NCBI RefSeq assembly: GCF_000425145.1
Contig: NZ_AULF01000011.1
Span: 1 to 64,000, forward strand
Length of the DNA stretch: 64,000 bases
Direction of reading: 5' to 3'
From: Pedobacter glucosidilyticus DSM 23534
GTDB lineage: Bacteria; Bacteroidota; Bacteroidia; Sphingobacteriales; Sphingobacteriaceae
Position numbers and translations under genes: made by a program. The notes below the pieces were generated by a model. That model was not told where the DNA came from. It was given only the letters and a program-made list of their open reading frames with translations, and did not search any database. Shown here piece after piece: positions 1-64,000 of the stretch; within the stretch, counting starts at the first letter, position 1, and every line of letters starts with the position of its first letter.

Positions 1-311
1 ATCAGGCTAATAAACTTAGAAAGTTACATCGCAAAAGGGCATCCATAGAACCCATTATCGGACACATCAAACAAGATCACAGATTAAACCGCAACTTTTA
101 TAAAGGAATAGTGGGCGATAATATCAATATTATGCTTGCTGCTGCTGCTTTTAACTTCAAAAGGATGATGAATAAATGGAAATCATCTTTTGCCAGCTTC
201 TTTTTACAATGGCAGCTCCTTCTAATGTGGGTATTTGATAAACTGACCAAAAAAAATCTGCAAGATCATCCCAATAAATTATACCCTGTAAAGTTAAATT
301 GGACTTTTTAA
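1..311 (+). CDS. IS5-type transposase, C-terminal end (partial)
   Basis: The reading frame is open from base 3, so the start lies left of the window. The visible residues include RASIEPIIGHIKQDHRL and a downstream AAAAFNFKRMM. These match the C-terminal DDE catalytic-Glu region (IEPxIGHxKxDHR) of IS5/IS1182-like transposases. The Glu in IEP is the likely third acidic catalytic residue. It is the only transposase sequence visible, and it ends about 26 bases before the stop of the convergent GH43 gene, so the element borders the glycan locus. Whether the rest of the IS is intact cannot be seen. Confidence 0.85.
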   Translation, partial: QANKLRKLHRKRASIEPIIGHIKQDHRLNRNFYKGIVGDNINIMLAAAAFNFKRMMNKWKSSFASFFLQWQLLLMWVFDKLTKKNLQDHPNKLYPVKLNWTF

Positions 312-315
312 GGCT

Positions 316-329
316 TGACTAATTAGTCA
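316..329. repeat. 14-bp perfect palindrome at the IS/GH43 junction
   Basis: TGACTAATTAGTCA reads identically on both strands and sits between the transposase stop and the GH43 stop. It could be part of the IS right end, a target-site palindrome or a weak bidirectional terminator stem. The other IS end is needed to decide. Confidence 0.5.
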
Positions 330-336
330 GCTTATA

Positions 337-2046
337 TTAATTTTTAAACGCTTCCATTCTAAAGTAGTCAAAATCTGCCGGAATACGTTTACCTGTACCT
401 TTATTAAAAGCATATAAACCTACCATTGTACCCATAAAACCCCAATTTGGTGTACCTTGATCACTTAGATAAGAAGCATTTTCTACTACACCAGCTGGCA
501 ACCAATTTTTACCATCATAACTATAGAAAAAAGATCTTTTAAGCATGTTAACATCAACTTTAAGATATAATGCTTTTAGCTTTACATCTAATACTTCGGA
601 TATCACTTTTTTCCTACCATAGTTACATTCTTCTAGAACCAATTTTAACTTACCCTGATTGTTTTGTAAGCCTAAACGTAAATAAGTTTTGGTATCGTAA
701 TGGCAGGTAAGCCCTGCTTCTTCTATGGTTTCTGGTTTAAAAGAAATTTTTGTACTGGCTGTATACTTTAACCATCGTTCTCTTTGTACAATTAAGTTTC
801 GACCCTTAATGGTATCAATATCAAAGTTACCCGTATATATTCTGAGGTGTCCTTTTTTTTCTTTCAAAGAATAATCCGTGTAAACAGGATTACGTCTAAA
901 TTGCCACTGAATACCTAATGTATAATCATTAAACTCATCTGATGCTGGATTGATGACAGGAGTAAAAGGTAAATTAGGTTTATGGGCAATATCTAAGGCT
1001 TGTCTTGTTGGGGTTTCAACTGGCCATCCATCGCCAGTCCAATTTAAAGGTATCAAAGATGTTTCTCTACCTAAAGGGCTTATACCTCTTGCCTTATGAC
1101 CTCTAATAGTACCGGGTAGCCAACGTTGCGACAGAACCATGGTATACCACTCGTTATTTTGTGTAGAGAATATTTTACCATGACCTTGATGAAAATTAAT
1201 AGCTTGAGGATTTTTCTGCGTTAATGATGGATTGTAAGGGGAATTTTCATAAGGTCCATAAATATTCTTTGATCGGGCAACAAGCATATGATGACCATTA
1301 AATAATCCGCCAGATGCTGCCATAGTGAGGTAATAATAGCCGTCTTTAAACAGTAAATGAGGTCCTTCTGGAGCCGCTTTTTTACCTTCTGTCTCTAACC
1401 AAAATGGTCCTTCTATAATTTTGGTACAATCAGCATTTAGTTTCACGATTTTGGTTCCGTTGCCTTGAGGTATACCAGCTGCATAAAGCATATAATGCTC
1501 TCCTTGTGGAGATACAAAATGCGATGGATCATTACCATTATCTGTTAATTGTACCGGCTTTGTCCACGGACCTAAAATATTAGAAGATTTGACCATATAG
1601 TTACCCCTAACATTGGTACTCCTATCTTTAGATAGCTGCACTTTGCAATAGAAAATATAAAACTCTCCGTTATGATAAGAAATATCCGGAGCCCAAATAC
1701 CCATAGCATCAAAATAATAGGTTAAATCTAAATCTTCGCTTTTGGTAAATACATGTCCAATTTGCTGCCAGTTAATTAAATCTTTAGATTTCGATATGAT
1801 GATACCAGGAAAATATTCAAATGTAGAATTGACACAGTAATAGGTATCTCCTACTTTTACAACAGATGGGTCTGGAAAAAAACCAGATATAACAGGGTTT
1901 ACATATTCATGACTTGCTAATTTAGGATACCATCTTGCAGGTTCATCAACCTGAGCATAAGTTAAAAAAAAACTCATCATGAAGATTAGCCATATTATCC
2001 CTACTCTAAAAAAACTGATTTTATTTATATTATCTATCATTATCAT
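337..2046 (-). CDS. GH43 glycoside hydrolase with C-terminal beta-sandwich (xylosidase/arabinofuranosidase type)
   Basis: This 569-residue exported enzyme has a hydrophobic signal segment at residues 12-31. The five-bladed propeller spans about residues 48-360. The expected GH43 catalytic triad is visible: general base Asp59 in FFPDPS, pKa modulator Asp173 in GNDPSHF and general acid Glu227 in PEGPHLL. Residues of about 370-569 form the concanavalin-like C-terminal domain (GH43_C2) common in beta-xylosidases and arabinofuranosidases. It is the last gene of the LacI-controlled unit beginning at 5441, 23 bp after the GH16 gene. It probably trims side chains or non-reducing ends of the oligosaccharides released by the GH16 enzymes. 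Exact substrate is not readable. Confidence 0.9.
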   Translation of the reverse strand: MIMIDNINKISFFRVGIIWLIFMMSFFLTYAQVDEPARWYPKLASHEYVNPVISGFFPDPSVVKVGDTYYCVNSTFEYFPGIIISKSKDLINWQQIGHVFTKSEDLDLTYYFDAMGIWAPDISYHNGEFYIFYCKVQLSKDRSTNVRGNYMVKSSNILGPWTKPVQLTDNGNDPSHFVSPQGEHYMLYAAGIPQGNGTKIVKLNADCTKIIEGPFWLETEGKKAAPEGPHLLFKDGYYYLTMAASGGLFNGHHMLVARSKNIYGPYENSPYNPSLTQKNPQAINFHQGHGKIFSTQNNEWYTMVLSQRWLPGTIRGHKARGISPLGRETSLIPLNWTGDGWPVETPTRQALDIAHKPNLPFTPVINPASDEFNDYTLGIQWQFRRNPVYTDYSLKEKKGHLRIYTGNFDIDTIKGRNLIVQRERWLKYTASTKISFKPETIEEAGLTCHYDTKTYLRLGLQNNQGKLKLVLEECNYGRKKVISEVLDVKLKALYLKVDVNMLKRSFFYSYDGKNWLPAGVVENASYLSDQGTPNWGFMGTMVGLYAFNKGTGKRIPADFDYFRMEAFKN

Positions 2047-2069
2047 TTCAACACAAATTAAATTAGCAT

Positions 2070-3446
2070 TTATTTGGCTACAAATTGTACATCATCAACA
2101 TAAATCCATTCATTAGCTTGGGCATTAGAATGTAAAGCTATTACAGCCTGATTAGTGGTGACATTGATATTATCAATTGTAATTTGTACCCAATCATTGG
2201 AGGTAGGAATATTTACAAATCTTTCTGTATGTCCATAACCGGCACAACTCATATGAGATGGTATGACGTGTGCAGAACTTTTAACCCAGGCTGTAAGCTT
2301 ATACAAACCATTAGGTATGGCATATAATGTTTGTTTGGTGGTGGTTAAATAAGGTGTACTTGCTTGATGTACCAACCTATTATTTCCATCTTTAGCATCT
2401 GCTGATACTTCAACTTTACTTGCATCTCTGTTAAAACCTGGCTGAAAAGGTGCAAAGGGCTCTATCCAAGCTATTGGATCATCCAACCCTCTTGTTGTAG
2501 TTGGATTAATTTGTTGTACATATTCAAAAGAATTGTTACCTAATAAATTTAAACCCACGCTACGTTTTGCCCAATATTTAACATAAGAAACCTGCATTTT
2601 TGCATCAGGATTTGTTAGGGGTTCATGTCCGCCAAAATCAAAATAATAGGTTTCTGGACTAACATAAGTTGGTGTTGCTAATCCTGTAATCCATATATTT
2701 TGTGGCGCATAAACATTAAAATCCCCTATCAGGTTAATAGAATCTTTCAAGACGCCATCAACATAATATTTAATCTTTCCAGGTAGCCACTCATATCCAA
2801 TAATTGTCCATTCATTAACTGGTTGCCCCATTCTTCTTGCTCCTTGGCTTCTACGGATGGGGATATAAGTTAAGTTATTAGCTTCTAATTGAGAGCCCGG
2901 TTTAGAATCAAATTCTACACCGTCTATTTCAATAACTGTATTAAAACGAGGAAGTAACCCTGCTTCAAACATATTTCTTGTAAAACTGCTTACACCTGCG
3001 CCTAAAGACCAAAAAGATTGATGAAAACCTCTAGAATCTTTAAAAAACTTCATCCTAGCTTCATAATAACCATAACCGAAAGTTTGTCTACTTATTAAGC
3101 CCCCTCCGGTTTGGATAACAGGATTATTACTAATTTGCCTGTATCTAATTTCTACCATACCATTGGTAATGGTAACATTTTCTGCTCTGTTTCTGGATTT
3201 ACCATTAGCATAAGTAGAATCAACCCTTGGATACCAATTACAACCACAAGCATTGCCATCAAACTCGTCTTCAAAAAGTAATTCATAACCCTGCCCTACA
3301 GGAGGACCAAAAGTACCCGTAGTATTTGAAATTGTATTTAAACTATTACTTTTATCGTCTTGAGCAGAAATTAAAGGAGATTCTTCACAAGAAAACAAAG
3401 TGCATAAGCTCGCGGTAATCCAAATTAAACCTCTTGAATTTCTCAT
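2070..3446 (-). CDS. GH16 endo-glycanase lipoprotein with C-terminal carbohydrate-binding domain
   Basis: The 458-residue protein has a lipoprotein signal ending in LFSC, with Cys20 the predicted lipidated residue, so it should be membrane-anchored. The GH16 jelly-roll runs from about residue 52 (YELLFEDEFDG) to 295. The ExDxxE catalytic motif is EIDGVE at 173-178, nucleophile Glu173 and acid/base Glu178. This is the beta-bulge form found in agarase, porphyranase, carrageenase and laminarinase subfamilies. Residues 300-458 (NNSFEYV to YVDDVQFV) resemble a CBM4/9-type beta-sandwich. It lies between the lamin-tail-like protein and GH43. A strong hairpin precedes it at 3504-3540. The beta-glycan specificity is not determined. 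Confidence 0.88.
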   Translation of the reverse strand: MRNSRGLIWITASLCTLFSCEESPLISAQDDKSNSLNTISNTTGTFGPPVGQGYELLFEDEFDGNACGCNWYPRVDSTYANGKSRNRAENVTITNGMVEIRYRQISNNPVIQTGGGLISRQTFGYGYYEARMKFFKDSRGFHQSFWSLGAGVSSFTRNMFEAGLLPRFNTVIEIDGVEFDSKPGSQLEANNLTYIPIRRSQGARRMGQPVNEWTIIGYEWLPGKIKYYVDGVLKDSINLIGDFNVYAPQNIWITGLATPTYVSPETYYFDFGGHEPLTNPDAKMQVSYVKYWAKRSVGLNLLGNNSFEYVQQINPTTTRGLDDPIAWIEPFAPFQPGFNRDASKVEVSADAKDGNNRLVHQASTPYLTTTKQTLYAIPNGLYKLTAWVKSSAHVIPSHMSCAGYGHTERFVNIPTSNDWVQITIDNINVTTNQAVIALHSNAQANEWIYVDDVQFVAK

Positions 3447-3503
3447 TTATTTTAGTATATATTTCTATGAGTATCTTAAAGTTTTTGATACTTTAAAGGA
3501 TAT

Positions 3504-3540
3504 ATAAACAGCATTTAAATGAGATTTAAATGCTGTTTAT
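3504..3540. repeat. Perfect 17-bp inverted repeat between the lamin-tail-like gene and GH16
   Basis: The arms ATAAACAGCATTTAAAT (3504-3520) and its exact reverse complement (3524-3540) are separated by GAG. On the minus strand the hairpin is followed by an AT-rich but not T-only stretch (ATATATCC), so it may be a leaky terminator, processing site or stabiliser inside the operon, setting the ratio of the lamin-tail-like protein to GH16/GH43. Confidence 0.8.
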
Positions 3541-3563
3541 AAGCGTGTAATATTCTTGTATAC

Positions 3564-5441
3564 TTAAAAAGTAGATGAAGCTAACTTTTTAACGATAACA
3601 TCATCATCAAACTGAACTTTAAGAATATAAAATGAAGCGTTATTTTTTAATTCTAAAGCGAAAGCATTATCTCCTTTTTGTAAAACAACAGCCTGGTTAT
3701 AAACAACCTGACCAGACAAATTAGAAAGTAAAATTGCCGCTCTTTGATTTTTAGATGAAATAGCATTGATAAAAAGATTATTGTTATTTACATAAGCGTT
3801 AAAAGCTCGTATACTATTCTCAAATACAATAACTTTTAACACTTTTTCTGTGCCGTCACGGTCTACTTGAACAAGTTTATAGTAATTATCTCCAGCTAAA
3901 GGATTATTATCTATGTAGCTATAATTTAAAACATTAGAAGAAGTACCAGCTCCATTTATAGAAGTGATTTTAATAAAATCAGTACCATTGGCTGCTCTAT
4001 AAATGTCATATCTAGCATTGTTAGATTCCGTTAACGTACTCCATTTAAGATTTACTGAATTGAATTGTTTTTCTGCAGTAAAAGTTATGAGTTCTACCGG
4101 TAAAACATTCAGTGTAATGGCCAAATTACTATTATAGTAATTAATTGGGCTGGTGGTATTTTGAACAGCTATTCTAGCATCAGTAACCAAAGTACTAGCT
4201 ATACCAACTTTAGGCCCAAAACCAATTAAGTCATATTTAGAACCTACTGTTGAAAATACAGACCCAAAAGCCATAGCATGAGTAATAATAGACTCGCCTG
4301 TAAGTGAAAGATTGTTATCGGCTACTGGCTGTATTACCAACATATCGTTTTCATCAATATCTAAGAAGTTTGTAGCATCTGTATTAGAAGAATTAAATTC
4401 AACATTACCTACCGGGGCTGTATTAGCTAGTAAAACATCTAAGGTTAAATCAGCACTGTTAACATCAGCACTTGTTCCAGAAACTGCTCTTGTTAAAGTA
4501 ATAACCGTACCTGATGGAACACTCTCCCAAATAGAACCTGTAGCATCGCTAAACTTATAATAAATGTTTGATTCGGTACCGTTTGTTCTCAAATCTTTGA
4601 TAAACATCCCTCTCATATCTAAAGCATTAGCACTTAAAACTTTGAGTTTAATAACATCGCCAATACCATTTGCCTGCCCACTATTATAAACCGACTCGAT
4701 AACTACACTTGGCCTTAGAATATTTACAAACCTTCTATTTCTAGAATTTCCGCTCGCTAAAACACTAGGGCTACCTAAAACTATATTTCCACTAGAAATA
4801 TCAGTACTTAAGGACGCAATAACTACAAACCCAGCTGTGTTGCTGTAATCTACAAGAGAACCATTAAAATTTTGTGCAATACCAATAGCTCCAGTTCCTA
4901 CTGTAGCTGTTGATCTCATTTTAGGACCTGTAACATTATTAAATTGAGTAGTAGCACTAGAATTACCAAAAGAAACCGCATGTATAGAACCCGCTTCTCC
5001 AGCGTAAGCACTCCCAGCTGCTTTAAGCATAACCATATCTACACTTGCAATATTCATTGTAACAGTGCCTGCTGTAAAATATGTAGGATCATCTAAATTT
5101 ACCGCTAAATTAAAATCTGTAGCAGCAGAGATATCAGTATCTGTTGAAGTAACATTTCTTCTTAATACGATGATAGTACCCGATTTAACACTAGACCATA
5201 AAGCATTAGTTGTAAAAGTATAACAGCCACCATCTACCGTTCCATTACTCGTATAGTTCTTTACTAGCATCCCTCTTAAGTCTACTGGAGCAAGAGGATG
5301 CGTACCAACAACGATTAACTCTATAGCATCTTCATTACCACCGGTAAGCCCAGAATTAAAAACTTTGTTAATAACCACGCTTTGAGCAAAACTGGCTAAA
5401 GAAATAAAAACAAAAAGAGTTAATGCGTAAATTTTTTTCAT
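3564..5441 (-). CDS. Type IX-secreted protein with two lamin-tail-like domains
   Basis: This 625-residue protein has a signal peptide (1-20, ending SFAQ). Two repeats follow, each starting VVI-x-x-V-x-N-S-G and continuing to DLRGM or DMRGM (about 21-240 and 246-440), resembling lamin-tail domains. Next is a LPVELITFTAEKQ...LKWSTLTESNN segment (about 445-545), then a C-terminal sorting domain (about 550-625) of the Por/type IX system. No catalytic motif is seen. It is the first gene of a LacI-operator-controlled unit with GH16 and GH43, so a secreted or cell-surface glycan-binding or adhesion role is plausible. An unknown enzymatic function cannot be excluded. Confidence 0.75.
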   Translation of the reverse strand: MKKIYALTLFVFISLASFAQSVVINKVFNSGLTGGNEDAIELIVVGTHPLAPVDLRGMLVKNYTSNGTVDGGCYTFTTNALWSSVKSGTIIVLRRNVTSTDTDISAATDFNLAVNLDDPTYFTAGTVTMNIASVDMVMLKAAGSAYAGEAGSIHAVSFGNSSATTQFNNVTGPKMRSTATVGTGAIGIAQNFNGSLVDYSNTAGFVVIASLSTDISSGNIVLGSPSVLASGNSRNRRFVNILRPSVVIESVYNSGQANGIGDVIKLKVLSANALDMRGMFIKDLRTNGTESNIYYKFSDATGSIWESVPSGTVITLTRAVSGTSADVNSADLTLDVLLANTAPVGNVEFNSSNTDATNFLDIDENDMLVIQPVADNNLSLTGESIITHAMAFGSVFSTVGSKYDLIGFGPKVGIASTLVTDARIAVQNTTSPINYYNSNLAITLNVLPVELITFTAEKQFNSVNLKWSTLTESNNARYDIYRAANGTDFIKITSINGAGTSSNVLNYSYIDNNPLAGDNYYKLVQVDRDGTEKVLKVIVFENSIRAFNAYVNNNNLFINAISSKNQRAAILLSNLSGQVVYNQAVVLQKGDNAFALELKNNASFYILKVQFDDDVIVKKLASSTF

Positions 5442-5486
5442 GCTTTTTAAGTTTAATTGGTTGAGATATATCTTTTTAGATTACAT

Positions 5487-5494
5487 CAAATTTA
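5487..5494 (-). promoter_or_regulatory. -7 element of the lamin-tail-like/GH16/GH43 unit
   Basis: The minus strand reads TAAATTTG, a perfect match to the Bacteroidota -7 consensus TAnnTTTG, about 45 bases before the ATG at 5441. I see no TTTG-type -33 element 19-21 bp upstream, which would fit dependence on an activator. Confidence 0.65.
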
Positions 5495-5538
5495 TCGTGG
5501 TTACGATATTTATTCTTGTAATCAAAAAATAATTTTGA

Positions 5539-5573
5539 TTGGGAATGTTCCCAATTTCTAGGAACGTTCCCAA
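5539..5573. promoter_or_regulatory. Paired LacI-family operator, copy 1
   Basis: TTGGGAATGTTCCCAA (5539-5554) and CTAGGAACGTTCCCAA (5558-5573) are two 16-bp palindromes with centres 19 bp apart. They match the pairs at 12977-13011 and 23955-23988. The first centre lies 56 bp upstream of the -7 element. A CG- or TG-centred even palindrome is typical of LacI-family operators. Confidence 0.85.
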
Positions 5574-5608
5574 TTATTTAGGGAATTTTTCAGAACATCC
5601 ACAACTTA

Positions 5609-6982
5609 CTATCGCTTTATTATTTGGATATGATGAATAACAGGCTTATTAAGTTGATATACTTGTTTTCTTAAACTTGCTATTTGCTCAGAAAATAAGT
5701 ATTCTGAAGGCTTTAGGATAACATATTTATCAAATTGAGTTTTAAGATAAGTGCTATAACTTGCCCCAGAATATTTGTGGCGATGAAGAGAATCGAGAAA
5801 AATTTTGGTTTTATTTAAATCGCTTTTGAATTCAAAATCTTTGAGATGCATGAACTCTATATGCTTTATTGTTCTTTGATTTGCCTCTACTTTCCAAAGC
5901 TCATTAAATTTTTCCCTAATTTGAATGGCTTGCTTCATCTGCGGAGTAAAATAATTAGCCAGATTTACACCTTTTTCAAGTTCTTGATGAGTGAAATATG
6001 CTATAAATTCCTCATCAATTTTAAGTTGATAGTTTCCTGTTTTAAGACTTTCAATGATTAATAATTGCTGATTAAAATCATGTATAAAATCTGTCCAATT
6101 AAGCGCTTTTAATTGGTCGTCCCGAATAGGATAAGGGAGCGCTTTCTCTTTGTATTGAACACTTAATATCCCATTTTTTCGAGACAAAGCCTTTATCTCG
6201 CAGTTTATACTGGCTTTAACAGTTTTTTTCTTACTTCTTTTGATGATTAAGCTCGAAACTACTGAGCTTGAAAAAGCAGATTTCAAAAATTGATAAGATA
6301 TTACAAAATTACCAGGTGCACCTGGATGTACCCTATCAGGACTAACTATGGTTGCAGATGAATCAGAAAGCTGAATTTGTTTATTTATATTAGACATAAT
6401 TGTCCAATAATCTACAAAAGGTATTTTATATTTTTGAGCCAGTTCCCCCATATAATCGGCACAAATTTTCAGCGCATCATTAGCTCCAAAATTGTTAAAA
6501 CGTTCTAAAACGGCAGTTTGATCGTATATGGATGGCTTTTGTAAAACAACCTTCATATTTTTAGACATGATACGTTTAATGATACTATCTAAATTGAATT
6601 TATAAAGTTCAATTGCTTTAAGTTTTTTAAGGTCGTTCTCCCGACTTTTCAAACCTTTTGCATATAATTCTCTCGAGATATCATTCATACCAATCATGAT
6701 AATTACGTAATGAGGGTCATGAATAAAAACATCTTGATCTAAGCGGTTAATTACACCTTGAGTTACATCACCAGATATACCTGCATTAAAAAATGTAATT
6801 TCTCTTTCGGGAAAACGTGTTGCATAAAAAAGCGAGATGTTATGATGAAAATCTCCAGCTTGTGTAATACTATTTCCTACAAAACAAACTCTATCTCCGG
6901 ATTTAAAAATAGGTAAGCTTTGTCCATTTAAAGAAAAAAAGATAACTGAAAAAGCCAGAATAAGAATGTATTTTTTCAGCAT
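5609..6982 (-). CDS. SGNH/GDSL-type carbohydrate esterase with extra C-terminal domain
   Basis: The 457-residue exported protein has a signal peptide (about 1-21). The SGNH blocks are clear: VGNSIT with Ser38, GISGDV with Gly71, GMND with Asn100, and PDRVHPG giving the Asp216-His219 catalytic pair. About 220 further residues (240-457) form a second region of the kind seen in long PUL-associated GDSL proteins. It probably removes acetyl or other acyl esters from the glycan. It ends the SusC-SusD operon, 66 bp after the preceding gene, and the next promoter and operator pair follow its start-distal side. Confidence 0.82.
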   Translation of the reverse strand: MLKKYILILAFSVIFFSLNGQSLPIFKSGDRVCFVGNSITQAGDFHHNISLFYATRFPEREITFFNAGISGDVTQGVINRLDQDVFIHDPHYVIIMIGMNDISRELYAKGLKSRENDLKKLKAIELYKFNLDSIIKRIMSKNMKVVLQKPSIYDQTAVLERFNNFGANDALKICADYMGELAQKYKIPFVDYWTIMSNINKQIQLSDSSATIVSPDRVHPGAPGNFVISYQFLKSAFSSSVVSSLIIKRSKKKTVKASINCEIKALSRKNGILSVQYKEKALPYPIRDDQLKALNWTDFIHDFNQQLLIIESLKTGNYQLKIDEEFIAYFTHQELEKGVNLANYFTPQMKQAIQIREKFNELWKVEANQRTIKHIEFMHLKDFEFKSDLNKTKIFLDSLHRHKYSGASYSTYLKTQFDKYVILKPSEYLFSEQIASLRKQVYQLNKPVIHHIQIIKR

Positions 6983-7048
6983 AATTACGCTTTATTCTTA
7001 CTAAATATATTTAATACCTTGATAATTTATGTATTAGTCTCAACGCAA

Positions 7049-8077
7049 CTATTTACTTAAATTTAGCGGAATTGCAACCGTATAGGATTTATCTTGAGCA
7101 TCCATAACTGCCGCAAATAGTATTTTTGGTATACCATTCTCAAAATAAAGCTGAGGCCTTTCTAGTTTCTTAACTTTCTCTAAGCCTGTTTCCCAAGGAA
7201 TTTCAATCTTAGAGGCTAAAGCATTTTTGGCTACTTTCCAGTTTATGGCATCATCAGACTCGAACAAAGCAATAGACAGACCCTGCTTAGTAAAAGAACC
7301 ACTAAAATCTTTAACTAAAGCCCAGTATTTATTGTTTTGCACCCAGATAAAAGGGTCTTCAGCGGGGAACTTAACTGTATCTTTAGTAAAAATCGGATTT
7401 GGAAGCTTTATAAATCCTTTAGCAGGATTTTTAGAAAAAGCCACCCTATGATTTACTTTGCCTCCAAAAGGCATAGGGCCATGTCCAACACTTTTATAAA
7501 CCATCACATATTTACCATTTAAACCTTTAGATACTGCTGGGTTGCTAACCATTAAAGAGTCGTAACCATCAGAGATATTTATTAATGGTTTTTTAAATCT
7601 TTTCCATGGACCTAATGGAGATTTTGAAACCGCAACACCTATACGCTGATGATTTCTGTTGTTCCAAAACTCTCCATTACCATAGTTACCCATGTAATAC
7701 AGGTAATATCTACCATCAAACTTATGTATGGTGGGATTATGGGTAACATCGGCATCCCAAAATTTCTTATCTCTTTTTGGCAATACAACTTTTAAAAATT
7801 TATACGGCCCTAATGGATTTTTAGAAACCGCCAATGCTACCTCACTATGTGTTACCCAATTGGTATGTTTTAAACTATCGGGCCAACGACTGTAAAATAA
7901 ATAGAATTGATTATCATCTCCTTTTATCATGCTTCCACACCAAACTTGATAACCGGGATCTGTAAACTTGGCATAAGACGGTACTTTTGTAATCCATTGA
8001 TTAAAGTTAATGTCTTGGCCTACTGAAAACAGGCTTAAACAACTTAGTAAGAAGGAAAAAATAATCTTTTTATTCAT
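7049..8077 (-). CDS. GH43/62/117/130-superfamily five-bladed propeller hydrolase, family unassigned
   Basis: The 342-residue protein has a signal peptide (1-20) and no extra domains. Blade motifs recur: DNQFYLFYSRW, GRYYLYYMGN, GKYVMVYKS and NKYWALVKD, alternating with VAVSKSPLGPW-type strands, as in the GH43/GH117 fold. Candidate acidic residues lie in WDADVTHNP, AEDPF and LERPQL. It sits directly behind SusD (10 bp gap), so it is probably an exo-acting hydrolase on imported oligosaccharides. A GH117-like anhydro-galactosidase role would suit an agar-type substrate, but family cannot be set by eye. Confidence 0.7.
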   Translation of the reverse strand: MNKKIIFSFLLSCLSLFSVGQDINFNQWITKVPSYAKFTDPGYQVWCGSMIKGDDNQFYLFYSRWPDSLKHTNWVTHSEVALAVSKNPLGPYKFLKVVLPKRDKKFWDADVTHNPTIHKFDGRYYLYYMGNYGNGEFWNNRNHQRIGVAVSKSPLGPWKRFKKPLINISDGYDSLMVSNPAVSKGLNGKYVMVYKSVGHGPMPFGGKVNHRVAFSKNPAKGFIKLPNPIFTKDTVKFPAEDPFIWVQNNKYWALVKDFSGSFTKQGLSIALFESDDAINWKVAKNALASKIEIPWETGLEKVKKLERPQLYFENGIPKILFAAVMDAQDKSYTVAIPLNLSK

Positions 8078-8087
8078 TTTAATAATA

Positions 8088-9581
8088 TTAATAACCTGGG
8101 TTTTGAGGTCTTAAATTAGGATTTGCTACAAAGTCTGAATTTGGTAATGGCAACAACAAAACATTATCATTAACATAATTATAATCTGTAATTGGTCTGT
8201 TATTCTGAGCCGCTAAATGTGCTTTTATTGTTGGCACAAATATTCCCCATCTTACTAAATCATACCATCTATGGCCTTCAAAAAGTAACTCTTTTCTTCT
8301 TTCTACTCTTAATTTCTGACGTAAATCATCCTGAGAAGTAAAAGTTAAAAGAGGTAGAGTTGTACCGCCATGAGTACGTCTTATTTGATTAATAATATCT
8401 AAAGCTGCCGTTAAATCATTTGCCGCTCCTCTTTCTATTAAAGCTTCAGCGTATAAAAGTAAAACATCAGAATATCTTATGATATGGAAATCGTTATTGC
8501 TATCAGCGCTATTTGCTAAATTGGATGTAATATATTTAGTAATAATGGGTGTACCAGTGGTGTTTGTGATAGGTACAATGGTATTTCCAGATTTTCTTCC
8601 CATATTAACAGTTCTTCTTAGATCAGCAGTTTCGTATAAAGTAGTCCTTACTTCTGTTGTTGGTACTACCGTGGTAAATGTGAAATAAAAATTCTGCAAT
8701 CTGGTATATGCTAATAATGAAGCAGAAAGACCTGATGTACCGTTATAATAAAATACATACTCTGTATTGGTAGTTTTTTTAGTAACATCAAATATATCTC
8801 TGTAAACAGGCATTAATTCATAACCATATACTGCTTTATTGGTAATAACTTCATTAAGCTTATCTATAGCTAATTGCCATTTACTAGCATCATTAGTAGG
8901 TGCTCCAGCCATCACTACATATACATAACCTAATAAAGCTTTAGCTGCTCCTGCGGTTGCTCTGCCTCCATTAATAGGATCGTTATAGGCATATCTATTC
9001 TCTAGATTAGCTTCAGCATATTTTAAGTCTTCTATAATTTGAGCAAAAATTTGTGCTCTTGGGGTTCTTGGTGGATAAATATTAGCAGAAGTACTGGGTT
9101 CTAATAAAAGAGGGACATCTCCAAAAAACTGTACCAATCTGCTATAATAAAACGCTCTTAGAAATTTAGATTCTGCATGTACACGTCTTACCAAGGCAGG
9201 GGTTACTTTTGCGCTATCTACGTTAGCAAGAACAGTATTTGCTCTATTAATAACGTTATAAGCCGTATTCCAAATTCTTTGGATAAAGCTGTGTTGAGCG
9301 GAATATACTAAATTATCTAATTCCACTCGCTCGCCTACTGGTGTACCACCCAAAGCACCGTCATCAGTAGTAACCTCTGCAAACCATATAGGGTCAATAC
9401 TACCCGTAACATCTGGTCTCATGGCAGCATAAACACCGTTAACAGCAGCTAAAGCATCTGCATTAGTTTGATAGAAGTTTGTAGTAGAAATTAAACTTTT
9501 AGGATTTTCTTCTAGAAATTTCTCGCAGGATGCTAAAAACAATCCTAATCCTAAACAAATTACTTTATATATATTTTTCAT
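8088..9581 (-). CDS. susD: SusD/RagB-family glycan-binding lipoprotein
   Basis: The 497-residue lipoprotein has the lipobox LASC with Cys19. It opens with LEENPKSLISTTNFYQTNADALAAVNGVYAAM, standard for the SusD N-terminus, and ends with the SusD C-terminal hallmarks RVERRKELLFEGHRWYDLVRWG and NPNLRPQNPGY. It binds glycan at the cell surface and forms a lid on the SusC partner encoded 11 bp upstream. Both are in the unit controlled from the operator pair at 12977-13011. Confidence 0.96.
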   Translation of the reverse strand: MKNIYKVICLGLGLFLASCEKFLEENPKSLISTTNFYQTNADALAAVNGVYAAMRPDVTGSIDPIWFAEVTTDDGALGGTPVGERVELDNLVYSAQHSFIQRIWNTAYNVINRANTVLANVDSAKVTPALVRRVHAESKFLRAFYYSRLVQFFGDVPLLLEPSTSANIYPPRTPRAQIFAQIIEDLKYAEANLENRYAYNDPINGGRATAGAAKALLGYVYVVMAGAPTNDASKWQLAIDKLNEVITNKAVYGYELMPVYRDIFDVTKKTTNTEYVFYYNGTSGLSASLLAYTRLQNFYFTFTTVVPTTEVRTTLYETADLRRTVNMGRKSGNTIVPITNTTGTPIITKYITSNLANSADSNNDFHIIRYSDVLLLYAEALIERGAANDLTAALDIINQIRRTHGGTTLPLLTFTSQDDLRQKLRVERRKELLFEGHRWYDLVRWGIFVPTIKAHLAAQNNRPITDYNYVNDNVLLLPLPNSDFVANPNLRPQNPGY

Positions 9582-9592
9582 CTTATTTCTTA

Positions 9593-12500
9593 TTATAATC
9601 CAACATTAATACCTAATCTAATGGTTCTTCCTAGTGGAGTTGCCCCATTATCTAAACCTCTAGCTAAACCAGAACCCGAACTGATTTCTGGATTGAAGCC
9701 TTGATATTTAGTTATGGTAAACATATTTTGCAGGTTTGTATATAAACTTAGGTTAGAAAGTTTTAATGACTTAATAACTTTAGGGTTGAAGCGATAAGTC
9801 AACGTAATATCACGACATCTTAAAAAAGAAGCTTTCTCCACAAATAAATCTGTGACTTCTCTAGGATCTAAAAATGCACCAGCTGCCATAATTTTTGTTG
9901 TTCTATTATTTGCCCTAATAGCCTCTACTCTTGCTGGATCTGTATCTGGCGTTATTGGAATATATCTTTGGTTATAAGCATCTCTTGTAACATTATTAAA
10001 GCCATTCAGGTTTGTTAAATTCCAGCTTAGCTGGTTAAATATATCATTACCTACAGAATAGCTAAAGAAAGTGGATAAATCAAAATTTTTGTATTTAAAT
10101 GCACTTGTAAAACCTCCTGTATATTTTGGTAAAGCATTACCTATCAGAACACGGTCAGCATCAGTTAAAAGACCATCATTATTAATATCCTCATATCTCC
10201 TATCACCTTCTCTTACCCCTGTTTGGAAGTTTACTGGTTTTGTTAAAATATCTTCAGCAGTCCAGATACCAATGGTTCGGTAACCAAAGAACTGACCAAT
10301 AGGTTGTCCGGGTTGTATTCTTGATAAAAATGCGCTACCAATTAATGATTGAACTGGTAAAAACTCGCCTTGAGCACCTGAGAGTCTTTCAACTTTATTA
10401 CGATTAAAAGAAATATTAAAGTCGGTAGTCCATGTAAAATTATCTTTTTTGATATTCACAGAGGACAATGAAAACTCTAAACCTCTATTATTAATACTAG
10501 CAACGTTGCTTAATAAATTTTGGAAACCTGAACTTCCGGGTAAAGTAACCTGATATAATAAATCTGAAGTTTTTCTTTGATAGGCATCAGCTGTAAAAGC
10601 TATTCTATCTCTGAATAAGTTAAGATCTATACCGATATTGGCTTGTGCTGTTTGTTCCCAGGTTAAATCTGGATTGGGAATACGACTTGGTGCAAAACCA
10701 GTGTTTGCGGTAGAGCCAAAAACAGCACCTGCAAAGCTTAGAGTGGCTAAGGTATTGTAAGAGCCTACAGCTTGGTTACCTATGATACCGTAACTAGCTC
10801 TTAATTTTAATTCGTTAATCGCATCAACTTGGAACCAGTTTTCTTTTGTCACCCTCCAAGAAGCACCAACAGATGGGAAAAAACCAAATTGTTTACCAGG
10901 TGCAAACCTTGAAGATCCATCATATCTGGCAGAAAGTGTTAAATAGTATTTATAGTTGTAATGGTAAGTTCCTCTAAAAATGGTAGATACTAATTTATAA
11001 TCATTTACATCAGTTGTAGGAATTTGTACTACCGCACCTGCTTGTATCGCATTTACGCCCGTAACATCTGTTGTAAAACTTTGTGTACCTGCTGTTTGGG
11101 TTTTAGATTCAAAATCTTCTAATGTTGCACCAATTACAGAATTAAAGAAATGTTTCTTTATTTTTTTATCGTAAGTTAAAGTTGTTTGGTATAAAAGTTT
11201 TCTGCTTTGTAAATTCCCTACAGAAGCTATACCTCTTAATGTAAAAGTTCTTGGTACTGTGGTTGGAATATAATTTTCTAATAAAGAGCTATAAGTGGTA
11301 ACACCTAATAGACCCGATAATTTTAAATCCTTAGTAATACTATAGGTGAGTCCTAGATTACCTAATATTTGGGTTGAAGTATTATCATTCGTAACCCCCC
11401 TTAAAAATGAAAGAGGATTGTTGATATTCGGATCTATCTGAGAAGCAACAACTGTAGGGCTAAACCTTGGATTATAATAAATAGAACCAATAGCTAAATC
11501 TTGAAAAACCGATGTGCCATATTGGTAAGTTCTAACAAGATTAAAAGTACCATCGGGGTTGATTAAAGGGCTTGTTGGTGCCCATACCAACGCACTATTT
11601 AAATATCCACCTGCAAAAGAATTGGCTACGTTTCCGGTAGCAGCACTATTAGAGATATTTAAACTGGTTGATACTTTTAGTTTTTGAGAAACATTATTAT
11701 CATAATTAATTTTGAAGTTATATCTTTTTAAACTGGTTGAAGTGATGATACCTTCCTGATCAAAGTATTGACCGGATAAATAATACTTAGATTTTGAGTC
11801 TCCGCCAGATAAGCTTACGTTTAAATCTCTTGTTTGTGCAGATTGCGTTATTTCATCCTGATGATTATAATTTGGTAAGCCTGCTGCTATTTCACTTTCT
11901 AGAAAAGGAACTCCGGAGGTTAGCCCTCTGTAAGTATAAGCTTCATTTGCTAATTGAGCAAATTCTTGAGAATTTAGAAGTTCGAGGTCTTTTAATAAAT
12001 CTGTAAATCCATTAGAAAAATTTAAAGCAATTTTTGGTTTACCTTCTACACCAGATTTTGTGGTAATTAAAACAACTCCGTTAGCTCCTCTAGAACCGTA
12101 AATAGCTGTAGCTGATGCATCTTTCAATACTTCTATACTAGCAATATCAGCTGGATTAATGGCAGACAAAGGGCTAGCGGCAGAAGCACTTAAAGTATTT
12201 GCATTTGATAAGGAACCAACATCTGGAATATCTAGAGGAATACCATCTACCACATATAAAGGTTGTGACGAAAAGTTTAAAGAGTTTGTACCTCTAATTT
12301 CAATATTTAAACCAGAGCCCGGTTGACCAGATGTTTCACTAACTACTACCCCGGGAGCTCTACCTCCTATTAATTGCTGGAAGTTGCTATAAGCTCCTGC
12401 ATCGTTGTTTTTTACACTGATAGAGGATACAGACCCTGTTAAATCTGATTTCTTTTGAGTTCCATAACCCACTACAATAACTTCATCTAAGTTTCTAGCA

Positions 12501-12859
12501 CTAGGTACAAGAGAAACGTTTAAAGTGCTTTGGTTACCAACTGTTTTTTCTAAGGGTGAAAAACCTAAAAAAGAAAAAACTAAAACTGCATTTTTAGAAC
12601 TTACTCTTATGGTATAAGTACCATCATTAGCAGTAATAGTGCTTAACTGCTCATTTTTAACATTTACTGTAACGCCTGGTAACTCCAAGCCTACTTCATC
12701 TGTTACTTTACCCTTTACAGTGATAAGGTTAGATTGCGCAAAAGCAGAAGATCCTATGCTTAAAATAAACAGAACTACAAGAAATTTCAATTCCAGTTGG
12801 TTTCGATGATTCTTTAAATAAAATAATAGGTTAAGAAACTTATTAAAACATCTAGTCAT
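9593..12859 (-). CDS. susC: SusC/RagA TonB-dependent outer-membrane transporter
   Basis: The protein has 1088 residues from the ATG at 12859. A TTG 33 bases upstream (12892) keeps the frame open, but the ATG better fits the leader. A signal peptide (about 1-42) is followed by a CarboxypepD-regulatory-like domain (VKGKVTDEVGLELPGVTV), the SusC signature LDEVIVVGYGTQKKSDLTGSV, a plug domain and a 22-strand barrel ending IRLGINVGL. It imports oligosaccharides with its SusD partner, using TonB energy. It is the first gene of a LacI-operator-controlled operon. There is no N-terminal anti-sigma-interacting extension, in keeping with LacI rather than sigma control. Confidence 0.96.
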   Translation of the reverse strand: MTRCFNKFLNLLFYLKNHRNQLELKFLVVLFILSIGSSAFAQSNLITVKGKVTDEVGLELPGVTVNVKNEQLSTITANDGTYTIRVSSKNAVLVFSFLGFSPLEKTVGNQSTLNVSLVPSARNLDEVIVVGYGTQKKSDLTGSVSSISVKNNDAGAYSNFQQLIGGRAPGVVVSETSGQPGSGLNIEIRGTNSLNFSSQPLYVVDGIPLDIPDVGSLSNANTLSASAASPLSAINPADIASIEVLKDASATAIYGSRGANGVVLITTKSGVEGKPKIALNFSNGFTDLLKDLELLNSQEFAQLANEAYTYRGLTSGVPFLESEIAAGLPNYNHQDEITQSAQTRDLNVSLSGGDSKSKYYLSGQYFDQEGIITSTSLKRYNFKINYDNNVSQKLKVSTSLNISNSAATGNVANSFAGGYLNSALVWAPTSPLINPDGTFNLVRTYQYGTSVFQDLAIGSIYYNPRFSPTVVASQIDPNINNPLSFLRGVTNDNTSTQILGNLGLTYSITKDLKLSGLLGVTTYSSLLENYIPTTVPRTFTLRGIASVGNLQSRKLLYQTTLTYDKKIKKHFFNSVIGATLEDFESKTQTAGTQSFTTDVTGVNAIQAGAVVQIPTTDVNDYKLVSTIFRGTYHYNYKYYLTLSARYDGSSRFAPGKQFGFFPSVGASWRVTKENWFQVDAINELKLRASYGIIGNQAVGSYNTLATLSFAGAVFGSTANTGFAPSRIPNPDLTWEQTAQANIGIDLNLFRDRIAFTADAYQRKTSDLLYQVTLPGSSGFQNLLSNVASINNRGLEFSLSSVNIKKDNFTWTTDFNISFNRNKVERLSGAQGEFLPVQSLIGSAFLSRIQPGQPIGQFFGYRTIGIWTAEDILTKPVNFQTGVREGDRRYEDINNDGLLTDADRVLIGNALPKYTGGFTSAFKYKNFDLSTFFSYSVGNDIFNQLSWNLTNLNGFNNVTRDAYNQRYIPITPDTDPARVEAIRANNRTTKIMAAGAFLDPREVTDLFVEKASFLRCRDITLTYRFNPKVIKSLKLSNLSLYTNLQNMFTITKYQGFNPEISSGSGLARGLDNGATPLGRTIRLGINVGL

Positions 12860-12923
12860 AATATTTGGTTTATTTGGTTTTATAATTAACAATATTCTTT
12901 TTGGAGAAGAATTAATTGCATAT

Positions 12924-12931
12924 CAAATATA
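12924..12931 (-). promoter_or_regulatory. -7 element of the susCD operon
   Basis: The minus strand reads TATATTTG, a perfect TAnnTTTG match, 65 bases before the susC ATG. It lies 57 bp from the centre of the nearer operator. No clear TTTG -33 element is present. Confidence 0.65.
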
Positions 12932-12976
12932 TAAGTAGGAAACTCAGAAAACTCATACCGAAAGGAATAAAACAGA

Positions 12977-13011
12977 CTGGGAACATTCCCAATAATTGGG
13001 AATGTTCCCAA
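12977..13011. promoter_or_regulatory. Paired LacI-family operator, copy 2
   Basis: CTGGGAACATTCCCAA (12977-12992) and TTGGGAATGTTCCCAA (12996-13011) have centres 19 bp apart, the same spacing as copy 1. They lie in the 275-bp gap between the upstream GH16 gene and susC, so susC starts its own transcription unit. Confidence 0.88.
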
Positions 13012-13134
13012 GACACTTAGCCTACTTAAATCATCCTTATCAGAAAATATTTAATTTATTGAGTAAAAACAAAAAAAATCAGCTGTCGTAATACCAACTG
13101 ATTTTAGCTTAATCCACAGCTTATACTAAAAAAA

Positions 13135-14406
13135 TTACTTTTTTTGATAGACCCTTACATAGTCTACTTCCATTTGTGTACCGTCAATAGCATCTGTAAT
13201 ATTTCCTGCCCAAGGAATTATGGCTAAACTTAACCATATCGGAGATGGACTCCAGCAGAATGTGTTCTTTTCTCTCCTGATTTCCTTACCATCAAAATAA
13301 AATACGAGTTCATCTTTTGTCCATTCTAAACCATAAGTATGAAACTCTTTCGCAAAATTATAGGTGCCTTTATCTAAATCAAACGAAGACATTTCTATCC
13401 ATTTTTTGCCATCCCAATATTCAACTTTATAATTATTGATGAGACCTTGCCAGGTTCCATTTGATAACCAGCCATTCACAAACTTAATACAACCTATAGT
13501 TTTAGCTTCTGCAAATTCAAATTCTATCCATTTCTCGCCTTTTGCTTGAGAAGTCCATCTGGTTTCAAGTTTACCATCGAGCATATTTTCCTTGCTAAAT
13601 GTAGTCCCCTCTTTATACTGACCACTTACGGTAATTTTAGTATCAGGTAATTTGTTAAAGTTTATTAAACCATCAGTAGGCTTATTACTAGTTAATAAAT
13701 TTGGGTAACCATTAGGATTAACATTATAAATGTTAAATTCTCCAATATTAAAATGAGCATTATGCGTTGAAGTAAAACGTATTTTAGTGGTAGCGATAGG
13801 TATTTCTAATTGTATCGTATAATCTGGTCTTGTACCAAAATTGAAAGTCTTAGAATCAGAAGGGTGCCTTTGTTTACCATCTTTCATGTATAGATCGCTC
13901 CAATTATGAATATTGGTAGCTATCTCATTAGGGTAATGGCCTTCATTGATATCAATTTCAAACTTTTTACCTTCTTTAGGCTCAATACCTTTTGTCATTA
14001 ACCAAAAGGAATTGTTAGTACCTTCTGCTGCTGCATATTTATATCTACACTCATAATATCCATACATAAATTGCTGTTTTGTCCAGATATTACCCGATGT
14101 CCAATTTTGTCCACCCCTTTGCTCTTTCTTATTGATGAGTTTTAAAGTACCATCACTAACGATAGCATTATCTCTCCATCTGCTTGATAGAATATGCCCG
14201 CTAGGACCATTTTGAGATTCCCATTCCTTATCTAAATTCTTATTTTCATAATCAAATTCATCGTTCCAAATCAACTTCCAATCTTTTGCATTCCCAGGAA
14301 GCATAGAGGGTGTGGATTTATCTGGTTGAGCTATACTCACAGAAGAGTTTATCACTAAAATTAAGGCAATAAAAAGTCTGTGGCTTAATCCATTAATCAG
14401 TTTCAT
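13135..14406 (-). CDS. GH16 endo-glycanase with discoidin (CBM32)-like insertion
   Basis: The 423-residue protein has a signal peptide (1-26). GH16 begins near residue 43 (KLIWNDEFDY), with ExDxxE motif EIDINE at 150-155. The jelly-roll is interrupted at about 190-345 and resumes at EFHTYGLEWTKDELVFYFDG (354-373), ending VDYVRVYQKK. Aligned by eye with the GH16 domain of the 705-residue neighbour, which has no insertion, the extra part looks like F5/8-C/discoidin sequence in permuted order: the C-terminal strands (TKIRFTSTHNAHFNIGEF, 207-224) come before the N-terminal half (MLDGKLETRW to NNYKVEYWDGKKW). It ends the six-gene oxidoreductase-to-GH16 operon. Confidence 0.85.
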   Translation of the reverse strand: MKLINGLSHRLFIALILVINSSVSIAQPDKSTPSMLPGNAKDWKLIWNDEFDYENKNLDKEWESQNGPSGHILSSRWRDNAIVSDGTLKLINKKEQRGGQNWTSGNIWTKQQFMYGYYECRYKYAAAEGTNNSFWLMTKGIEPKEGKKFEIDINEGHYPNEIATNIHNWSDLYMKDGKQRHPSDSKTFNFGTRPDYTIQLEIPIATTKIRFTSTHNAHFNIGEFNIYNVNPNGYPNLLTSNKPTDGLINFNKLPDTKITVSGQYKEGTTFSKENMLDGKLETRWTSQAKGEKWIEFEFAEAKTIGCIKFVNGWLSNGTWQGLINNYKVEYWDGKKWIEMSSFDLDKGTYNFAKEFHTYGLEWTKDELVFYFDGKEIRREKNTFCWSPSPIWLSLAIIPWAGNITDAIDGTQMEVDYVRVYQKK

Positions 14407-14438
14407 GATATAAATTTTGGGTTATAAAATATTGAAGC

Positions 14439-14957
14439 TTATTTTACTTCAACCAACATGATATCGTCAAATAAAACTTCACTTACGCCTATAGCTATTG
14501 AAAATTTAGCTTCTGGATAATCCTTACCAGTAAATGGAATACTGATTTCTTGCCATTCGTTTACCTTTAAGTTTTTATTTCTGTAAGTTTCAGCTATATC
14601 TTGTTCTGCTTTAAAACCAGTAGTTGCATAAACTCTAATTTCTACTTCTCTTATTTTTGTTAAAGGTTTCACCCACATTTTTAGCTCGTACTTTTTACCT
14701 GCACTTAATGTAAATTTTTGGACTTTTGGTTCGGTATAGAAATAAGTTAAACTGCCTTCTTTAGAAACCAATTTAAGAGATGAACTACCCGTATGCCCGT
14801 CTTGATTTATCAATTGGGTATTTGTTCCAGAAAAATTCCAACCTATTTTACCTTGCTCAAAACTATTATTAATAGTAATTAAATTTTGTGCTTTTACTTC
14901 CGAAGCTGCTAAACTTAAACTTGAAGCAACCAATAATTTTAAAAATGCCTTTTTCAT
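14439..14957 (-). CDS. Stand-alone secreted CBM4/9-like carbohydrate-binding protein
   Basis: The 172-residue protein has a signal peptide (about 1-23, ending VKAQ) followed by one beta-sandwich module: NNSFEQGKIGWNF, SSLKLVSKEG, YELKMWVKP and the terminal VLFDDIMLVEV. This is the pattern of CBM4/9-like modules. There is no catalytic domain. It lies between two GH16 genes (32 and 24 bp gaps), so it probably helps binding or presentation of the same glycan. The specific CBM family is uncertain. Confidence 0.75.
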   Translation of the reverse strand: MKKAFLKLLVASSLSLAASEVKAQNLITINNSFEQGKIGWNFSGTNTQLINQDGHTGSSSLKLVSKEGSLTYFYTEPKVQKFTLSAGKKYELKMWVKPLTKIREVEIRVYATTGFKAEQDIAETYRNKNLKVNEWQEISIPFTGKDYPEAKFSIAIGVSEVLFDDIMLVEVK

Positions 14958-14981
14958 AATTATTTAATTTGTTTAATTGAT

Positions 14982-17099
14982 TTATTTCTTTTGATAAATA
15001 CGTACCCAATCTACATCCATACTTTTACCACTCATACTATCTTTTAAAGGACCAGCCCAATTAATGACAGCGGTACTAAAAAACGGCCATACTGGAAGAT
15101 GTGCATTACAAACAGGTTTACGGTCTATTTCAACTCCATCAAAGTAAAAAATAAGTTCTTCTGGTGTCCACTCTAATGCATAAACATGGAAATCTTTGCT
15201 TAGATCTAAACCTGTGGCATATTTTTTACCGATACTCTCCTGCACACCTTGATTATTTTTTCCGGTATGTAATGTTGCGTTAATAAATTCGGGATAATGA
15301 CCTTCATTGATATCTATTTCAAATGCTCTCTGACCTTTATTACCATCATAAAAGCCATTCATCCAAAAAGCCTGATTCAAACCAGAAGCCTCAGCATATT
15401 TGTATCTTGCTTCCCAATAACCATAAGCTTGTTTAAAAACATCTTTTTTAACACCTACATGAGCTGATGTCCATTCTTGACCACCACGTTGCTCTCTTTT
15501 TGTAACCAACTTTAACAAGCCATCAGTAACACTTACATTTTCTTTCCATCTGCTAGATAATATATGATGGCTTGGCCCGTTTTGAGAATCCCAAACATCC
15601 CAGTTTAACTGGTTGCCATCAAACTCATCTTGAAAAGTTAAACTCCATTGTTGGTTTACTGGAGGGCCTGTCCATATAAAATGCTCAGCAAACTTTTTCA
15701 AAATAAGCGTAACCTCTAATTTGGTTAAATTTTTACTCTTGTAAGTTTGGAGTTCATCAACAAAAATTGTTTTATTTAGAGCATCTATAGCCTGTTGCTG
15801 AGTAATATTTTTTGAATATTTAAAGGTCTTATCTAGCCATTCTAAATTTTTCGGACTAGATTTTAAAGCATTTGCCAATAATGATATTATAAAATTTATA
15901 TCAGTTAGACTTTCAAGATTTATTTGTTTTGGATAAGGAATACTTATAAGCTTATTTAGGTAATCCAGAAACTCTCTTTTAGTTACTTTATTACTCACGC
16001 CAAAATTATCTGAACTATTAGATTTAACAATATTTCTTTTAACCATTATCCCAAAAGCTTCCCTTTGAGGATGATTTTCTAAATCTTTAAAATTATAAGC
16101 GTTTATTATTTTCATAACAGGTTTGACATCATTGGCGTTTACATAAATAGACTCCCAAACCCTGATAGTTGCATTTTCTTTGCTGTTAAGTATATCAAAT
16201 CTTACCGCACCTGCCCTAGTACTTACGTTGGGCGTCCTCTTAATAAGCTTTACGTACTCTTTACCTTCACCAGCAAAATCATACTTACCTAAATATACCC
16301 AGCCCATATTTTTCTTAGTGAAATCTAGTTTCACAGAGTCTCTTTTACCATGATGAACTATTTCATAAAAAGCTTCAGGATCATCATTACCAAATGGAGA
16401 ATAAACCTGATAAACATAAACTTCTATCTCTGCCTGTGCATATAATTTAGGATTCCACAAAGCTGTACTTCCAACTTTTCTGGAAACTATGGTAAATGGC
16501 TCCTTCTTAAGTGGACCTTTTAAAGCGCTCATCATCCAACTTCCTGTAATTTCAAAACCATCAACCGGAGTTATTTCTTTTAAATCGGTATTTTTAGGTT
16601 CTGGAAACAGAAAAGCATCCATGGGTTGTAAGCTATTTGCTTTTGTTTCTTTAACGAGGGTAAACTTAACTGTATTAACCCTAACCAAACTTCCATTAAC
16701 TAAAGTTTTCACAAACTCAGTTCCATCAGCATTAAAGCTATACTCGCCTAAGGTTACCCAACCCGTTGGAGCACTCATGTTTACACTTTTTCTATCTATT
16801 GTACCTTCATGACCAATTAAAAACAAGGTTTGCTTATCATTACTTGGATGTGATGGTATCCAAACTGATATTTCATAAAGACCCGATTTTCGTAATTTTG
16901 GCGTCCAAGTAACTGTCGATAGCTCTGTATTAGACCATCTTGGTGGTGTATTTTCATAGCCTATGCCTGCTCCAGACAGCCAAGAACCTGTTTCTTTGTA
17001 TCCTTCGTTTTGAAATTTTACAATATATTCTTGAGGGAAAATATTGAAGCTTACAAGGCTTAGTATTAATATGACGGATAATTGAAGCTTAATTCTCAT
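14982..17099 (-). CDS. Multidomain GH16: two golvesin-like domains, SLH-like region, catalytic domain
   Basis: The 705-residue protein has a signal peptide (1-23). Two related beta-domains follow (about 25-150 and 180-305), each with GSW...WxPKL...V-x-x-WVxLGxYxFxxxGxEfVK, resembling golvesin C-terminal/Xly-type carbohydrate-binding domains. Residues 336-470 resemble degenerate S-layer-homology repeats (FKDLENHPQREAFGIMVKRN, then KVTKREFLDYLNKL). GH16 occupies about 485-705, with motif EIDINE at 594-599. Its ATG overlaps the end of the GH2 gene by 11 bases, indicating translational coupling. The catalytic domain is a close relative of the one in the 423-residue GH16 nearby. Confidence 0.85.
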   Translation of the reverse strand: MRIKLQLSVILILSLVSFNIFPQEYIVKFQNEGYKETGSWLSGAGIGYENTPPRWSNTELSTVTWTPKLRKSGLYEISVWIPSHPSNDKQTLFLIGHEGTIDRKSVNMSAPTGWVTLGEYSFNADGTEFVKTLVNGSLVRVNTVKFTLVKETKANSLQPMDAFLFPEPKNTDLKEITPVDGFEITGSWMMSALKGPLKKEPFTIVSRKVGSTALWNPKLYAQAEIEVYVYQVYSPFGNDDPEAFYEIVHHGKRDSVKLDFTKKNMGWVYLGKYDFAGEGKEYVKLIKRTPNVSTRAGAVRFDILNSKENATIRVWESIYVNANDVKPVMKIINAYNFKDLENHPQREAFGIMVKRNIVKSNSSDNFGVSNKVTKREFLDYLNKLISIPYPKQINLESLTDINFIISLLANALKSSPKNLEWLDKTFKYSKNITQQQAIDALNKTIFVDELQTYKSKNLTKLEVTLILKKFAEHFIWTGPPVNQQWSLTFQDEFDGNQLNWDVWDSQNGPSHHILSSRWKENVSVTDGLLKLVTKREQRGGQEWTSAHVGVKKDVFKQAYGYWEARYKYAEASGLNQAFWMNGFYDGNKGQRAFEIDINEGHYPEFINATLHTGKNNQGVQESIGKKYATGLDLSKDFHVYALEWTPEELIFYFDGVEIDRKPVCNAHLPVWPFFSTAVINWAGPLKDSMSGKSMDVDWVRIYQKK

Positions 17100-19875
17100 A
17101 TTTTATGCTGGCTTTTAATTTCACGCTCTTTACAATCGTATTTTTTTGGAGCTTTAAAATCGCAAAAGAAACGGCCGATTTATTAATGTTATAATTGACT
17201 ATGCCTTTATCAGTTTCGCAAATCAGTTCATAAGAAATCGCGTTTTTTATAGATTTAAAACTCACCAATAGCTTATCATCTTGCTGAGTAAAACCATGAA
17301 CATAGGTATCCTTTTTAAATTCGCCCGCATAAGGTGTCACACTCATCACTTCGCTCCATTGATTTGCCGTTGGATAAAAAACCGGACTTCTAGAAATTTG
17401 ATAATAATAGGTTTGTCCATTTTTTAGATTTGGAACCCTCATCATACTGAAATTATTAGTGCTGATGGTTTTCCAACTTTCCACATCTTTCTCTGAAATT
17501 CCATATCTAATTTTGTAGAGCGCATCGGAATAATAATGGCTGTAACCTACAGCAAAAGCTTCTGACGCCGCTTGTGATTGCCAAATAATTGGAGGAAGAC
17601 TATTAAAGCCCGCTTCAGGCTTAAATATTTTAATTTCTGATGCTTTACTTTCTCCAAAACTATTAGTAGCGGTTAACCAAATTTTATAGGTTTTACCAAT
17701 GATAAGTTGATTAAGGTCTACATAATGATCAGTGGTTGACTCGGTAGACTTCACTACCCCATCTGTTTCATAATAAGCCTTATAAGTTATTGCAAATTCA
17801 TCTCTATCAAAAATGATTCTGGCTGCATTTGACGCTGTAATAAAATGTTTAATTTGAGGCGTTAATGGTTCTCTAAAAAACACCACAGTATCTTTAACAC
17901 TATATCCGGTTGATGATAAAAGTGATACTTTTAAACATACTGCCGTTGATGAAGACCATTTAATTAAAGACTTTACAGCAGCATCACCTGGTTTAATGTC
18001 TTTTAAGGCTATAAATCCAGTTTTTAGATTGATATGATTTACATCTCTAAGTTCCCAAACTAAATTATACCCTTTCAAAGTATATGCTGGAATATCTTGT
18101 TTACTACGAGGTTCTAAAGATATTTCTGCCTCTTCATTCTTAACTTTTATAGCGATAGCCTTTACAGGAGCGTAAAAGTTTTGCATCTGTCTAAAAGCTC
18201 TTTTCTTATTCCTATAAACATCTACAATGCCCCATTGCCTATTTTGATGAACCGGAGTAGCTGTTGCTAAGTTTGGAGACTGATAGGTGCTCCTATAATC
18301 ATTAAATGTCCAGATAGAATAGCCAATGAGATTATTTTTATCGCTTAGCTTATCAACCATTAAAGACTTAAATAGCGTATTATTTGGCGTATCGTAAATC
18401 AAATTATCTGCATGACCACCATACTCCGACATGAAAATAGCTTTATCAGGATAGCGTTTGGTAAGTTCATCCACGGCTTTTTCATAATTACCATATTTAT
18501 TGATATGAACTATATCTCCAAATTGTGCGGCATCATTATCTTGATAATCAGCAGTATGAGACACATAAGCAACTAATCTTGTGCTATCTAACTCTTTTTT
18601 AATGTAAGAGATGATGTTTTTTGTATAGTCATTTACATCTGGAAACTCTTTAAGATTTCCATTCTCGTTACCTACACTCCAACCAATAATACAAGGATGA
18701 TTAAAACTTTGTTGAATAAGTTTTTGAGCAAAAATTTTAGGTTCCTCACTTTTTCCGTTCATAAACTGAGGCCAATTATTAAATTCTGAGATGATGAGCA
18801 TCCCAACTTCATCTAAATAATTAAGTACATCATTAGGAAGAGGACGATGTGAAAGTCTAGCCATGTTTGCTCCTGCGGCTTTCATCAAATCTATATCTTC
18901 TTTATACCTGTAAGCAGGTAAAACGCTTCCAGTAGCTCTATCATCTGCTACCCAATTATAACCGGCTAGTTTTATTTGCTCTCCATTAAGATAAAGCTGT
19001 TGATTTTTAATTTCTACCTTTCTAATTCCAAACCTATCTGTTAAACTTCCTATATCCGTTTTAGCGTATGAAAGCGTTAATTTACTTTCATATAAATTTG
19101 GATGGTCGAAATGCCATAATTTCAAGGATTTAGCGTTTATAGTATGTTTCAATAAAACTTTAATTTCTGATTGTGCTGGTATGTTAATACCCTTTTTATT
19201 GCTTTTGACAGCTTCTTTACCTTCTAAACTAATGAGCTGATTTAAGTTAACAAGCTCGTTTTTAGAGGAGTTATTTTTAATAAAAATAGCAGTTTGTACA
19301 GTAGCAGTTTGTTTGTTTAAATCTGGCTGAGCTATAATTTCTTGACGATGAATAAAAACTGGGTTTCTTTGAGATACTTTTACAAATCGTCTGATGCCAC
19401 CCCAACTCCAATAAGCTCCCCATCCTAAAGTATTATCTATTTCCAAAGTGATTTGATGATTTTCATCAGTAGACAATAAATCTGTTACATCAAAATCTTC
19501 CAGATAATTACCTGCTAAAACATAGCCTACTTTTTTACCATCAATGTAAAGGGTATAGCTCATCCCTATCTCGCCAAGCTCTATAAAAACTCTTTTATTT
19601 TTATCTAAACGATTTAAAGTAAAATCTTTTCTGTACCAGGCCTTACCTTTAAAATTGGCATATTCGTTTTGCAAATCCCACAGGTGCGGAACTTGTACCA
19701 ACTCCCAAGAGCTATCATCAAAAACTTTAGAAAACCATTTTTGCTGCTCGCCCAATTGATTAGGATCTGTTTTAAAGCGCCAATCAGATTTTAAATTAAG
19801 CTCTTGAGCAAAACTTAAAAAAGTTTGTATAAAGCAAAAGAGTACTAAAAGATAAACCTTAACCCTCATCATCAT
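17089..19875 (-). CDS. GH2-family exported beta-glycosidase
   Basis: The protein has 928 residues from the ATG at 19875, chosen because MMMRVKVYLLVLFCFIQ is a good signal peptide and abuts the symporter stop; the longer frame overlaps that gene. GH2 layout is clear: sugar-binding jelly-roll (LNLKSDWRF to about 170), immunoglobulin-like domain, then a TIM barrel with acid/base Glu404 in GWSVGNENG and nucleophile Glu484 in FMSEYGG. The last 300 residues contain fibronectin-III-like repeats. A beta-galactosidase- or beta-glucuronidase-like exo-activity on GH16 products is likely. It lies in the first LacI-controlled operon. Confidence 0.9.
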   Translation of the reverse strand: MMMRVKVYLLVLFCFIQTFLSFAQELNLKSDWRFKTDPNQLGEQQKWFSKVFDDSSWELVQVPHLWDLQNEYANFKGKAWYRKDFTLNRLDKNKRVFIELGEIGMSYTLYIDGKKVGYVLAGNYLEDFDVTDLLSTDENHQITLEIDNTLGWGAYWSWGGIRRFVKVSQRNPVFIHRQEIIAQPDLNKQTATVQTAIFIKNNSSKNELVNLNQLISLEGKEAVKSNKKGINIPAQSEIKVLLKHTINAKSLKLWHFDHPNLYESKLTLSYAKTDIGSLTDRFGIRKVEIKNQQLYLNGEQIKLAGYNWVADDRATGSVLPAYRYKEDIDLMKAAGANMARLSHRPLPNDVLNYLDEVGMLIISEFNNWPQFMNGKSEEPKIFAQKLIQQSFNHPCIIGWSVGNENGNLKEFPDVNDYTKNIISYIKKELDSTRLVAYVSHTADYQDNDAAQFGDIVHINKYGNYEKAVDELTKRYPDKAIFMSEYGGHADNLIYDTPNNTLFKSLMVDKLSDKNNLIGYSIWTFNDYRSTYQSPNLATATPVHQNRQWGIVDVYRNKKRAFRQMQNFYAPVKAIAIKVKNEEAEISLEPRSKQDIPAYTLKGYNLVWELRDVNHINLKTGFIALKDIKPGDAAVKSLIKWSSSTAVCLKVSLLSSTGYSVKDTVVFFREPLTPQIKHFITASNAARIIFDRDEFAITYKAYYETDGVVKSTESTTDHYVDLNQLIIGKTYKIWLTATNSFGESKASEIKIFKPEAGFNSLPPIIWQSQAASEAFAVGYSHYYSDALYKIRYGISEKDVESWKTISTNNFSMMRVPNLKNGQTYYYQISRSPVFYPTANQWSEVMSVTPYAGEFKKDTYVHGFTQQDDKLLVSFKSIKNAISYELICETDKGIVNYNINKSAVSFAILKLQKNTIVKSVKLKASIKYEN

Positions 19876-19876
19876 G

Positions 19877-21541
19877 TTATTTTTTTCTTGAAACGTAAAT
19901 AATCCATAAAGCGGCAACAAAAATTACAGCGCCAACAGTTGATACTATAGTGGCATAATTATTTGCTAAATAGCCCAAAATACTGATACCTATCCCTACA
20001 AAAGCCATAGACAAACCTATTACCCTTACACCAAATAAATTCTGACTAACAGCTTCATCATGAGTTTCTTGAGATACAGCAACTGATACATTAACCTCTT
20101 GCTGCATAGCTAAATATTTTCCGGAAACCAGATTTTTAGATTTATAGTAAAATTCAAATACCAGCATTACAAAGGTTGGAATACCCATACCTAAAGCAGT
20201 TTCCCATGCTCTATTGAGCTTTAAGTCTAGTAAAGAAGGGCTTATCACTTTAAAGAAAAAGTTAATACTTAAGGCCAATAAGGTTGCCGTTACAACAGCC
20301 AAGCCTGTAGATCTTTTAGAGAATAAACTCCAAATGATAGGTGCAAAAAGAGCTCCACCTGCTATAGAAGCTGTACTTAAAACTACTTCTACAATACCGC
20401 CTGCGCTTGGTATCCAAATGGCTACTAAAATGGTAAGAATGCCAAATAATAAGGTAAAAAATCGGGCTATAAAAATAACTTCTTTATCACCAGCTGCGGG
20501 TCTTATTAAATTTTTATAAATATCTTGTGCAAATACTGTAGCGGCCATATTAATAGTGGTATTTGCTTTACTAGATGTTGCAGAAATCATCCCAGCTAAA
20601 ACCAAACCTATTAAACCTGCTGGCATAACGGTTTGTATCAACATCATGTAAGCACCTTCTGTTTCTAAACCTGTTAAAGATGGATTGATGATTCTATAAA
20701 TCATCGGTGGCAGCATCCAAATAAGCGGGCTAAACAAGTATAAAATGGTAAAAATACCTGATACCTTTTTAGCATTCTTAACATCAGAAACACTTGTGTA
20801 ACGCTGTACATAAGACCAATTGCCTCCTATATAAAAGGTTTGATAAGCAATAAAAGCCAGCATAAACTCAAAAGTATATTCCTGATTAAAAGGCTCAAAA
20901 AATCCTGTTGGAGCTTTCTCTATCAGGTTTGATATACCACCGATATTGTCTAAAGCAATAGGAATAACAATAATAACAGCTGCTGATAGTATTACAAATT
21001 GCACTACATCTGTTACCAAAACAGCCCATAAACCACCAGCTGCGGTATATAAAACAATAATTAAACCTATACCAATGATACATTCGTTTAATGTAAAAGG
21101 TGTAGCTACATATACCATTTTACCCACCGGATATAAAACTGCAGCTGTAGTAAATAAGCTTAAAAGTAAAGTTAAGTAAGTGTAAAACTGCTTTTCTTTA
21201 GATCCAAACCTTTTCCCCATATACTCAGCAGCAGTAGCAACACCTGTTTTCTTCCATTTTCCGGCAATAAAAATGGTTACAATTAAGCCACTTATGGCCA
21301 TGGTAAGTTGTATCACATTAGCAACTAAACCGCTACTGTAAGCTATAGAACCCCAAACTACAAAAGTTCCAGCAGAGAAATAACTGATAAAAAGTGATAA
21401 GCCGTTAATCCACCATGGTGTCTCACCTCCTGCTTCAAAAAATGCCTGTCCGCTTTTACTTCCTACTCTAGTAAACGTTAAGCCTATAGCAAAAATGAGT
21501 AAGGCAAAAACTGCCATTACCACAAAATCTAGTTGCGCCAT
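19877..21541 (-). CDS. SSS-family sodium:solute symporter
   Basis: The 554-residue inner-membrane protein has about 13-14 hydrophobic helices, beginning LDFVVMAVFALLIFAIGLTF. It carries SSS signatures such as GGETPWWINGLSLFISYFSAGTFVVWG near the N-terminus and a conserved GLVLAGMISATSSKANTTINMAA stretch. It probably takes the monosaccharide or small oligosaccharide from the periplasm using the Na+ gradient. Its stop is one base before the GH2 ATG, and the FAD oxidoreductase is 29 bp upstream, so all three are one operon. Confidence 0.93.
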   Translation of the reverse strand: MAQLDFVVMAVFALLIFAIGLTFTRVGSKSGQAFFEAGGETPWWINGLSLFISYFSAGTFVVWGSIAYSSGLVANVIQLTMAISGLIVTIFIAGKWKKTGVATAAEYMGKRFGSKEKQFYTYLTLLLSLFTTAAVLYPVGKMVYVATPFTLNECIIGIGLIIVLYTAAGGLWAVLVTDVVQFVILSAAVIIVIPIALDNIGGISNLIEKAPTGFFEPFNQEYTFEFMLAFIAYQTFYIGGNWSYVQRYTSVSDVKNAKKVSGIFTILYLFSPLIWMLPPMIYRIINPSLTGLETEGAYMMLIQTVMPAGLIGLVLAGMISATSSKANTTINMAATVFAQDIYKNLIRPAAGDKEVIFIARFFTLLFGILTILVAIWIPSAGGIVEVVLSTASIAGGALFAPIIWSLFSKRSTGLAVVTATLLALSINFFFKVISPSLLDLKLNRAWETALGMGIPTFVMLVFEFYYKSKNLVSGKYLAMQQEVNVSVAVSQETHDEAVSQNLFGVRVIGLSMAFVGIGISILGYLANNYATIVSTVGAVIFVAALWIIYVSRKK

Positions 21542-21570
21542 TAATGTATATGTTTATAATTTAAGTTTAA

Positions 21571-23850
21571 TTATGCTTTATAACATCTTACTCCAAACAA
21601 AGATGCAGGCACCTGTGGAGATGGGTGTTGTAAAATTATATGTAATGAAGATGTTTGCAAAACTTCTTCAAAACGAATGGTATTTACAGTTTGATAATTA
21701 TCTTTTTTCTCAAAAACTACTAAACCTTTATCATCTTTGATGATATAATTTCTTACACAAAATGGCATAACATCTTCTGGATGCCCCATCAATACGCTTT
21801 CCATCGGATGGTCAAAATCGGTATCAAAAAATAAATCTATTTGTTTGATAGCCTCAGGCTTTTCCCAAGTTATGGTTATGGATGGTTTTTCATCCGTTAA
21901 AGATGCTACCCAAGCGTTAGGCTGTACAGACGGCCTATAAATACCTGTTTTTATATTTTCTTTATCAAAAGCTGTTATTGAAGGGTCAAATCTTAAAGCT
22001 AAGTTATGGCCTTCTGGTCTTCTCTGCGGACACCAAAATTCAAATTCATCTACACCAATATCTTCTGAAGGTGTTTGTTTTCCAAAATTGGATACTGCCT
22101 TGTTAACCGCGTTGAAAACAGATAAGACTCCGGTTATTCTCTTTTCTGAAAAATAAATTTTAAGCTCTGGATTCTTTTTAAAAACAATAAAAGCGTATTG
22201 CTCTTGAGTTATTGTTTCATCAAAATCTATCAAGACTTCTTGTTGGCCAGCTTTAACAGCGATGGTTTTGCTTTGTAAGATATCATCAGGGGTAAAATTT
22301 CCTAGTTTAGTACTTAATCTTAATTCTACTTCCAAATGAGTATCAGCCATGGCATATACTTGGAGGTACATACTTGGAATACGACCAACCTTTAGAGGTA
22401 CCATTTGCGCCATAGACCAATCCATACTCTTTAATATATCTGCAGATAGACTATCTAAACTTAGCGTACTTGATACAGCAATTTGAGAAGATTGAACCAA
22501 ATCATCTTGAGCTTGATGTAGAACACCAGGAATATGATGACCTGTTTTTAAAAGCTCTTGCTGCAATTCTTCAAGATGATTTTTCTCTAAGATTTCTTTT
22601 GGTGATACTTTATGTTTTAAAGCAATTTTAGCAGCCATACCAATTGCCTGGCCAATATGTGCGCCAGTTGCCATTACCCTAGTAGAAGCAAAAGCCACAT
22701 GGGTTGCGCTAATAATTCTTCCTGCTAAAAACAAGTTACTAATATTTTTACTGTATAAACTCCTAAATGGAATTTGATAAACACCTTTAGCATGCCATTG
22801 ATTACAACCTGGCTTTTCACTAAAAACGCCATCTGCTGGGTGTAAATCAATAGACCAACCGCCATAAGCAACAGCATCAAAATGTGTTCTTTGCTCAACA
22901 ACATCTTGTTGTTTGATGATATAATCACCTTCAAATCTTCTGCTTTCTCTCTTACCAGGGATGGCACCAACCCATTCTAAAGTTAAGTTTTCTGCATCAG
23001 GAAAATTGCCTGAATTTTTGATATAATTCCATACACCATAAACAACCTTCCATAATTCCCATTTAATTTCTTCAGTATCATGAACGGTATCTAGCCTGCC
23101 TCCGTATTCTAACCACCATAGCCTACAGCCATAATCTTTAGAGCTAAAATTTCTAAAACGTGGAATTTTGGTAATATCAGTTAAAGCAAATTCGGGCGGA
23201 CTAAACTTTACTGGCTTACCCACATCTTTGCTGTAGAAATAAATACTATGACCAAGAAGCTCACCATATTCTTTTGCAGGCGCAAATTTCTCCCCAAACT
23301 CTTCCATACTTTCTGCGCCCATTCTAAAAGCCGCACCAGAAAGGAAACCTATAATTCCGTCTCCAGATGCATCACAATAATAATTAGCTTTAAACTCATA
23401 CTCGGTAGAGTTTTGGCTACAAAATGCTTTTACTGATGATATTTCTTGAGGAGAAGATTTATCTAAATCGTAAACTACTGTATTCAAAAACAATTGAATA
23501 TTAGGTTCAGAAACAACTTTATCAAGTAAGATGGTATCAAATATTAAAGGATTTCCTTCTTTATTCTTATATGTGTTCTCTACTAATATTTCATCTATAA
23601 CACCACCTTCTCTAGACCAACGATTGTTATTACCTAAGTGTGAAGTTGCACCTAAAATCCATAACCTAACCTCGCTACTAGAATTACCTCCCAGAACCGG
23701 ACGATCTTGTACTAAAACTACTTTAACACCTACCCTAGCAGCTGTAATAGCAGCACAAACTCCTGACAGTCCACCTCCAACAACTAATAAATCAGCTTGG
23801 ATTGTTTTTTTTAACAAACTCCGTTTTATCTCAGAATCTCCCTTAATCAT
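21571..23850 (-). CDS. FAD-dependent oxidoreductase (FAD_oxidored/PF12831 type)
   Basis: The 759-residue protein has a Rossmann FAD-binding motif VVGGGLSGVCAAI (about residues 22-35), then the VLVQDRPVLGGNSSSEVRLW motif typical of the PF12831 family that is frequent in Bacteroidota and Planctomycetota glycan loci. FLAGRIISATHVAFASTRVM forms the second FAD contact. There is no signal peptide, so it is cytoplasmic. The C-terminal 200 residues form a beta-rich region. It is the first gene of the six-gene operon with the symporter, so it may oxidise an internalised sugar. The substrate is unknown. Confidence 0.85.
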   Translation of the reverse strand: MIKGDSEIKRSLLKKTIQADLLVVGGGLSGVCAAITAARVGVKVVLVQDRPVLGGNSSSEVRLWILGATSHLGNNNRWSREGGVIDEILVENTYKNKEGNPLIFDTILLDKVVSEPNIQLFLNTVVYDLDKSSPQEISSVKAFCSQNSTEYEFKANYYCDASGDGIIGFLSGAAFRMGAESMEEFGEKFAPAKEYGELLGHSIYFYSKDVGKPVKFSPPEFALTDITKIPRFRNFSSKDYGCRLWWLEYGGRLDTVHDTEEIKWELWKVVYGVWNYIKNSGNFPDAENLTLEWVGAIPGKRESRRFEGDYIIKQQDVVEQRTHFDAVAYGGWSIDLHPADGVFSEKPGCNQWHAKGVYQIPFRSLYSKNISNLFLAGRIISATHVAFASTRVMATGAHIGQAIGMAAKIALKHKVSPKEILEKNHLEELQQELLKTGHHIPGVLHQAQDDLVQSSQIAVSSTLSLDSLSADILKSMDWSMAQMVPLKVGRIPSMYLQVYAMADTHLEVELRLSTKLGNFTPDDILQSKTIAVKAGQQEVLIDFDETITQEQYAFIVFKKNPELKIYFSEKRITGVLSVFNAVNKAVSNFGKQTPSEDIGVDEFEFWCPQRRPEGHNLALRFDPSITAFDKENIKTGIYRPSVQPNAWVASLTDEKPSITITWEKPEAIKQIDLFFDTDFDHPMESVLMGHPEDVMPFCVRNYIIKDDKGLVVFEKKDNYQTVNTIRFEEVLQTSSLHIILQHPSPQVPASLFGVRCYKA

Positions 23851-23901
23851 ATAATTTGAATCTATTTAGGTTTTGGTTTAATAACCTTAAGCTTATTTGT
23901 T

Positions 23902-23909
23902 CAAATCTA
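23902..23909 (-). promoter_or_regulatory. -7 element of the oxidoreductase-to-GH16 operon
   Basis: The minus strand reads TAGATTTG, a perfect TAnnTTTG match, about 51 bases before the ATG at 23850 and 57 bp from the nearer operator centre. No TTTG -33 element is visible. Confidence 0.65.
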
Positions 23910-23954
23910 TTTTATATCACCTATAAAAAATCATGTTTAGAAAGAAGCTGAAAT

Positions 23955-23988
23955 TTGGGAACATTCCCAATTACGGGAACATTCCCAA
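23955..23988. promoter_or_regulatory. Paired LacI-family operator, copy 3 (divergent region)
   Basis: TTGGGAACATTCCCAA (23955-23970) and ACGGGAACATTCCCAA (23973-23988) have centres 18 bp apart. They lie between the divergent oxidoreductase operon and the LacI-family gene, so they could also autoregulate the regulator, whose possible -7 is TAAATTTA at 24052-24059. Confidence 0.88.
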
Positions 23989-24085
23989 TTGAAAATTTTT
24001 ATTCTCTACTATTTCTGTCCCAATTAAAAGAGAACAATTAAGTTTTTAAACTAAATTTAGCTAACCAATTATAACTATATTCAAA

Positions 24086-25102
24086 ATGAAAAGTCGTCAG
24101 GTAACCATTATAGATATTGCTAAGGCTTTAAATATCTCTAAATCTACGGTATCTAGAGCTCTTACAAATCATCCCAATATTAATCCTGAAACTAAAAAGG
24201 CAGTGTTAGAACTTGCGCAGGAAATGGATTATCAAAGGAATATGCTATCCATTAGTTTGGTTACTAATAAAACCAATACTATTGGCATTATAGTACCAGA
24301 ATTGGTGAACTCTTATTTCTCCAGAGTGATTATAGGCAGTCAAGAAGCTGCTTATAGAGCTGGCTATAATGTTATTATTTGCCAATCTAATGAGAATTAT
24401 GACCAAGAAATTAGCAATGTTAATATTATGCTAAGTAGCCGGGTTGATGGTGTATTGGTATCTATGACAAAAGAAACTCGAAATTTTGATCATCTTAAAA
24501 GATTTGAAAAAAAAGGAATTCCCATTGTATTTTTTAATCGTGTTTGCGATGAGATGATAGTTCCTAAAGTTATTGTTGATGATTTTGAGGGTGCATTTAA
24601 ATTAACCGAACATCTAATAGAAATAGGAAAAAGACGGATAGCGCATCTAGCTGGTCCAGACAATCTCATCATCAGTAGAAAAAGGAAAGAAGGTTATCTA
24701 GCCGCTTTAAAAAAGCATCAAATAGACATTGATGAGGAATTGATTATCCCTTATGATTTAAATCTAGATAAAGTTAAAATTTATGTCAACCACTTAATTA
24801 ATTTACCTAATAAACCAGATGCTATTTTTGCTATTAATGATCCTACCGCTATAGAAGTTATTCAGATACTTAAATCTAAAAAAATAAGAATACCAACAGA
24901 TATCGCCGTAGCTGGCTTTAGTAATGATAATTATTCGGCCTTTATAGACCCTCCTTTAACAACAGTTGCGCAACCTGTAGAGGAAATAGGGAAAGTTGCT
25001 ACAGAACTTTTGATAGACCAAATTAATAGAGATGTTAAAGACTGGAAAGCTATCACTAAGATGCTTGATACTCAACTGGTTATTAGAAATTCTACTCAAT
25101 AA
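24086..25102 (+). CDS. LacI-family transcriptional regulator of the adjacent PUL
   Basis: The 338-residue protein has an N-terminal LacI helix-turn-helix (TIIDIAKALNISKSTVSRAL, about 7-26) and hinge region. A periplasmic-binding-protein-like effector domain (TNTIGIIVPELVNSYFSRVI onward) follows, including the usual DAIFAINDPTAIEV and VAVAGFSND-type segments. It is the only regulator in this PUL and is divergent from it. Three operator pairs of LacI type precede the three enzyme units, making it the clear candidate to bind them, with a pathway sugar as effector. The effector and the sign of regulation are inferred only. Confidence 0.93.
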   Translation: MKSRQVTIIDIAKALNISKSTVSRALTNHPNINPETKKAVLELAQEMDYQRNMLSISLVTNKTNTIGIIVPELVNSYFSRVIIGSQEAAYRAGYNVIICQSNENYDQEISNVNIMLSSRVDGVLVSMTKETRNFDHLKRFEKKGIPIVFFNRVCDEMIVPKVIVDDFEGAFKLTEHLIEIGKRRIAHLAGPDNLIISRKRKEGYLAALKKHQIDIDEELIIPYDLNLDKVKIYVNHLINLPNKPDAIFAINDPTAIEVIQILKSKKIRIPTDIAVAGFSNDNYSAFIDPPLTTVAQPVEEIGKVATELLIDQINRDVKDWKAITKMLDTQLVIRNSTQ

Positions 25103-25251
25103 TTTTCTTACAACAGGAAACATAAACATGATATAGATGATTAATCTCTTATATTGAGGATCATATTAAATGATAAAAACCCTTGGATTATGGAGATTGT
25201 TTGTAAATCTCGAATAAACCAAAGGTTTCTATAAATTATGCAAACAACTGT

Positions 25252-26493
25252 TTAAGCTACTTTTAAATTATCCGTTATAAGTTGAGTTTCTGATACCTGA
25301 AGAACTTCAACTTTTTCATTTTTAGCTGATTTCTTACTTAGTATATTAAGATAAACATATCCAGCGCCTGCTGATATTAATGATGCTATCAAAATACAGA
25401 ATTTAGCTTCTAGCTGAAATAAAGGTGATGAAAATGATAAGAGCGATACAAAAATAGACATGGTAAAACCTATTCCGCCCAACATCCCAACACCTATAAC
25501 CTGTTTCCAGCTCGCTAATCTTGGTTTTTTAGCTACTTTAAGTTTTACTGCAATCCAAGAAGCTAGAGTAATACCAAGAGGTTTTCCGATAAATAAACCA
25601 GCTATGATACCTAAACCTAAAGGACTAAATACCCCATCTAACATTGCTGATTCAAACCTAATATTGGTATTCACAAATGCGAACAAAGGAATAATCACAT
25701 AACCTACTGGTTTGCTTAAAGCATGTTCTAATTTTTCCATTGGAGAATATTTTCTTTTCTCGCTTGTTGCAGGAATGGCAATAGCTGTTAGTACACCTGC
25801 GATAGTAGCGTGTATACCGCTATGATGTATAAAGTACCATAAAGCTAAACCTGGTATGATATAAAATACTACTTTTCTAACACCAAAATAATTTAAAGAC
25901 ATTTGGAAAGCAAAAACACCTAAAGCTAATAATAAGTAGTTAAAATGAATATCTGAAGTATAAAATAAAGCAATTACTACGATGGCTCCTAAATCATCTA
26001 CAATAGCTAAAGCTGTTAAAAATATCTTCAAGGAGTTTGGAACTCTGTTCCCTAAAACAGCTAATATTCCAATAGCAAAAGCAATGTCTGTAGCCATTGG
26101 AATTCCCCATCCTCCTTCTGTTTTTGCACCATAATTAAACAAAAAATATAACGTTGCTGGCATTAACATACCACCTAATGCCGCTATAATAGGTAAAAAA
26201 GCTTGTTTAACAGATTTTAACTCTCCATCTACTATTTCCCTCTTTATTTCTAGCCCTACATATAGAAAAAAAACAGCCATCAGACCATCATTTATCCAAC
26301 TTAAGGTGCTATATTTTAAATCTAATCCAAAACCTTCAAAACCAAATTCAAAATTTAATAAGTTAATTAAATAATCACCTAATAAGGTGTTAGCTACTAA
26401 AATAGAAAGAACCATACATAAAATAAGTATAATCCCACCTTTAGACTCAGCTTCTATGAATTTTTTATAGATATTTTGGCTTAATTTTCTCAT
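25252..26493 (-). CDS. nhaA: NhaA-type Na+/H+ antiporter, copy 1
   Basis: The 413-residue membrane protein has about 11-12 helices. The NhaA signature TALAIVDDLGAIVVIALFY contains the two transport Asp residues, and WGIPMATDIAFAIGIL and INDGLMAVFFLYVGLEIKRE are also typical. It exports Na+ in exchange for protons. A second nhaA lies 176 bp upstream, separated by a terminator, so the two are probably transcribed separately. It carries a longer charged C-terminal tail than its paralogue. Confidence 0.95.
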   Translation of the reverse strand: MRKLSQNIYKKFIEAESKGGIILILCMVLSILVANTLLGDYLINLLNFEFGFEGFGLDLKYSTLSWINDGLMAVFFLYVGLEIKREIVDGELKSVKQAFLPIIAALGGMLMPATLYFLFNYGAKTEGGWGIPMATDIAFAIGILAVLGNRVPNSLKIFLTALAIVDDLGAIVVIALFYTSDIHFNYLLLALGVFAFQMSLNYFGVRKVVFYIIPGLALWYFIHHSGIHATIAGVLTAIAIPATSEKRKYSPMEKLEHALSKPVGYVIIPLFAFVNTNIRFESAMLDGVFSPLGLGIIAGLFIGKPLGITLASWIAVKLKVAKKPRLASWKQVIGVGMLGGIGFTMSIFVSLLSFSSPLFQLEAKFCILIASLISAGAGYVYLNILSKKSAKNEKVEVLQVSETQLITDNLKVA

Positions 26494-26616
26494 TTCTCTA
26501 TAATTTTAATGTTTATATTGATTTTTTCATTACAAATAAACAAAAATTTCATAAAAAATACTCAACAAACCCATTAATACAATAATTTTTATTAAAATAA
26601 CAAAAAAATAAAACAA

Positions 26617-26641
26617 AAAAAGCTAGAAATTCTAGCTTTTT
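26617..26641 (-). terminator. Intrinsic terminator between the two nhaA genes
   Basis: The stem AAAAAGCTAGAA / TTCTAGCTTTTT has one unpaired base and T-runs on either strand. It lies 29 bp downstream of the stop of nhaA copy 2. Confidence 0.85.
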
Positions 26642-26669
26642 CAAAATTATACTTGTAAAATTTCAATTT

Positions 26670-27848
26670 TTAAACTTCTTGCTGCTGTTTTGCTATAGAG
26701 TTTAACACAAAAAAACCCAATATACCGGCTAAAACAGAAGCTATGAGGATAGAAAACTTAGCTTGTATCTGGTAATCATGCTCAGAAAATGATAATAATG
26801 CTATAAAAATAGACATGGTAAAACCAATACCTGCCAATAAACTTAATCCCAAAATTTGTTGCCATCTAGCACCTAAGGGTAAACTGCTTATTTTCATTTT
26901 TACTGCTATAAAAGACATCAGCATAATGCCTAACGGTTTACCAATTAACAATCCTATAATTATACCTAAGCTTAATGGACTTGTAAGGCCATCTAACATG
27001 GTAGATTCGAACTTGATATTTGTATTGGCTAATGCAAATATGGGCATAATTAAAAAATTTACTGGCTTGACCAATACATGTTCTAACTTCTCTAAAGGAG
27101 ATTCTTTATCATCTTCTGTAGTAGGTAGAAAAAATGCTGTTAAAACACCTGCAATTGTTGCATGAACGCCAAAACCATGAACAAAGTACCATAAAAATGC
27201 CCCTGGAATGATGTACATCCAGATCTTTTGTACATTGAAGTAATTAAGTAAAAACAATATGGCTAAAACTCCTAAAATATAGGGCAAATAGCTTAAATGT
27301 AATTCTTCAGTATAAAAAAACGCAATAACAAGTATTGCTCCCAAGTCATCTACAATAGCTAAAGCAGTTAAAAATATCTTTAGTGATAAGGGCACCTTAT
27401 TTCCTAGTAAAGAAATTACAGCTATGGCAAAAGCTATATCTGTAGCCATAGGGATACCCCAACCGTGTAATGTTGGCGCAGATGAATTGATGAGTGTATA
27501 AATTAAAGCTGGCGCTAACATTCCACCTATGGCAGCAAAAATAGGTAAGCTTGCTTGTTTAATAGATGATAACTCTCCTTCTACCAGCTCTCTTTTAATT
27601 TCTAAGCCCACTAAAAGAAAAAACACCGCCATTAAGCCATCATTAATCCATAACAATACAGGATATTGTAAATGAATATTTTCAGAATGATAACCTATTT
27701 GTGTATTTAACAAAGCTTCTAATGCAGGACCTACAGCTGTATTAGCCAAAATCAGAGATATGATTACGCATACCATCAAGAGTATTCCTCCGGCAGATTG
27801 AGATTCGAAAAAATTTTTAAAGATTTTTAAATTAATAAGTTTCGGCAT
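26670..27848 (-). CDS. nhaA: NhaA-type Na+/H+ antiporter, copy 2
   Basis: The 392-residue membrane protein is a close paralogue of the downstream nhaA, with the same WGIPMATDIAFAIAVI and TALAIVDDLGAILVIAFFY core, including both Asp residues. A YrdC/Sua5 gene ends 29 bp upstream and may be co-transcribed. The tandem pair could reflect different pH or Na+ ranges, which cannot be judged from sequence. Confidence 0.95.
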   Translation of the reverse strand: MPKLINLKIFKNFFESQSAGGILLMVCVIISLILANTAVGPALEALLNTQIGYHSENIHLQYPVLLWINDGLMAVFFLLVGLEIKRELVEGELSSIKQASLPIFAAIGGMLAPALIYTLINSSAPTLHGWGIPMATDIAFAIAVISLLGNKVPLSLKIFLTALAIVDDLGAILVIAFFYTEELHLSYLPYILGVLAILFLLNYFNVQKIWMYIIPGAFLWYFVHGFGVHATIAGVLTAFFLPTTEDDKESPLEKLEHVLVKPVNFLIMPIFALANTNIKFESTMLDGLTSPLSLGIIIGLLIGKPLGIMLMSFIAVKMKISSLPLGARWQQILGLSLLAGIGFTMSIFIALLSFSEHDYQIQAKFSILIASVLAGILGFFVLNSIAKQQQEV

Positions 27849-27877
27849 ATTAAGTAATTTTTGATGAAAATTAAGGG

Positions 27878-28498
27878 CTACAGAAATTCGGCTAAATCTC
27901 CTTTTCCTTCACGGATGATGTCAAACTCGCCATCAAAACAGCTCACAACTGTAGAAGCTATATTATCGCCATAGCCACCATCTATAACCAAATCAACCTG
28001 ATCTTTATATTTTTCGTAAATCAATTCCGGATCTGTTGAGTATTCAATAATATCATCATCATCATGAATAGATGTAGAGACTATAGGATTACCCAGCTCT
28101 TTTACAATACAGCGGGCTATAAGATTATCAGGAACACGGATACCTACTGTTTTTTTCTGACTAGATAAAAGCTTTGGAACTTTATTACTTGCATTAAAAA
28201 TAAAGGTAAATGGCCCTGGTAAAGCCTTTTTTAAAACTCTAAAAGTGGTATTGTCTATGGGTTTAATATAATCTGATATATGGCTTAAATCGTAACAGAT
28301 GAAAGAAAAATTGGCTTTTTCGGGTTTTATCCCTCTTAAACGAGCAATTTTTTCTATGGCTTTGCTGTTGGTAATATCGCAACCTAATCCGTAAACAGTA
28401 TCTGTTGGGTAAATGATAATTCCACCTTTTTTTAACACTTGTACTACTTGTTCAATTGCTTTTTCGTTTGGATTTTCCTCGTAAATACGTAACAGCAT
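27878..28498 (-). CDS. Sua5/YciO/YrdC-family L-threonylcarbamoyladenylate synthase
   Basis: The 206-residue cytoplasmic protein has the YrdC core: KKGGIIIYPTDTVYGLGCD near residues 24-42, KPEKANFSFICYDLSHIS, PGPFTFIF and KKTVGIRVPDN. It matches the enzyme that makes threonylcarbamoyl-AMP for the t6A modification of ANN-decoding tRNAs. At 206 residues it lacks the Sua5 C-terminal domain and is of the short TsaC/YciO type. A YciO-like non-essential paralogue cannot be excluded. Confidence 0.87.
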   Translation of the reverse strand: MLLRIYEENPNEKAIEQVVQVLKKGGIIIYPTDTVYGLGCDITNSKAIEKIARLRGIKPEKANFSFICYDLSHISDYIKPIDNTTFRVLKKALPGPFTFIFNASNKVPKLLSSQKKTVGIRVPDNLIARCIVKELGNPIVSTSIHDDDDIIEYSTDPELIYEKYKDQVDLVIDGGYGDNIASTVVSCFDGEFDIIREGKGDLAEFL

Positions 28499-28527
28499 GG
28501 TATTCTTCCTTATTTAAAACAAAACTG

Positions 28528-28549
28528 ATTGTATAGTATGCTATACAAT
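28528..28549. repeat. 9-bp inverted repeat in the divergent promoter region
   Basis: ATTGTATAG and its exact complement CTATACAAT flank TATG, between the YrdC gene and the small plus-strand gene, and a T5 run follows on the plus strand. It may be an operator or a weak terminator. Confidence 0.55.
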
Positions 28550-28700
28550 TTTTATGCCTATAAACGCATAAAAGCTGCATTTAAAGGTGTAAAAAGCTAT
28601 TTTTTTATTTAGTAGCCTTAAATATTTAGCTAAAATACTCTTTTAAGAGTTAGAATGGCATAGTATTCGTATTTGTGTTAACAAATCTAAAATTAAAATT

Positions 28701-28925
28701 ATGAAAACTATGATAACTGAAGCAGCTAAAGATATAATAAGAAAGTTTGACCAGGAATTGTTCTCTATTTTAAGAGAAGATGTTAAAAAATTCCGTCAAA
28801 ACCATCAAGATAATATGATAAATTTTAATACCAAAAGGTTTGACATGGAGCTAAAGCAAATTTTAGCAACCGAGTTAGAACAATTTAGGAAAAGAAATGC
28901 TACTACTTTAGTTAAAGTAAGTTAA
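28701..28925 (+). CDS. Small conserved-looking hypothetical protein (74 aa)
   Basis: The 74-residue product is highly charged and predicted alpha-helical (DIIRKFDQELFSILREDVKKF, then DMELKQILATELEQFRKR). No signal peptide or family is recognised. The frame has a plain ATG, is followed by a strong terminator at 29006-29035 and occupies an otherwise empty stretch between converging genes, so it is likely real. It might be a small cytoplasmic coiled-coil protein. Confidence 0.6.
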   Translation: MKTMITEAAKDIIRKFDQELFSILREDVKKFRQNHQDNMINFNTKRFDMELKQILATELEQFRKRNATTLVKVS

Positions 28926-28940
28926 TAAAGCTATTCACTC

Positions 28941-28994
28941 TATCATATCATATCATATATCAAGTAATCATATCATCCTTAAAAATGATTACTT
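28941..28994. repeat. TATCA microrepeat and 9-bp hairpin after the small gene
   Basis: TATCA is repeated three times from 28941, and AAGTAATCA (28962-28970) pairs with TGATTACTT (28986-28994). It lies just before the main terminator and may be part of the transcript end. Confidence 0.5.
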
Positions 28995-29005
28995 AACATG
29001 AAACG

Positions 29006-29035
29006 AAGAAGGCCAGATTTTCATCCGGCCTTCTT
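29006..29035. terminator. Bidirectional intrinsic terminator
   Basis: AAGAAGGCC (29006-29014) pairs with GGCCTTCTT (29027-29035). It lies between the convergent small gene and asnS and could serve both. Confidence 0.8.
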
Positions 29036-29043
29036 TATTAAAA

Positions 29044-30492
29044 TTAAAATTCTACATTTTTTGGAAAACGAGGAAATGGAATTACATCCCGTATATTAGT
29101 CATACCGGTTACAAAAAGAACTAACCTTTCGAAACCTAGACCAAAACCAGCGTGTGGTGCACTACCAAAACGACGCGTATCTAAGTACCAATATAATTCA
29201 TCTTGCGGGATACCCAGTTCTTGCATACGTTGGGTTAATTTATCTAATCTTTCTTCTCTTTGCGAACCTCCTACAATCTCCCCTATCCCTGGGAATAAAA
29301 TATCCATAGCAGCAACGGTTTTTTTACCATTAATTTCCTCATCATTTTGTCTCATGTAAAATGATTTGATATCTGCCGGATAGTTAGTTAATATTACTGG
29401 CTTTTTGAAATGCTTTTCTACCAAATACCTTTCGTGTTCACTTTGTAAATCAGCACCCCACTCATCAATAATATAATTAAATTGCTTTTTTTGGTTTGGC
29501 TTAGAGCGTTTTAAAATCTCTATAGCTTCTGTATAAGTTAGGCGCTCAAAATTGTTGTTTAAGCAAAAGTTTAACTTTTCTAACAGGTTAAACTCACTTC
29601 GCTCTGCTTGTGGTTTATTTTTTTCTTCTTCTAACAAACGGTTTTTCAGAAATTCTAATTCATCTTTACAGTTATTTAATGCGTGTTTGATGACATATTT
29701 GAGCAAGTCTTCTGCCAGGTTCATATTGTCTTCAATATCAGCGAAAGCTACTTCAGGCTCTATCATCCAAAACTCTGCTAAGTGTCTGGTGGTATTAGAG
29801 TTTTCTGCTCTAAAAGTTGGCCCAAATGTATAAATCTCCCCTAAAGCCATCGCACCAAGCTCGCCTTCTAACTGACCAGAAACGGTTAAATTAGCTGAGC
29901 GACCGAAGAAATCTTCTTTAAAGTTTACTTCACCAGTTTCTGTACGTGGGGTTTTATCAAAATCTAAAGTGGTTACTCTAAACATTTCACCGGCACCTTC
30001 TGCATCAGAAGCCGTGATGATTGGCGTATGTAAATAAACAAATCCTCTATCATGAAAAAATTGATGTATGGCAAAAGCTAAATGGTGCCTGATTTTAAAT
30101 ACCGCATTAAAGGTGTTGGTACGAAAACGTAAGTGCGCAATTTCTCTTAAAAACTCTAAGCTGTGTTTTTTAGGCTGCAGCGGGAATTTCTCTGCATCAC
30201 TTTCTCCTAAAATTTCTACTGAGCTTGCCTTGACTTCTACCGTTTGGCCTTTACCTAAAGACTCAATTAATTTACCCGTAATTTTTAAAGCTGCACCTGT
30301 AGTAATTTTCTTTAATATTTCATCCGGAGTTCGTTCAAAATCAACTACTACCTGCAAATTGGCCATACAAGAGCCATCATTTAAAGCAATAAATTGGTTA
30401 TTTCTAAACGTTTTTACCCAACCCATTACTATTACCTCTTCGCCAAATGTGGTAGCTGCTAGCAAATTTTTAACTTTTTCTCTCTTAATCAT
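29044..30492 (-). CDS. asnS: Asparaginyl-tRNA synthetase
   Basis: The protein has 482 residues from the ATG at 30492 (MIKREKVKNLL). A TTG 30 bases upstream keeps the frame open but lies in the predicted -7 element, so the ATG is chosen. The N-terminal OB anticodon-binding domain (VIMGWVKTFRNNQFIALNDG) is followed by the class II core: motif 2 TFRAENSNTTRHLAEFWMIEPE and motif 3 GFGLGFERLVLFVTGM. The RHLAEFWM... form is typical of AsnRS rather than AspRS. It charges tRNA-Asn in the cytoplasm. Confidence 0.96.
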   Translation of the reverse strand: MIKREKVKNLLAATTFGEEVIVMGWVKTFRNNQFIALNDGSCMANLQVVVDFERTPDEILKKITTGAALKITGKLIESLGKGQTVEVKASSVEILGESDAEKFPLQPKKHSLEFLREIAHLRFRTNTFNAVFKIRHHLAFAIHQFFHDRGFVYLHTPIITASDAEGAGEMFRVTTLDFDKTPRTETGEVNFKEDFFGRSANLTVSGQLEGELGAMALGEIYTFGPTFRAENSNTTRHLAEFWMIEPEVAFADIEDNMNLAEDLLKYVIKHALNNCKDELEFLKNRLLEEEKNKPQAERSEFNLLEKLNFCLNNNFERLTYTEAIEILKRSKPNQKKQFNYIIDEWGADLQSEHERYLVEKHFKKPVILTNYPADIKSFYMRQNDEEINGKKTVAAMDILFPGIGEIVGGSQREERLDKLTQRMQELGIPQDELYWYLDTRRFGSAPHAGFGLGFERLVLFVTGMTNIRDVIPFPRFPKNVEF

Positions 30493-30519
30493 ATTCAATC
30501 GGATGTTTTTGATAAAGGC

Positions 30520-30527
30520 CAAAAATA
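30520..30527 (-). promoter_or_regulatory. -7 element of asnS
   Basis: The minus strand reads TATTTTTG (TAnnTTTG), about 28 bases before the ATG at 30492, with TTTG/TTG on the minus strand (30550-30556) about 22 bp upstream as a possible -33. Confidence 0.55.
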
Positions 30528-30680
30528 CAAACCTTTCTGTTAATTAAAACAACAAATAGAACTATTAAGAAAGTTAAAGCCTACAGGTGTTAATTTTTGT
30601 TAAAAACGCTATTGAGTAGATGGTGATATTAAACCATTGTTATGATTTATACTCTTACCTATATAAAAATTTTAAACCCC

Positions 30681-31139
30681 ATGATGATGAAAAAATTAAT
30701 TCAAAAAGTTTCTATGGCTGGTATGCTATTACTAGTTGTAACCCTGAGTTCTAAAGCACAAGAAGTTGCAAAAAGAAAAGGTCCACAAGGTGGTGGCCCT
30801 GGTAAAGAGCTTGTAGCCAATATGACAGAAGAACAAAAAGCATTAGCCAAAGCCAATATGGAACAACAAAAGGCAGATAGAGAAGCTTTAAGAGCAACTT
30901 TTACGGAAGAGCAAAAAGCAATTATGGCCAATCAAGAGCTAGATATGATGGCTAAAAGAAAAGCCTTAGAAGCAAGTTACACGCCAGCACAAAAAGAGAT
31001 GGTTGCTAAACAAAAAGAGCAAGCTAAAGCGATGAGAGAAAAATTAGAAGCAACTTTTACGGAAGAACAAAAGACAGCTATGAAAGAAAGACGAGCAAAG
31101 ATGGGTGAAATGATTAAAGAAAAAAGAAAAGCCGAATAA
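30681..31139 (+). CDS. Exported Spy/DUF4890-like Gln/Lys/Glu-rich helical protein
   Basis: The protein has about 152 residues from the MMMKKLIQK start, chosen because the hydrophobic signal (VSMAGMLLLVVTLSSKAQ) follows it; an in-frame ATG 39 bases upstream adds a poor leader. The mature part carries four similar units: MTEEQKALAK, FTEEQKAIMA, YTPAQKEMVA and FTEEQKTAMK. This is the LTxEQ-type pattern of Spy/CpxP and DUF4890 periplasmic proteins. It may be a periplasmic stress chaperone. No partner gene adjoins it, and a terminator follows at 31156-31197. Confidence 0.75.
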   Translation: MMMKKLIQKVSMAGMLLLVVTLSSKAQEVAKRKGPQGGGPGKELVANMTEEQKALAKANMEQQKADREALRATFTEEQKAIMANQELDMMAKRKALEASYTPAQKEMVAKQKEQAKAMREKLEATFTEEQKTAMKERRAKMGEMIKEKRKAE

Positions 31140-31155
31140 GTTCAAGAAAACTGAT

Positions 31156-31197
31156 AAGACCGATGATATGCTGATAAAGTACCATCATCGGTCTTTT
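31156..31197 (+). terminator. Intrinsic terminator after the Spy-like gene
   Basis: AAGACCGATGAT (31156-31167) pairs perfectly with ATCATCGGTCTT (31184-31195), followed by TT. Confidence 0.8.
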
Positions 31198-31266
31198 GCA
31201 TTTAGATTTCATAAATAATTAAGGATGAAAGTTTTGCGATATTTTTCAAGATTTTTTTAAGAAATA

Positions 31267-31297
31267 TTGCAGAATATGATTTGTAAGCCTATATTTG
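31267..31297 (+). promoter_or_regulatory. Promoter of the tRNA-Arg gene
   Basis: TTG at 31267-31269 and TATATTTG at 31290-31297 are 20 bp apart, the Bacteroidota -33/-7 arrangement. The tRNA begins 31 bases after the -7 element. Confidence 0.7.
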
Positions 31298-31327
31298 CAG
31301 CAATTCTTAACTATTGTTTTGAATGAT

Positions 31328-31401
31328 GGTTGCATAGCTCAGCTGGATAGAGCAACTGCCTTCTAAGCAGTAGGTCTTTGGTTCGAATCCAAATGCGACC
31401 A
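31328..31401 (+). tRNA. tRNA-Arg (anticodon TCT)
   Basis: A complete 74-nt cloverleaf is visible. The acceptor GGTTGCA pairs with TGCGACC (31394-31400). The anticodon stem ACTGC/GCAGT encloses loop CTTCTAA, giving anticodon TCT at 31362-31364, which reads AGA. The T-loop GGTTCGAATCC is standard, and CCA is not encoded. A promoter lies upstream and a terminator downstream. Confidence 0.95.
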
Positions 31402-31457
31402 CAACAATAAAAAACCAAATCTGCGTTTAATGAGCAGAAAAGCGTTTTTAATCCTTT

Positions 31458-31496
31458 AAAGCCATATTGTCAAAAGCAGTATGGCTTTCTTTTTTT
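31458..31496 (+). terminator. Intrinsic terminator after tRNA-Arg
   Basis: AAAGCCATA (31458-31466) pairs with TATGGCTTT (31480-31488), followed by CTTTTTTT. Confidence 0.8.
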
Positions 31497-31502
31497 CGTC
31501 AC

Positions 31503-31576
31503 ATTCCGTTTTATTCCGTTTTAAATTTTTATTGTGGTGGTAAACATGGTGGAACATAAAATTTTACATGGTGGAA
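31503..31576. repeat. Paired short direct repeats downstream of tRNA-Arg
   Basis: ATTCCGTTTT occurs twice in tandem (31503-31522), and ACATGGTGGAA occurs twice 22 bp apart (31544-31554, 31566-31576). No gene covers them. They could be remnants of recombinase-binding arms near a tRNA integration site. No integrase is in the window. Confidence 0.55.
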
Positions 31577-31650
31577 TCGTCTTCAAATAAAATTATAAAT
31601 AAACATTACTTTATATATAATATTTTACATGCTTCAGTATTCTTAAGTCT

Positions 31651-31917
31651 TTAATAAGTAATATCTAACAAGCTTTTGGTAGCTATCAAAATGCCTCCTT
31701 TTAATTCTATATACTCTTTTGTAGCATTCCAAACAGTTGTTTCTACTTTTTTAGGACCATCAGCAGTCATAAAAGTAATGGTAACTTTAGATTTAAAAGT
31801 ATTTCCTAACCGCACAGCATTCACAAGCTTTTCTTGTAATTCTTCATTATGATGATCTACTGCATGAACAATTTTGTAATTTAAGATATCTTCTTTCGCA
31901 ATTAGTCCGGTTACCAT
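31651..31917 (-). CDS. Hypothetical protein (88 aa)
   Basis: The 88-residue product has no signal peptide or recognised domain. The N-terminal half (IVHAVDHHNEELQEKLVNAV) looks helical; the C-terminal half (VTITFMTADGPKKVETTVWNATKEYIELKGG) looks like beta strands with a valine/threonine pattern. The start is a clean ATG, and the gene fills the gap between the tRNA region and the S41 protease. Likely cytoplasmic, function unknown. Confidence 0.6.
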   Translation of the reverse strand: MVTGLIAKEDILNYKIVHAVDHHNEELQEKLVNAVRLGNTFKSKVTITFMTADGPKKVETTVWNATKEYIELKGGILIATKSLLDITY

Positions 31918-32011
31918 AATTTAATTTTTAGAGTTTATTATTAATCTTATAACGCTCAATATAGCAACTATGTGTTCTAATCTTTGTAAAAAATATATTT
32001 GAAAATGTTAG

Positions 32012-33598
32012 TTATCTCCTACCGGGATAATCAATCATTCCTTTAAATTCTCTTGAGAAAACGTCTTTAGTATCTAAAGATTTCATGCTATTTAAAGAGC
32101 TATTACTTACAGATGCACCTTTTGTACTAGCTACATTTGAAGAGCTAAAACTTCCGTTTTTAATAAAATTGATAGCTTGTGCTGTATTAAGCTCTGCTTT
32201 ATCACCAAAATCTCTTCTTACATCATCAGAAACAACTCTATCTGGCACAAAACCATCATAATAAGCCCCCTGTCCTAATGAATTCTGAGTTTCAAACATA
32301 GAGAAATAAACATCATATTTATCTATCCTGATAGGGAAAAAGCCAACTGGTTTACCATAAGATTGCTCACCTACAATTTTTAAATTATCCCCTAAATAGG
32401 GTTTTAAAGAATTAATAACCAATTCGCTAGATGATGCAGTACCTGGTCCCGTTATAAACACTACTCTATTTACATCGGTTAAACCCCCATTCTTAGTAAT
32501 ATTCGTTGTATTATTGGCAATACTATAATCAGCATTATCAAAATAGTTACCATTAGCAATGCTTCCATCTTGATTTCTTCTAGGCTGATTTTTAAGGATA
32601 ATGGCTTTTTTGTCTCTCATTGTAGCGTTGAAAAACTCAGTAAACATCCTTTTACCGTTATGTTGGGCTGGTACGATTAAGTTTACTAGATGCTCTGCTG
32701 TCGACACGAATCCGCCACCATTATAACGCAAATCGACAATCAGGTCTGTAACACCAGCAGTATTAAACTTATCAAACACAGCATTTAAAGCAGGAATAGA
32801 ATTTGTTTGAGATGAAAAACGAGCATAAGCAAAATATCCTATTTTTTTTCCTCCAGTTTCTGTAAATATAGTATCCTTTAAAATAGGTGTACTATTATAT
32901 TTTGTTTTATTTAAAGTAAAATTAAAACTTACTCCAGTACCTCTTTTTTTTCCAGATACAGTTATTGTATTTGCATCTAATAAATCAATAATATTATTTA
33001 TTTCGCCATAAAAATTACTACCATATCTTACACCATTTAAAATTAAAACTGTATCTCCTCTATTTAAACCTTCAAGTTTTGCCGGAGAACCTGGAGATAC
33101 ATAGCTTATAATTATGTTATAATTTGTTTCTGAACCTCTATAAGAAAAGTTTAAACCAGTATCATTACCCTCACCATTTAAGTCAACTGATGATTTTTTA
33201 GGATTTGCGATAGCAATTTGCCCACTGGCAACTAAATCTTCTATGTAGGAAAACTTTGGCTCGTCTGCCCTTCCATCATCGTTAAAGTCATAAAACTCAT
33301 AAGCCCTACCTGTAGTGGGGTTAATTTTGTATTGTGTTAATCTAAAAAGTAAGGTATTAAAATTATCCAACTGATTGCTTGATGACTTAAAATCCCTTGG
33401 TTTGACTACACTATATTCAGGAATAGCATCATTCCATAAATAAACTTGCTTGGCGTATAAAAATATAGAGTCTTTAGTAAGCTCGGCCCTATTTGTAGTT
33501 GGTGTAGGTGTATCATTACCAGATGTAGCTTTATCTTTTTTGCAAGAAGCAAAACTTATTACTATCAAAAATGCTATTGCATAAACTCTTTTAAACAT
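32012..33598 (-). CDS. S41-family (C-terminal processing) peptidase lipoprotein with PDZ domain
   Basis: The 528-residue lipoprotein has the lipobox FASC with Cys19. An N-terminal helical part is followed by a PDZ-like segment (VSPGSPAKLEGLNRGDTVLILNGVRY) and a tail-specific protease domain with DLRYNGGGFVSTAEHLVNLI, then GPGTASSSELVINSLKPYL carrying the likely catalytic Ser and EQSYGKPVGFFP carrying the likely Lys. It probably degrades or processes periplasmic proteins at the membrane. A tandem hairpin duplication occupies its promoter region (33627-33725). Confidence 0.9.
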   Translation of the reverse strand: MFKRVYAIAFLIVISFASCKKDKATSGNDTPTPTTNRAELTKDSIFLYAKQVYLWNDAIPEYSVVKPRDFKSSSNQLDNFNTLLFRLTQYKINPTTGRAYEFYDFNDDGRADEPKFSYIEDLVASGQIAIANPKKSSVDLNGEGNDTGLNFSYRGSETNYNIIISYVSPGSPAKLEGLNRGDTVLILNGVRYGSNFYGEINNIIDLLDANTITVSGKKRGTGVSFNFTLNKTKYNSTPILKDTIFTETGGKKIGYFAYARFSSQTNSIPALNAVFDKFNTAGVTDLIVDLRYNGGGFVSTAEHLVNLIVPAQHNGKRMFTEFFNATMRDKKAIILKNQPRRNQDGSIANGNYFDNADYSIANNTTNITKNGGLTDVNRVVFITGPGTASSSELVINSLKPYLGDNLKIVGEQSYGKPVGFFPIRIDKYDVYFSMFETQNSLGQGAYYDGFVPDRVVSDDVRRDFGDKAELNTAQAINFIKNGSFSSSNVASTKGASVSNSSLNSMKSLDTKDVFSREFKGMIDYPGRR

Positions 33599-33626
33599 AC
33601 CAAATAGATTTATATAAACTTACGAA

Positions 33627-33725
33627 AAAACTCATAAACAGAGTTTTTATTACTGGCTTTTAGCAATAAAAAATTCAAAACTCATAAACAGAGTTTTATT
33701 ATTGGCTTTTAGCCATAAAAAATTC
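33627..33725. repeat. Tandem duplication of a 50-bp double-hairpin unit
   Basis: Copy 1 (33627-33676) and copy 2 (33677-33725) are nearly identical. Each holds AAAACTC...GAGTTTT and GGCT...AG(C)C stems followed by A/T-rich sequence. The unit fills the space between the S41 protease start and the HAD-like gene stop, so it can act as a terminator for the upstream genes and sits in the protease leader or promoter. Confidence 0.85.
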
Positions 33726-34332
33726 ATGGTACTAAAGCTTGATAAGCAACGCCTGCATGTGAAGCAAACTGCTGGTCTAAAGCATTTTTACCAAAGTAAA
33801 TAACGTCTGTTTTTGCTAACTTGTTTTCTTCCAATAAAAAATGAAGACTTGTAGATGAGGGTTTTACCTCAAACTCATCTACAAAATAAACTTTCAGATA
33901 TTTTTCTAAACCGTTCCACTCGGTTTGGGTAATTTTATTTAGTTGTGTAACAGGGTTTCCTGATGTTAAAATGTAAAGTTCTTTCCTGTTAACAACAATT
34001 TCTTGTAACAATTCTAAAGCCTCTTTGTATAACAATAATTTTAAAGGTAAACGGGCATTGGTAAAAAGTAAATTTAAATTTTCCTCGTACTTTAATGCAA
34101 TGCCAAAAGTTTCTTGTATAGCCTTAAACATTCCATCTTTACCATGGATTTCGTAACGCTTTTTGGCAAAATCAACCATGTCTTGTGCTGGCGGAAAAGT
34201 TTCAAGGTATTCTACAAAATTGGCAAAGAGATAATAAACCTGTAAATCGTAATCCTTTTCTGGAATTAAAACATCATCTAACTCAAATATAAAAGCCTTT
34301 TTATGGGCATCTAAATCCTTATAATTTATCAT
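33724..34332 (-). CDS. HAD-like protein with altered nucleophile motif
   Basis: The 202-residue cytoplasmic protein has the HAD fold pattern. Motif I reads FELDDVLIP, where the usual FDLDDT/V nucleophilic Asp is Glu. Motif II is ILTSGNP, a Lys-bearing VKPSS follows, and the motif IV region DVIYFGKNALDQQFA lacks the usual GD. It overlaps the upstream ATP-grasp-like gene by 4 bases (ATGA), so the two are translationally coupled behind lolD. The altered motif suggests lost or changed catalysis, though an annotation-level alignment error is possible. Confidence 0.7.
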   Translation of the reverse strand: MINYKDLDAHKKAFIFELDDVLIPEKDYDLQVYYLFANFVEYLETFPPAQDMVDFAKKRYEIHGKDGMFKAIQETFGIALKYEENLNLLFTNARLPLKLLLYKEALELLQEIVVNRKELYILTSGNPVTQLNKITQTEWNGLEKYLKVYFVDEFEVKPSSTSLHFLLEENKLAKTDVIYFGKNALDQQFASHAGVAYQALVP

Positions 34333-35078
34333 AAAACAGTTACTAAATTTAATCTTATGATTTTATCCTCGCAGTAAAACAACTCATAAAAACCAAAAAG
34401 TGACAAATTAGTTGTTAAACTTTGTATAAGCTCTTTAAGCTCATCAGAAATAAGATTTAAACAAACAAAGTCTTCTGCTAATTTTATAAACCGCACCGCT
34501 TGCATATTTCCATGCAATGGATAAACATGAATTTTTGTAAATGGATTTTGGTTTAAAACTTTAGCAGCTAAAGTAAAAGGCATGAATTTTAAACCATTAA
34601 AAAAATCATTTTTAACATCATCTTTAATGATAATTAAATCTCCTATGCCTTCATATTGGCTGATAGCAATCTTTTTCTCTGGATATCCTAAAGCTAGGAT
34701 AGCTTTAGAAAATGAGGCAAAATCTACTACTGTTTCATATGGAATGCTTAATTCTGAATGAAGATGTTTAAGTTGATGAATTTTTTGAGCTTGTATCAAA
34801 TCTGGTAAAGCTAAGCTTATTCCGTACTCTTCAAACAATACTTTAGCCTCTGCTAAAGCTTTTTGCTCGCTTAATTTTAAAGGAAAAACGAGCGTTATAT
34901 CTAAATCAAGACATAAACTTAATAGCTCATGCGCAAATGATGATTTATTTCCATCTGGAATAATGATTTTTTGACCTTCGGTATCAGCAAATAAAATTTC
35001 ATGATGAGGTAAATGATAAGCCAATTGGTAAGCATTAGCATTTGACGCTGCGGTAATGAGTACTTTTTTCAAAATCAA
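34329..35078 (-). CDS. ATP-grasp/pre-ATP-grasp-like protein coupled to the HAD-like gene
   Basis: The 249-residue protein starts with [18 protein letters not shown], a Rossmann-like pre-ATP-grasp opening seen in carbamoyl-phosphate-synthase-like proteins. The start is an apparent TTG at 35078 that overlaps the lolD stop; no ATG precedes the conserved N-terminus. [25 protein letters not shown] corresponds to the lid-approach segment, and [22 protein letters not shown] to the ATP-grasp core. It is short for an active ATP-grasp enzyme. The pair with the HAD-like gene is likely functional as a unit; the role is unknown. Confidence 0.6.
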
Positions 35079-35728
35079 GAAAATATATAGCCGTCTTTCA
35101 TCGTGATTTTTCTATCAGACATTTCGGCTAATTCATCGTTATGGGTTACAATAATAAAAGTATGGTTAAATTGATCTCTCAAACTAAAAAACAGCTGATG
35201 CAATTCTTTAGCATTTGCAGAGTCTAGATTACCTGAAGGTTCATCAGCTAAAATTAAAGCTGGTTTATTAATTAAAGCCCTAGCAACAGCTACCCTTTGC
35301 TGCTCGCCTCCAGAAAGTGCTGCTGGTTTGTGGTTCGCCCTATCTTCCAATCCTAAAATAGCTAGTAGCTCTAAAGCCCTTTTCTCGGCCTCAGCTTTAC
35401 TGGTTTTAGCGATAAAAGCAGGTATACAAACATTTTCTAGAGCTGTAAACTCGGGTAAAAGATGGTGGAACTGAAAAATAAATCCAATATTTTTATTCCT
35501 AAAGCTACTTAAGGCTTTGGCATTTAATTGGTTTATAGCTATACCATCTATCTCTACAGAACCTTCATCAGCTTTATCTAAAGTTCCTATGATGTGTAAT
35601 AAAGTACTTTTTCCTGCCCCGGAAGCCCCTACTATACTTACAATTTCTCCTTTAGCTACTTGTATATCTACTCCTTTAAGGATTGATAACTCGCCAAATT
35701 TTCTTTTGATGGATTGCGCTTTAAGCAT
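35075..35728 (-). CDS. lolD: LolD-type ABC transporter ATP-binding protein
   Basis: The protein has 217 residues from the ATG at 35728; the frame extends two codons to a TTG. It has Walker [10 protein letters not shown] (about 35-43), the MacB/LolD-type Q-loop [18 protein letters not shown], signature [15 protein letters not shown] and Walker B ALILADEP. It belongs to the family that powers release of lipoproteins from the inner membrane or other MacB-like exporters. The membrane partners (LolC/E) are not adjacent. The ATP-grasp-like and HAD-like genes follow by overlap. Confidence 0.85.
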
Positions 35729-35904
35729 ATACAAAACTATAACTTTTTAGGCAGATGCCTAGTGCGATCAAAAATTCTGACATGCTTTATGCCAAAATGT
35801 TATCACCATAAATCATCAAAAAGAAAAGTGTTGAGCTTAAATCTCATTTATAAGTTAAAAAAAACCATAATTATCCAATTATTTTTCTATTTAGGTTTCA
35901 TTTA

Positions 35905-35912
35905 TAGCTTTG
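35905..35912 (+). promoter_or_regulatory. -7 element of sucC
   Basis: TAGCTTTG matches TAnnTTTG and lies 31 bases before the sucC ATG. No clear TTG -33 is seen. Confidence 0.5.
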
Positions 35913-35943
35913 TATTTGTATTTTCACGGCAAATTTTTATGAG

Positions 35944-37134
35944 ATGAACATTCACGAATATCAAGGCAAACAAATACTTAAAAGTTTTGGCGTACGTATC
36001 CAAGAAGGTATAGTAGCAGATACACCTGAACAAGCTGTTGAAGCAGCCAAAAAGTTAAAAGAAGATTTTGGTTCTGATTGGGTTGTGGTAAAAGCACAAA
36101 TTCATGCAGGCGGACGTGGTAAAGGCGGAGGTGTAAAGCTAGCTAAAAATTTAGATGAGGTTAAGCAAAGAGCTTCTGATATTATTGGAATGCAGTTGAT
36201 CACACCTCAAACCGGTGCCGAAGGGAAAAAAGTTAATAAAGTATTGATTGCTCAGGATGTTTATTACCCTGGAGAGTCTGAAACTAAAGAGTTTTATGTT
36301 TCTGTATTGTTAGATCGTTCTAGAGGTCGTAACATCATCATGTATTCTACCGAAGGTGGAATGGACATTGAAGAAGTGGCAGAACACACACCTCATTTAA
36401 TATTTAAAGAAGAAATAGACCCTAAAGTTGGCTTACAAGGTTTCCAAACTAGAAAAATTGCTTTCAATTTAGGTTTATCTGGAAATGCTTTTAAAGAGAT
36501 GACTAAATTCATCGCTGCTTTGTATAAAGCTTATGAAGCTACAGATTCTTCTATGTTTGAAATTAACCCGGTTTTAAAAACATCTGATGATAAAATTTTA
36601 GCTGTTGATGCTAAAGTGAACTTGGATGATAATGGTTTATTCCGCCATCCGGATTATGCGGCTATGCGTGATACTACAGAAGAAGACCCTACAGAGGTTG
36701 AAGCTTCTGAGTCTAATTTAAACTACGTTAAATTAGATGGTAACGTAGGTTGTATGGTTAATGGTGCTGGTTTAGCTATGGCTACAATGGATATCATTAA
36801 GATTGCTGGTGGCGAGCCTGCAAACTTCTTAGATGTTGGTGGTACCGCAAATGCTACTACAGTTAAAGCTGCTTTTAACATCATTTTGAAAGACCCTAAC
36901 GTTAAAGCTATCTTAATTAATATTTTTGGTGGTATTGTACGTTGTGATAGAGTTGCACAAGGTGTAATTGACGCCTATAAAGAAATTGGCGATATCCGCG
37001 TTCCAATTATTGTACGTTTACAAGGTACTAATGCAGAAGAAGCTAAAAAACTTATTGATGAATCTGGATTAAAAGTTTTCTCTGCTATTTTACTAAAAGA
37101 GGCTGCTGATTTAGTTTCTGAGGTATTAGCATAA
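35944..37134 (+). CDS. sucC: Succinyl-CoA synthetase (ADP-forming) beta subunit
   Basis: The 396-residue protein has the ATP-grasp CoA-ligase start MNIHEYQGKQILKSFGV, AQIHAGGRGKGGGVKLA, FEINPVLKT and the carboxy-terminal VGCMVNGAGLAMATMDIIK and FGGIVRCDRVAQGV segments. It acts in the TCA cycle, making ATP or GTP and succinate from succinyl-CoA. The alpha subunit sucD is not next to it, which is common in Bacteroidota. A terminator follows at 37161-37195. Confidence 0.98.
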   Translation: MNIHEYQGKQILKSFGVRIQEGIVADTPEQAVEAAKKLKEDFGSDWVVVKAQIHAGGRGKGGGVKLAKNLDEVKQRASDIIGMQLITPQTGAEGKKVNKVLIAQDVYYPGESETKEFYVSVLLDRSRGRNIIMYSTEGGMDIEEVAEHTPHLIFKEEIDPKVGLQGFQTRKIAFNLGLSGNAFKEMTKFIAALYKAYEATDSSMFEINPVLKTSDDKILAVDAKVNLDDNGLFRHPDYAAMRDTTEEDPTEVEASESNLNYVKLDGNVGCMVNGAGLAMATMDIIKIAGGEPANFLDVGGTANATTVKAAFNIILKDPNVKAILINIFGGIVRCDRVAQGVIDAYKEIGDIRVPIIVRLQGTNAEEAKKLIDESGLKVFSAILLKEAADLVSEVLA

Positions 37135-37160
37135 TAAGCTAAAAAATCACTATTTTAAGA

Positions 37161-37195
37161 AAGCCCCTATTGTTTATCAATAGAGGCTTTTTTAT
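37161..37195 (+). terminator. Intrinsic terminator after sucC
   Basis: AAGCCCCTATTG (37161-37172) pairs with CAATAGAGGCTT (37178-37189) with one mismatch, followed by a T-rich tail. Confidence 0.8.
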
Positions 37196-37269
37196 TTCTG
37201 TTTGAATCTATTTTATAGATTTTTGTACTGTGAGAAGTTACTTATGATGTCAATATTCTAATTAAAAAC

Positions 37270-37956
37270 TTAAGATTCAAATTTATATCCTACGCCTTTA
37301 ACAGTACTCACGTAATTATCTCCTAATTTTTCTCTTAACTTCCTGATGTGTACATCAATCGTTCTGTTGGTTACTACGACAGAATCTTCCCAGATATTTT
37401 TTAATATTACTTCACGGGTATATACTTTCCCAGGCTTTGATGCTAAAAGATATAAAAGTTCAAATTCTTTCTTTGCCAGAACTACCTTATTTCCATTTTG
37501 GTAAACTAAAAAAGACTCTCTATCGATTACTAAATCTCCAATTTCTACCTTATTTTCTACAACCTCATCGTTTTGCACATTTCTTCTTAAAATAGCATTG
37601 ATTCTACTGATAAGGGCTCTGGGCTTGATAGGTTTAGCGATATAATCATCTGCACCAACATTAAAGCCCGCAATTTCAGAATACTCCTCGCTTCTAGCTG
37701 TTAAAAAAACCATAAAAGTATTCTTAAACTCGGGCATAGAGCGCATAATTCTGCAAGCTTCTATACCATCCATCTTAGGCATCATGATGTCTAAAATGAT
37801 TAAATCTGGTAAATGTTTACGAGCCTCTGCTACTGCTTCTTGTCCGTTACTAGCCGTAATTACATGGTATCCTTCTTTACGTAAATTATATTCTATAAGC
37901 TCCAGAATATCCGGTTCATCATCTACAATTAAAATTTTTTGCTTGTTAACGTTCAT
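37270..37956 (-). CDS. OmpR/PhoB-type response regulator
   Basis: The 228-residue protein has a receiver domain with VDDEPD and phosphoacceptor Asp56 in LIILDIMMP. A winged-helix DNA-binding domain follows, with VLAKKEFELLYLLASKPGKV and TIDVHIRKLREKLG. No histidine kinase gene adjoins it. Terminal VKGVGYKFES is standard. It is likely a general stress or envelope regulator; targets are unknown. Confidence 0.93.
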   Translation of the reverse strand: MNVNKQKILIVDDEPDILELIEYNLRKEGYHVITASNGQEAVAEARKHLPDLIILDIMMPKMDGIEACRIMRSMPEFKNTFMVFLTARSEEYSEIAGFNVGADDYIAKPIKPRALISRINAILRRNVQNDEVVENKVEIGDLVIDRESFLVYQNGNKVVLAKKEFELLYLLASKPGKVYTREVILKNIWEDSVVVTNRTIDVHIRKLREKLGDNYVSTVKGVGYKFES

Positions 37957-38085
37957 GCTTTTTTATTTGTAGCTAATTTATGAGCTTAAGTGAATTTTTT
38001 AGTTAAGCCAATATTAACAAATTGTTAAAGTTCATACTATTTTAACAACAATTTGTTAGAAATCAAACTTAAAACTAAACATTTA

Positions 38086-39204
38086 TTATAAAGTTTTCTG
38101 CAAAAACGTCTCTAGTTCTTTTCCTCTAAGATTTTTGGCAATAATTTTTCCTTCCGGATTGATGAGAAAAGAAGCTGGTATTGCGTTAACATTATATAAA
38201 CGGGCATTTTCAGAATCCCACTGTTTCATTTCGGAGATATGTGTCCAATTGAGCTTATCAGCTTTAATAGCTTGTTGCCATTTATTTTTATCATCATCTA
38301 ACGAAAAACCAAGAACTGTAAAATTTTTACTTTTAAACTGTTGGTAAACTTTTACGATATTAGGATTCTCTTGCCTGCAAGGACCACACCAACTTGCCCA
38401 AAAATCTAACAACACGTATTTACCTTTAAAATCAGATAGTTTGATGATTTTTCCATCTGGAGTTTCAGCACTAACTTCTGGTGCTTGCTGGCCTATAGCG
38501 GTTTTACTAGCCATATCCATTTGTTGTGCAAAAGCTTGTACAGCTGGGTGGTTAGGAAAATTTGCTTTTGCTTCTTTACTATAAGCTATTAATTGTGATT
38601 CATAAGCTGTTGGATTAACTCCCATCATCACGTTGGCTGCAAAAAAAGCAGTTAAAGACTCTTTATGAGCTTCAATAAAATTATATGAATCTTTGAGGAA
38701 AGGTTTTGCTATTTCTTGAGATTTTACAGTATAATCTGCTATCAAGGAATCTTTTTTATTGGGGTTACCAGCAATCATCTTGCTATACTGCTCAGCCATC
38801 GTACCAGTTTTACTGGTAAATGTGGTGGTTATTTTATTGTAGGCAGTAATTTTTTCTGCTTCTTCAGAACCTTCTACCTGATATGCACCAGAATTGTCTC
38901 TTAAATTAGTTTTAAAATCTATTTCATCACCATTTGAAGCTATTAGCATGTAAGATTTATTACCTATCACTAACTGAAAAAAATCTGGATTTTCTGATTT
39001 ATATTTTAATTTAAACTCTTGGTTTTCATCAAAAAAAGTAGAATCTACGGGACTCATTTGCCCCATATTATTGCTTGCGTACAAATAGATTTTTTGTTCT
39101 TCTCCTTTATTTTTTACTGCACCGTTTATCACAAATTCGGTTTTGTTTTTACATGAAATAAAACCAATGGCCAAACACAAAAAAACTATAATTCCTTTAC
39201 CCAT
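38086..39204 (-). CDS. TlpA/ResA-type thioredoxin-like lipoprotein with DUF4369-like N-terminus
   Basis: The 372-residue lipoprotein has the lipobox FISC with Cys18. The N-terminal FVINGAVKNKGEEQKIYLYA is DUF4369-like, and the C-terminal thioredoxin domain has FWASWCGPCRQENP, with the redox pair CxxC. It reduces or oxidises envelope disulfides, or may act in cytochrome maturation. It starts 1 base inside the gatB stop, indicating co-transcription. The linkage to gatB is probably only operon convenience. Confidence 0.9.
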   Translation of the reverse strand: MGKGIIVFLCLAIGFISCKNKTEFVINGAVKNKGEEQKIYLYASNNMGQMSPVDSTFFDENQEFKLKYKSENPDFFQLVIGNKSYMLIASNGDEIDFKTNLRDNSGAYQVEGSEEAEKITAYNKITTTFTSKTGTMAEQYSKMIAGNPNKKDSLIADYTVKSQEIAKPFLKDSYNFIEAHKESLTAFFAANVMMGVNPTAYESQLIAYSKEAKANFPNHPAVQAFAQQMDMASKTAIGQQAPEVSAETPDGKIIKLSDFKGKYVLLDFWASWCGPCRQENPNIVKVYQQFKSKNFTVLGFSLDDDKNKWQQAIKADKLNWTHISEMKQWDSENARLYNVNAIPASFLINPEGKIIAKNLRGKELETFLQKTL

Positions 39205-40676
39205 TATCTTAAACTTTCTATTTTACTGATTAATAATTGATTTGCCTTCTTAGGGTCTATTTTACCTTTTGAAATTTTCATTATTTCGCCCATGAATAAT
39301 CCTAGAACGCCTTTTTTACCGTTATGGTATTCTTTTACTTTATCAGGAAATTTAGCTAAAGTAGCATCAATAAAACCTTCTAATTCATCTTGATTATCAT
39401 TGATGATTAAATTTAGTTCTTCTGCTAAATCCTGTACATCTTTATCAGCATGATGGATAACCGCTGGGAATAGTACATCTTTTGCTTGATTGTTATTTAG
39501 TTTACCGACTTCAACCAGATTTATGATAGCGGCAATTTTATCAGCGGCAACATTGAAATCAGAAAAGCTTAAGCCTTTATCATTTAAATATGATTTTATG
39601 GGGCCCATTACCCAATTAGAGGCTGCTTTACAATTTTCGCAACTATCTGTTATGGCTAAATAATAATCGGCCATAGCTTTTTCTGCTGTAATTACACGAG
39701 CATCATACTCAGGTAAATTCATCTCCTGTGTAAACTTAACAACCAATTGCTCTGGTAAAGCTGGCATTGCCGCTTCTATTTCTTGAATATAAGCCTCGCT
39801 TAATGATATGGGTAGTAAATCTGGCTCGGGGAAATAGCGGTAATCATTAGCCATTTCTTTAGAGCGTAAAGGTGTTGTGATACCTGTATTGGCATCAAAA
39901 TTTAAGGTATTTTGCTCTATCACGATCCCTTCTTCTATCAGTTCAATCTGACGTGTAATTTCATATTCTATTGCTTTTTGAACGTTTTTGATAGAATTTA
40001 GATTTTTAACTTCGCAACGTTTGCCTAAAACTGTTTCGCCTTTTAAGCGTACAGAAATATTGGCATCGCAACGCATAGAGCCTTCTTCCATATTACCATC
40101 GCAAATATCCAGGTAACGGACTAGTTTTCTTAGCTCTGTTAAGTAAGCGGCAGCTTCTTCACCAGAAGAAATCATAGGCTCGCTTACCACTTCTAGTAGC
40201 GGTACACCGGCTCGGTTTAAATCTATGTAAGAATATTTTGGATCTAAATCATGAATACTTTTACCAGCATCTTCTTCCATGTGGATACGGTTTAGTAAAA
40301 TATCTTTAGAGCTGCCATCTGGCAGGATAATCTTTAGCTTACCGCCTTTACAAATAGGTTGATTATCCTGAGTTGTTTGAAAGCCTTTTGGTAAATCGGC
40401 ATAGAAGTAGTTTTTTCTGTCAAAATAGTTAAAACGATTAATTTCAGACTGTATGGCCAAGCCAAGTTTTACTGCACTTTTTATCATAGCCTCATTGGTA
40501 TAAGGTAAAGCACCTGGCAAACCTAAAGAAACCGGACTGATATTGGTATTTGGTTCGTTTCCAAAACTTGCTGAATCTGAACAAAAAGCCTTAGACTTTG
40601 TAGATAACTGAACGTGAACCTCAAGGCCTATTACTGCCTCGTATTTATTTAAAATAGCTTCTGAAATAATCGTCAT
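39204..40676 (-). CDS. gatB: Asp-tRNA(Asn)/Glu-tRNA(Gln) amidotransferase subunit B
   Basis: The 490-residue protein has the GatB start YEAVIGLEVHVQLSTKSKAFC, then the SMRCDANISVR and YRYFPEPDLLP signatures and a C-terminal YqeY-like tail domain. It transfers amide to misacylated tRNA with GatA and GatC, which are not in this window. As asnS is present, the likely substrate is Glu-tRNA(Gln). A predicted promoter lies at 40715-40722. Confidence 0.98.
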   Translation of the reverse strand: MTIISEAILNKYEAVIGLEVHVQLSTKSKAFCSDSASFGNEPNTNISPVSLGLPGALPYTNEAMIKSAVKLGLAIQSEINRFNYFDRKNYFYADLPKGFQTTQDNQPICKGGKLKIILPDGSSKDILLNRIHMEEDAGKSIHDLDPKYSYIDLNRAGVPLLEVVSEPMISSGEEAAAYLTELRKLVRYLDICDGNMEEGSMRCDANISVRLKGETVLGKRCEVKNLNSIKNVQKAIEYEITRQIELIEEGIVIEQNTLNFDANTGITTPLRSKEMANDYRYFPEPDLLPISLSEAYIQEIEAAMPALPEQLVVKFTQEMNLPEYDARVITAEKAMADYYLAITDSCENCKAASNWVMGPIKSYLNDKGLSFSDFNVAADKIAAIINLVEVGKLNNNQAKDVLFPAVIHHADKDVQDLAEELNLIINDNQDELEGFIDATLAKFPDKVKEYHNGKKGVLGLFMGEIMKISKGKIDPKKANQLLISKIESLR

Positions 40677-40714
40677 TCTTATATTTAGCCTAAAAATTTA
40701 TGGGCACATTTCAC

Positions 40715-40722
40715 CAAATATA
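40715..40722 (-). promoter_or_regulatory. -7 element of gatB
   Basis: The minus strand reads TATATTTG, perfect TAnnTTTG, about 39 bases before the ATG at 40676. Confidence 0.5.
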
Positions 40723-40842
40723 ATTTAAAACATACATATCGCCATTTTTAAGATAAATTTTATGAATAATGTAAAATATTAACAGTATTTAAGCTCATTT
40801 TTAACATCATCTTAATACGAAGGTGTTAAATAAGTTTGTATG

Positions 40843-41316
40843 CTAATAAACTGCTTTATCTGTTAAAGCATTTAGAAAAGCTATAAGCTGTTTTTTTTCT
40901 GTTTCAGAGAGTTGAAGTTTATCTGGTGATAGGGTTTGATTTTCTAAAATAATCCCTAAGCCTGCCCCTCCTCCTTTATTATAAAAATCTATCACTTCAT
41001 CTAATGTTTGGTAAACTCCATTGTGCATATAAGGTGCGGTAAGCGCAATATTTCTTAATGATGGCGTTTTAAAAGCATGTTTCTGATGTGGAATTTTGTA
41101 CAGATTGTATTTGCCTAAATCTGCATCTATTTTGGCATTTATGGTATCTGTATTGGCAGGAACACCTAAAACCTCGCTTTCCATTTTCTCAAATAAAGGT
41201 GGTACAGCACCACTAAATAAAGGTAGAAAATGACAGCTGCCGCATTTACCTTTCCCCATAAAAAGGTTAAAACCAGCTAATTCTTGGGTGTTTAATGCAT
41301 CTTTTTCTCCCTGCAT
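40843..41316 (-). pseudogene. Cytochrome c peroxidase remnant, C-terminal part only
   Basis: The 157-residue frame starts in mid-protein (MQGEKDALNTQELAGFNLFMGKG). The heme motif CGSCH and the downstream HAFKTPSLRNIALTAPYMHNGVYQTLDEVIDFYNKGGG match the C-terminal domain of di-heme cytochrome c peroxidases/MauG proteins. The N-terminal domain with the other heme motif and the signal peptide, usually 200 or more residues, are absent. It is joined out of frame to an unrelated N-terminal fragment, so it is a truncated, probably non-functional gene. Confidence 0.85.
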
Positions 41317-41597
41317 ATAAATGCAGATTGTATTACTGCTCCTTGTGGGACAGTAACATTTGTAAATCTTATACCTATGGTTTGCTTTTTTGTACCATCG
41401 GTCATCAATTCCAAATCAGAACTTCCTAAATCCATTTGCCCAACAGTACCAGAGCCGCCTGCTACTGTTTCTCCTGCATCATCAGAACCTGCGGATGGCC
41501 TGAAAACCAAAGTTCTGTTAACTTGCGCATTAACCGAAATACTTAGGGCTAATAAAGCTGCACATTTTAATAAGGCGTATTTGTAAATTTTTCTCAT
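41292..41597 (-). pseudogene. N-terminal fragment of an exported protein fused to the peroxidase remnant
   Basis: The frame encodes 101 residues with an intact start and signal peptide (ALLKCAALLALSISVNAQ), then LVFRPSAGSDDAGETVAGGS...PQGAVIQSAFI, which resembles the first beta-strands of a larger DNRLRE- or phosphoesterase-associated domain. It ends abruptly as ICREKKMH with a stop, reading out of frame into the peroxidase fragment. The junction is near 41316-41320, where CTGCAT (41311-41316) is separated by ATAA from its complement ATGCAG. It appears to be half of a deletion scar. Confidence 0.75.
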
Positions 41598-41746
41598 ATC
41601 CTATGTTTTCAGCAAAAAAACATAGTTGATATTAGCCTAATTTAAACACACGATTATCAATGGTTAATCATTAAATCATCAGGAAGTTAATTATACCAAG
41701 CTATTGTTAAGTTTATATGATGAGTATCTTATTTAAAAAAATCAAA

Positions 41747-43276
41747 TTACTTGTTAAGCTTTCTTGCTTTTAATTGAGCGATGTATAAAGATTGCGGTTG
41801 TACATGTTGTCCTAAACTTTCCCATTCACCATCAGGCTTTCCTGCTAACCTACCTTCATATTTTTCTCCTACTAAACCTATACAATAGTTTTTACCAGAA
41901 ATCCATGGAGTTTGTACAGCTGCTCTTTTTACTTTACAATTCCAAATAACTTGAGTAGTGCCAACCCAACCATGTCCAGAACCCCAGTTGCCACGGTCAT
42001 GAATGTTTATTTCACCATCGGTTACAATGTTATCATATAAAGCACCGGCAGACCATCTGTGGTGTGGGCCAATATCTGCATGCGTATTAGATGCTTTACA
42101 ATTATAAAATACATTTGGGCCCATGGTTCTAGCACCACTTACATAATCATGTCTTCCTTCTGTAGTTTCGCAGTTTTTAACCAAATTAAAAGCACCATCA
42201 ACATTAAAACTATATCTTCTACCTCCGGTAATAACCGATTTTGGATCTAAACATTTAGCATCTGTTACGGTAACATATCTGGCATATCTATCAACATTTA
42301 CGCAAGAAGTAGCAAAGTATCTAGATGTAACATTTCTAACCCAGCCATTATCAATTTTATCAAATTCTATAGCTTTCCAAGAGTGCTCTTCATCCGTATC
42401 CGAAGCATATTCAGATTCAAATAATATATTTTCTACCCCTACTTCTTGTATTCTACCGGCGAAAGTAAATTTATAAACTTCTGCACCGCCATACTTTTTT
42501 TCTAATGGCATAACTATAGGTTGGTTAATATATATTTTATTGCCTTTGATGGCTGTAACGGCTCTCTCAAATGTTAAATTAAACCCTTTAGCATCCCATT
42601 GGATGGTACCTGGTCTTTCTATAATTTTATCCATTTGCAAGTCTTTAATCCAAGCATCGGTACCGGGTCTGTAAATGATAATTTCATCGCCAACTTTAAA
42701 ATTTTCTGGCTTTTCTACCTCCACATAAAACCTACCTACTGGCACATAATCTTCTATTAATGTAGTTCTTGTACCTTTTACTTCTCTGGGTACTCCATCG
42801 CCTGAAACTTGTACTAAAACACGCTTGTCTTTTCCTGTAGCTATCAATTTTGTTCCGTTAGCATCATTACCCTCACCTCTTAATACAATTCCGCTGGTTT
42901 TAATAGTGATGGCCCCTGGTATTTTATAAACTCCTTTTTTAAGTAGAATAGCACCTCTAAAACCATCTTTATCGGGCTTCATAGCCGCAACTTCATCTAT
43001 AGCTTTTTGGATAATTTCTTGGCTACTTCCATCGCCAGCAGGCGAAATGGTTTTAACTACTTTAACATTGGGGATTTCTTTATCTCCCATGTGGTAACCT
43101 ACCCTACTAAAATCAGGAATGATATTTCCTTGCTCATCGGGTTTAAAGGTTAGCGTTCCATCTTTATTTACAGTGTAAAACTTAGACTCTTTAAAATAAG
43201 TAAAAGAGAGTATCAATACACTTAATAATACTATACCAATTTTATATATTGGATGTTGAGCTTTAATGATTTTCAT
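41747..43276 (-). CDS. Right-handed beta-helix polysaccharide lyase/hydrolase-like protein, copy 1
   Basis: The 509-residue exported protein has a hydrophobic signal near residues 11-28. Its opening PDFSRVGYHMGDKEIPNVKVVKTISPAGDGSSQEIIQKAID resembles the start of pectate-lyase-superfamily (Pectate_lyase_3-like) beta-helices. Helix coils follow: GIVLRGEG, VGVENILFES, GWVRNVTSR and VFYNCKASNTHADIGPHH. It shares this layout with the 505-residue protein at 57766-59283. It ends the operon containing GH88, so lyase action on uronic-acid-containing glycan is plausible. Family is not assignable by eye. Confidence 0.75.
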   Translation of the reverse strand: MKIIKAQHPIYKIGIVLLSVLILSFTYFKESKFYTVNKDGTLTFKPDEQGNIIPDFSRVGYHMGDKEIPNVKVVKTISPAGDGSSQEIIQKAIDEVAAMKPDKDGFRGAILLKKGVYKIPGAITIKTSGIVLRGEGNDANGTKLIATGKDKRVLVQVSGDGVPREVKGTRTTLIEDYVPVGRFYVEVEKPENFKVGDEIIIYRPGTDAWIKDLQMDKIIERPGTIQWDAKGFNLTFERAVTAIKGNKIYINQPIVMPLEKKYGGAEVYKFTFAGRIQEVGVENILFESEYASDTDEEHSWKAIEFDKIDNGWVRNVTSRYFATSCVNVDRYARYVTVTDAKCLDPKSVITGGRRYSFNVDGAFNLVKNCETTEGRHDYVSGARTMGPNVFYNCKASNTHADIGPHHRWSAGALYDNIVTDGEINIHDRGNWGSGHGWVGTTQVIWNCKVKRAAVQTPWISGKNYCIGLVGEKYEGRLAGKPDGEWESLGQHVQPQSLYIAQLKARKLNK

Positions 43277-43291
43277 ATTATTGAGCTTTGT

Positions 43292-43930
43292 TTATTTCTT
43301 TAAAAGTGATTTAATTTTATCAATAATAGGTTGAGCTAATAACTCGTAACCTTGCTCTGTATAATGCACATTACCTGGTTTAGAATTAGCCGGATGCACC
43401 GTTAAAGATGTCTTGTAAAGATCTAAAACTTCAATTTTATTCTTTTTCATAACCTCTAATGCTACTTTATTGTACTGAGACGGAGATTCTACCTTTCTGC
43501 CAGCTGCATTTTCTGGCACTGTGGTGGTATTGATAAATACTAGGTTAGCTGTGGTTTCTTTTAATTTATCTACGATGATTTGTAAGTTTTTTTTATAATC
43601 CACTAAAGGAACACTGATTTTACCTTTTACCACATCATATTTGTTTGAAGAATCTCTGTGTACCATGTCATGCAAACCAAAATTAAAGGTAATCACATCC
43701 CACTCTCTATCTCCCAACCATTTTTCTATATTTTGTACACCTCTGGTAGTAGGACCTCCGTTACCGGGATTATGCTCTACATTAACACCAGTTAGTGCTT
43801 TTTGAATAAATGGTGTATATCCTATAGAGATAGAATCACCAATGATTAAAACATTTTTAGGTGTTTGAAAACTTGCCGCAACTAACGTCACAACAATTAA
43901 TAAAGCAGTTATACTTAAGTACTTTTTCAT
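43292..43930 (-). CDS. SGNH/GDSL-family hydrolase (short form)
   Basis: The 212-residue exported protein has a signal peptide and block I VLIIGDSISIGY, with the Ser nucleophile in GDS. Block III reads NFGLHDM with His in place of the usual Asn, and block V reads PGNVHYTEQGY with the His but no Asp at the DxxH position. These are a subgroup feature rather than proof of inactivity. It probably deacylates a glycan. It is between GH88 and the beta-helix gene, gaps of 9 and 15 bp. Confidence 0.8.
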   Translation of the reverse strand: MKKYLSITALLIVVTLVAASFQTPKNVLIIGDSISIGYTPFIQKALTGVNVEHNPGNGGPTTRGVQNIEKWLGDREWDVITFNFGLHDMVHRDSSNKYDVVKGKISVPLVDYKKNLQIIVDKLKETTANLVFINTTTVPENAAGRKVESPSQYNKVALEVMKKNKIEVLDLYKTSLTVHPANSKPGNVHYTEQGYELLAQPIIDKIKSLLKK

Positions 43931-43939
43931 ATCTGTTTC

Positions 43940-45133
43940 TTATAAATTTTTAAATCTTAATAGCGCCTCTAAATAGTAATATTCTGCATAAATAATGGGC
44001 ACATCAATCTCGCCATTATGTGGTTTAGAACCTGTGCTGTGTAACAATACAAAACCTTTATGAGTACCTTTTGGAGCAATATATTTTGTACTTAAATTCT
44101 TCAAAATGGTATTGGCTTTATCTACATAAAACTTATTATTGTTACTATACTTACTAAGCTCGTAAAGACCTGATGCTATAACTGTTGCAGCAGAAACATC
44201 TCTTGGCTCATTTGGAATTTCAGGTGCATCAAAATCCCAATAAGGAATTAAATCTGCTGGCAGGTTTTTATGTGTAAAAATATATTTGGCGATATTCTCT
44301 GCTTGTTTTAAGTAAGCTTTGTCTTTCGTATATCGGTAACATAAGGTGTAACCGTATAATGCCCATGCTTGCCCTCTGGCCCAAGCCGATTCATGAGAAT
44401 AACCTTGATGTGTATTTTTCTTTTCTACAGCACCTGTTTGAGGGTTATAACTGATGACATGGTAAGTACTATAATCTGGTCTGAAATGATTTTTTAACGT
44501 GGTATTAGCATGCGTAACAGCAATTTTATGGAAGGAAGAATCGCCTGTTAACTTGGTTGCTTCAAATAAAAGCTCAAGATTTAACATATTATCTATGATA
44601 ACAGGAAAATCCCATTTATCCGCATTATGATCCCAAGAGCGGATAGCACCAACTTTAGGGTTAAATCTGGTCGCTAAAGTTTTAGCCGATTGTATGATAA
44701 CATCTTTGTAATAATTATCTTTAGTTAAACGGTATGCGTTTCCAAAACTGCAAAACACTTTAAAACCCATATCGTGGGTAGTTGCGTTTAATTTTTCTCT
44801 TTCTATATCGGCAGTAAAAATTTTAGCTGCATTTAACCATTTAGGGTTTTTGGTATATTCGTATAAATACCATAATTCTCCGGGGAAAAAACCACTTGTC
44901 CAATCTCTAGACGGAACTAATTTAAGCTCGCCATCTTCTAGAGTACGCGGAGAAACTAAAGGTTCATTTTTACTGTTAAAAGGAGTTTTTTCTTTTGCCA
45001 GCTTCACTTGCTTGATCATTTCTGTTGCTTGTAGCTCGGCATGTGCAAAAGCACTTTTAACATCTTGAGCGTACGAGACTTCACTTAATAACCCTAGGGA
45101 TACAATACTTACTAATAATTTTAAATTTTTCAT
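43940..45133 (-). CDS. GH88 unsaturated glucuronyl hydrolase
   Basis: The 397-residue exported protein has a signal peptide (1-22) and the (alpha/alpha)6 fold of GH88. The two catalytic-type Asp residues are visible: Asp121 in TTHDMGF and Asp181 in IIDNMLN, 60 residues apart as in characterised members. HESAWARGQAWALYGY is also diagnostic. It removes delta-4,5-unsaturated uronic acids left by polysaccharide lyases, so it implies a lyase upstream, here the PL14-like protein or beta-helix proteins. Its presence fixes the PUL as one for uronic-acid-containing glycan. Confidence 0.93.
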   Translation of the reverse strand: MKNLKLLVSIVSLGLLSEVSYAQDVKSAFAHAELQATEMIKQVKLAKEKTPFNSKNEPLVSPRTLEDGELKLVPSRDWTSGFFPGELWYLYEYTKNPKWLNAAKIFTADIEREKLNATTHDMGFKVFCSFGNAYRLTKDNYYKDVIIQSAKTLATRFNPKVGAIRSWDHNADKWDFPVIIDNMLNLELLFEATKLTGDSSFHKIAVTHANTTLKNHFRPDYSTYHVISYNPQTGAVEKKNTHQGYSHESAWARGQAWALYGYTLCYRYTKDKAYLKQAENIAKYIFTHKNLPADLIPYWDFDAPEIPNEPRDVSAATVIASGLYELSKYSNNNKFYVDKANTILKNLSTKYIAPKGTHKGFVLLHSTGSKPHNGEIDVPIIYAEYYYLEALLRFKNL

Positions 45134-45157
45134 TCTTGAGATATATTGGTGGTTAGC

Positions 45158-46678
45158 TTATTTTTTAACTTTTGCGGCTTGTTCTGCATAAAAAGCATGC
45201 ATTTTGCGGCTTAGCTCTTCTTTTATTTTTTTATAAGCAGGGTCGTTAATAAGGTTTCTTGTTTCTAGAGGGTCTTTCTCATAATCATATAACTCCATAG
45301 CACTCACCTGAGTTTTATTGAAATTGGTTGTTGTTCTAAAATCTTTTATCCATTCTACATAACGGTATTGTTTGGTTCTTAAGGCATAACCCATGTGGTT
45401 ATCCTTACGTGGATATTGGCTTATAGCGAAATCTTTGATTGGCGTTTGTATTCCTTTTAAAGCAGGTACTAAACTTTTACCATCAAGACCTTGAGGGGTT
45501 TTAATTTGAGCTAGCTCTGCTAAAGTTGGATAAACATCCACAAACTCTGTAGGATGATTGTATAAAATTTTTTCCTTTTGGCCTGGAATTGAAATAATTA
45601 AAGGAGTTCTTGTAGCTTGCTCAAAAGTAGAGTGTTTATTCCAAAGGTTGTGATCGCCAAAATGCCAACCGTGGTCTCCCCAAAGAACAATAATTGTATT
45701 TTTATCTAATCCAGATGTTTTTAATTCATCAAGTAGTTTACCTATTAATGCATCAATATAACTGATACTTGCATAATAGCCATGTATAATTTCTATTTGT
45801 TTATCGGCACTTAAATTTAAGGCTTCATCTTCTTTAGCTAAAGCTTTGATATCACTATAACCTCTAAACTCGCCTGAATTATGATAAGCAATAGCTGGTC
45901 CATCTATAGATGGTTTTTGCCATTTTGCAAGTTCTATTTTGTCTCTATCATACAAATCCCAATATTTTTTTGGCGCCACAAAAGGTAAATGCGGTTTACG
46001 AATACCTACAGCTAAAAAGAAAGGTTTGCCAGCACTACCGTATTTCTTTAAATCTTGAATAGCTTCATTAACCATTGCACCATCTGCATAAGCATCATCG
46101 GGTACATCGGCAGATTCTGTTGAAACTTTTACCTCAGCCATATCTTTTTCCTCTGCATTTGCATACTTTTTCTTCATTTCAGGGTTTTGATAATGATTTA
46201 AAAGTGGAGCTCCATAAGGTTCTGGATATTTATACTTTCCTTTATAGGATTCAGACCAAGAAGCTTCGTCATGCTTTTTATCAACACTTCTTTGGTCGAA
46301 TATTTTACCTAATGCAGCCGTAGTATAGCCATTTTGTTTAAAGAGTTGTGGTAAAGTAATAACATCTGGCGTTTTATCTCTGATGAGGGTTTTTAGATCC
46401 CAAACCTGTGTCCTATCTGGACGCAAGCCAGTTAATAAACTTGCTCTGGTTGGTGCACATACAGCTTGCTGACAATAATTACTCATAAAAACGGTACTTT
46501 TTTCTGCCAGCCTATCTAAATTTGGAGATTTTACTGCCGTATAGCCATAAAAATTCAAATAAGGTTTTAAATCATCTACCGCAATAAATAATACATTGGG
46601 CTTATTTTTATCTTGTGCAACAACAGCCGTTAAAGACAAAAGGCTTAAGCTTAAAAAAGCTAAAAATTTAGGTTTCAT
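45158..46678 (-). CDS. S1-family sulfatase, iduronate-2-sulfatase-like
   Basis: The protein has 506 residues from the ATG at 46678 (MKPKFL), chosen because the signal peptide follows it and longer frames overlap the upstream GH43. The formylglycine motif is CAPTRASLLTG with Cys74, and NVLFIAVDDLKPYLNFYG and GIRKPHLPFVAPKKYWDLYD are typical of the S1_7 iduronate-2-sulfatase-like group. LWGDHGWHFGDHNLWNKHS supplies metal and substrate-site residues. It is a Cys-type enzyme and needs formylglycine-generating enzyme activation. It removes sulfate from the glycan. Confidence 0.93.
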   Translation of the reverse strand: MKPKFLAFLSLSLLSLTAVVAQDKNKPNVLFIAVDDLKPYLNFYGYTAVKSPNLDRLAEKSTVFMSNYCQQAVCAPTRASLLTGLRPDRTQVWDLKTLIRDKTPDVITLPQLFKQNGYTTAALGKIFDQRSVDKKHDEASWSESYKGKYKYPEPYGAPLLNHYQNPEMKKKYANAEEKDMAEVKVSTESADVPDDAYADGAMVNEAIQDLKKYGSAGKPFFLAVGIRKPHLPFVAPKKYWDLYDRDKIELAKWQKPSIDGPAIAYHNSGEFRGYSDIKALAKEDEALNLSADKQIEIIHGYYASISYIDALIGKLLDELKTSGLDKNTIIVLWGDHGWHFGDHNLWNKHSTFEQATRTPLIISIPGQKEKILYNHPTEFVDVYPTLAELAQIKTPQGLDGKSLVPALKGIQTPIKDFAISQYPRKDNHMGYALRTKQYRYVEWIKDFRTTTNFNKTQVSAMELYDYEKDPLETRNLINDPAYKKIKEELSRKMHAFYAEQAAKVKK

Positions 46679-46689
46679 ATCATGTTGGA

Positions 46690-48333
46690 TTATTTTATTT
46701 GCTGATAGTTTAACCAATCAAAAAATGCTTTATTTTTTGATATTAAACCATTTGAACTGGCATATAAACCAATATAAGTTCCGGTAAAACCCCCTGTATT
46801 TACCCTACTTAAAGTTCTGCCATCTATTTTTTCTGCCAGTAAAACCGTGTTGTTATTTTGTTTAAAGTAGAACGAGTAATCTTGCCCCATAGCTTTTACA
46901 CCTAAAATAATTTCACCATTTGTAATGGCTTGCTTAGCTATAATATCTTCTTTACCAGCATGTCTTCTGGTCAGTTTTAGGTAAAGCTTTTGATTTTCTA
47001 AAACCTTCTCAACCCTGAAATGGAAATTATTATTCATCATAACCACCAAACCTGCACTTTCGTGTGCTGCTTTGGGCTCAAAAAGCATTTTTGTTTCTGT
47101 AAAGAAAGAAGTGTCTTGTTGGCGTCTACCAACAAATGATGGATGATCTACATCAACCAAAGTTTGAGCTCTTAGCTGTAAGGATATGTAACCTTTCTTA
47201 TCTGTTAAGGACCAAAATTTACTTCTTGGTGTACGCAGAAAATTCCAGTAATACTGTAAGCTATCGCTATTAAAATCATCAAAAGTATTTTCTTTTTTAG
47301 TGGTGAAAGCTGGTAAATTAGGTTTTCTTTCTTCTAGTAATACCTTACCAACGCCTGCATTAACCACAGGCCAATCTTCTTGCCATGTAACAGGTGTAAG
47401 AAAAGTTTCTCTGCCCAAATTATAATGAAAACCACCGTAAGTTCTTACGCCTAAGAGAATCATCCACCACTCGCCATTTTGGGTTTCTACAAAATCTGCA
47501 TGCCCTATACAAGCTACAGGATATTGCTTACCTAAATGACGATGCGTAATGATGGGATTTTTCTTATTCCCTTCATAAGGTCCAAGCGGATTTTTACTTC
47601 TAAAAATGGTTACAGCGTGGTCTATACCGGTACCGCCTTCGGCAATCATGATATAATAATAGCCATCTTTTTTATACATGTGCGGAGACTCTGCCACAAC
47701 AGCGCCATGTAATGCACCTTCTTCTATAGCTACTGTAATTTTACCTACCAATTGTTTTTTAATGGTATCTAATTCCTGAATCCAAATTTGTCTGTATTTA
47801 GAACCAGTTGGTTTATCATCAGGAGTTCTGTTTCCGGTATAATAAACTTTTCCGTCATCATCAAAAAACAAAGATGGATCTATACCTGGTGCATCTTTTA
47901 ACCAGTTAGGCTCAGACCAAGGCCCAGCAGGAGATTTTGCTGTTACATAAAAGTTTGTACCTGTATTATTTTTATTGGTGATTAAAGTTGTTATTACATA
48001 GAAAGTTCCTTTATGATAACGTATGGTAGGCGCAAAAATCCCTCCCGAAGGATGTATTTTATCAAGATTTAATTGGGATGGTCTATCTAAAACATGACCT
48101 ATTTGTTGCCAATTTACTAAGTCTTTGCTATGAAAAATGGGTATACCCGGAAAATACTCAAAACTAGAGGTAACCATATAATAATCATCTCCCACTCTAC
48201 AAATGGATGGATCTGGGTAAAAACCTTTTAAAATAGGATTTTGAAAAGTAGATTTGGTTTGAGCATATACTGAACTATTGTTGAGTATCAACATCAAAAC
48301 AATGGTATTTAAAAATATTATAAAACGCTTCAT
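46690..48333 (-). CDS. GH43 glycosidase (xylosidase/arabinofuranosidase type), copy A
   Basis: The 547-residue exported enzyme has a signal peptide (1-25). The triad is Asp41 (FYPDPS), Asp152 (GIDPSLFFDDDG) and Glu215 (AESPHMY). The C-terminal beta-sandwich (about 350-547, ending KAFFDWLNYQQIK) is of the GH43_C2 type. It is strongly similar to the 543-residue protein at 49979-51610 (duplication), with a sulfatase in between. A beta-xylosidase or alpha-arabinofuranosidase role is likely. Confidence 0.92.
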   Translation of the reverse strand: MKRFIIFLNTIVLMLILNNSSVYAQTKSTFQNPILKGFYPDPSICRVGDDYYMVTSSFEYFPGIPIFHSKDLVNWQQIGHVLDRPSQLNLDKIHPSGGIFAPTIRYHKGTFYVITTLITNKNNTGTNFYVTAKSPAGPWSEPNWLKDAPGIDPSLFFDDDGKVYYTGNRTPDDKPTGSKYRQIWIQELDTIKKQLVGKITVAIEEGALHGAVVAESPHMYKKDGYYYIMIAEGGTGIDHAVTIFRSKNPLGPYEGNKKNPIITHRHLGKQYPVACIGHADFVETQNGEWWMILLGVRTYGGFHYNLGRETFLTPVTWQEDWPVVNAGVGKVLLEERKPNLPAFTTKKENTFDDFNSDSLQYYWNFLRTPRSKFWSLTDKKGYISLQLRAQTLVDVDHPSFVGRRQQDTSFFTETKMLFEPKAAHESAGLVVMMNNNFHFRVEKVLENQKLYLKLTRRHAGKEDIIAKQAITNGEIILGVKAMGQDYSFYFKQNNNTVLLAEKIDGRTLSRVNTGGFTGTYIGLYASSNGLISKNKAFFDWLNYQQIK

Positions 48334-48339
48334 GTTTGA

Positions 48340-49959
48340 TTAATTTGTGCTTATCATTATCTCCTCACTCTCTTTATAACCATAGCGGATAGCTTTGGCA
48401 TAGACTTTAATTCCTTTTTTTACCGCTACAGGCTGATGGTATAATTGCCACGAACCATTATCGCCAATTTTATAACCTAAAGAAGCTCCGTTTGTAGAAC
48501 TGCTTAAAGAAACCAGAATACTTCTATTTTGCGTGGTTATTTGTGCAACTGGCTTAGCTGTAACAGGTTGTATCCCACCAGGCCACATCAAACGCACCAT
48601 ATCTTTTTCTGACATAAAACCTTTATCTTTTATTTGTAAAGACCAATTGTTTTGCACATCTCTTAGCTCTTGTAATTTTGCGGCATAAGCTGGGTTTTGA
48701 GCTAAATTATTTAACTCGAAAGGGTCGTTTTCTACATCGTAAAGTTCTTCTACGGATTTACTTTTAAACCATCTGTTTTGGATACTATCTAGTTTTTGTT
48801 GGTCTCTTAACTTCAGAATTTCTACCATTAAAGGCATTTGCTTACGAAAACCAACATCCATATAATTCAACTTTTCTGGCTGGTAATTGCGGATGTATTG
48901 GAATTTACTATCTCTAACAGTTCTTACTAAATCATAATGTTCATCCAATCTATCTCTAGCTGCAAAAATGTACCGTCTTGGGCTTTCAGCTTTTTGATTT
49001 CCTAAAAAAGCTTGTCCGTTAAAATGCTCAGGCAACTGAATATTAGCTAAGGAAAGAACAGTTGGTGCTAAATCCATAAAACTTAACAACTGATTATCGG
49101 TAATATTGGCCAACTTGCCATCAGGAAACCTCACCATAAAAGGCACATGTAATCCTCTTTCATAAACTTCTCTTTTATACCAAGGTAAAGCAGCGCCATG
49201 GTCGCTAAAGAAGAAAACAATGGTATTTTCTGCCAAGCCATCGTCTTCCAACTGTTTTAAAATGTTACCTGCAATGCTATCCATCAGCATAATATTATCG
49301 TAATAACGAGCTATATCTCTTCTTATAATATCACTCTCTGGATAATACGGCGGTAATTTTATGGCTTTCGGATCTACCCTTAGAGGTCTGTTCGCATTTT
49401 TCCAGATCATAGATTCATGCGTTTCATTGATATTAAAAACAGCAAAGAAAGGCTTATCCTTTGGTCGATTACGCCAATGGGCATCTTTACTACAATCATC
49501 CCAAACGGTAAAAGGCTCTCCTATTTGATAATCGGTTTTTTGGTTATTGGTGCAGTAATAACCTGCGGCTCTTAAATACTCTGGAAAAGCTTTTACCTCT
49601 GTTGGGGTAACAGCCATATAGCTTGGGATAGATGGATCTTTTTCATTACCAGTACCTGTTCTCATGTGCTGTGTACCAATAGCCGGAGGATACATCCCAG
49701 TTATAATACCCGACCTGCTTGGTGCACAAACACCAGCAACTGCATACATTTTGGTGTATTTAACAGCTTGTTCTGCAAACTTACTTAAATAGGGTGTTTT
49801 AACGGTTGAATCGCCGTACATAGGTAAATTAGCACTCATATCCTCACAAGTAATCCATAAAATATTTGGACGCTTTGTTTTTTCCTGTGCATTAAGAAAA
49901 GTATTGGATAGCAAAATAAAGCTGATACTTATTATTAAAATATACCTAAAATTAACCAT
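48340..49959 (-). CDS. S1-family sulfatase, type 2
   Basis: The protein has 539 residues from the ATG at 49959 (MVNFRYIL); the longer frame would overlap the GH43 upstream. A signal peptide is followed by NILWITCEDMSANLPMYG, the Cys-type motif CAPSRSGIITG with Cys78, and FFFSDHGAALPWYKRE. It belongs to an N-sulfoglucosamine- or heparan-type-like S1 subgroup by look (IGTQHMRTG), but the exact sulfate position cannot be fixed. The C-terminal 70 residues (QITTQNRSILVSLSSSTNG) add a small beta domain. It lies between two GH43 genes. Confidence 0.9.
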   Translation of the reverse strand: MVNFRYILIISISFILLSNTFLNAQEKTKRPNILWITCEDMSANLPMYGDSTVKTPYLSKFAEQAVKYTKMYAVAGVCAPSRSGIITGMYPPAIGTQHMRTGTGNEKDPSIPSYMAVTPTEVKAFPEYLRAAGYYCTNNQKTDYQIGEPFTVWDDCSKDAHWRNRPKDKPFFAVFNINETHESMIWKNANRPLRVDPKAIKLPPYYPESDIIRRDIARYYDNIMLMDSIAGNILKQLEDDGLAENTIVFFFSDHGAALPWYKREVYERGLHVPFMVRFPDGKLANITDNQLLSFMDLAPTVLSLANIQLPEHFNGQAFLGNQKAESPRRYIFAARDRLDEHYDLVRTVRDSKFQYIRNYQPEKLNYMDVGFRKQMPLMVEILKLRDQQKLDSIQNRWFKSKSVEELYDVENDPFELNNLAQNPAYAAKLQELRDVQNNWSLQIKDKGFMSEKDMVRLMWPGGIQPVTAKPVAQITTQNRSILVSLSSSTNGASLGYKIGDNGSWQLYHQPVAVKKGIKVYAKAIRYGYKESEEIMISTN

Positions 49960-49978
49960 GTGATGTAGCCATAAAATA

Positions 49979-51610
49979 TTATAATCCTTTGTAGTCAAAC
50001 CAATCAAAATCTGCATAATTAGATGATTTTACACCTTTAGAGCTGGCATAAAGACCTACGTAAACGCCTGTAAAACCACCTGTATTTACTACGCTTAGTA
50101 TCCTACCATCTGCTTTTGTTGCTAAGTTCTGTGTGGTTCCGTTTTGTTTGATATAGAAATCTAAATCCTGACCTTTAGCATGAATCCCCATGATTAAATC
50201 GCCCTTTTCTACCGCAATGGTATTCACTACTTCATCTACCCCTTTATACCTTTTAATCAATTGTACATGTGGTTTACCATTTTGTAAAATTTTCTCTAAA
50301 CGGTACTGAAAATTGTTATTCATCATCAACACCATACCAGCCAATTCATTTTCTTTTTTAGGATTAAACTGAAGTGAAGTTTCTGCAAGAAAAGAAGTGT
50401 CTTGCTGTCTTCTTCCTATAAAAGATGGGGATACTAAATTTGTGATTTGCTCTTTTTCCAGTTGAATTCTTAAATAGCCTTTTCTTTTAGAAAGCGACCA
50501 AAAATTTGTTCTTGGCGTTCTTAAAAAATTCCAATAATGAAAAAGTGTATCTGTAGTAAAATCATCTCTTAAATTTTCTGGGGTGATATTAAAAGCAGGT
50601 AAATTAGGTTTTAGTTGTTGAGCCAAAACTTTTCCTTCTCCGGGGTTTACAATCGGCCATCCATCCTGCCATTCTACCTTTGCTAAAAAAGTTTCTCTCC
50701 CCAAATTATAATGTAAGCCCCCATATTTTCTTACAGCTAATAAAACCATCCACCAATCTCCGTTTTGGGTATCTACCAAATCTGCATGCCCTGTAGACGT
50801 TATCGGATAATTTAATCCTAAATGACGATGGGTAAGGATTGGATTTTTCTTATTGCCTTCATAAGGACCAAAAATATTTTTACTTCTAAAAATGGTAACC
50901 GCATGGTTTTCAAAAGTTCCGCCTTCGGCAACCATTAAATAATAATAACCATCTTTTTTATAGAGGTGTGGTGCTTCCGCATTCTCGGCTCCATGCAATG
51001 CGCCCTCTTCTAAAATAATGCTACGTTCGCCTACAAAAGCTTTATTTTTTAAATCTACTTCTTGCAGCCATATTTGCCTGTAGCGGGTAACTTGAGCTTG
51101 GTCTACTGGCTTTTTGTTTCCGGTATAATAAACTTTTCCATCATCATCAAAAAACAAAGATGGATCTATCCCAATGGCTTCTTTAGGTAGCCACTGAGGT
51201 TCTGACCAAGGGCCTGTAGGAGATTTTGCAGTTACAAAAAAATTACCACCTGGCTTTGTTCCTATCAAAGTAGTAATCATATAATAAATACCATTATGGT
51301 ATCTTATGGTAGGGGCAAAAATACCGCCTGATGCTCTTACACTATCTAAATTAAGTTGAGATGGCCTGTTTAACACATGACCTATTTGTTTCCAATTAAC
51401 TAAATCTTTACTGTGGAAAATAGGTACCCCCGGAAAGTATTCAAAAGTTGAGGTTACCATATAATAATCATTACCAACACGGCAAATTGATGGATCAGGA
51501 TAAAAGCCTTTTAAGGTAGGATTTTGATAATAACTCTGACTATGCAAACGTTGGCACAGACCCATCATAAAAAGGGATAATGTTAAACTAACTATGGTTA
51601 TTTTTTTCAT
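49979..51610 (-). CDS. GH43 glycosidase (xylosidase/arabinofuranosidase type), copy B
   Basis: The 543-residue exported enzyme has a signal peptide (1-25). The triad is Asp39 (FYPDPS), Asp149 (GIDPSLFFDDDG) and Glu212 (AEAPHLY). Its C-terminal sandwich is like that of copy A. By eye copies A and B differ only moderately, so they are the result of duplication with possible specialisation. The DUF1961 gene ends 2 bp upstream of its start. Confidence 0.92.
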   Translation of the reverse strand: MKKITIVSLTLSLFMMGLCQRLHSQSYYQNPTLKGFYPDPSICRVGNDYYMVTSTFEYFPGVPIFHSKDLVNWKQIGHVLNRPSQLNLDSVRASGGIFAPTIRYHNGIYYMITTLIGTKPGGNFFVTAKSPTGPWSEPQWLPKEAIGIDPSLFFDDDGKVYYTGNKKPVDQAQVTRYRQIWLQEVDLKNKAFVGERSIILEEGALHGAENAEAPHLYKKDGYYYLMVAEGGTFENHAVTIFRSKNIFGPYEGNKKNPILTHRHLGLNYPITSTGHADLVDTQNGDWWMVLLAVRKYGGLHYNLGRETFLAKVEWQDGWPIVNPGEGKVLAQQLKPNLPAFNITPENLRDDFTTDTLFHYWNFLRTPRTNFWSLSKRKGYLRIQLEKEQITNLVSPSFIGRRQQDTSFLAETSLQFNPKKENELAGMVLMMNNNFQYRLEKILQNGKPHVQLIKRYKGVDEVVNTIAVEKGDLIMGIHAKGQDLDFYIKQNGTTQNLATKADGRILSVVNTGGFTGVYVGLYASSKGVKSSNYADFDWFDYKGL

Positions 51611-51612
51611 AT

Positions 51613-52404
51613 TTAATTATGGGTATAGATTTTGAAATTTTTATATAGTGCTGCCCTAGTATACATGTGCCTAAGTCCTACTCTTCCCTCTTTAATATTT
51701 AATGCCGATGATATATCCCAGCTGTATAACTTCTCTTTCCCATCTCCTTTTACATGGAAATAAAAATAATTAGCTTTTTTTATTATGGTAATTTGATATT
51801 CTTTTCCTGGCACAAATAAGCCGGTATCAAAATAAGAGGGTGCTATTTCTGTAGTTTTAGAGAAGTTTGCTTTTGGTGTTACCGGATATTTCCTTAAACG
51901 GATATAATCTTGTCCTTTGGGTAAATCATCATCATAAGCCGCATAGCTGATGTGTAAAGCATTCATGTACTTAAAATAGGAAGACATATAAGGTATCATC
52001 CTTAAATTGCTCCATCTAGAAATATCTTTCTCGTAAGGTTTTTCTCCAATTCCGGTTGCATGAATGTAAATGATATTTACCCAGTTTTGCCTTGTATCGG
52101 TACGGGTATAATTATAAGTAATCTTAATATCGCCTGTGAAAGATTGTTTTGTCCATAAAACCGCATGGCAGGCATCATCGCCATCCACATCTCCGGCACT
52201 GAATAATAAACCATGTTTAGAATTTTCGACCTTTGCTCTTAAACCATCCAAGAACCACTTTTTTTGCCATGATTTTATTCCATCATCTTGAAAAGATAAC
52301 TTCCAGTTTTCTAAATCATTAATATTTTTAAAATTGATTTGGGCCAAATCTTGCGCAATAGCAGTATTCAAAAAAATCAACAGATATAGTAAACAATACT
52401 TCAA
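51613..52404 (-). CDS. DUF1961-family secreted protein
   Basis: The 263-residue protein opens with a signal peptide whose only available start is TTG (52404); the frame has a stop five codons upstream and no ATG. The DUF1961 hallmark IYIHATGIGEKPYEKDISRW and YMNALHISYAAY is clear. The fold is probably a concanavalin-like sandwich, perhaps binding or cutting a polysaccharide. The TTG start may lower expression. It sits between two PUL enzymes with 2- and 12-bp gaps. Confidence 0.8.
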   Translation of the reverse strand: MKYCLLYLLIFLNTAIAQDLAQINFKNINDLENWKLSFQDDGIKSWQKKWFLDGLRAKVENSKHGLLFSAGDVDGDDACHAVLWTKQSFTGDIKITYNYTRTDTRQNWVNIIYIHATGIGEKPYEKDISRWSNLRMIPYMSSYFKYMNALHISYAAYDDDLPKGQDYIRLRKYPVTPKANFSKTTEIAPSYFDTGLFVPGKEYQITIIKKANYFYFHVKGDGKEKLYSWDISSALNIKEGRVGLRHMYTRAALYKNFKIYTHN

Positions 52405-52416
52405 GAGATTAAAATT

Positions 52417-53883
52417 TTAAGGTTTCTTAGATTTGAAATAGGCATTACCTTCCATCATAGAGTTTGGTGCATAAGGTGCTGTTTTGGCTGGTGCTAACTT
52501 TCTGAAGGAATTTAATAAAACTGATTCTTTTAAATCTTCCGCTTTATTTATCCACTCTTTTGGGTCTTTCTCTAAATCATAAAACTCTTCTGAAAGGTCT
52601 TCGTATTTGATATAATGATATTTGTTTTTGTAAACGGATACATTATTGGTACCATAGAATGAATAAACCGGATAATCCCAATGTTTGATTTGATTTCTTA
52701 AAAGCGGAGCTAAACTTCTACCCTGATTCTGTTGATTTTTGGGTATGCCACTTAAATCAACCAAAGTTGGATAAATATCTATTAAACCTACCGGGTTATG
52801 ATTTATCTTGTTTTGTTGCAAACCTGGGCCACTGATAATTAGTGGAACATGGGCAGAGCGTTCCCATAAAGAATGCTTGGCAAACCTATTTTTTTCTCCA
52901 AGATGATAACCATGGTCTGATAATAAAACAATGTAAGTGTTGTCTTTATAAGCCGATTTTTCTAAGGCATCAAGCACTTTACCTACTTGAGCATCTACAA
53001 AAGCAATGCAAGCTAGATAAGCTTGCACCATATCTTTCCAATTATTTTTTTGAATTGCCCATTCTGTAGTTGGCATTTCTGGAACTTCTGTAATAGCTTT
53101 TCCTATTTGTGGAACATCATCCATATCTGTTTTAAGGTATGGAGGCATTTGTGTAGGCGAGTTCTTCACCAAATCGAACCATTTTTGAGGAACATACCAA
53201 GGTACATGCGGTCTTATAAAACCCACCGCCATGAAAAATGGCTTTTCATGCTTTTTAGTTAACTGGCTGGCAGCCCAATTGGCATATTTATAATCAGGCA
53301 TTTGCTCATCTTTTTCTGGAAAAGCTGCCCAATCTGTTTGTGTTCCTTTTTGCCCAAACCAAGCAGGGTCATAATTGATACGTTTTTCTGGCAAGGGTCC
53401 ATAAACTTCAAACTTACCGCCATATTCATCAAAGGCATTAATACCTTCTCCGTTATGGAAAATCTTACCTACTCCTAAAGTTTTATATCCATTTTTAGAG
53501 AAATAATTGGGTAGAAAATCAGCCTGAAATTGATCATTGAGATATTGTTTAAGATCAGCATCTTTTATCTGGAGGTAAACGCCAGTTTTAGATGGTAATA
53601 AACCTGATAAAAAAGAAGCTCTTGAAGGCCCACAAAGCGGAGCCTGACTATAAGCTTTATCAAAATAGGTTCCTGATTTGGCTAACCTATCAATATTTGG
53701 TGTTTTAACTCCCGGAAATTTATTGGATATAGCAACCCAATCGTTTAAATCATCAATAATTAAAAATAATATATTGGGTTTTTCTTGAGACCATGTAAAC
53801 TGGCAAATAAAAACTAGGCAAATTGTAAGCATAGCCCTTAACTGTTTAGTAAACTTACCTGTTTTTTGGTATTCTTCAATCAT
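52417..53883 (-). CDS. S1-family sulfatase, type 3
   Basis: The 488-residue protein starts at the ATG at 53883. A second Met (residue 18, MLTICLVF) directly precedes the signal peptide and may be the true start. NILFLIIDDLNDWV, the Cys-type motif CGPSRASFLSG with Cys84, VGFIRPHVPWYVPQKWFD and LLSDHGYHLGEKNRFAKHS are typical of S1 iduronate-type or choline-type groups. It is the first enzyme after the AraC regulator, with a 29-bp gap, so it may be translated from the same message. Confidence 0.92.
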   Translation of the reverse strand: MIEEYQKTGKFTKQLRAMLTICLVFICQFTWSQEKPNILFLIIDDLNDWVAISNKFPGVKTPNIDRLAKSGTYFDKAYSQAPLCGPSRASFLSGLLPSKTGVYLQIKDADLKQYLNDQFQADFLPNYFSKNGYKTLGVGKIFHNGEGINAFDEYGGKFEVYGPLPEKRINYDPAWFGQKGTQTDWAAFPEKDEQMPDYKYANWAASQLTKKHEKPFFMAVGFIRPHVPWYVPQKWFDLVKNSPTQMPPYLKTDMDDVPQIGKAITEVPEMPTTEWAIQKNNWKDMVQAYLACIAFVDAQVGKVLDALEKSAYKDNTYIVLLSDHGYHLGEKNRFAKHSLWERSAHVPLIISGPGLQQNKINHNPVGLIDIYPTLVDLSGIPKNQQNQGRSLAPLLRNQIKHWDYPVYSFYGTNNVSVYKNKYHYIKYEDLSEEFYDLEKDPKEWINKAEDLKESVLLNSFRKLAPAKTAPYAPNSMMEGNAYFKSKKP

Positions 53884-53912
53884 GATCTACTATAAATTGG
53901 ATACTCTTCGAA

Positions 53913-54797
53913 TTAGGCTGCTGGTTGTCTTTGGTTAAATTCCTTTTTATAGCTTAAAGGACTTAAACCTGTAATAATTTTAAAGTATTTATGGAAACTG
54001 GCAAAATTGTTAAAGCCGCTTTCATAACATAATTCTTTGATACTTAAATCATTCTCCATAATCAGTTTACAAGCTTGCCCAACTTTAACTTCGAGTAAAA
54101 ACTGAGAATAAGTTTTCTTGGTTCTGGATTTGAAATATCGGCAAAAAGAATGAGGACTAATATGCGCAATTTTAGCTATTTCTTCTAATTGTATTTTCTT
54201 TTTAAAATTGGCCAAAGTATACTCATAAATTAAGGTCATTCTATGATTTTCAAAATCTTTAACTTCATTATTAAAACCTATAGATGATAACAAACAAACA
54301 TCTTCGGCTGCTTTGGCTATAATTTGTAAGATAGAAATTAGCAGTAATATTCTATCTGGACCTTCGGCATCAATTAACTTATCAAGAAATCCTGCTATTT
54401 TAATTTTTGTTAAACCGTTTATTTGTATGCCACGCTTAGATTGTTCTAATAAATCGCGAATAATTTTATTCTCAGGTAGATTTAAAAAGGATGCTCCCCA
54501 AAAGTTTTCATGAAATTGTATTACTCTTGATTCTGTTAATGATTTTCCTGATTCTTGTACATAAGGACCATCATATTTTAAATTATGTGGCAAACCAGAA
54601 CCAATAAGAAATATATCTCCTGCTTCAAATCTTTTAATACTATCACCAATAAATTGTGTTCCCCTACCCTTCACAATCTGAATAAGTTCAATTTCTGCAT
54701 GGTAATGCAACTTATCGATATTGGGTAGCAAATCCTGTCTTACTGTAAAAGAATGTACAGGTCCTGAAGTAACTTTTAATAATTGTGGTCTCATCAT
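53913..54797 (-). CDS. AraC-family transcriptional regulator
   Basis: The protein has 294 residues from the ATG at 54797; the frame extends one codon to a TTG. An N-terminal cupin-like domain (LHYHAEIELIQIVKGRGTQFIGD) is followed by a C-terminal pair of HTH motifs (IQLEEIAKIAHISPHSFCRYFK and LSIKELCYESGFNNFASFHKYFK). It lies at the head of the sulfatase/GH43/GH88 unit, so it is the likely regulator of this part of the PUL. The ligand is probably an oligo- or monosaccharide. Confidence 0.9.
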   Translation of the reverse strand: MMRPQLLKVTSGPVHSFTVRQDLLPNIDKLHYHAEIELIQIVKGRGTQFIGDSIKRFEAGDIFLIGSGLPHNLKYDGPYVQESGKSLTESRVIQFHENFWGASFLNLPENKIIRDLLEQSKRGIQINGLTKIKIAGFLDKLIDAEGPDRILLLISILQIIAKAAEDVCLLSSIGFNNEVKDFENHRMTLIYEYTLANFKKKIQLEEIAKIAHISPHSFCRYFKSRTKKTYSQFLLEVKVGQACKLIMENDLSIKELCYESGFNNFASFHKYFKIITGLSPLSYKKEFNQRQPAA

Positions 54798-55152
54798 CAA
54801 CTTAATTAAATCAGTTTAAAAAATCATCAATCCTTAAAGAAAAAAATGAAATAAAATTCACCTATAAGCAAATCATCATCATGTTAATATTTCATCAAAC
54901 TGAAGTATTATCTTTAATTTAATTGGTTTTACAATAAGCCTTGAGTTTAGGCTTGCTATTTAAAATAAGAGAGACCCAAAGCGTTTAACACACACATAAA
55001 AATTTAAATTTTTTTATGACTGTATATTTTGCTTTATTTGGAGACCAATTAAAACTGTATGAGAGCGAAATACTCATAAGACTTTATAAGTCTTACGGTA
55101 TCATCATTGATTTTTTTATGTTAGATAATGTAAAGCTTACCAGCTAAAAGCG
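54798..55152. other. 355-bp gap between AraC and the ECF sigma gene
   Basis: This divergent intergenic region is AT-rich. I find no gene. It contains the perfect 8-bp inverted repeat at 55077-55095. Candidate -7 elements match the TAnnTTTG consensus only imperfectly, for example TTTATTTG at 55033-55040. It must hold the promoters for both flanking genes. Confidence 0.6.
55077..55095. repeat. Perfect inverted repeat upstream of the sigma factor
   Basis: TAAGACTT (55077-55084) and AAGTCTTA (55088-55095) flank TAT. It may be an operator or an mRNA hairpin in the sigma leader, 58 bases before its ATG. Confidence 0.55.
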
Positions 55153-55749
55153 ATGATAGGATACGAGAAACTGACCGATAGCGAATTGTGGAAACTTATA
55201 AAACAACATAACGAAAAGGCTTTCAGAACCCTTTTTGATAGGTATTGGTCTAAAGTTTTTACTACAGCTTTTAAATATTTGAAAGATAAAGACGCTTGTT
55301 CAGAAATTGTAAATGATTTATTTCTGAATATCTGGAATAAAAAAAACCAATTAGAAATAGCATCCTTGCAGGCTTATTTAACAAGTGCCGCAAGATACCA
55401 TGTGTATAAAAAATTAAAAACATTAAAAAAATCTAAGTTAGAATTGGTAGAGAATTATGACCATTTAGATGATAAATCAGAAAACTCAAACCCAATTGAT
55501 GATAAAATTAAATACCTAGAGCTAGAGAATAGGTTAGATGACTATTTAAAAGCTTTACCAAAACGATGCAGAGAAATTTTTATCATGAGTAGAAAAGAAA
55601 GCCTTTCTAATGATGAAATTGCTAAAAAACTTAATATTTCTAAACGTACTGTAGAAAACCAATTAACACATGCACTTAAACATATTAGAACTTGTTTAAA
55701 AAACAATCTTGTTATTTTAATTTCTATAAAATTGCTTGATATTTTTTAA
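55153..55749 (+). CDS. ECF-type RNA polymerase sigma factor (Bacteroidota expansion type)
   Basis: The 198-residue protein has region 2 (AFRTLFDRYWSKVFTTAFKYLKDKDACSEIVNDLFLNIW) and region 4 (YLKALPKRCREIFIMSRKESLSNDEIAKKLNISKRTVENQL). The C-terminal NNLVILISIKLLDIF is hydrophobic, as in many Bacteroidota ECF factors. Such sigma factors usually pair with a FecR-type anti-sigma and a SusC with an N-terminal extension, but no FecR gene is adjacent: the next gene is on the other strand. It is inside the second PUL, on the opposite strand from all others. Confidence 0.88.
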   Translation: MIGYEKLTDSELWKLIKQHNEKAFRTLFDRYWSKVFTTAFKYLKDKDACSEIVNDLFLNIWNKKNQLEIASLQAYLTSAARYHVYKKLKTLKKSKLELVENYDHLDDKSENSNPIDDKIKYLELENRLDDYLKALPKRCREIFIMSRKESLSNDEIAKKLNISKRTVENQLTHALKHIRTCLKNNLVILISIKLLDIF

Positions 55750-55755
55750 ACCACC

Positions 55756-56577
55756 TCATTTTAAAAACTCTTCAGCAGGGATATCAGTATTTAGCTCTTT
55801 AATCATGATATTTCTATAAAAAATTTCCCCAGTTTCAGATTGTAAACCAATAATACCTTCTTCTAAAGTTAAATTGGTAGCATAATTAACTACTTTACCA
55901 TTTAACTTATGGATAGCATATTTAGAGCCCATCACTATTACTTCACAAGTATTCCATTTACCATTTAAACCATTAAATTTAGCTTGTGCACTTGCGGCAT
56001 GTTCGCCTTTTTTTCTGGGTACTGGTTGCCCCCCGTCTTTTATAAATGCAAACTTATCATCTTTATCAGCAGTCCAATCAAATCTTACTAGATCACCAGG
56101 CGCCCAAAAATCACCTGTATGATTGATGTTGTTTATATGATTGTAGCGTACCTGATACTCGACTCCAACAGGCCAAATCTTAGGTTCTTTACAATGGTAA
56201 TAAAAACCAGCATCGTATTGGTATACATGGGAATTGTTTAAAAGTGTATTACCCCATTTATACTCAAACTTAAAAATGAATTTGCTGTATTTCTTTTTAG
56301 ACCACATCATGCCATGAGTTGCATTTAAATCGGTTTTGCTACCAAAACCTTCTGGAAAATCTTTAAAAACATGTATTACGCCTTTTTTATCAATGGTAAA
56401 AACTTTCTTTGCCATTTCAGCATCGTTATTACGTAAGGTTAAAGTCCAGTTATCAAAATCTTTACCATTAAAGAGTCTTACAAAGCCATCATCTGGTTTA
56501 ACTAATGTTAATGAACATAAGGTAAGGATAGGTGTTAAGATGCCGAATGTTATTAAAATACTTTTAATTTTTCTCAT
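55756..56577 (-). CDS. DUF1080 (3-keto-disaccharide hydrolase-like) protein
   Basis: The 273-residue protein has an N-terminal hydrophobic segment (SILITFGILTPILTLCSL). The DUF1080 core DGFVRLFNGKDFDNW, SHVYQYDAGFYYHCKEPKIWPVGVEYQVR and EEGIIGLQSETGEIFYRNIMIKEL is complete. This family has a concanavalin-like fold and acts in glycan and 3-keto-glycoside processing in Bacteroidota. Its stop faces the end of the sigma gene (6-bp gap). The GH-A gene precedes it by 48 bp. Confidence 0.85.
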   Translation of the reverse strand: MRKIKSILITFGILTPILTLCSLTLVKPDDGFVRLFNGKDFDNWTLTLRNNDAEMAKKVFTIDKKGVIHVFKDFPEGFGSKTDLNATHGMMWSKKKYSKFIFKFEYKWGNTLLNNSHVYQYDAGFYYHCKEPKIWPVGVEYQVRYNHINNINHTGDFWAPGDLVRFDWTADKDDKFAFIKDGGQPVPRKKGEHAASAQAKFNGLNGKWNTCEVIVMGSKYAIHKLNGKVVNYATNLTLEEGIIGLQSETGEIFYRNIMIKELNTDIPAEEFLK

Positions 56578-56625
56578 GTATTTGTTTTTACGATTTATAA
56601 TGTTTGATAAATTATTTTGATTGCA

Positions 56626-57720
56626 TCAACGCACTCCTGTTATTTCTTTAACTTTATTAAAGAAAGTCTTTTTTCTTTCTGAATTGATTCCCCAATCTAC
56701 CGGAATGGTTTGAAAACCTTCTTTGTAATTGGTTTCTCCTTTAAATCTAAAATCAAAATAACCCCAAGAAACGTAATTTTTTATCGCTCTTAACATGTTA
56801 TAATCTTCTTTATCGAAGTCAAAATGATCATCTTCATTGATAACAATAGGCATTATTTTGTTACCCATTGCTTCTTTTGTACCGTCTATTAAAGTTTGAA
56901 TTTGCTGAGGTTCTTTTGCACCATTACCATGTATCAATATAAAGTCTGATGCTTCTATAACTTCTTTATGAGGTATTTTTTTACCTGCAAAACTTGTTCC
57001 TACCAAAAAACGATAGCCATTTTGGCTGTTATTTCTAACTTTTAAAATAAGTTCTGAAATTCTGTTGGGTTGTAAAATATCATGGTCATATCTGGGTATA
57101 CCACTTTCATTTGCTATTTCTATAATCACATTTCTGTATTTCTTTTTAAACAGCCAGTTTACCATGTTGTCTGTAGCATTTTTTATTGCTGTTTCATCTT
57201 TTATTCTTTGATCTTGCCCAAAATAGAAAAAACCCAATATCACTACCATTTCTAGCTCATCTGCTTTTTTTAAAATACGATCTAAACGTTTCATATATGC
57301 AGGATGCAAAGAACCATCAGGCTTAAAACCGGGATTATAAAAATCAAAATTACCATAGCCAAATGGGCTTCCACCTTGCATGTTAAGGGTAAAGCAATTT
57401 AAGCCGTAACTTTTCCATAGAGGCATGTTGGCTATAAATTCTCTGTTATTTCTTTCTGCATCCCATTTTTTAGTATCAGCGTAAGCGAAGGTATCTCTCG
57501 TATTTGGGTTTAAATCGTCAAAAACACCTTGTACCATCCTAGAGTTCATCAATAAACCTTGTATTTTATGTCCTTGCCAATATCTTCCTTGGTAGGTAGG
57601 TTTTCCGTTGATATAAAACTCGTTCCCTTTAATAGCAACAATAGTTTTTTGGGCACTTGATTTTGAAATATTTAAAAACATTAATAAACAAATCACTTTT
57701 AACAGGAGTAGCTGTTTCAT
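56626..57720 (-). CDS. Clan GH-A (GH5-like) secreted hydrolase, family uncertain
   Basis: The 364-residue exported protein has a signal peptide (1-23). The fold appears to be a TIM barrel with an acid/base-type IIEIANESG (Asn-Glu at the end of strand 4) and a nucleophile-type VINEDDH (strand 7), as in GH5/GH-A. The N-terminal FYINGKPTYQGRYWQGHKIQGLLMNSR is typical of a distinct group. FNMQ-like and the usual GH5 residues are not all recognisable, so a new or poorly known family is possible. It is in the lyase-rich operon. Confidence 0.7.
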   Translation of the reverse strand: MKQLLLLKVICLLMFLNISKSSAQKTIVAIKGNEFYINGKPTYQGRYWQGHKIQGLLMNSRMVQGVFDDLNPNTRDTFAYADTKKWDAERNNREFIANMPLWKSYGLNCFTLNMQGGSPFGYGNFDFYNPGFKPDGSLHPAYMKRLDRILKKADELEMVVILGFFYFGQDQRIKDETAIKNATDNMVNWLFKKKYRNVIIEIANESGIPRYDHDILQPNRISELILKVRNNSQNGYRFLVGTSFAGKKIPHKEVIEASDFILIHGNGAKEPQQIQTLIDGTKEAMGNKIMPIVINEDDHFDFDKEDYNMLRAIKNYVSWGYFDFRFKGETNYKEGFQTIPVDWGINSERKKTFFNKVKEITGVR

Positions 57721-57765
57721 ATTTTTTTTTAGATACGTGATTAATTAAGATATGATAGTATTAGC

Positions 57766-59283
57766 CTATTTAGCCAACCTTAACTTTAATTGTGCTTCAA
57801 ATAAAGATTTTGGTAATACATTTTTCCCTTGCGATTGATTAACTCCAATATTTTCAAATGTTACGGTGGTGTTAGATGTAAAACCTACTAAAATGGGTTG
57901 TGCTATGGTATTATTCCTTCTTCTGGTTTCATCCCAAAAATTATAATGTTGATTTTTTTCTGCCGAGTGGTTAAAATTCCAAAGTACTAAATCTTTGCCA
58001 TGATGTGGATAACCAGGTTCTGGTCCGCCGAGATTATAAAACACACCACCTTCTATAGCATCAAACAAAGTTGCTATAGGTTGGCCCGAGTGAATATCAA
58101 AATTTTGATCTTTACCCAAAGTACATTGTGTTATTACTGTATTAACGGCGCTATAACCATTACCAGCACCATGATGCTGCGCTCCATTAAAAGAACAATT
58201 TTTGATTAAAACCCCATAACCTGCCCTTGCATGTACAGAAGCATGTCCTTTTTTGCCTCTGAAATGGGTATTCAGAATACTTATTTGATAACCAGACTTG
58301 ATATGTATTCCTTCATTCCAATCTTGAAAAACACAATTTCTTACCCAGCTATTTTTTACAAATTCCATCCCAACGGCTTCATAAGCATAATCATGAATTT
58401 GATCTTTATGATGGACAAATTCTTCTGGATAGCTTTTCCAGTTACTGGTAAATAAAATATCTTCGATACCACATTCTTCAATAGATGGATAAGTTAAAAT
58501 ATTCCAACTTTTGCCCTCAATCATGTTAATATCCAAATGAATAGGATTTTTAAAAGTCACCTTGTTACCTTCTATTTTAGTAATGGTATGGATTTCAAAA
58601 ATCAACATCCCACCTTGATCACCAAAAAGTCTAGTCCATTGTGGTTTCAAATTTAAAGGCGCAAAATATTGTTTGGTATAAGCCTCGCTCCTGTGGTTAA
58701 TGATGATATCTTGCCCAACTTTTAAGGTAGAGGCATCGGCAACTGTAACTTCAAAACTTGCTCTTTTGGCATTTTTTATAATTTGGGTAATTTTTTCAGG
58801 TTTGGCATTGTTGGGTTTGAAAATAAACTGACGACCATTTACTCTTTTATTGGCTTGATATATTTCTGTGCCATTAATTCCGCTTCCTTCTCCTTTTAAA
58901 ATGATATTACTTTTGTGTATGCTGATGTACTTGTTAGCGTCTTCATCAGGAGCAATGAGGTATTTACCTGCCGGAAAATACACAACCGCAGGTTTATGGT
59001 AAGCTTCTGCGGCTTTTATTGTTTTTTGGATGGCTTCATCATCAAATTTATCATCATTGGGTATAGCTCCAAAATCTTTCACATTAAAATATTTATGCTT
59101 GCTAACATCAGGGATGTTTTTCTCAGAAAAATGATATCCTGCAAAAGAAAAATCTGGTAAAACAGCTTCTTTACCTGTTTTTTTAGCTTCTAAAAAATCT
59201 TTCCATAGTGGAGCTATTTCTTGTGCTTTGGCATATCCTAATACAACTTGAAATAGAGAAATCAGTGCGATTCTTTTTAACAT
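57766..59283 (-). CDS. Right-handed beta-helix polysaccharide lyase/hydrolase-like protein, copy 2
   Basis: The 505-residue exported protein has a signal peptide (1-20). PDFSFAGYHFSEKNIPDVSKHKYFNVKDFGAIPNDDKFDDEAIQKTI is a Pectate_lyase_3-like opening, close to that of the 509-residue protein at 41747-43276. Coils include NIILKGEGSGINGTEIY, CGIEDILFTSNW, SWVRNCVFQDWNEGIHI and GYGVLIKNCSFNGAQHHG. It probably binds or cuts a uronic-acid-containing polysaccharide. By eye the two copies are about equal in length and layout but clearly diverged. Confidence 0.78.
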   Translation of the reverse strand: MLKRIALISLFQVVLGYAKAQEIAPLWKDFLEAKKTGKEAVLPDFSFAGYHFSEKNIPDVSKHKYFNVKDFGAIPNDDKFDDEAIQKTIKAAEAYHKPAVVYFPAGKYLIAPDEDANKYISIHKSNIILKGEGSGINGTEIYQANKRVNGRQFIFKPNNAKPEKITQIIKNAKRASFEVTVADASTLKVGQDIIINHRSEAYTKQYFAPLNLKPQWTRLFGDQGGMLIFEIHTITKIEGNKVTFKNPIHLDINMIEGKSWNILTYPSIEECGIEDILFTSNWKSYPEEFVHHKDQIHDYAYEAVGMEFVKNSWVRNCVFQDWNEGIHIKSGYQISILNTHFRGKKGHASVHARAGYGVLIKNCSFNGAQHHGAGNGYSAVNTVITQCTLGKDQNFDIHSGQPIATLFDAIEGGVFYNLGGPEPGYPHHGKDLVLWNFNHSAEKNQHYNFWDETRRRNNTIAQPILVGFTSNTTVTFENIGVNQSQGKNVLPKSLFEAQLKLRLAK

Positions 59284-59298
59284 TTTTATGCGTTTATT

Positions 59299-60162
59299 TT
59301 ATAGTTTATAATTAATACCTATACCTAATGCAGTACTTTTTCTGGTAACATCTTGCAATTGAGTATATGATTGCGTTCCGTTGGCATAAAAAACCTTATC
59401 TATGCCTTTACCTGTATTCCATAATTGGAGTCTAAAAAAAGCAAATGGATTAATTTTTGAATGAAACAGATACATGACCTTAGTAGCGCCGGAAATGGCA
59501 TAACCATTAGCGTAATGCTTAAAACTCTCTGGCTGAGCAAAGTTTTCTATTAAATTCCAGTTGGCAACTGCTCTATATTTTAATTGGTTATAATCAAGGG
59601 TATGGCTAAATTCTAAGCTTTTAAGCAATGGATATTTTACATTTAAACCAGCCATAACACCATACCAGTTGGTTTTATAACTGCTATTTAAGTTGTTATT
59701 ATCTTGCAGATAAAGCAATTGCTGTGATAAATTATAAGCTAATATTGGTTTTAGCTTGATTTTATTTAATTGCCATTGATAGCTTAAACCCAATTGAAAA
59801 TTTCTGCTATATCCTTTATTACTTTCCAAATCTACAGTAAAGGATGGGCTGGTACGATTATCTTCTAAATAATCTGTATCGTTTACGCGGCCATTTAAAA
59901 TAAAAAATTGGTCATAAGATGCTTGTAAAGCAATTTTTGAGAATATGGGTAAATAAATTCCTAGGTAATAAGTAGGGCCTTGTAAGTTTTGCCAACTAAC
60001 TTCTGATAAAATATTTGGATTTTGACCTTGACTATTGCCAGCGATAGCCCATTTAAAATCATCTGTTTGGTAAGCCATAGATAAATCTATTTCTATACGG
60101 TTTTGTGCCTGTATGTTAGCGTGTAATAAAAACAATAATAGAAATAGTTTAAGTGCTTTCAT
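59299..60162 (-). CDS. Outer-membrane beta-barrel protein with omptin-like N-terminal pattern
   Basis: The protein has 287 residues from the ATG at 60162 (MKALKLFLLLFLLHANIQAQ); the longer ORF start at 60198 lies inside a terminator hairpin. Alternating hydrophobic strands ending in IGINYKL and aromatic-rich turns fit a 10-stranded barrel. FKWAIAGN...PNILSEVSWQNL resembles omptin-type barrels, but protease residues cannot be confirmed. It may be a porin or surface protein of the PUL. Confidence 0.6.
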   Translation of the reverse strand: MKALKLFLLLFLLHANIQAQNRIEIDLSMAYQTDDFKWAIAGNSQGQNPNILSEVSWQNLQGPTYYLGIYLPIFSKIALQASYDQFFILNGRVNDTDYLEDNRTSPSFTVDLESNKGYSRNFQLGLSYQWQLNKIKLKPILAYNLSQQLLYLQDNNNLNSSYKTNWYGVMAGLNVKYPLLKSLEFSHTLDYNQLKYRAVANWNLIENFAQPESFKHYANGYAISGATKVMYLFHSKINPFAFFRLQLWNTGKGIDKVFYANGTQSYTQLQDVTRKSTALGIGINYKL

Positions 60163-60166
60163 TTTT

Positions 60167-60204
60167 AAAAACAGCCAGATGCTGAAAAATTTCAGCATCT
60201 GGCT
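60167..60204 (-). terminator. Strong intrinsic terminator just ahead of the barrel gene
   Basis: On the minus strand, AGCCAGATGCTGAAA pairs perfectly with TTTCAGCATCTGGCT (60190-60204 and 60173-60187; 15-bp stem, AA loop), followed by GTTTTTAAAA. It is 30 bp downstream of the PL14-like gene stop and ends 4 bases before the barrel ATG, so readthrough is needed for the next gene unless it has its own promoter. Confidence 0.85.
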
Positions 60205-60233
60205 TGATTAATTAACCTTTTAAATGTTTTTAA

Positions 60234-61097
60234 TTAGTTTATTTTAGTCCACGATAAGTTATCATAATAGATATATCCTACCGTACTAGATTCCCAATAA
60301 GAATCGCTTCCTCCTCTAAATGAGGTAAAAGGCATGGTATTGATTAAACGTTTAGCATCGTTAGTTGTCCATCTGATAGCGGTATCTAATATGGTATCGC
60401 CTTCTATAGTAACCCTTAACCTACCATTTGTATTGCTACCTGTATTGCTTTTTACATATATTTTAACGGTATACCAGCTCCCTTTTTGGATACTTCCAGA
60501 TGCTGGATAAACTTTGCCAAAATCATACCCACAATTACCTGGCATATCTTTATAATAGATGTATGGTTTCAGCTTAGTTACACCATTATTATCAGTATAC
60601 CACATGATTCTGGCACTTCCTCCATTACCATCATCAGCTTTATCACATCCGGTATTACCGTCTCCTATTTTAAAGCCAAAACCTACCTTTCCACCTCTGC
60701 TCCAATCAAACTGACTATGAAATTTAACATCGTATTGCAATTCGTACTCGCTACCATCAGAAATATCAATATTTGATATCATACCACCTTCGTTAGAAAG
60801 TGCATTAGGTTCTAGCTTTACCCGGGCGGTACCCGAAGAATTATATGCTCTGGCTTCATTCCAGCCAGAAACGTTTCCAAAATCTGTATCTGCTTCAGCT
60901 TCGGTATAGGCTCCATCAGTGCGGTTGTTCCAATTTACGGTTCTGGTACTGTAAACTGCTCTGGCTTGTGTGGTTTCATTTTGCTCGCCAATAAGTGGTT
61001 GCAAATCATTTTCACATGCGGTAAATAGTCCCGCTATTAAAAGCAAAGACAAAGAAAGCACATTTCTTGGTTGTTGTTTTTGAATCATTTTTCTCAT
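60234..61097 (-). CDS. PL14-like polysaccharide lyase lipoprotein (beta-jelly roll)
   Basis: The 287-residue lipoprotein has the lipobox LFTAC with Cys28. The body has the PL14/PL20-like pattern: GGKVGFGFKIGDGNTGCDKADDGNGGSARIMWYTDNNG, then LKPYIYYKDMPGNCGYDFGK, and KGSWYTVKIYVKSNTGSNTNGRLRV. These are the glycine-rich, Arg/Tyr-bearing strands of glucuronan/alginate lyases of that fold. It is immediately behind SusD (223-bp gap), and GH88 is in the same PUL, consistent with a lyase-unsaturated-product pathway. Exact family needs profile search. Confidence 0.7.
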   Translation of the reverse strand: MRKMIQKQQPRNVLSLSLLLIAGLFTACENDLQPLIGEQNETTQARAVYSTRTVNWNNRTDGAYTEAEADTDFGNVSGWNEARAYNSSGTARVKLEPNALSNEGGMISNIDISDGSEYELQYDVKFHSQFDWSRGGKVGFGFKIGDGNTGCDKADDGNGGSARIMWYTDNNGVTKLKPYIYYKDMPGNCGYDFGKVYPASGSIQKGSWYTVKIYVKSNTGSNTNGRLRVTIEGDTILDTAIRWTTNDAKRLINTMPFTSFRGGSDSYWESSTVGYIYYDNLSWTKIN

Positions 61098-61320
61098 TTT
61101 TAGGTTATAATTGGTTAATTAATCGCAATACACAGGCATTTAAATACCTTGAGAGTGTTTATTTAGATTAATCATCATAAGTCTAAATCTGATATGATTA
61201 TGAGGAGTGTATCTTCAACTTTATGCAAACAGATTTAAAATTGGTTTAACAAGCTGTTGATAGTAAAGAGTATTATAAATGCCTAAACACACATAGCGTA
61301 GATATTTTTTTTAAAATTAT

Positions 61321-62913
61321 CTACCATCCTGTATTTTGTCTCATGAGGCTATTTAATGATAATTCTTGTGTTGGAATTGGGAAAAGCAAATCTCGGTTAC
61401 TAAAATTTTGATATGGTCTTAGAGTAGCTACCCTACCAGAATAGCCTAAATTTGTATTTGAACCTGATGGTGCTGTTGTAGTAATTTGTGTAAGCATTTG
61501 TTGCATTGTGGTGGTAAGCAAATTCCACCTTAATAAATCTAATTTACGATGCCCTTCAAAAGCTAACTCTCTTGCTCTTTCATCTTTTATCCAATTAAAA
61601 AATGATTCTTTGGATAAGTTGGGAGGTAAATCTGCTGTACTATTTTGCTCCGCAGGTAACTGATAAGCCCGCCGTCTTACCAAATTTATAGCCTCATAGG
61701 CCTGAGGGGTAGCTCCATTTATTTCATTTTCGGCTTCGGCAAACATCAATAAAACATCAGCATATCTTAACAGTGGCCAATTGGTGCCTCCAAAGTTTTT
61801 ATTATACTCTTTGGTTTGATATTCTCTGCGCCATTTAGCAACATAACGGCCCCATCTGTAATTAGATGGATATTGTACTGCTGGATTATTTCTATCAAAA
61901 TTTGGATAATAAAATGGTGCAATATTCCAATCCCTTCTTACATCGCCTTGCTCATACAAACTAAATAATACGCCTGTGGCGGTATAATTACCTTGCATAA
62001 AACCTGTTTTATCATCGTTATTTCTGATACCAATAGTAGAACCAAAACGCTCTCCTTCATTTCTTTGCAAGCCATTATCATGTTGGAATTCTACTTCCCA
62101 GATAGATTCTTTAATATCATAAATATCTGCACTGTGATTGATAAAAATCTGCTTATAATCTGGATTAAGGCTATGTATACCAGATTGAATTACTTTTAAT
62201 GTCCAATCTTTTGCAGTTTGATAGTAAGAAGCATCTCGCAAACGCCCAGCTGCATGCAAACAAACCCTGGCTAAAATACCTGCAACAGCAGTTTTGGATA
62301 CTCTGCCCGCATGGTTAAAGGTTGTAATTTCATCAACCAGCTCATAAGAAGCAGTCATATCTTTAATTACCGCATCATAAACTTGTTTGACTGGTGTTCT
62401 GGCTATATAAATTTGGTTTAATGAATTTGTTGAGGATAATTTTAAAGGAACATCACCCCAATAAGACACTAAAATAAAATGATAAAAAGCTCTTAAAAAT
62501 AAGGTCTCGCCTCTTATTTTATTTTTGATATCTGGCGTTACCAAGGCTTTATCAATATTTTCTAGTAATAAATTAGCTCTTTGTATTCCAGAATAAAGAG
62601 TTGTCCAGCTTGTAAAAAATCTATCGTAAGAAGCACTTGCATTATAGGCATCGGCAGCAGACTCTGTATTGGCGCCTCTTCTTACCATCTCATCATTAGA
62701 TGAGGGTGCTTCTAAAGATAAAAATCTGGAATATGTACCATCTGTTGTACTCCCCAATTCTGAATAAACAGCCATTAATGCAGCTGTTAATTCTTCTTCG
62801 TTATTGTAAAAATTGTCTGGTGTTACAAAATTAATAGGTTTTGTATCCAGATAATTCTCGCAAGAACTATGTATTATTAAAAATAAAAACGCTATGGCTG
62901 TTAGAATTTTCAT
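61321..62913 (-). CDS. susD: SusD/RagB-family glycan-binding lipoprotein (PUL 2)
   Basis: The 530-residue lipoprotein has the lipobox HSSC with Cys18. The start ENYLDTKPINFVTPDNFYNNEEELTAAL and C-terminal RARELAFEGHRKLDLLRW and IPTQELSLNSLMRQNTGW are the SusD hallmarks. It lies one base after the SusC stop and is its surface partner. It differs clearly from the SusD at 8088-9581, consistent with another substrate. Confidence 0.96.
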   Translation of the reverse strand: MKILTAIAFLFLIIHSSCENYLDTKPINFVTPDNFYNNEEELTAALMAVYSELGSTTDGTYSRFLSLEAPSSNDEMVRRGANTESAADAYNASASYDRFFTSWTTLYSGIQRANLLLENIDKALVTPDIKNKIRGETLFLRAFYHFILVSYWGDVPLKLSSTNSLNQIYIARTPVKQVYDAVIKDMTASYELVDEITTFNHAGRVSKTAVAGILARVCLHAAGRLRDASYYQTAKDWTLKVIQSGIHSLNPDYKQIFINHSADIYDIKESIWEVEFQHDNGLQRNEGERFGSTIGIRNNDDKTGFMQGNYTATGVLFSLYEQGDVRRDWNIAPFYYPNFDRNNPAVQYPSNYRWGRYVAKWRREYQTKEYNKNFGGTNWPLLRYADVLLMFAEAENEINGATPQAYEAINLVRRRAYQLPAEQNSTADLPPNLSKESFFNWIKDERARELAFEGHRKLDLLRWNLLTTTMQQMLTQITTTAPSGSNTNLGYSGRVATLRPYQNFSNRDLLFPIPTQELSLNSLMRQNTGW

Positions 62914-62914
62914 A

Positions 62915-64000
62915 TCAAAAAGAAATATCTAAACCTAAAGTTACCACCTTTGCTCTTGGATATGCAGAATAATCTAAGCCTGGAGTTAGAGCGGAATCAA
63001 ATACTGAAACTTCTGGATCATTACCTGAATATTTTGTTATTGTAACAAGGTTTTGAGCAGCTAAATAAACTCTACAATTGGCTATTGCTAAACGTTGTAA
63101 AAATTTATTTTCTACTTTATAACCTAAATTTATGGTTTTTAATCTAATAAAGGAACCATCTTCTATAACTCTTGATGAATAAACAGATGGGCCCCATCCT
63201 CTTGTTCTAAAATATTCATTTGATGGATTTTCTGGTGTCCAACGGTTCTGGTAGCTTGCAAATTGGTTGGCACCCAACGTAGTTGTGCCACCTTCCATTA
63301 AATAGCGGTTTACATTCATTACCTCATTACCGTAAACAAACTGCATAAAAATATGTAAATCAAAATTTTTATAGTTGATATTATTGGCTAAGCCACCAAA
63401 AAACTTAGGGTTTGGATTTCCAATTTCTGTTCTGTCTTGTATATCAATTACTTTATCATCATTGATATCTTTATACTTGATGTCTCCAGGCTGTATACTT
63501 TGTCCTGGATTACCATAGTTTGGAATACCTGCTTTTAATAAATAAGCCCCGTTAGCAGTTCTATCAAAATCATCAAACTGGTAAACACCATCCCAAATGT
63601 AACCATAAAACATGGCTACGGGACGGCCAATTTTGGCTATATAAGCTGGATTTTGTGCATAATCGTTTCCAGAGTTCCATCTTACTGTACTTAATAGTTC
63701 TTTTTGATTTTGGGCCAAACCAACCAGCTTAGTTCTACTAAAAGATATATTAAATGAGGTACTCCATTTAAATTTATCTTTTCTGATATTGAAAGATTGT
63801 AAAGTAAGCTCTAAACCTTTGTTCTCTACCGCACCTATATTTTGAAAAACATTACTAAAACCGCTGGATGTGGGTAATTGTGCATTCAACAATAAATCGT
63901 TTGTTTTCTTCTTATAGATATCGGCAGTTAAGGTGAAACGCTGGTTAAGAAAACCTATATCCAAGCCTAAATCAAATTCGGCGGTACTCTCCCATTTTAA
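62915..64000 (-). CDS. susC: SusC/RagA TonB-dependent transporter, C-terminal part (partial)
   Basis: The frame is open to the window edge, so the start is beyond 64000. The visible residues (about 361) include LGLDIGFLNQRFTLTADIYKKKTNDLLLNAQLPTSSGFSNVFQNIGAVENKGLEL, the standard SusC C-terminal barrel segment, and end GLDISF. It imports oligosaccharides with the SusD encoded just downstream. An N-terminal extension for sigma/FecR control cannot be assessed here. Confidence 0.95.
   Translation of the reverse strand, partial: LKWESTAEFDLGLDIGFLNQRFTLTADIYKKKTNDLLLNAQLPTSSGFSNVFQNIGAVENKGLELTLQSFNIRKDKFKWSTSFNISFSRTKLVGLAQNQKELLSTVRWNSGNDYAQNPAYIAKIGRPVAMFYGYIWDGVYQFDDFDRTANGAYLLKAGIPNYGNPGQSIQPGDIKYKDINDDKVIDIQDRTEIGNPNPKFFGGLANNINYKNFDLHIFMQFVYGNEVMNVNRYLMEGGTTTLGANQFASYQNRWTPENPSNEYFRTRGWGPSVYSSRVIEDGSFIRLKTINLGYKVENKFLQRLAIANCRVYLAAQNLVTITKYSGNDPEVSVFDSALTPGLDYSAYPRAKVVTLGLDISF

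Follow-up and report, generated by a model that had tools for sequence, protein, structure and literature searches.

The gene described here occupies positions 13135..14406 (reverse strand, stop codon included) of the window, the whole 64,000-nucleotide stretch of Pedobacter glucosidilyticus DSM 23534 that was analysed, and it encodes a protein of 423 residues according to the list of open reading frames. Pfam assigns the product to GH16 (PF00722), matched in two stretches with 66.3 bits against a cut-off of 22, and to F5_F8_type_C (PF00754), matched at residues 258-343 with 37.8 bits against a cut-off of 28.2. A hydrophobic N-terminus, recognised by inspection of the translation, forms a putative signal peptide (residues 1-26; 14329..14406, reverse strand). 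The first part of the GH16 catalytic domain follows at residues 41-191 (13834..14286, reverse strand), delimited by alignment to an uninterrupted neighbour and to the homologue L031 and by the structural model; it carries the catalytic motif EIDINE (13942..13959, reverse strand), an instance of the GH16 signature ExDxE or ExDxxE, at residues 150-155, where the preliminary description had placed it. The second part, recognised by alignment to uninterrupted GH16 proteins, comprises residues 348-423 (13138..13365, reverse strand). Between the two lies an insert of 156 residues, approximately 192-347 (13366-13833), in agreement with the break at about 190-345 noted earlier. Its leading segment (residues 192-244; 13675..13833, reverse strand) is assigned to the canonical C-terminal half of a discoidin module by the Pfam gain on moving it behind the other segment and by a cut-point scan; its trailing segment (residues 245-347; 13366..13674, reverse strand) is the canonical N-terminal half, within which the PF00754 match covers only profile positions 2-83 of 127 in the native order. 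In the neighbouring GH16 protein (14982-17099) the domain is uninterrupted, as had been stated before, its alignment covering residues 41-168 and 350-423 of the present protein, and the homologue L031 from a Mariniphaga metagenome bin aligns to residues 1-192 and 350-423. The splitting of the GH16 domain by a discoidin-type insert is confirmed as a real feature.

The surrounding genes, likewise on the reverse strand, include a GH43/GH117-like gene (7049..8077; Pfam GH43), a GH2 gene (17089..19920; Pfam GH2, with solved beta-galactosidase and beta-glucuronidase relatives), a sodium:solute symporter gene (19877..21541; Pfam SSF) and a gene for an FAD-dependent oxidoreductase (21571..23850; PF12831, 329.5 bits). 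The cluster also has SusC/SusD-type genes, identified by inspection, an SGNH hydrolase and a LacI regulator; the SusC-type gene has an annotated counterpart in L058, a TonB-dependent receptor. At thresholds of at least 28% identity and at least 40% coverage, homologues were found in 16 (GH43/GH117-like), 14 (GH2), 8 (oxidoreductase), 6 (symporter) and 5 (LacI regulator) of 25 insert-bearing loci, which are L007-L029 and two plasmid loci, with L037 left out and several ending at contig edges. This recurrence indicates that the enzyme belongs to a recurrent cluster. Solved relatives of the GH43/GH117-like protein include 3,6-anhydro-alpha-L-galactosidases (4ak5-4ak7, 3p2n), aligned over short stretches only, which points weakly to a galactan; with the GH2 partner, an agar-like galactan is a tentative candidate substrate. 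No paper combining GH117, GH2, GH16, an FAD-dependent oxidoreductase and a symporter was found in a literature search of partial coverage.

Several further features of the region deserve mention. The symporter and the oxidoreductase of about 760 residues (19877-23850) recur together beside inserted GH16 genes in two phyla, with homologues in L014, L028, L029, L058 and L059. In Pfam the uninterrupted neighbour (14982..17099, reverse strand) has golvesin-C domains and GH16 together with an SLH domain (25.3 bits against a cut-off of 20.8), a domain that is unusual in Bacteroidota. Transfer between phyla is suggested by relatives matching about three quarters of this protein, L038 from an Armatimonadota bin and L039 from an Oscillospiraceae bin. 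A stand-alone CBM4_9-type protein of 172 residues (14439-14957, reverse strand) is encoded between the two GH16 genes, and no homologue of it was found in the 25 related loci at the thresholds used. Two tandem genes (25252-27848, reverse strand) were named NhaA-type sodium/proton antiporters from the look of their translations.

The order of the two halves was examined by scoring ten inserts with Pfam in the native order, with the C-terminal half moved behind the N-terminal half, and after a single scrambling of the moved half in each. Rotation raised the PF00754 score by 8.4-12.1 bits in nine of the ten, whereas scrambling changed the native score of these nine by -2.6 to +3.6. The native, rotated and scrambled scores were 37.5, 48.7 and 39.7 bits for the window insert; 33.3, 44.6 and 36.9 for L007; 36.7, 48.8 and 36.1 for L010; 30.3, 42.0 and 32.9 for L012; 33.3, 43.8 and 34.0 for L013; 32.4, 40.8 and 30.9 for L015; 24.3, 35.1 and 25.8 for L020; 27.2, 39.2 and 24.6 for L025; and 22.0, 32.1 and 23.9 for L028. 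After rotation the match reached profile position 113-119 in all nine, and the window insert then covered positions 2-119 of 127, nearly the whole profile. The tenth insert, L024, gave no PF00754 match in native, rotated or scrambled order. With PF22633 the rotated order scored above both the native and the scrambled order in ten of ten, L024 included (17.6, 25.9 and 22.2 bits for native, rotated and scrambled). The preliminary description had named such a comparison with F5/8-C profiles as a check on its reading, and the outcome favours the permuted order in nine of ten inserts with PF00754 and in ten of ten with PF22633.

Since the joint had first been picked by eye, a cut-point scan was carried out in which the insert profile was cut circularly at every fourth column and scored on four discoidin domains of canonical order encoded in the same loci. 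Summed over the four, the score was 106.4 bits in the native order; cutting before residue 245 gave the maximum, 140.7, and cutting before residue 326 the minimum, 54.8. Canonical domains in L013, L032, L010 and L026 matched at least two thirds of the rotated profile (positions 14-147, 6-143, 23-128 and 21-124 of 156, respectively), whereas they matched the native-order profile only from position 59 or later. Weaker matches were mixed: L057 and L012_12020 scored better after rotation, and the weak match L023_3_968 scored slightly better in the native order (E 0.0017, against 0.0051 rotated). For nine further canonical proteins from nine genomes, among which L069 and L075 are one protein, the best domain was matched in one stretch by the rotated profile and split by the native one.

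In a profile comparison with the PDB at E values up to 0.1, the native-order profile matched 14 chains. All of these matches begin at position 59 or later and so lie in the canonical N-terminal half, and none of the 14 spans the whole profile. The rotated profile matched 24 chains, 18 extending into the moved half and six matching one half only. The best match, 4a42, was obtained at 4.8e-9 over positions 5-140 of 156 after rotation and at 9e-7 over positions 59-129 in the native order; glucanase and chitosanase chains gained little from rotation, and AlyQ gained nothing. The Pfam scores of rotated and scrambled inserts, the cut-point scan, the canonical domains and the solved CBM32 chains together support, from sequence, the reading of the insert as a single, circularly permuted F5/8C (discoidin, CBM32-like) module. 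This was the preferred reading of the preliminary description, whose observation that C-terminal discoidin strands precede the N-terminal half is borne out, the two halves lying at 192-244 and 245-347.

Structure prediction from the single sequence was poor (pLDDT 31.6). An AlphaFold2 model built on an alignment of 34 sequences, six of them rows without the insert, reached a pLDDT of 90.2 and a pTM of 0.84. Structural comparison with VIA-align gave, among the matches listed, Z values of 24.4-27.0 to GH16 chains over 200-231 residues spanning the protein (best match 3iln, Z 27.0, rmsd 2.9, 222 residues), as expected for the GH16 beta-jelly-roll; with 200-231 residues covered, most of the insert is unmatched. 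The VIA-align matches listed are GH16 enzymes by their titles wherever these name the enzyme. Among the matches listed by Foldseek and VIA-align for the whole-protein model there are GH16-type enzymes and none that aligned to the insert alone; made with the whole protein, these searches are uninformative on the fold of the insert. Within the insert (model residues 166-321) the ten-residue means of pLDDT are mostly 82-96, falling to 69 at 211-220, in the linker, and to 77 at 311-320. By inspection, its strands and the short helix that precedes DG are placed as expected for a discoidin module. A confident model devoid of a beta-sandwich insertion would have spoken against the earlier reading; the model obtained is confident and its insert is rich in strands. 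Its strand pattern is consistent with an insert in a surface loop of GH16, and its confidence, together with the length of the insert and the profile coverage, suggests that both halves may fold into one eight-stranded sandwich.

A scan of genome contigs yielded 51 loci. The native-order insert profile scored above 100 bits in 24 of them (L007-L029 and L037; L026 and L037 are contig-end pieces of one bin and may be one gene), seven are uninterrupted (L031, L033-L036, L038 and L039, five of which are also in a separate alignment), and the remaining 20, truncated or distant, stand outside both counts. The insert aligns throughout 28 sequences, the window included, and can therefore be neither fortuitous nor the product of misassembly in the window. 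All 28 retain E150, D152, E155 and H167 of the catalytic domain and R210, N249, G312 and W336 of the insert; E223 and G278 are kept in 27, D277 and W293 in 26, and N311 and W319 in 24. The inserted sequences come from three phyla, Bacteroidota, Pseudomonadota (Gayadomonas, Marinimicrobium) and Verrucomicrobiota, and the insert-bearing loci include named strains of Algibacter, Wenyingzhuangia, Flavicella and Gayadomonas. When the insert was searched alone in a plasmid collection, two records were matched (Persicobacter and Catenovulum), both GH16. Searches with the whole protein found only the genome of origin, both in its own taxonomic family (one of 201 genomes at E 1e-60) and in its phylum (one of 395 at E 1e-40). 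The native-order insert profile likewise found only this genome among 247 of the phylum at E 1e-8; at E 1e-5 it matched 10 of 201 genomes of the family, the other nine being canonical-order domains, which were used as controls. The distribution of the inserted GH16 is patchy. In six loci (L008, L009, L015, L020, L023 and L029) two adjoining GH16 genes both carry the insert, one of the L008 pair being partial, which indicates that the architecture has been duplicated locally.

The insert-free L031 bears on how the module has come and gone. The segment missing from it corresponds to L018 residues 188-339, and it shares 80% identity with L018 on either flank. In a tree of the GH16 parts only, it falls within the inserted sequences, under starred branches, and three changes are needed on this tree to account for the six insert-free rows. 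A constraint uniting the 28 inserted rows as a clade that leaves out L031 cost 38 log units (p-AU 0.036, a modest value), whereas one clade of inserted rows including L031 was not rejected (p-AU 0.242). The base of the tree is unresolved, and the direction of gain or loss cannot come from the tree itself; the simplest account is one gain followed by at least one clean loss of the insert. L033 and L035, in the unresolved part, may represent losses or the older state.

We propose, with a probability of about 0.8, that the protein is a secreted GH16 endo-glycanase of a polysaccharide-utilisation cluster that carries one complete, circularly permuted F5/8C module. The module would sit between the GH16 strands 183-189 (SDSKTFN) and 356-362 (HTYGLEW). 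The chain would enter it between two canonically consecutive module strands, run through the canonical C-terminal strands, pass through a new linker (about 228-256), continue into the canonical N-terminal strands and finally re-enter GH16. With lesser certainty, the module may bind polysaccharide, and the double tether may, unlike a flexible tail, keep the polysaccharide chain next to the catalytic cleft; the module would most likely act as a carbohydrate-binding module fixed rigidly alongside the cleft of the endo-glycanase. It might also reshape substrate binding, as suggested in the preliminary description.

A less likely, though serious, alternative is that the insert is a structural or protein-contact element of discoidin fold that binds no sugar, its conservation reflecting packing against GH16 or against a partner. 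Many of the conserved residues look structural (R210, E223, D277, G278, W293 and W336), the weak matches of the rotated profile include APC10, the discoidin domain of a protein complex, and a homologue dispenses with the module altogether. The enzyme is, however, encoded in a saccharide-utilisation cluster, and the best solved relatives of the insert are modules of carbohydrate enzymes. Conservation also extends outside the core (N311, G312 and W319), though packing would explain this as well.

The permutation might serve to orient the module. An ordinary CBM32 has its two chain ends on the side away from the ligand-binding loops, so that the attached module faces away from the enzyme. From the strand topology of CBM32, the loop of entry and exit in the permuted module is presumably on the ligand-binding side; the binding loops could then face GH16 and extend the catalytic cleft by a further wall or a lid. 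This suggestion is speculative and somewhat unlikely; were it true, the wall or lid could be removed by evolution in a single step, as in L031.

It is improbable that the insert consists of two half-modules left by trimming of a tandem array, a C-terminal half followed by the N-terminal half of the adjoining repeat, which form no complete sandwich. In its favour, L024 and L028 have a short linker between the halves that by eye resembles the joint of tandem discoidin repeats, and duplication followed by trimming is a common route to a permutation. Against it, the halves together amount to one profile length (2-119 of 127 in the window), the insert is mostly modelled with high confidence, and the two halves occur jointly throughout the 28 aligned members. 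The fused halves of two modules that the preliminary description offered as its other reading are mainly a statement on origin, and may be the route by which the permutation arose; the short linkers hint at an origin of the insert in the interior of a tandem array. Nothing was found in favour of a decayed gene or of an artefact of sequencing or assembly, an explanation of negligible probability given the single open frame, the recurrence of the architecture in 24 of 51 loci including named strains, its presence in two complete plasmid records and a catalytic motif intact in 28 of 28 sequences.

The insert-free GH16 (PF00722) enzymes 3iln, 6xqf, 3wvj and 1dyp share the jelly-roll domain and the ExDxxE motif with the present enzyme; the aligned GH16 pieces are about 40 residues apart in 3wvj and about 208 here. 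Several GH16 subfamilies have a conserved histidine on the strand adjoining the motif, according to PMC6827312, which is matched here by H167 in all 28 inserted sequences. CBM32/F5_F8_type_C modules such as 4a42, deposited as an alpha-N-acetylglucosaminidase family protein, and YeCBM32 (2jd9) match the insert over a nearly complete profile after rotation; the present module differs in its permuted strand order and in being nested within another domain. GH16 and CBM32 do occur in one protein in the GH16_8 subfamily, where about 75% of the enzymes have a linked CBM32 according to the same article (PMC6827312); there they are described as linked modules, whereas the present one is nested, and the words "insert" and "circular" are absent from that article. 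Also close are the "Family 16 glycosylhydrolase" proteins of Persicobacter psychrovividus pPP8 and Catenovulum adriaticum pCadTS8_2, which are 55% and 50% identical to the window protein, have the same architecture and are annotated in their records only as family 16; like the window gene, theirs adjoin symporter, FAD oxidoreductase, GH43/117-like and GH2 genes. That an entire further domain can be accommodated within the GH16 jelly roll is reportedly illustrated by GluXyn-1, an engineered GH16 lichenase with a xylanase in a surface loop, which differs from the present enzyme in being artificial and in the domain inserted; engineered circular permutants of the same lichenase, in which GH16 itself is permuted, are also said to exist.

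A permuted or nested discoidin/CBM32 module in GH16 was not found described in a literature search of partial coverage: GH16 linked to CBM32 is known, and the nested permuted module is a variant for which no description was found. The arrangement is kept in scattered bacteria and cleanly absent from one close relative, and is thus a real and unusual design of modular enzyme. Because order-dependent profiles detect one half only, other permuted modules may hide in databases as partial matches. Carbohydrate-binding modules are usually arranged as beads on a string; the doubly tethered nested module and its natural insert-free homologue (80% identity) provide a clean comparison for the effect of a rigid coupling between binding and catalysis.
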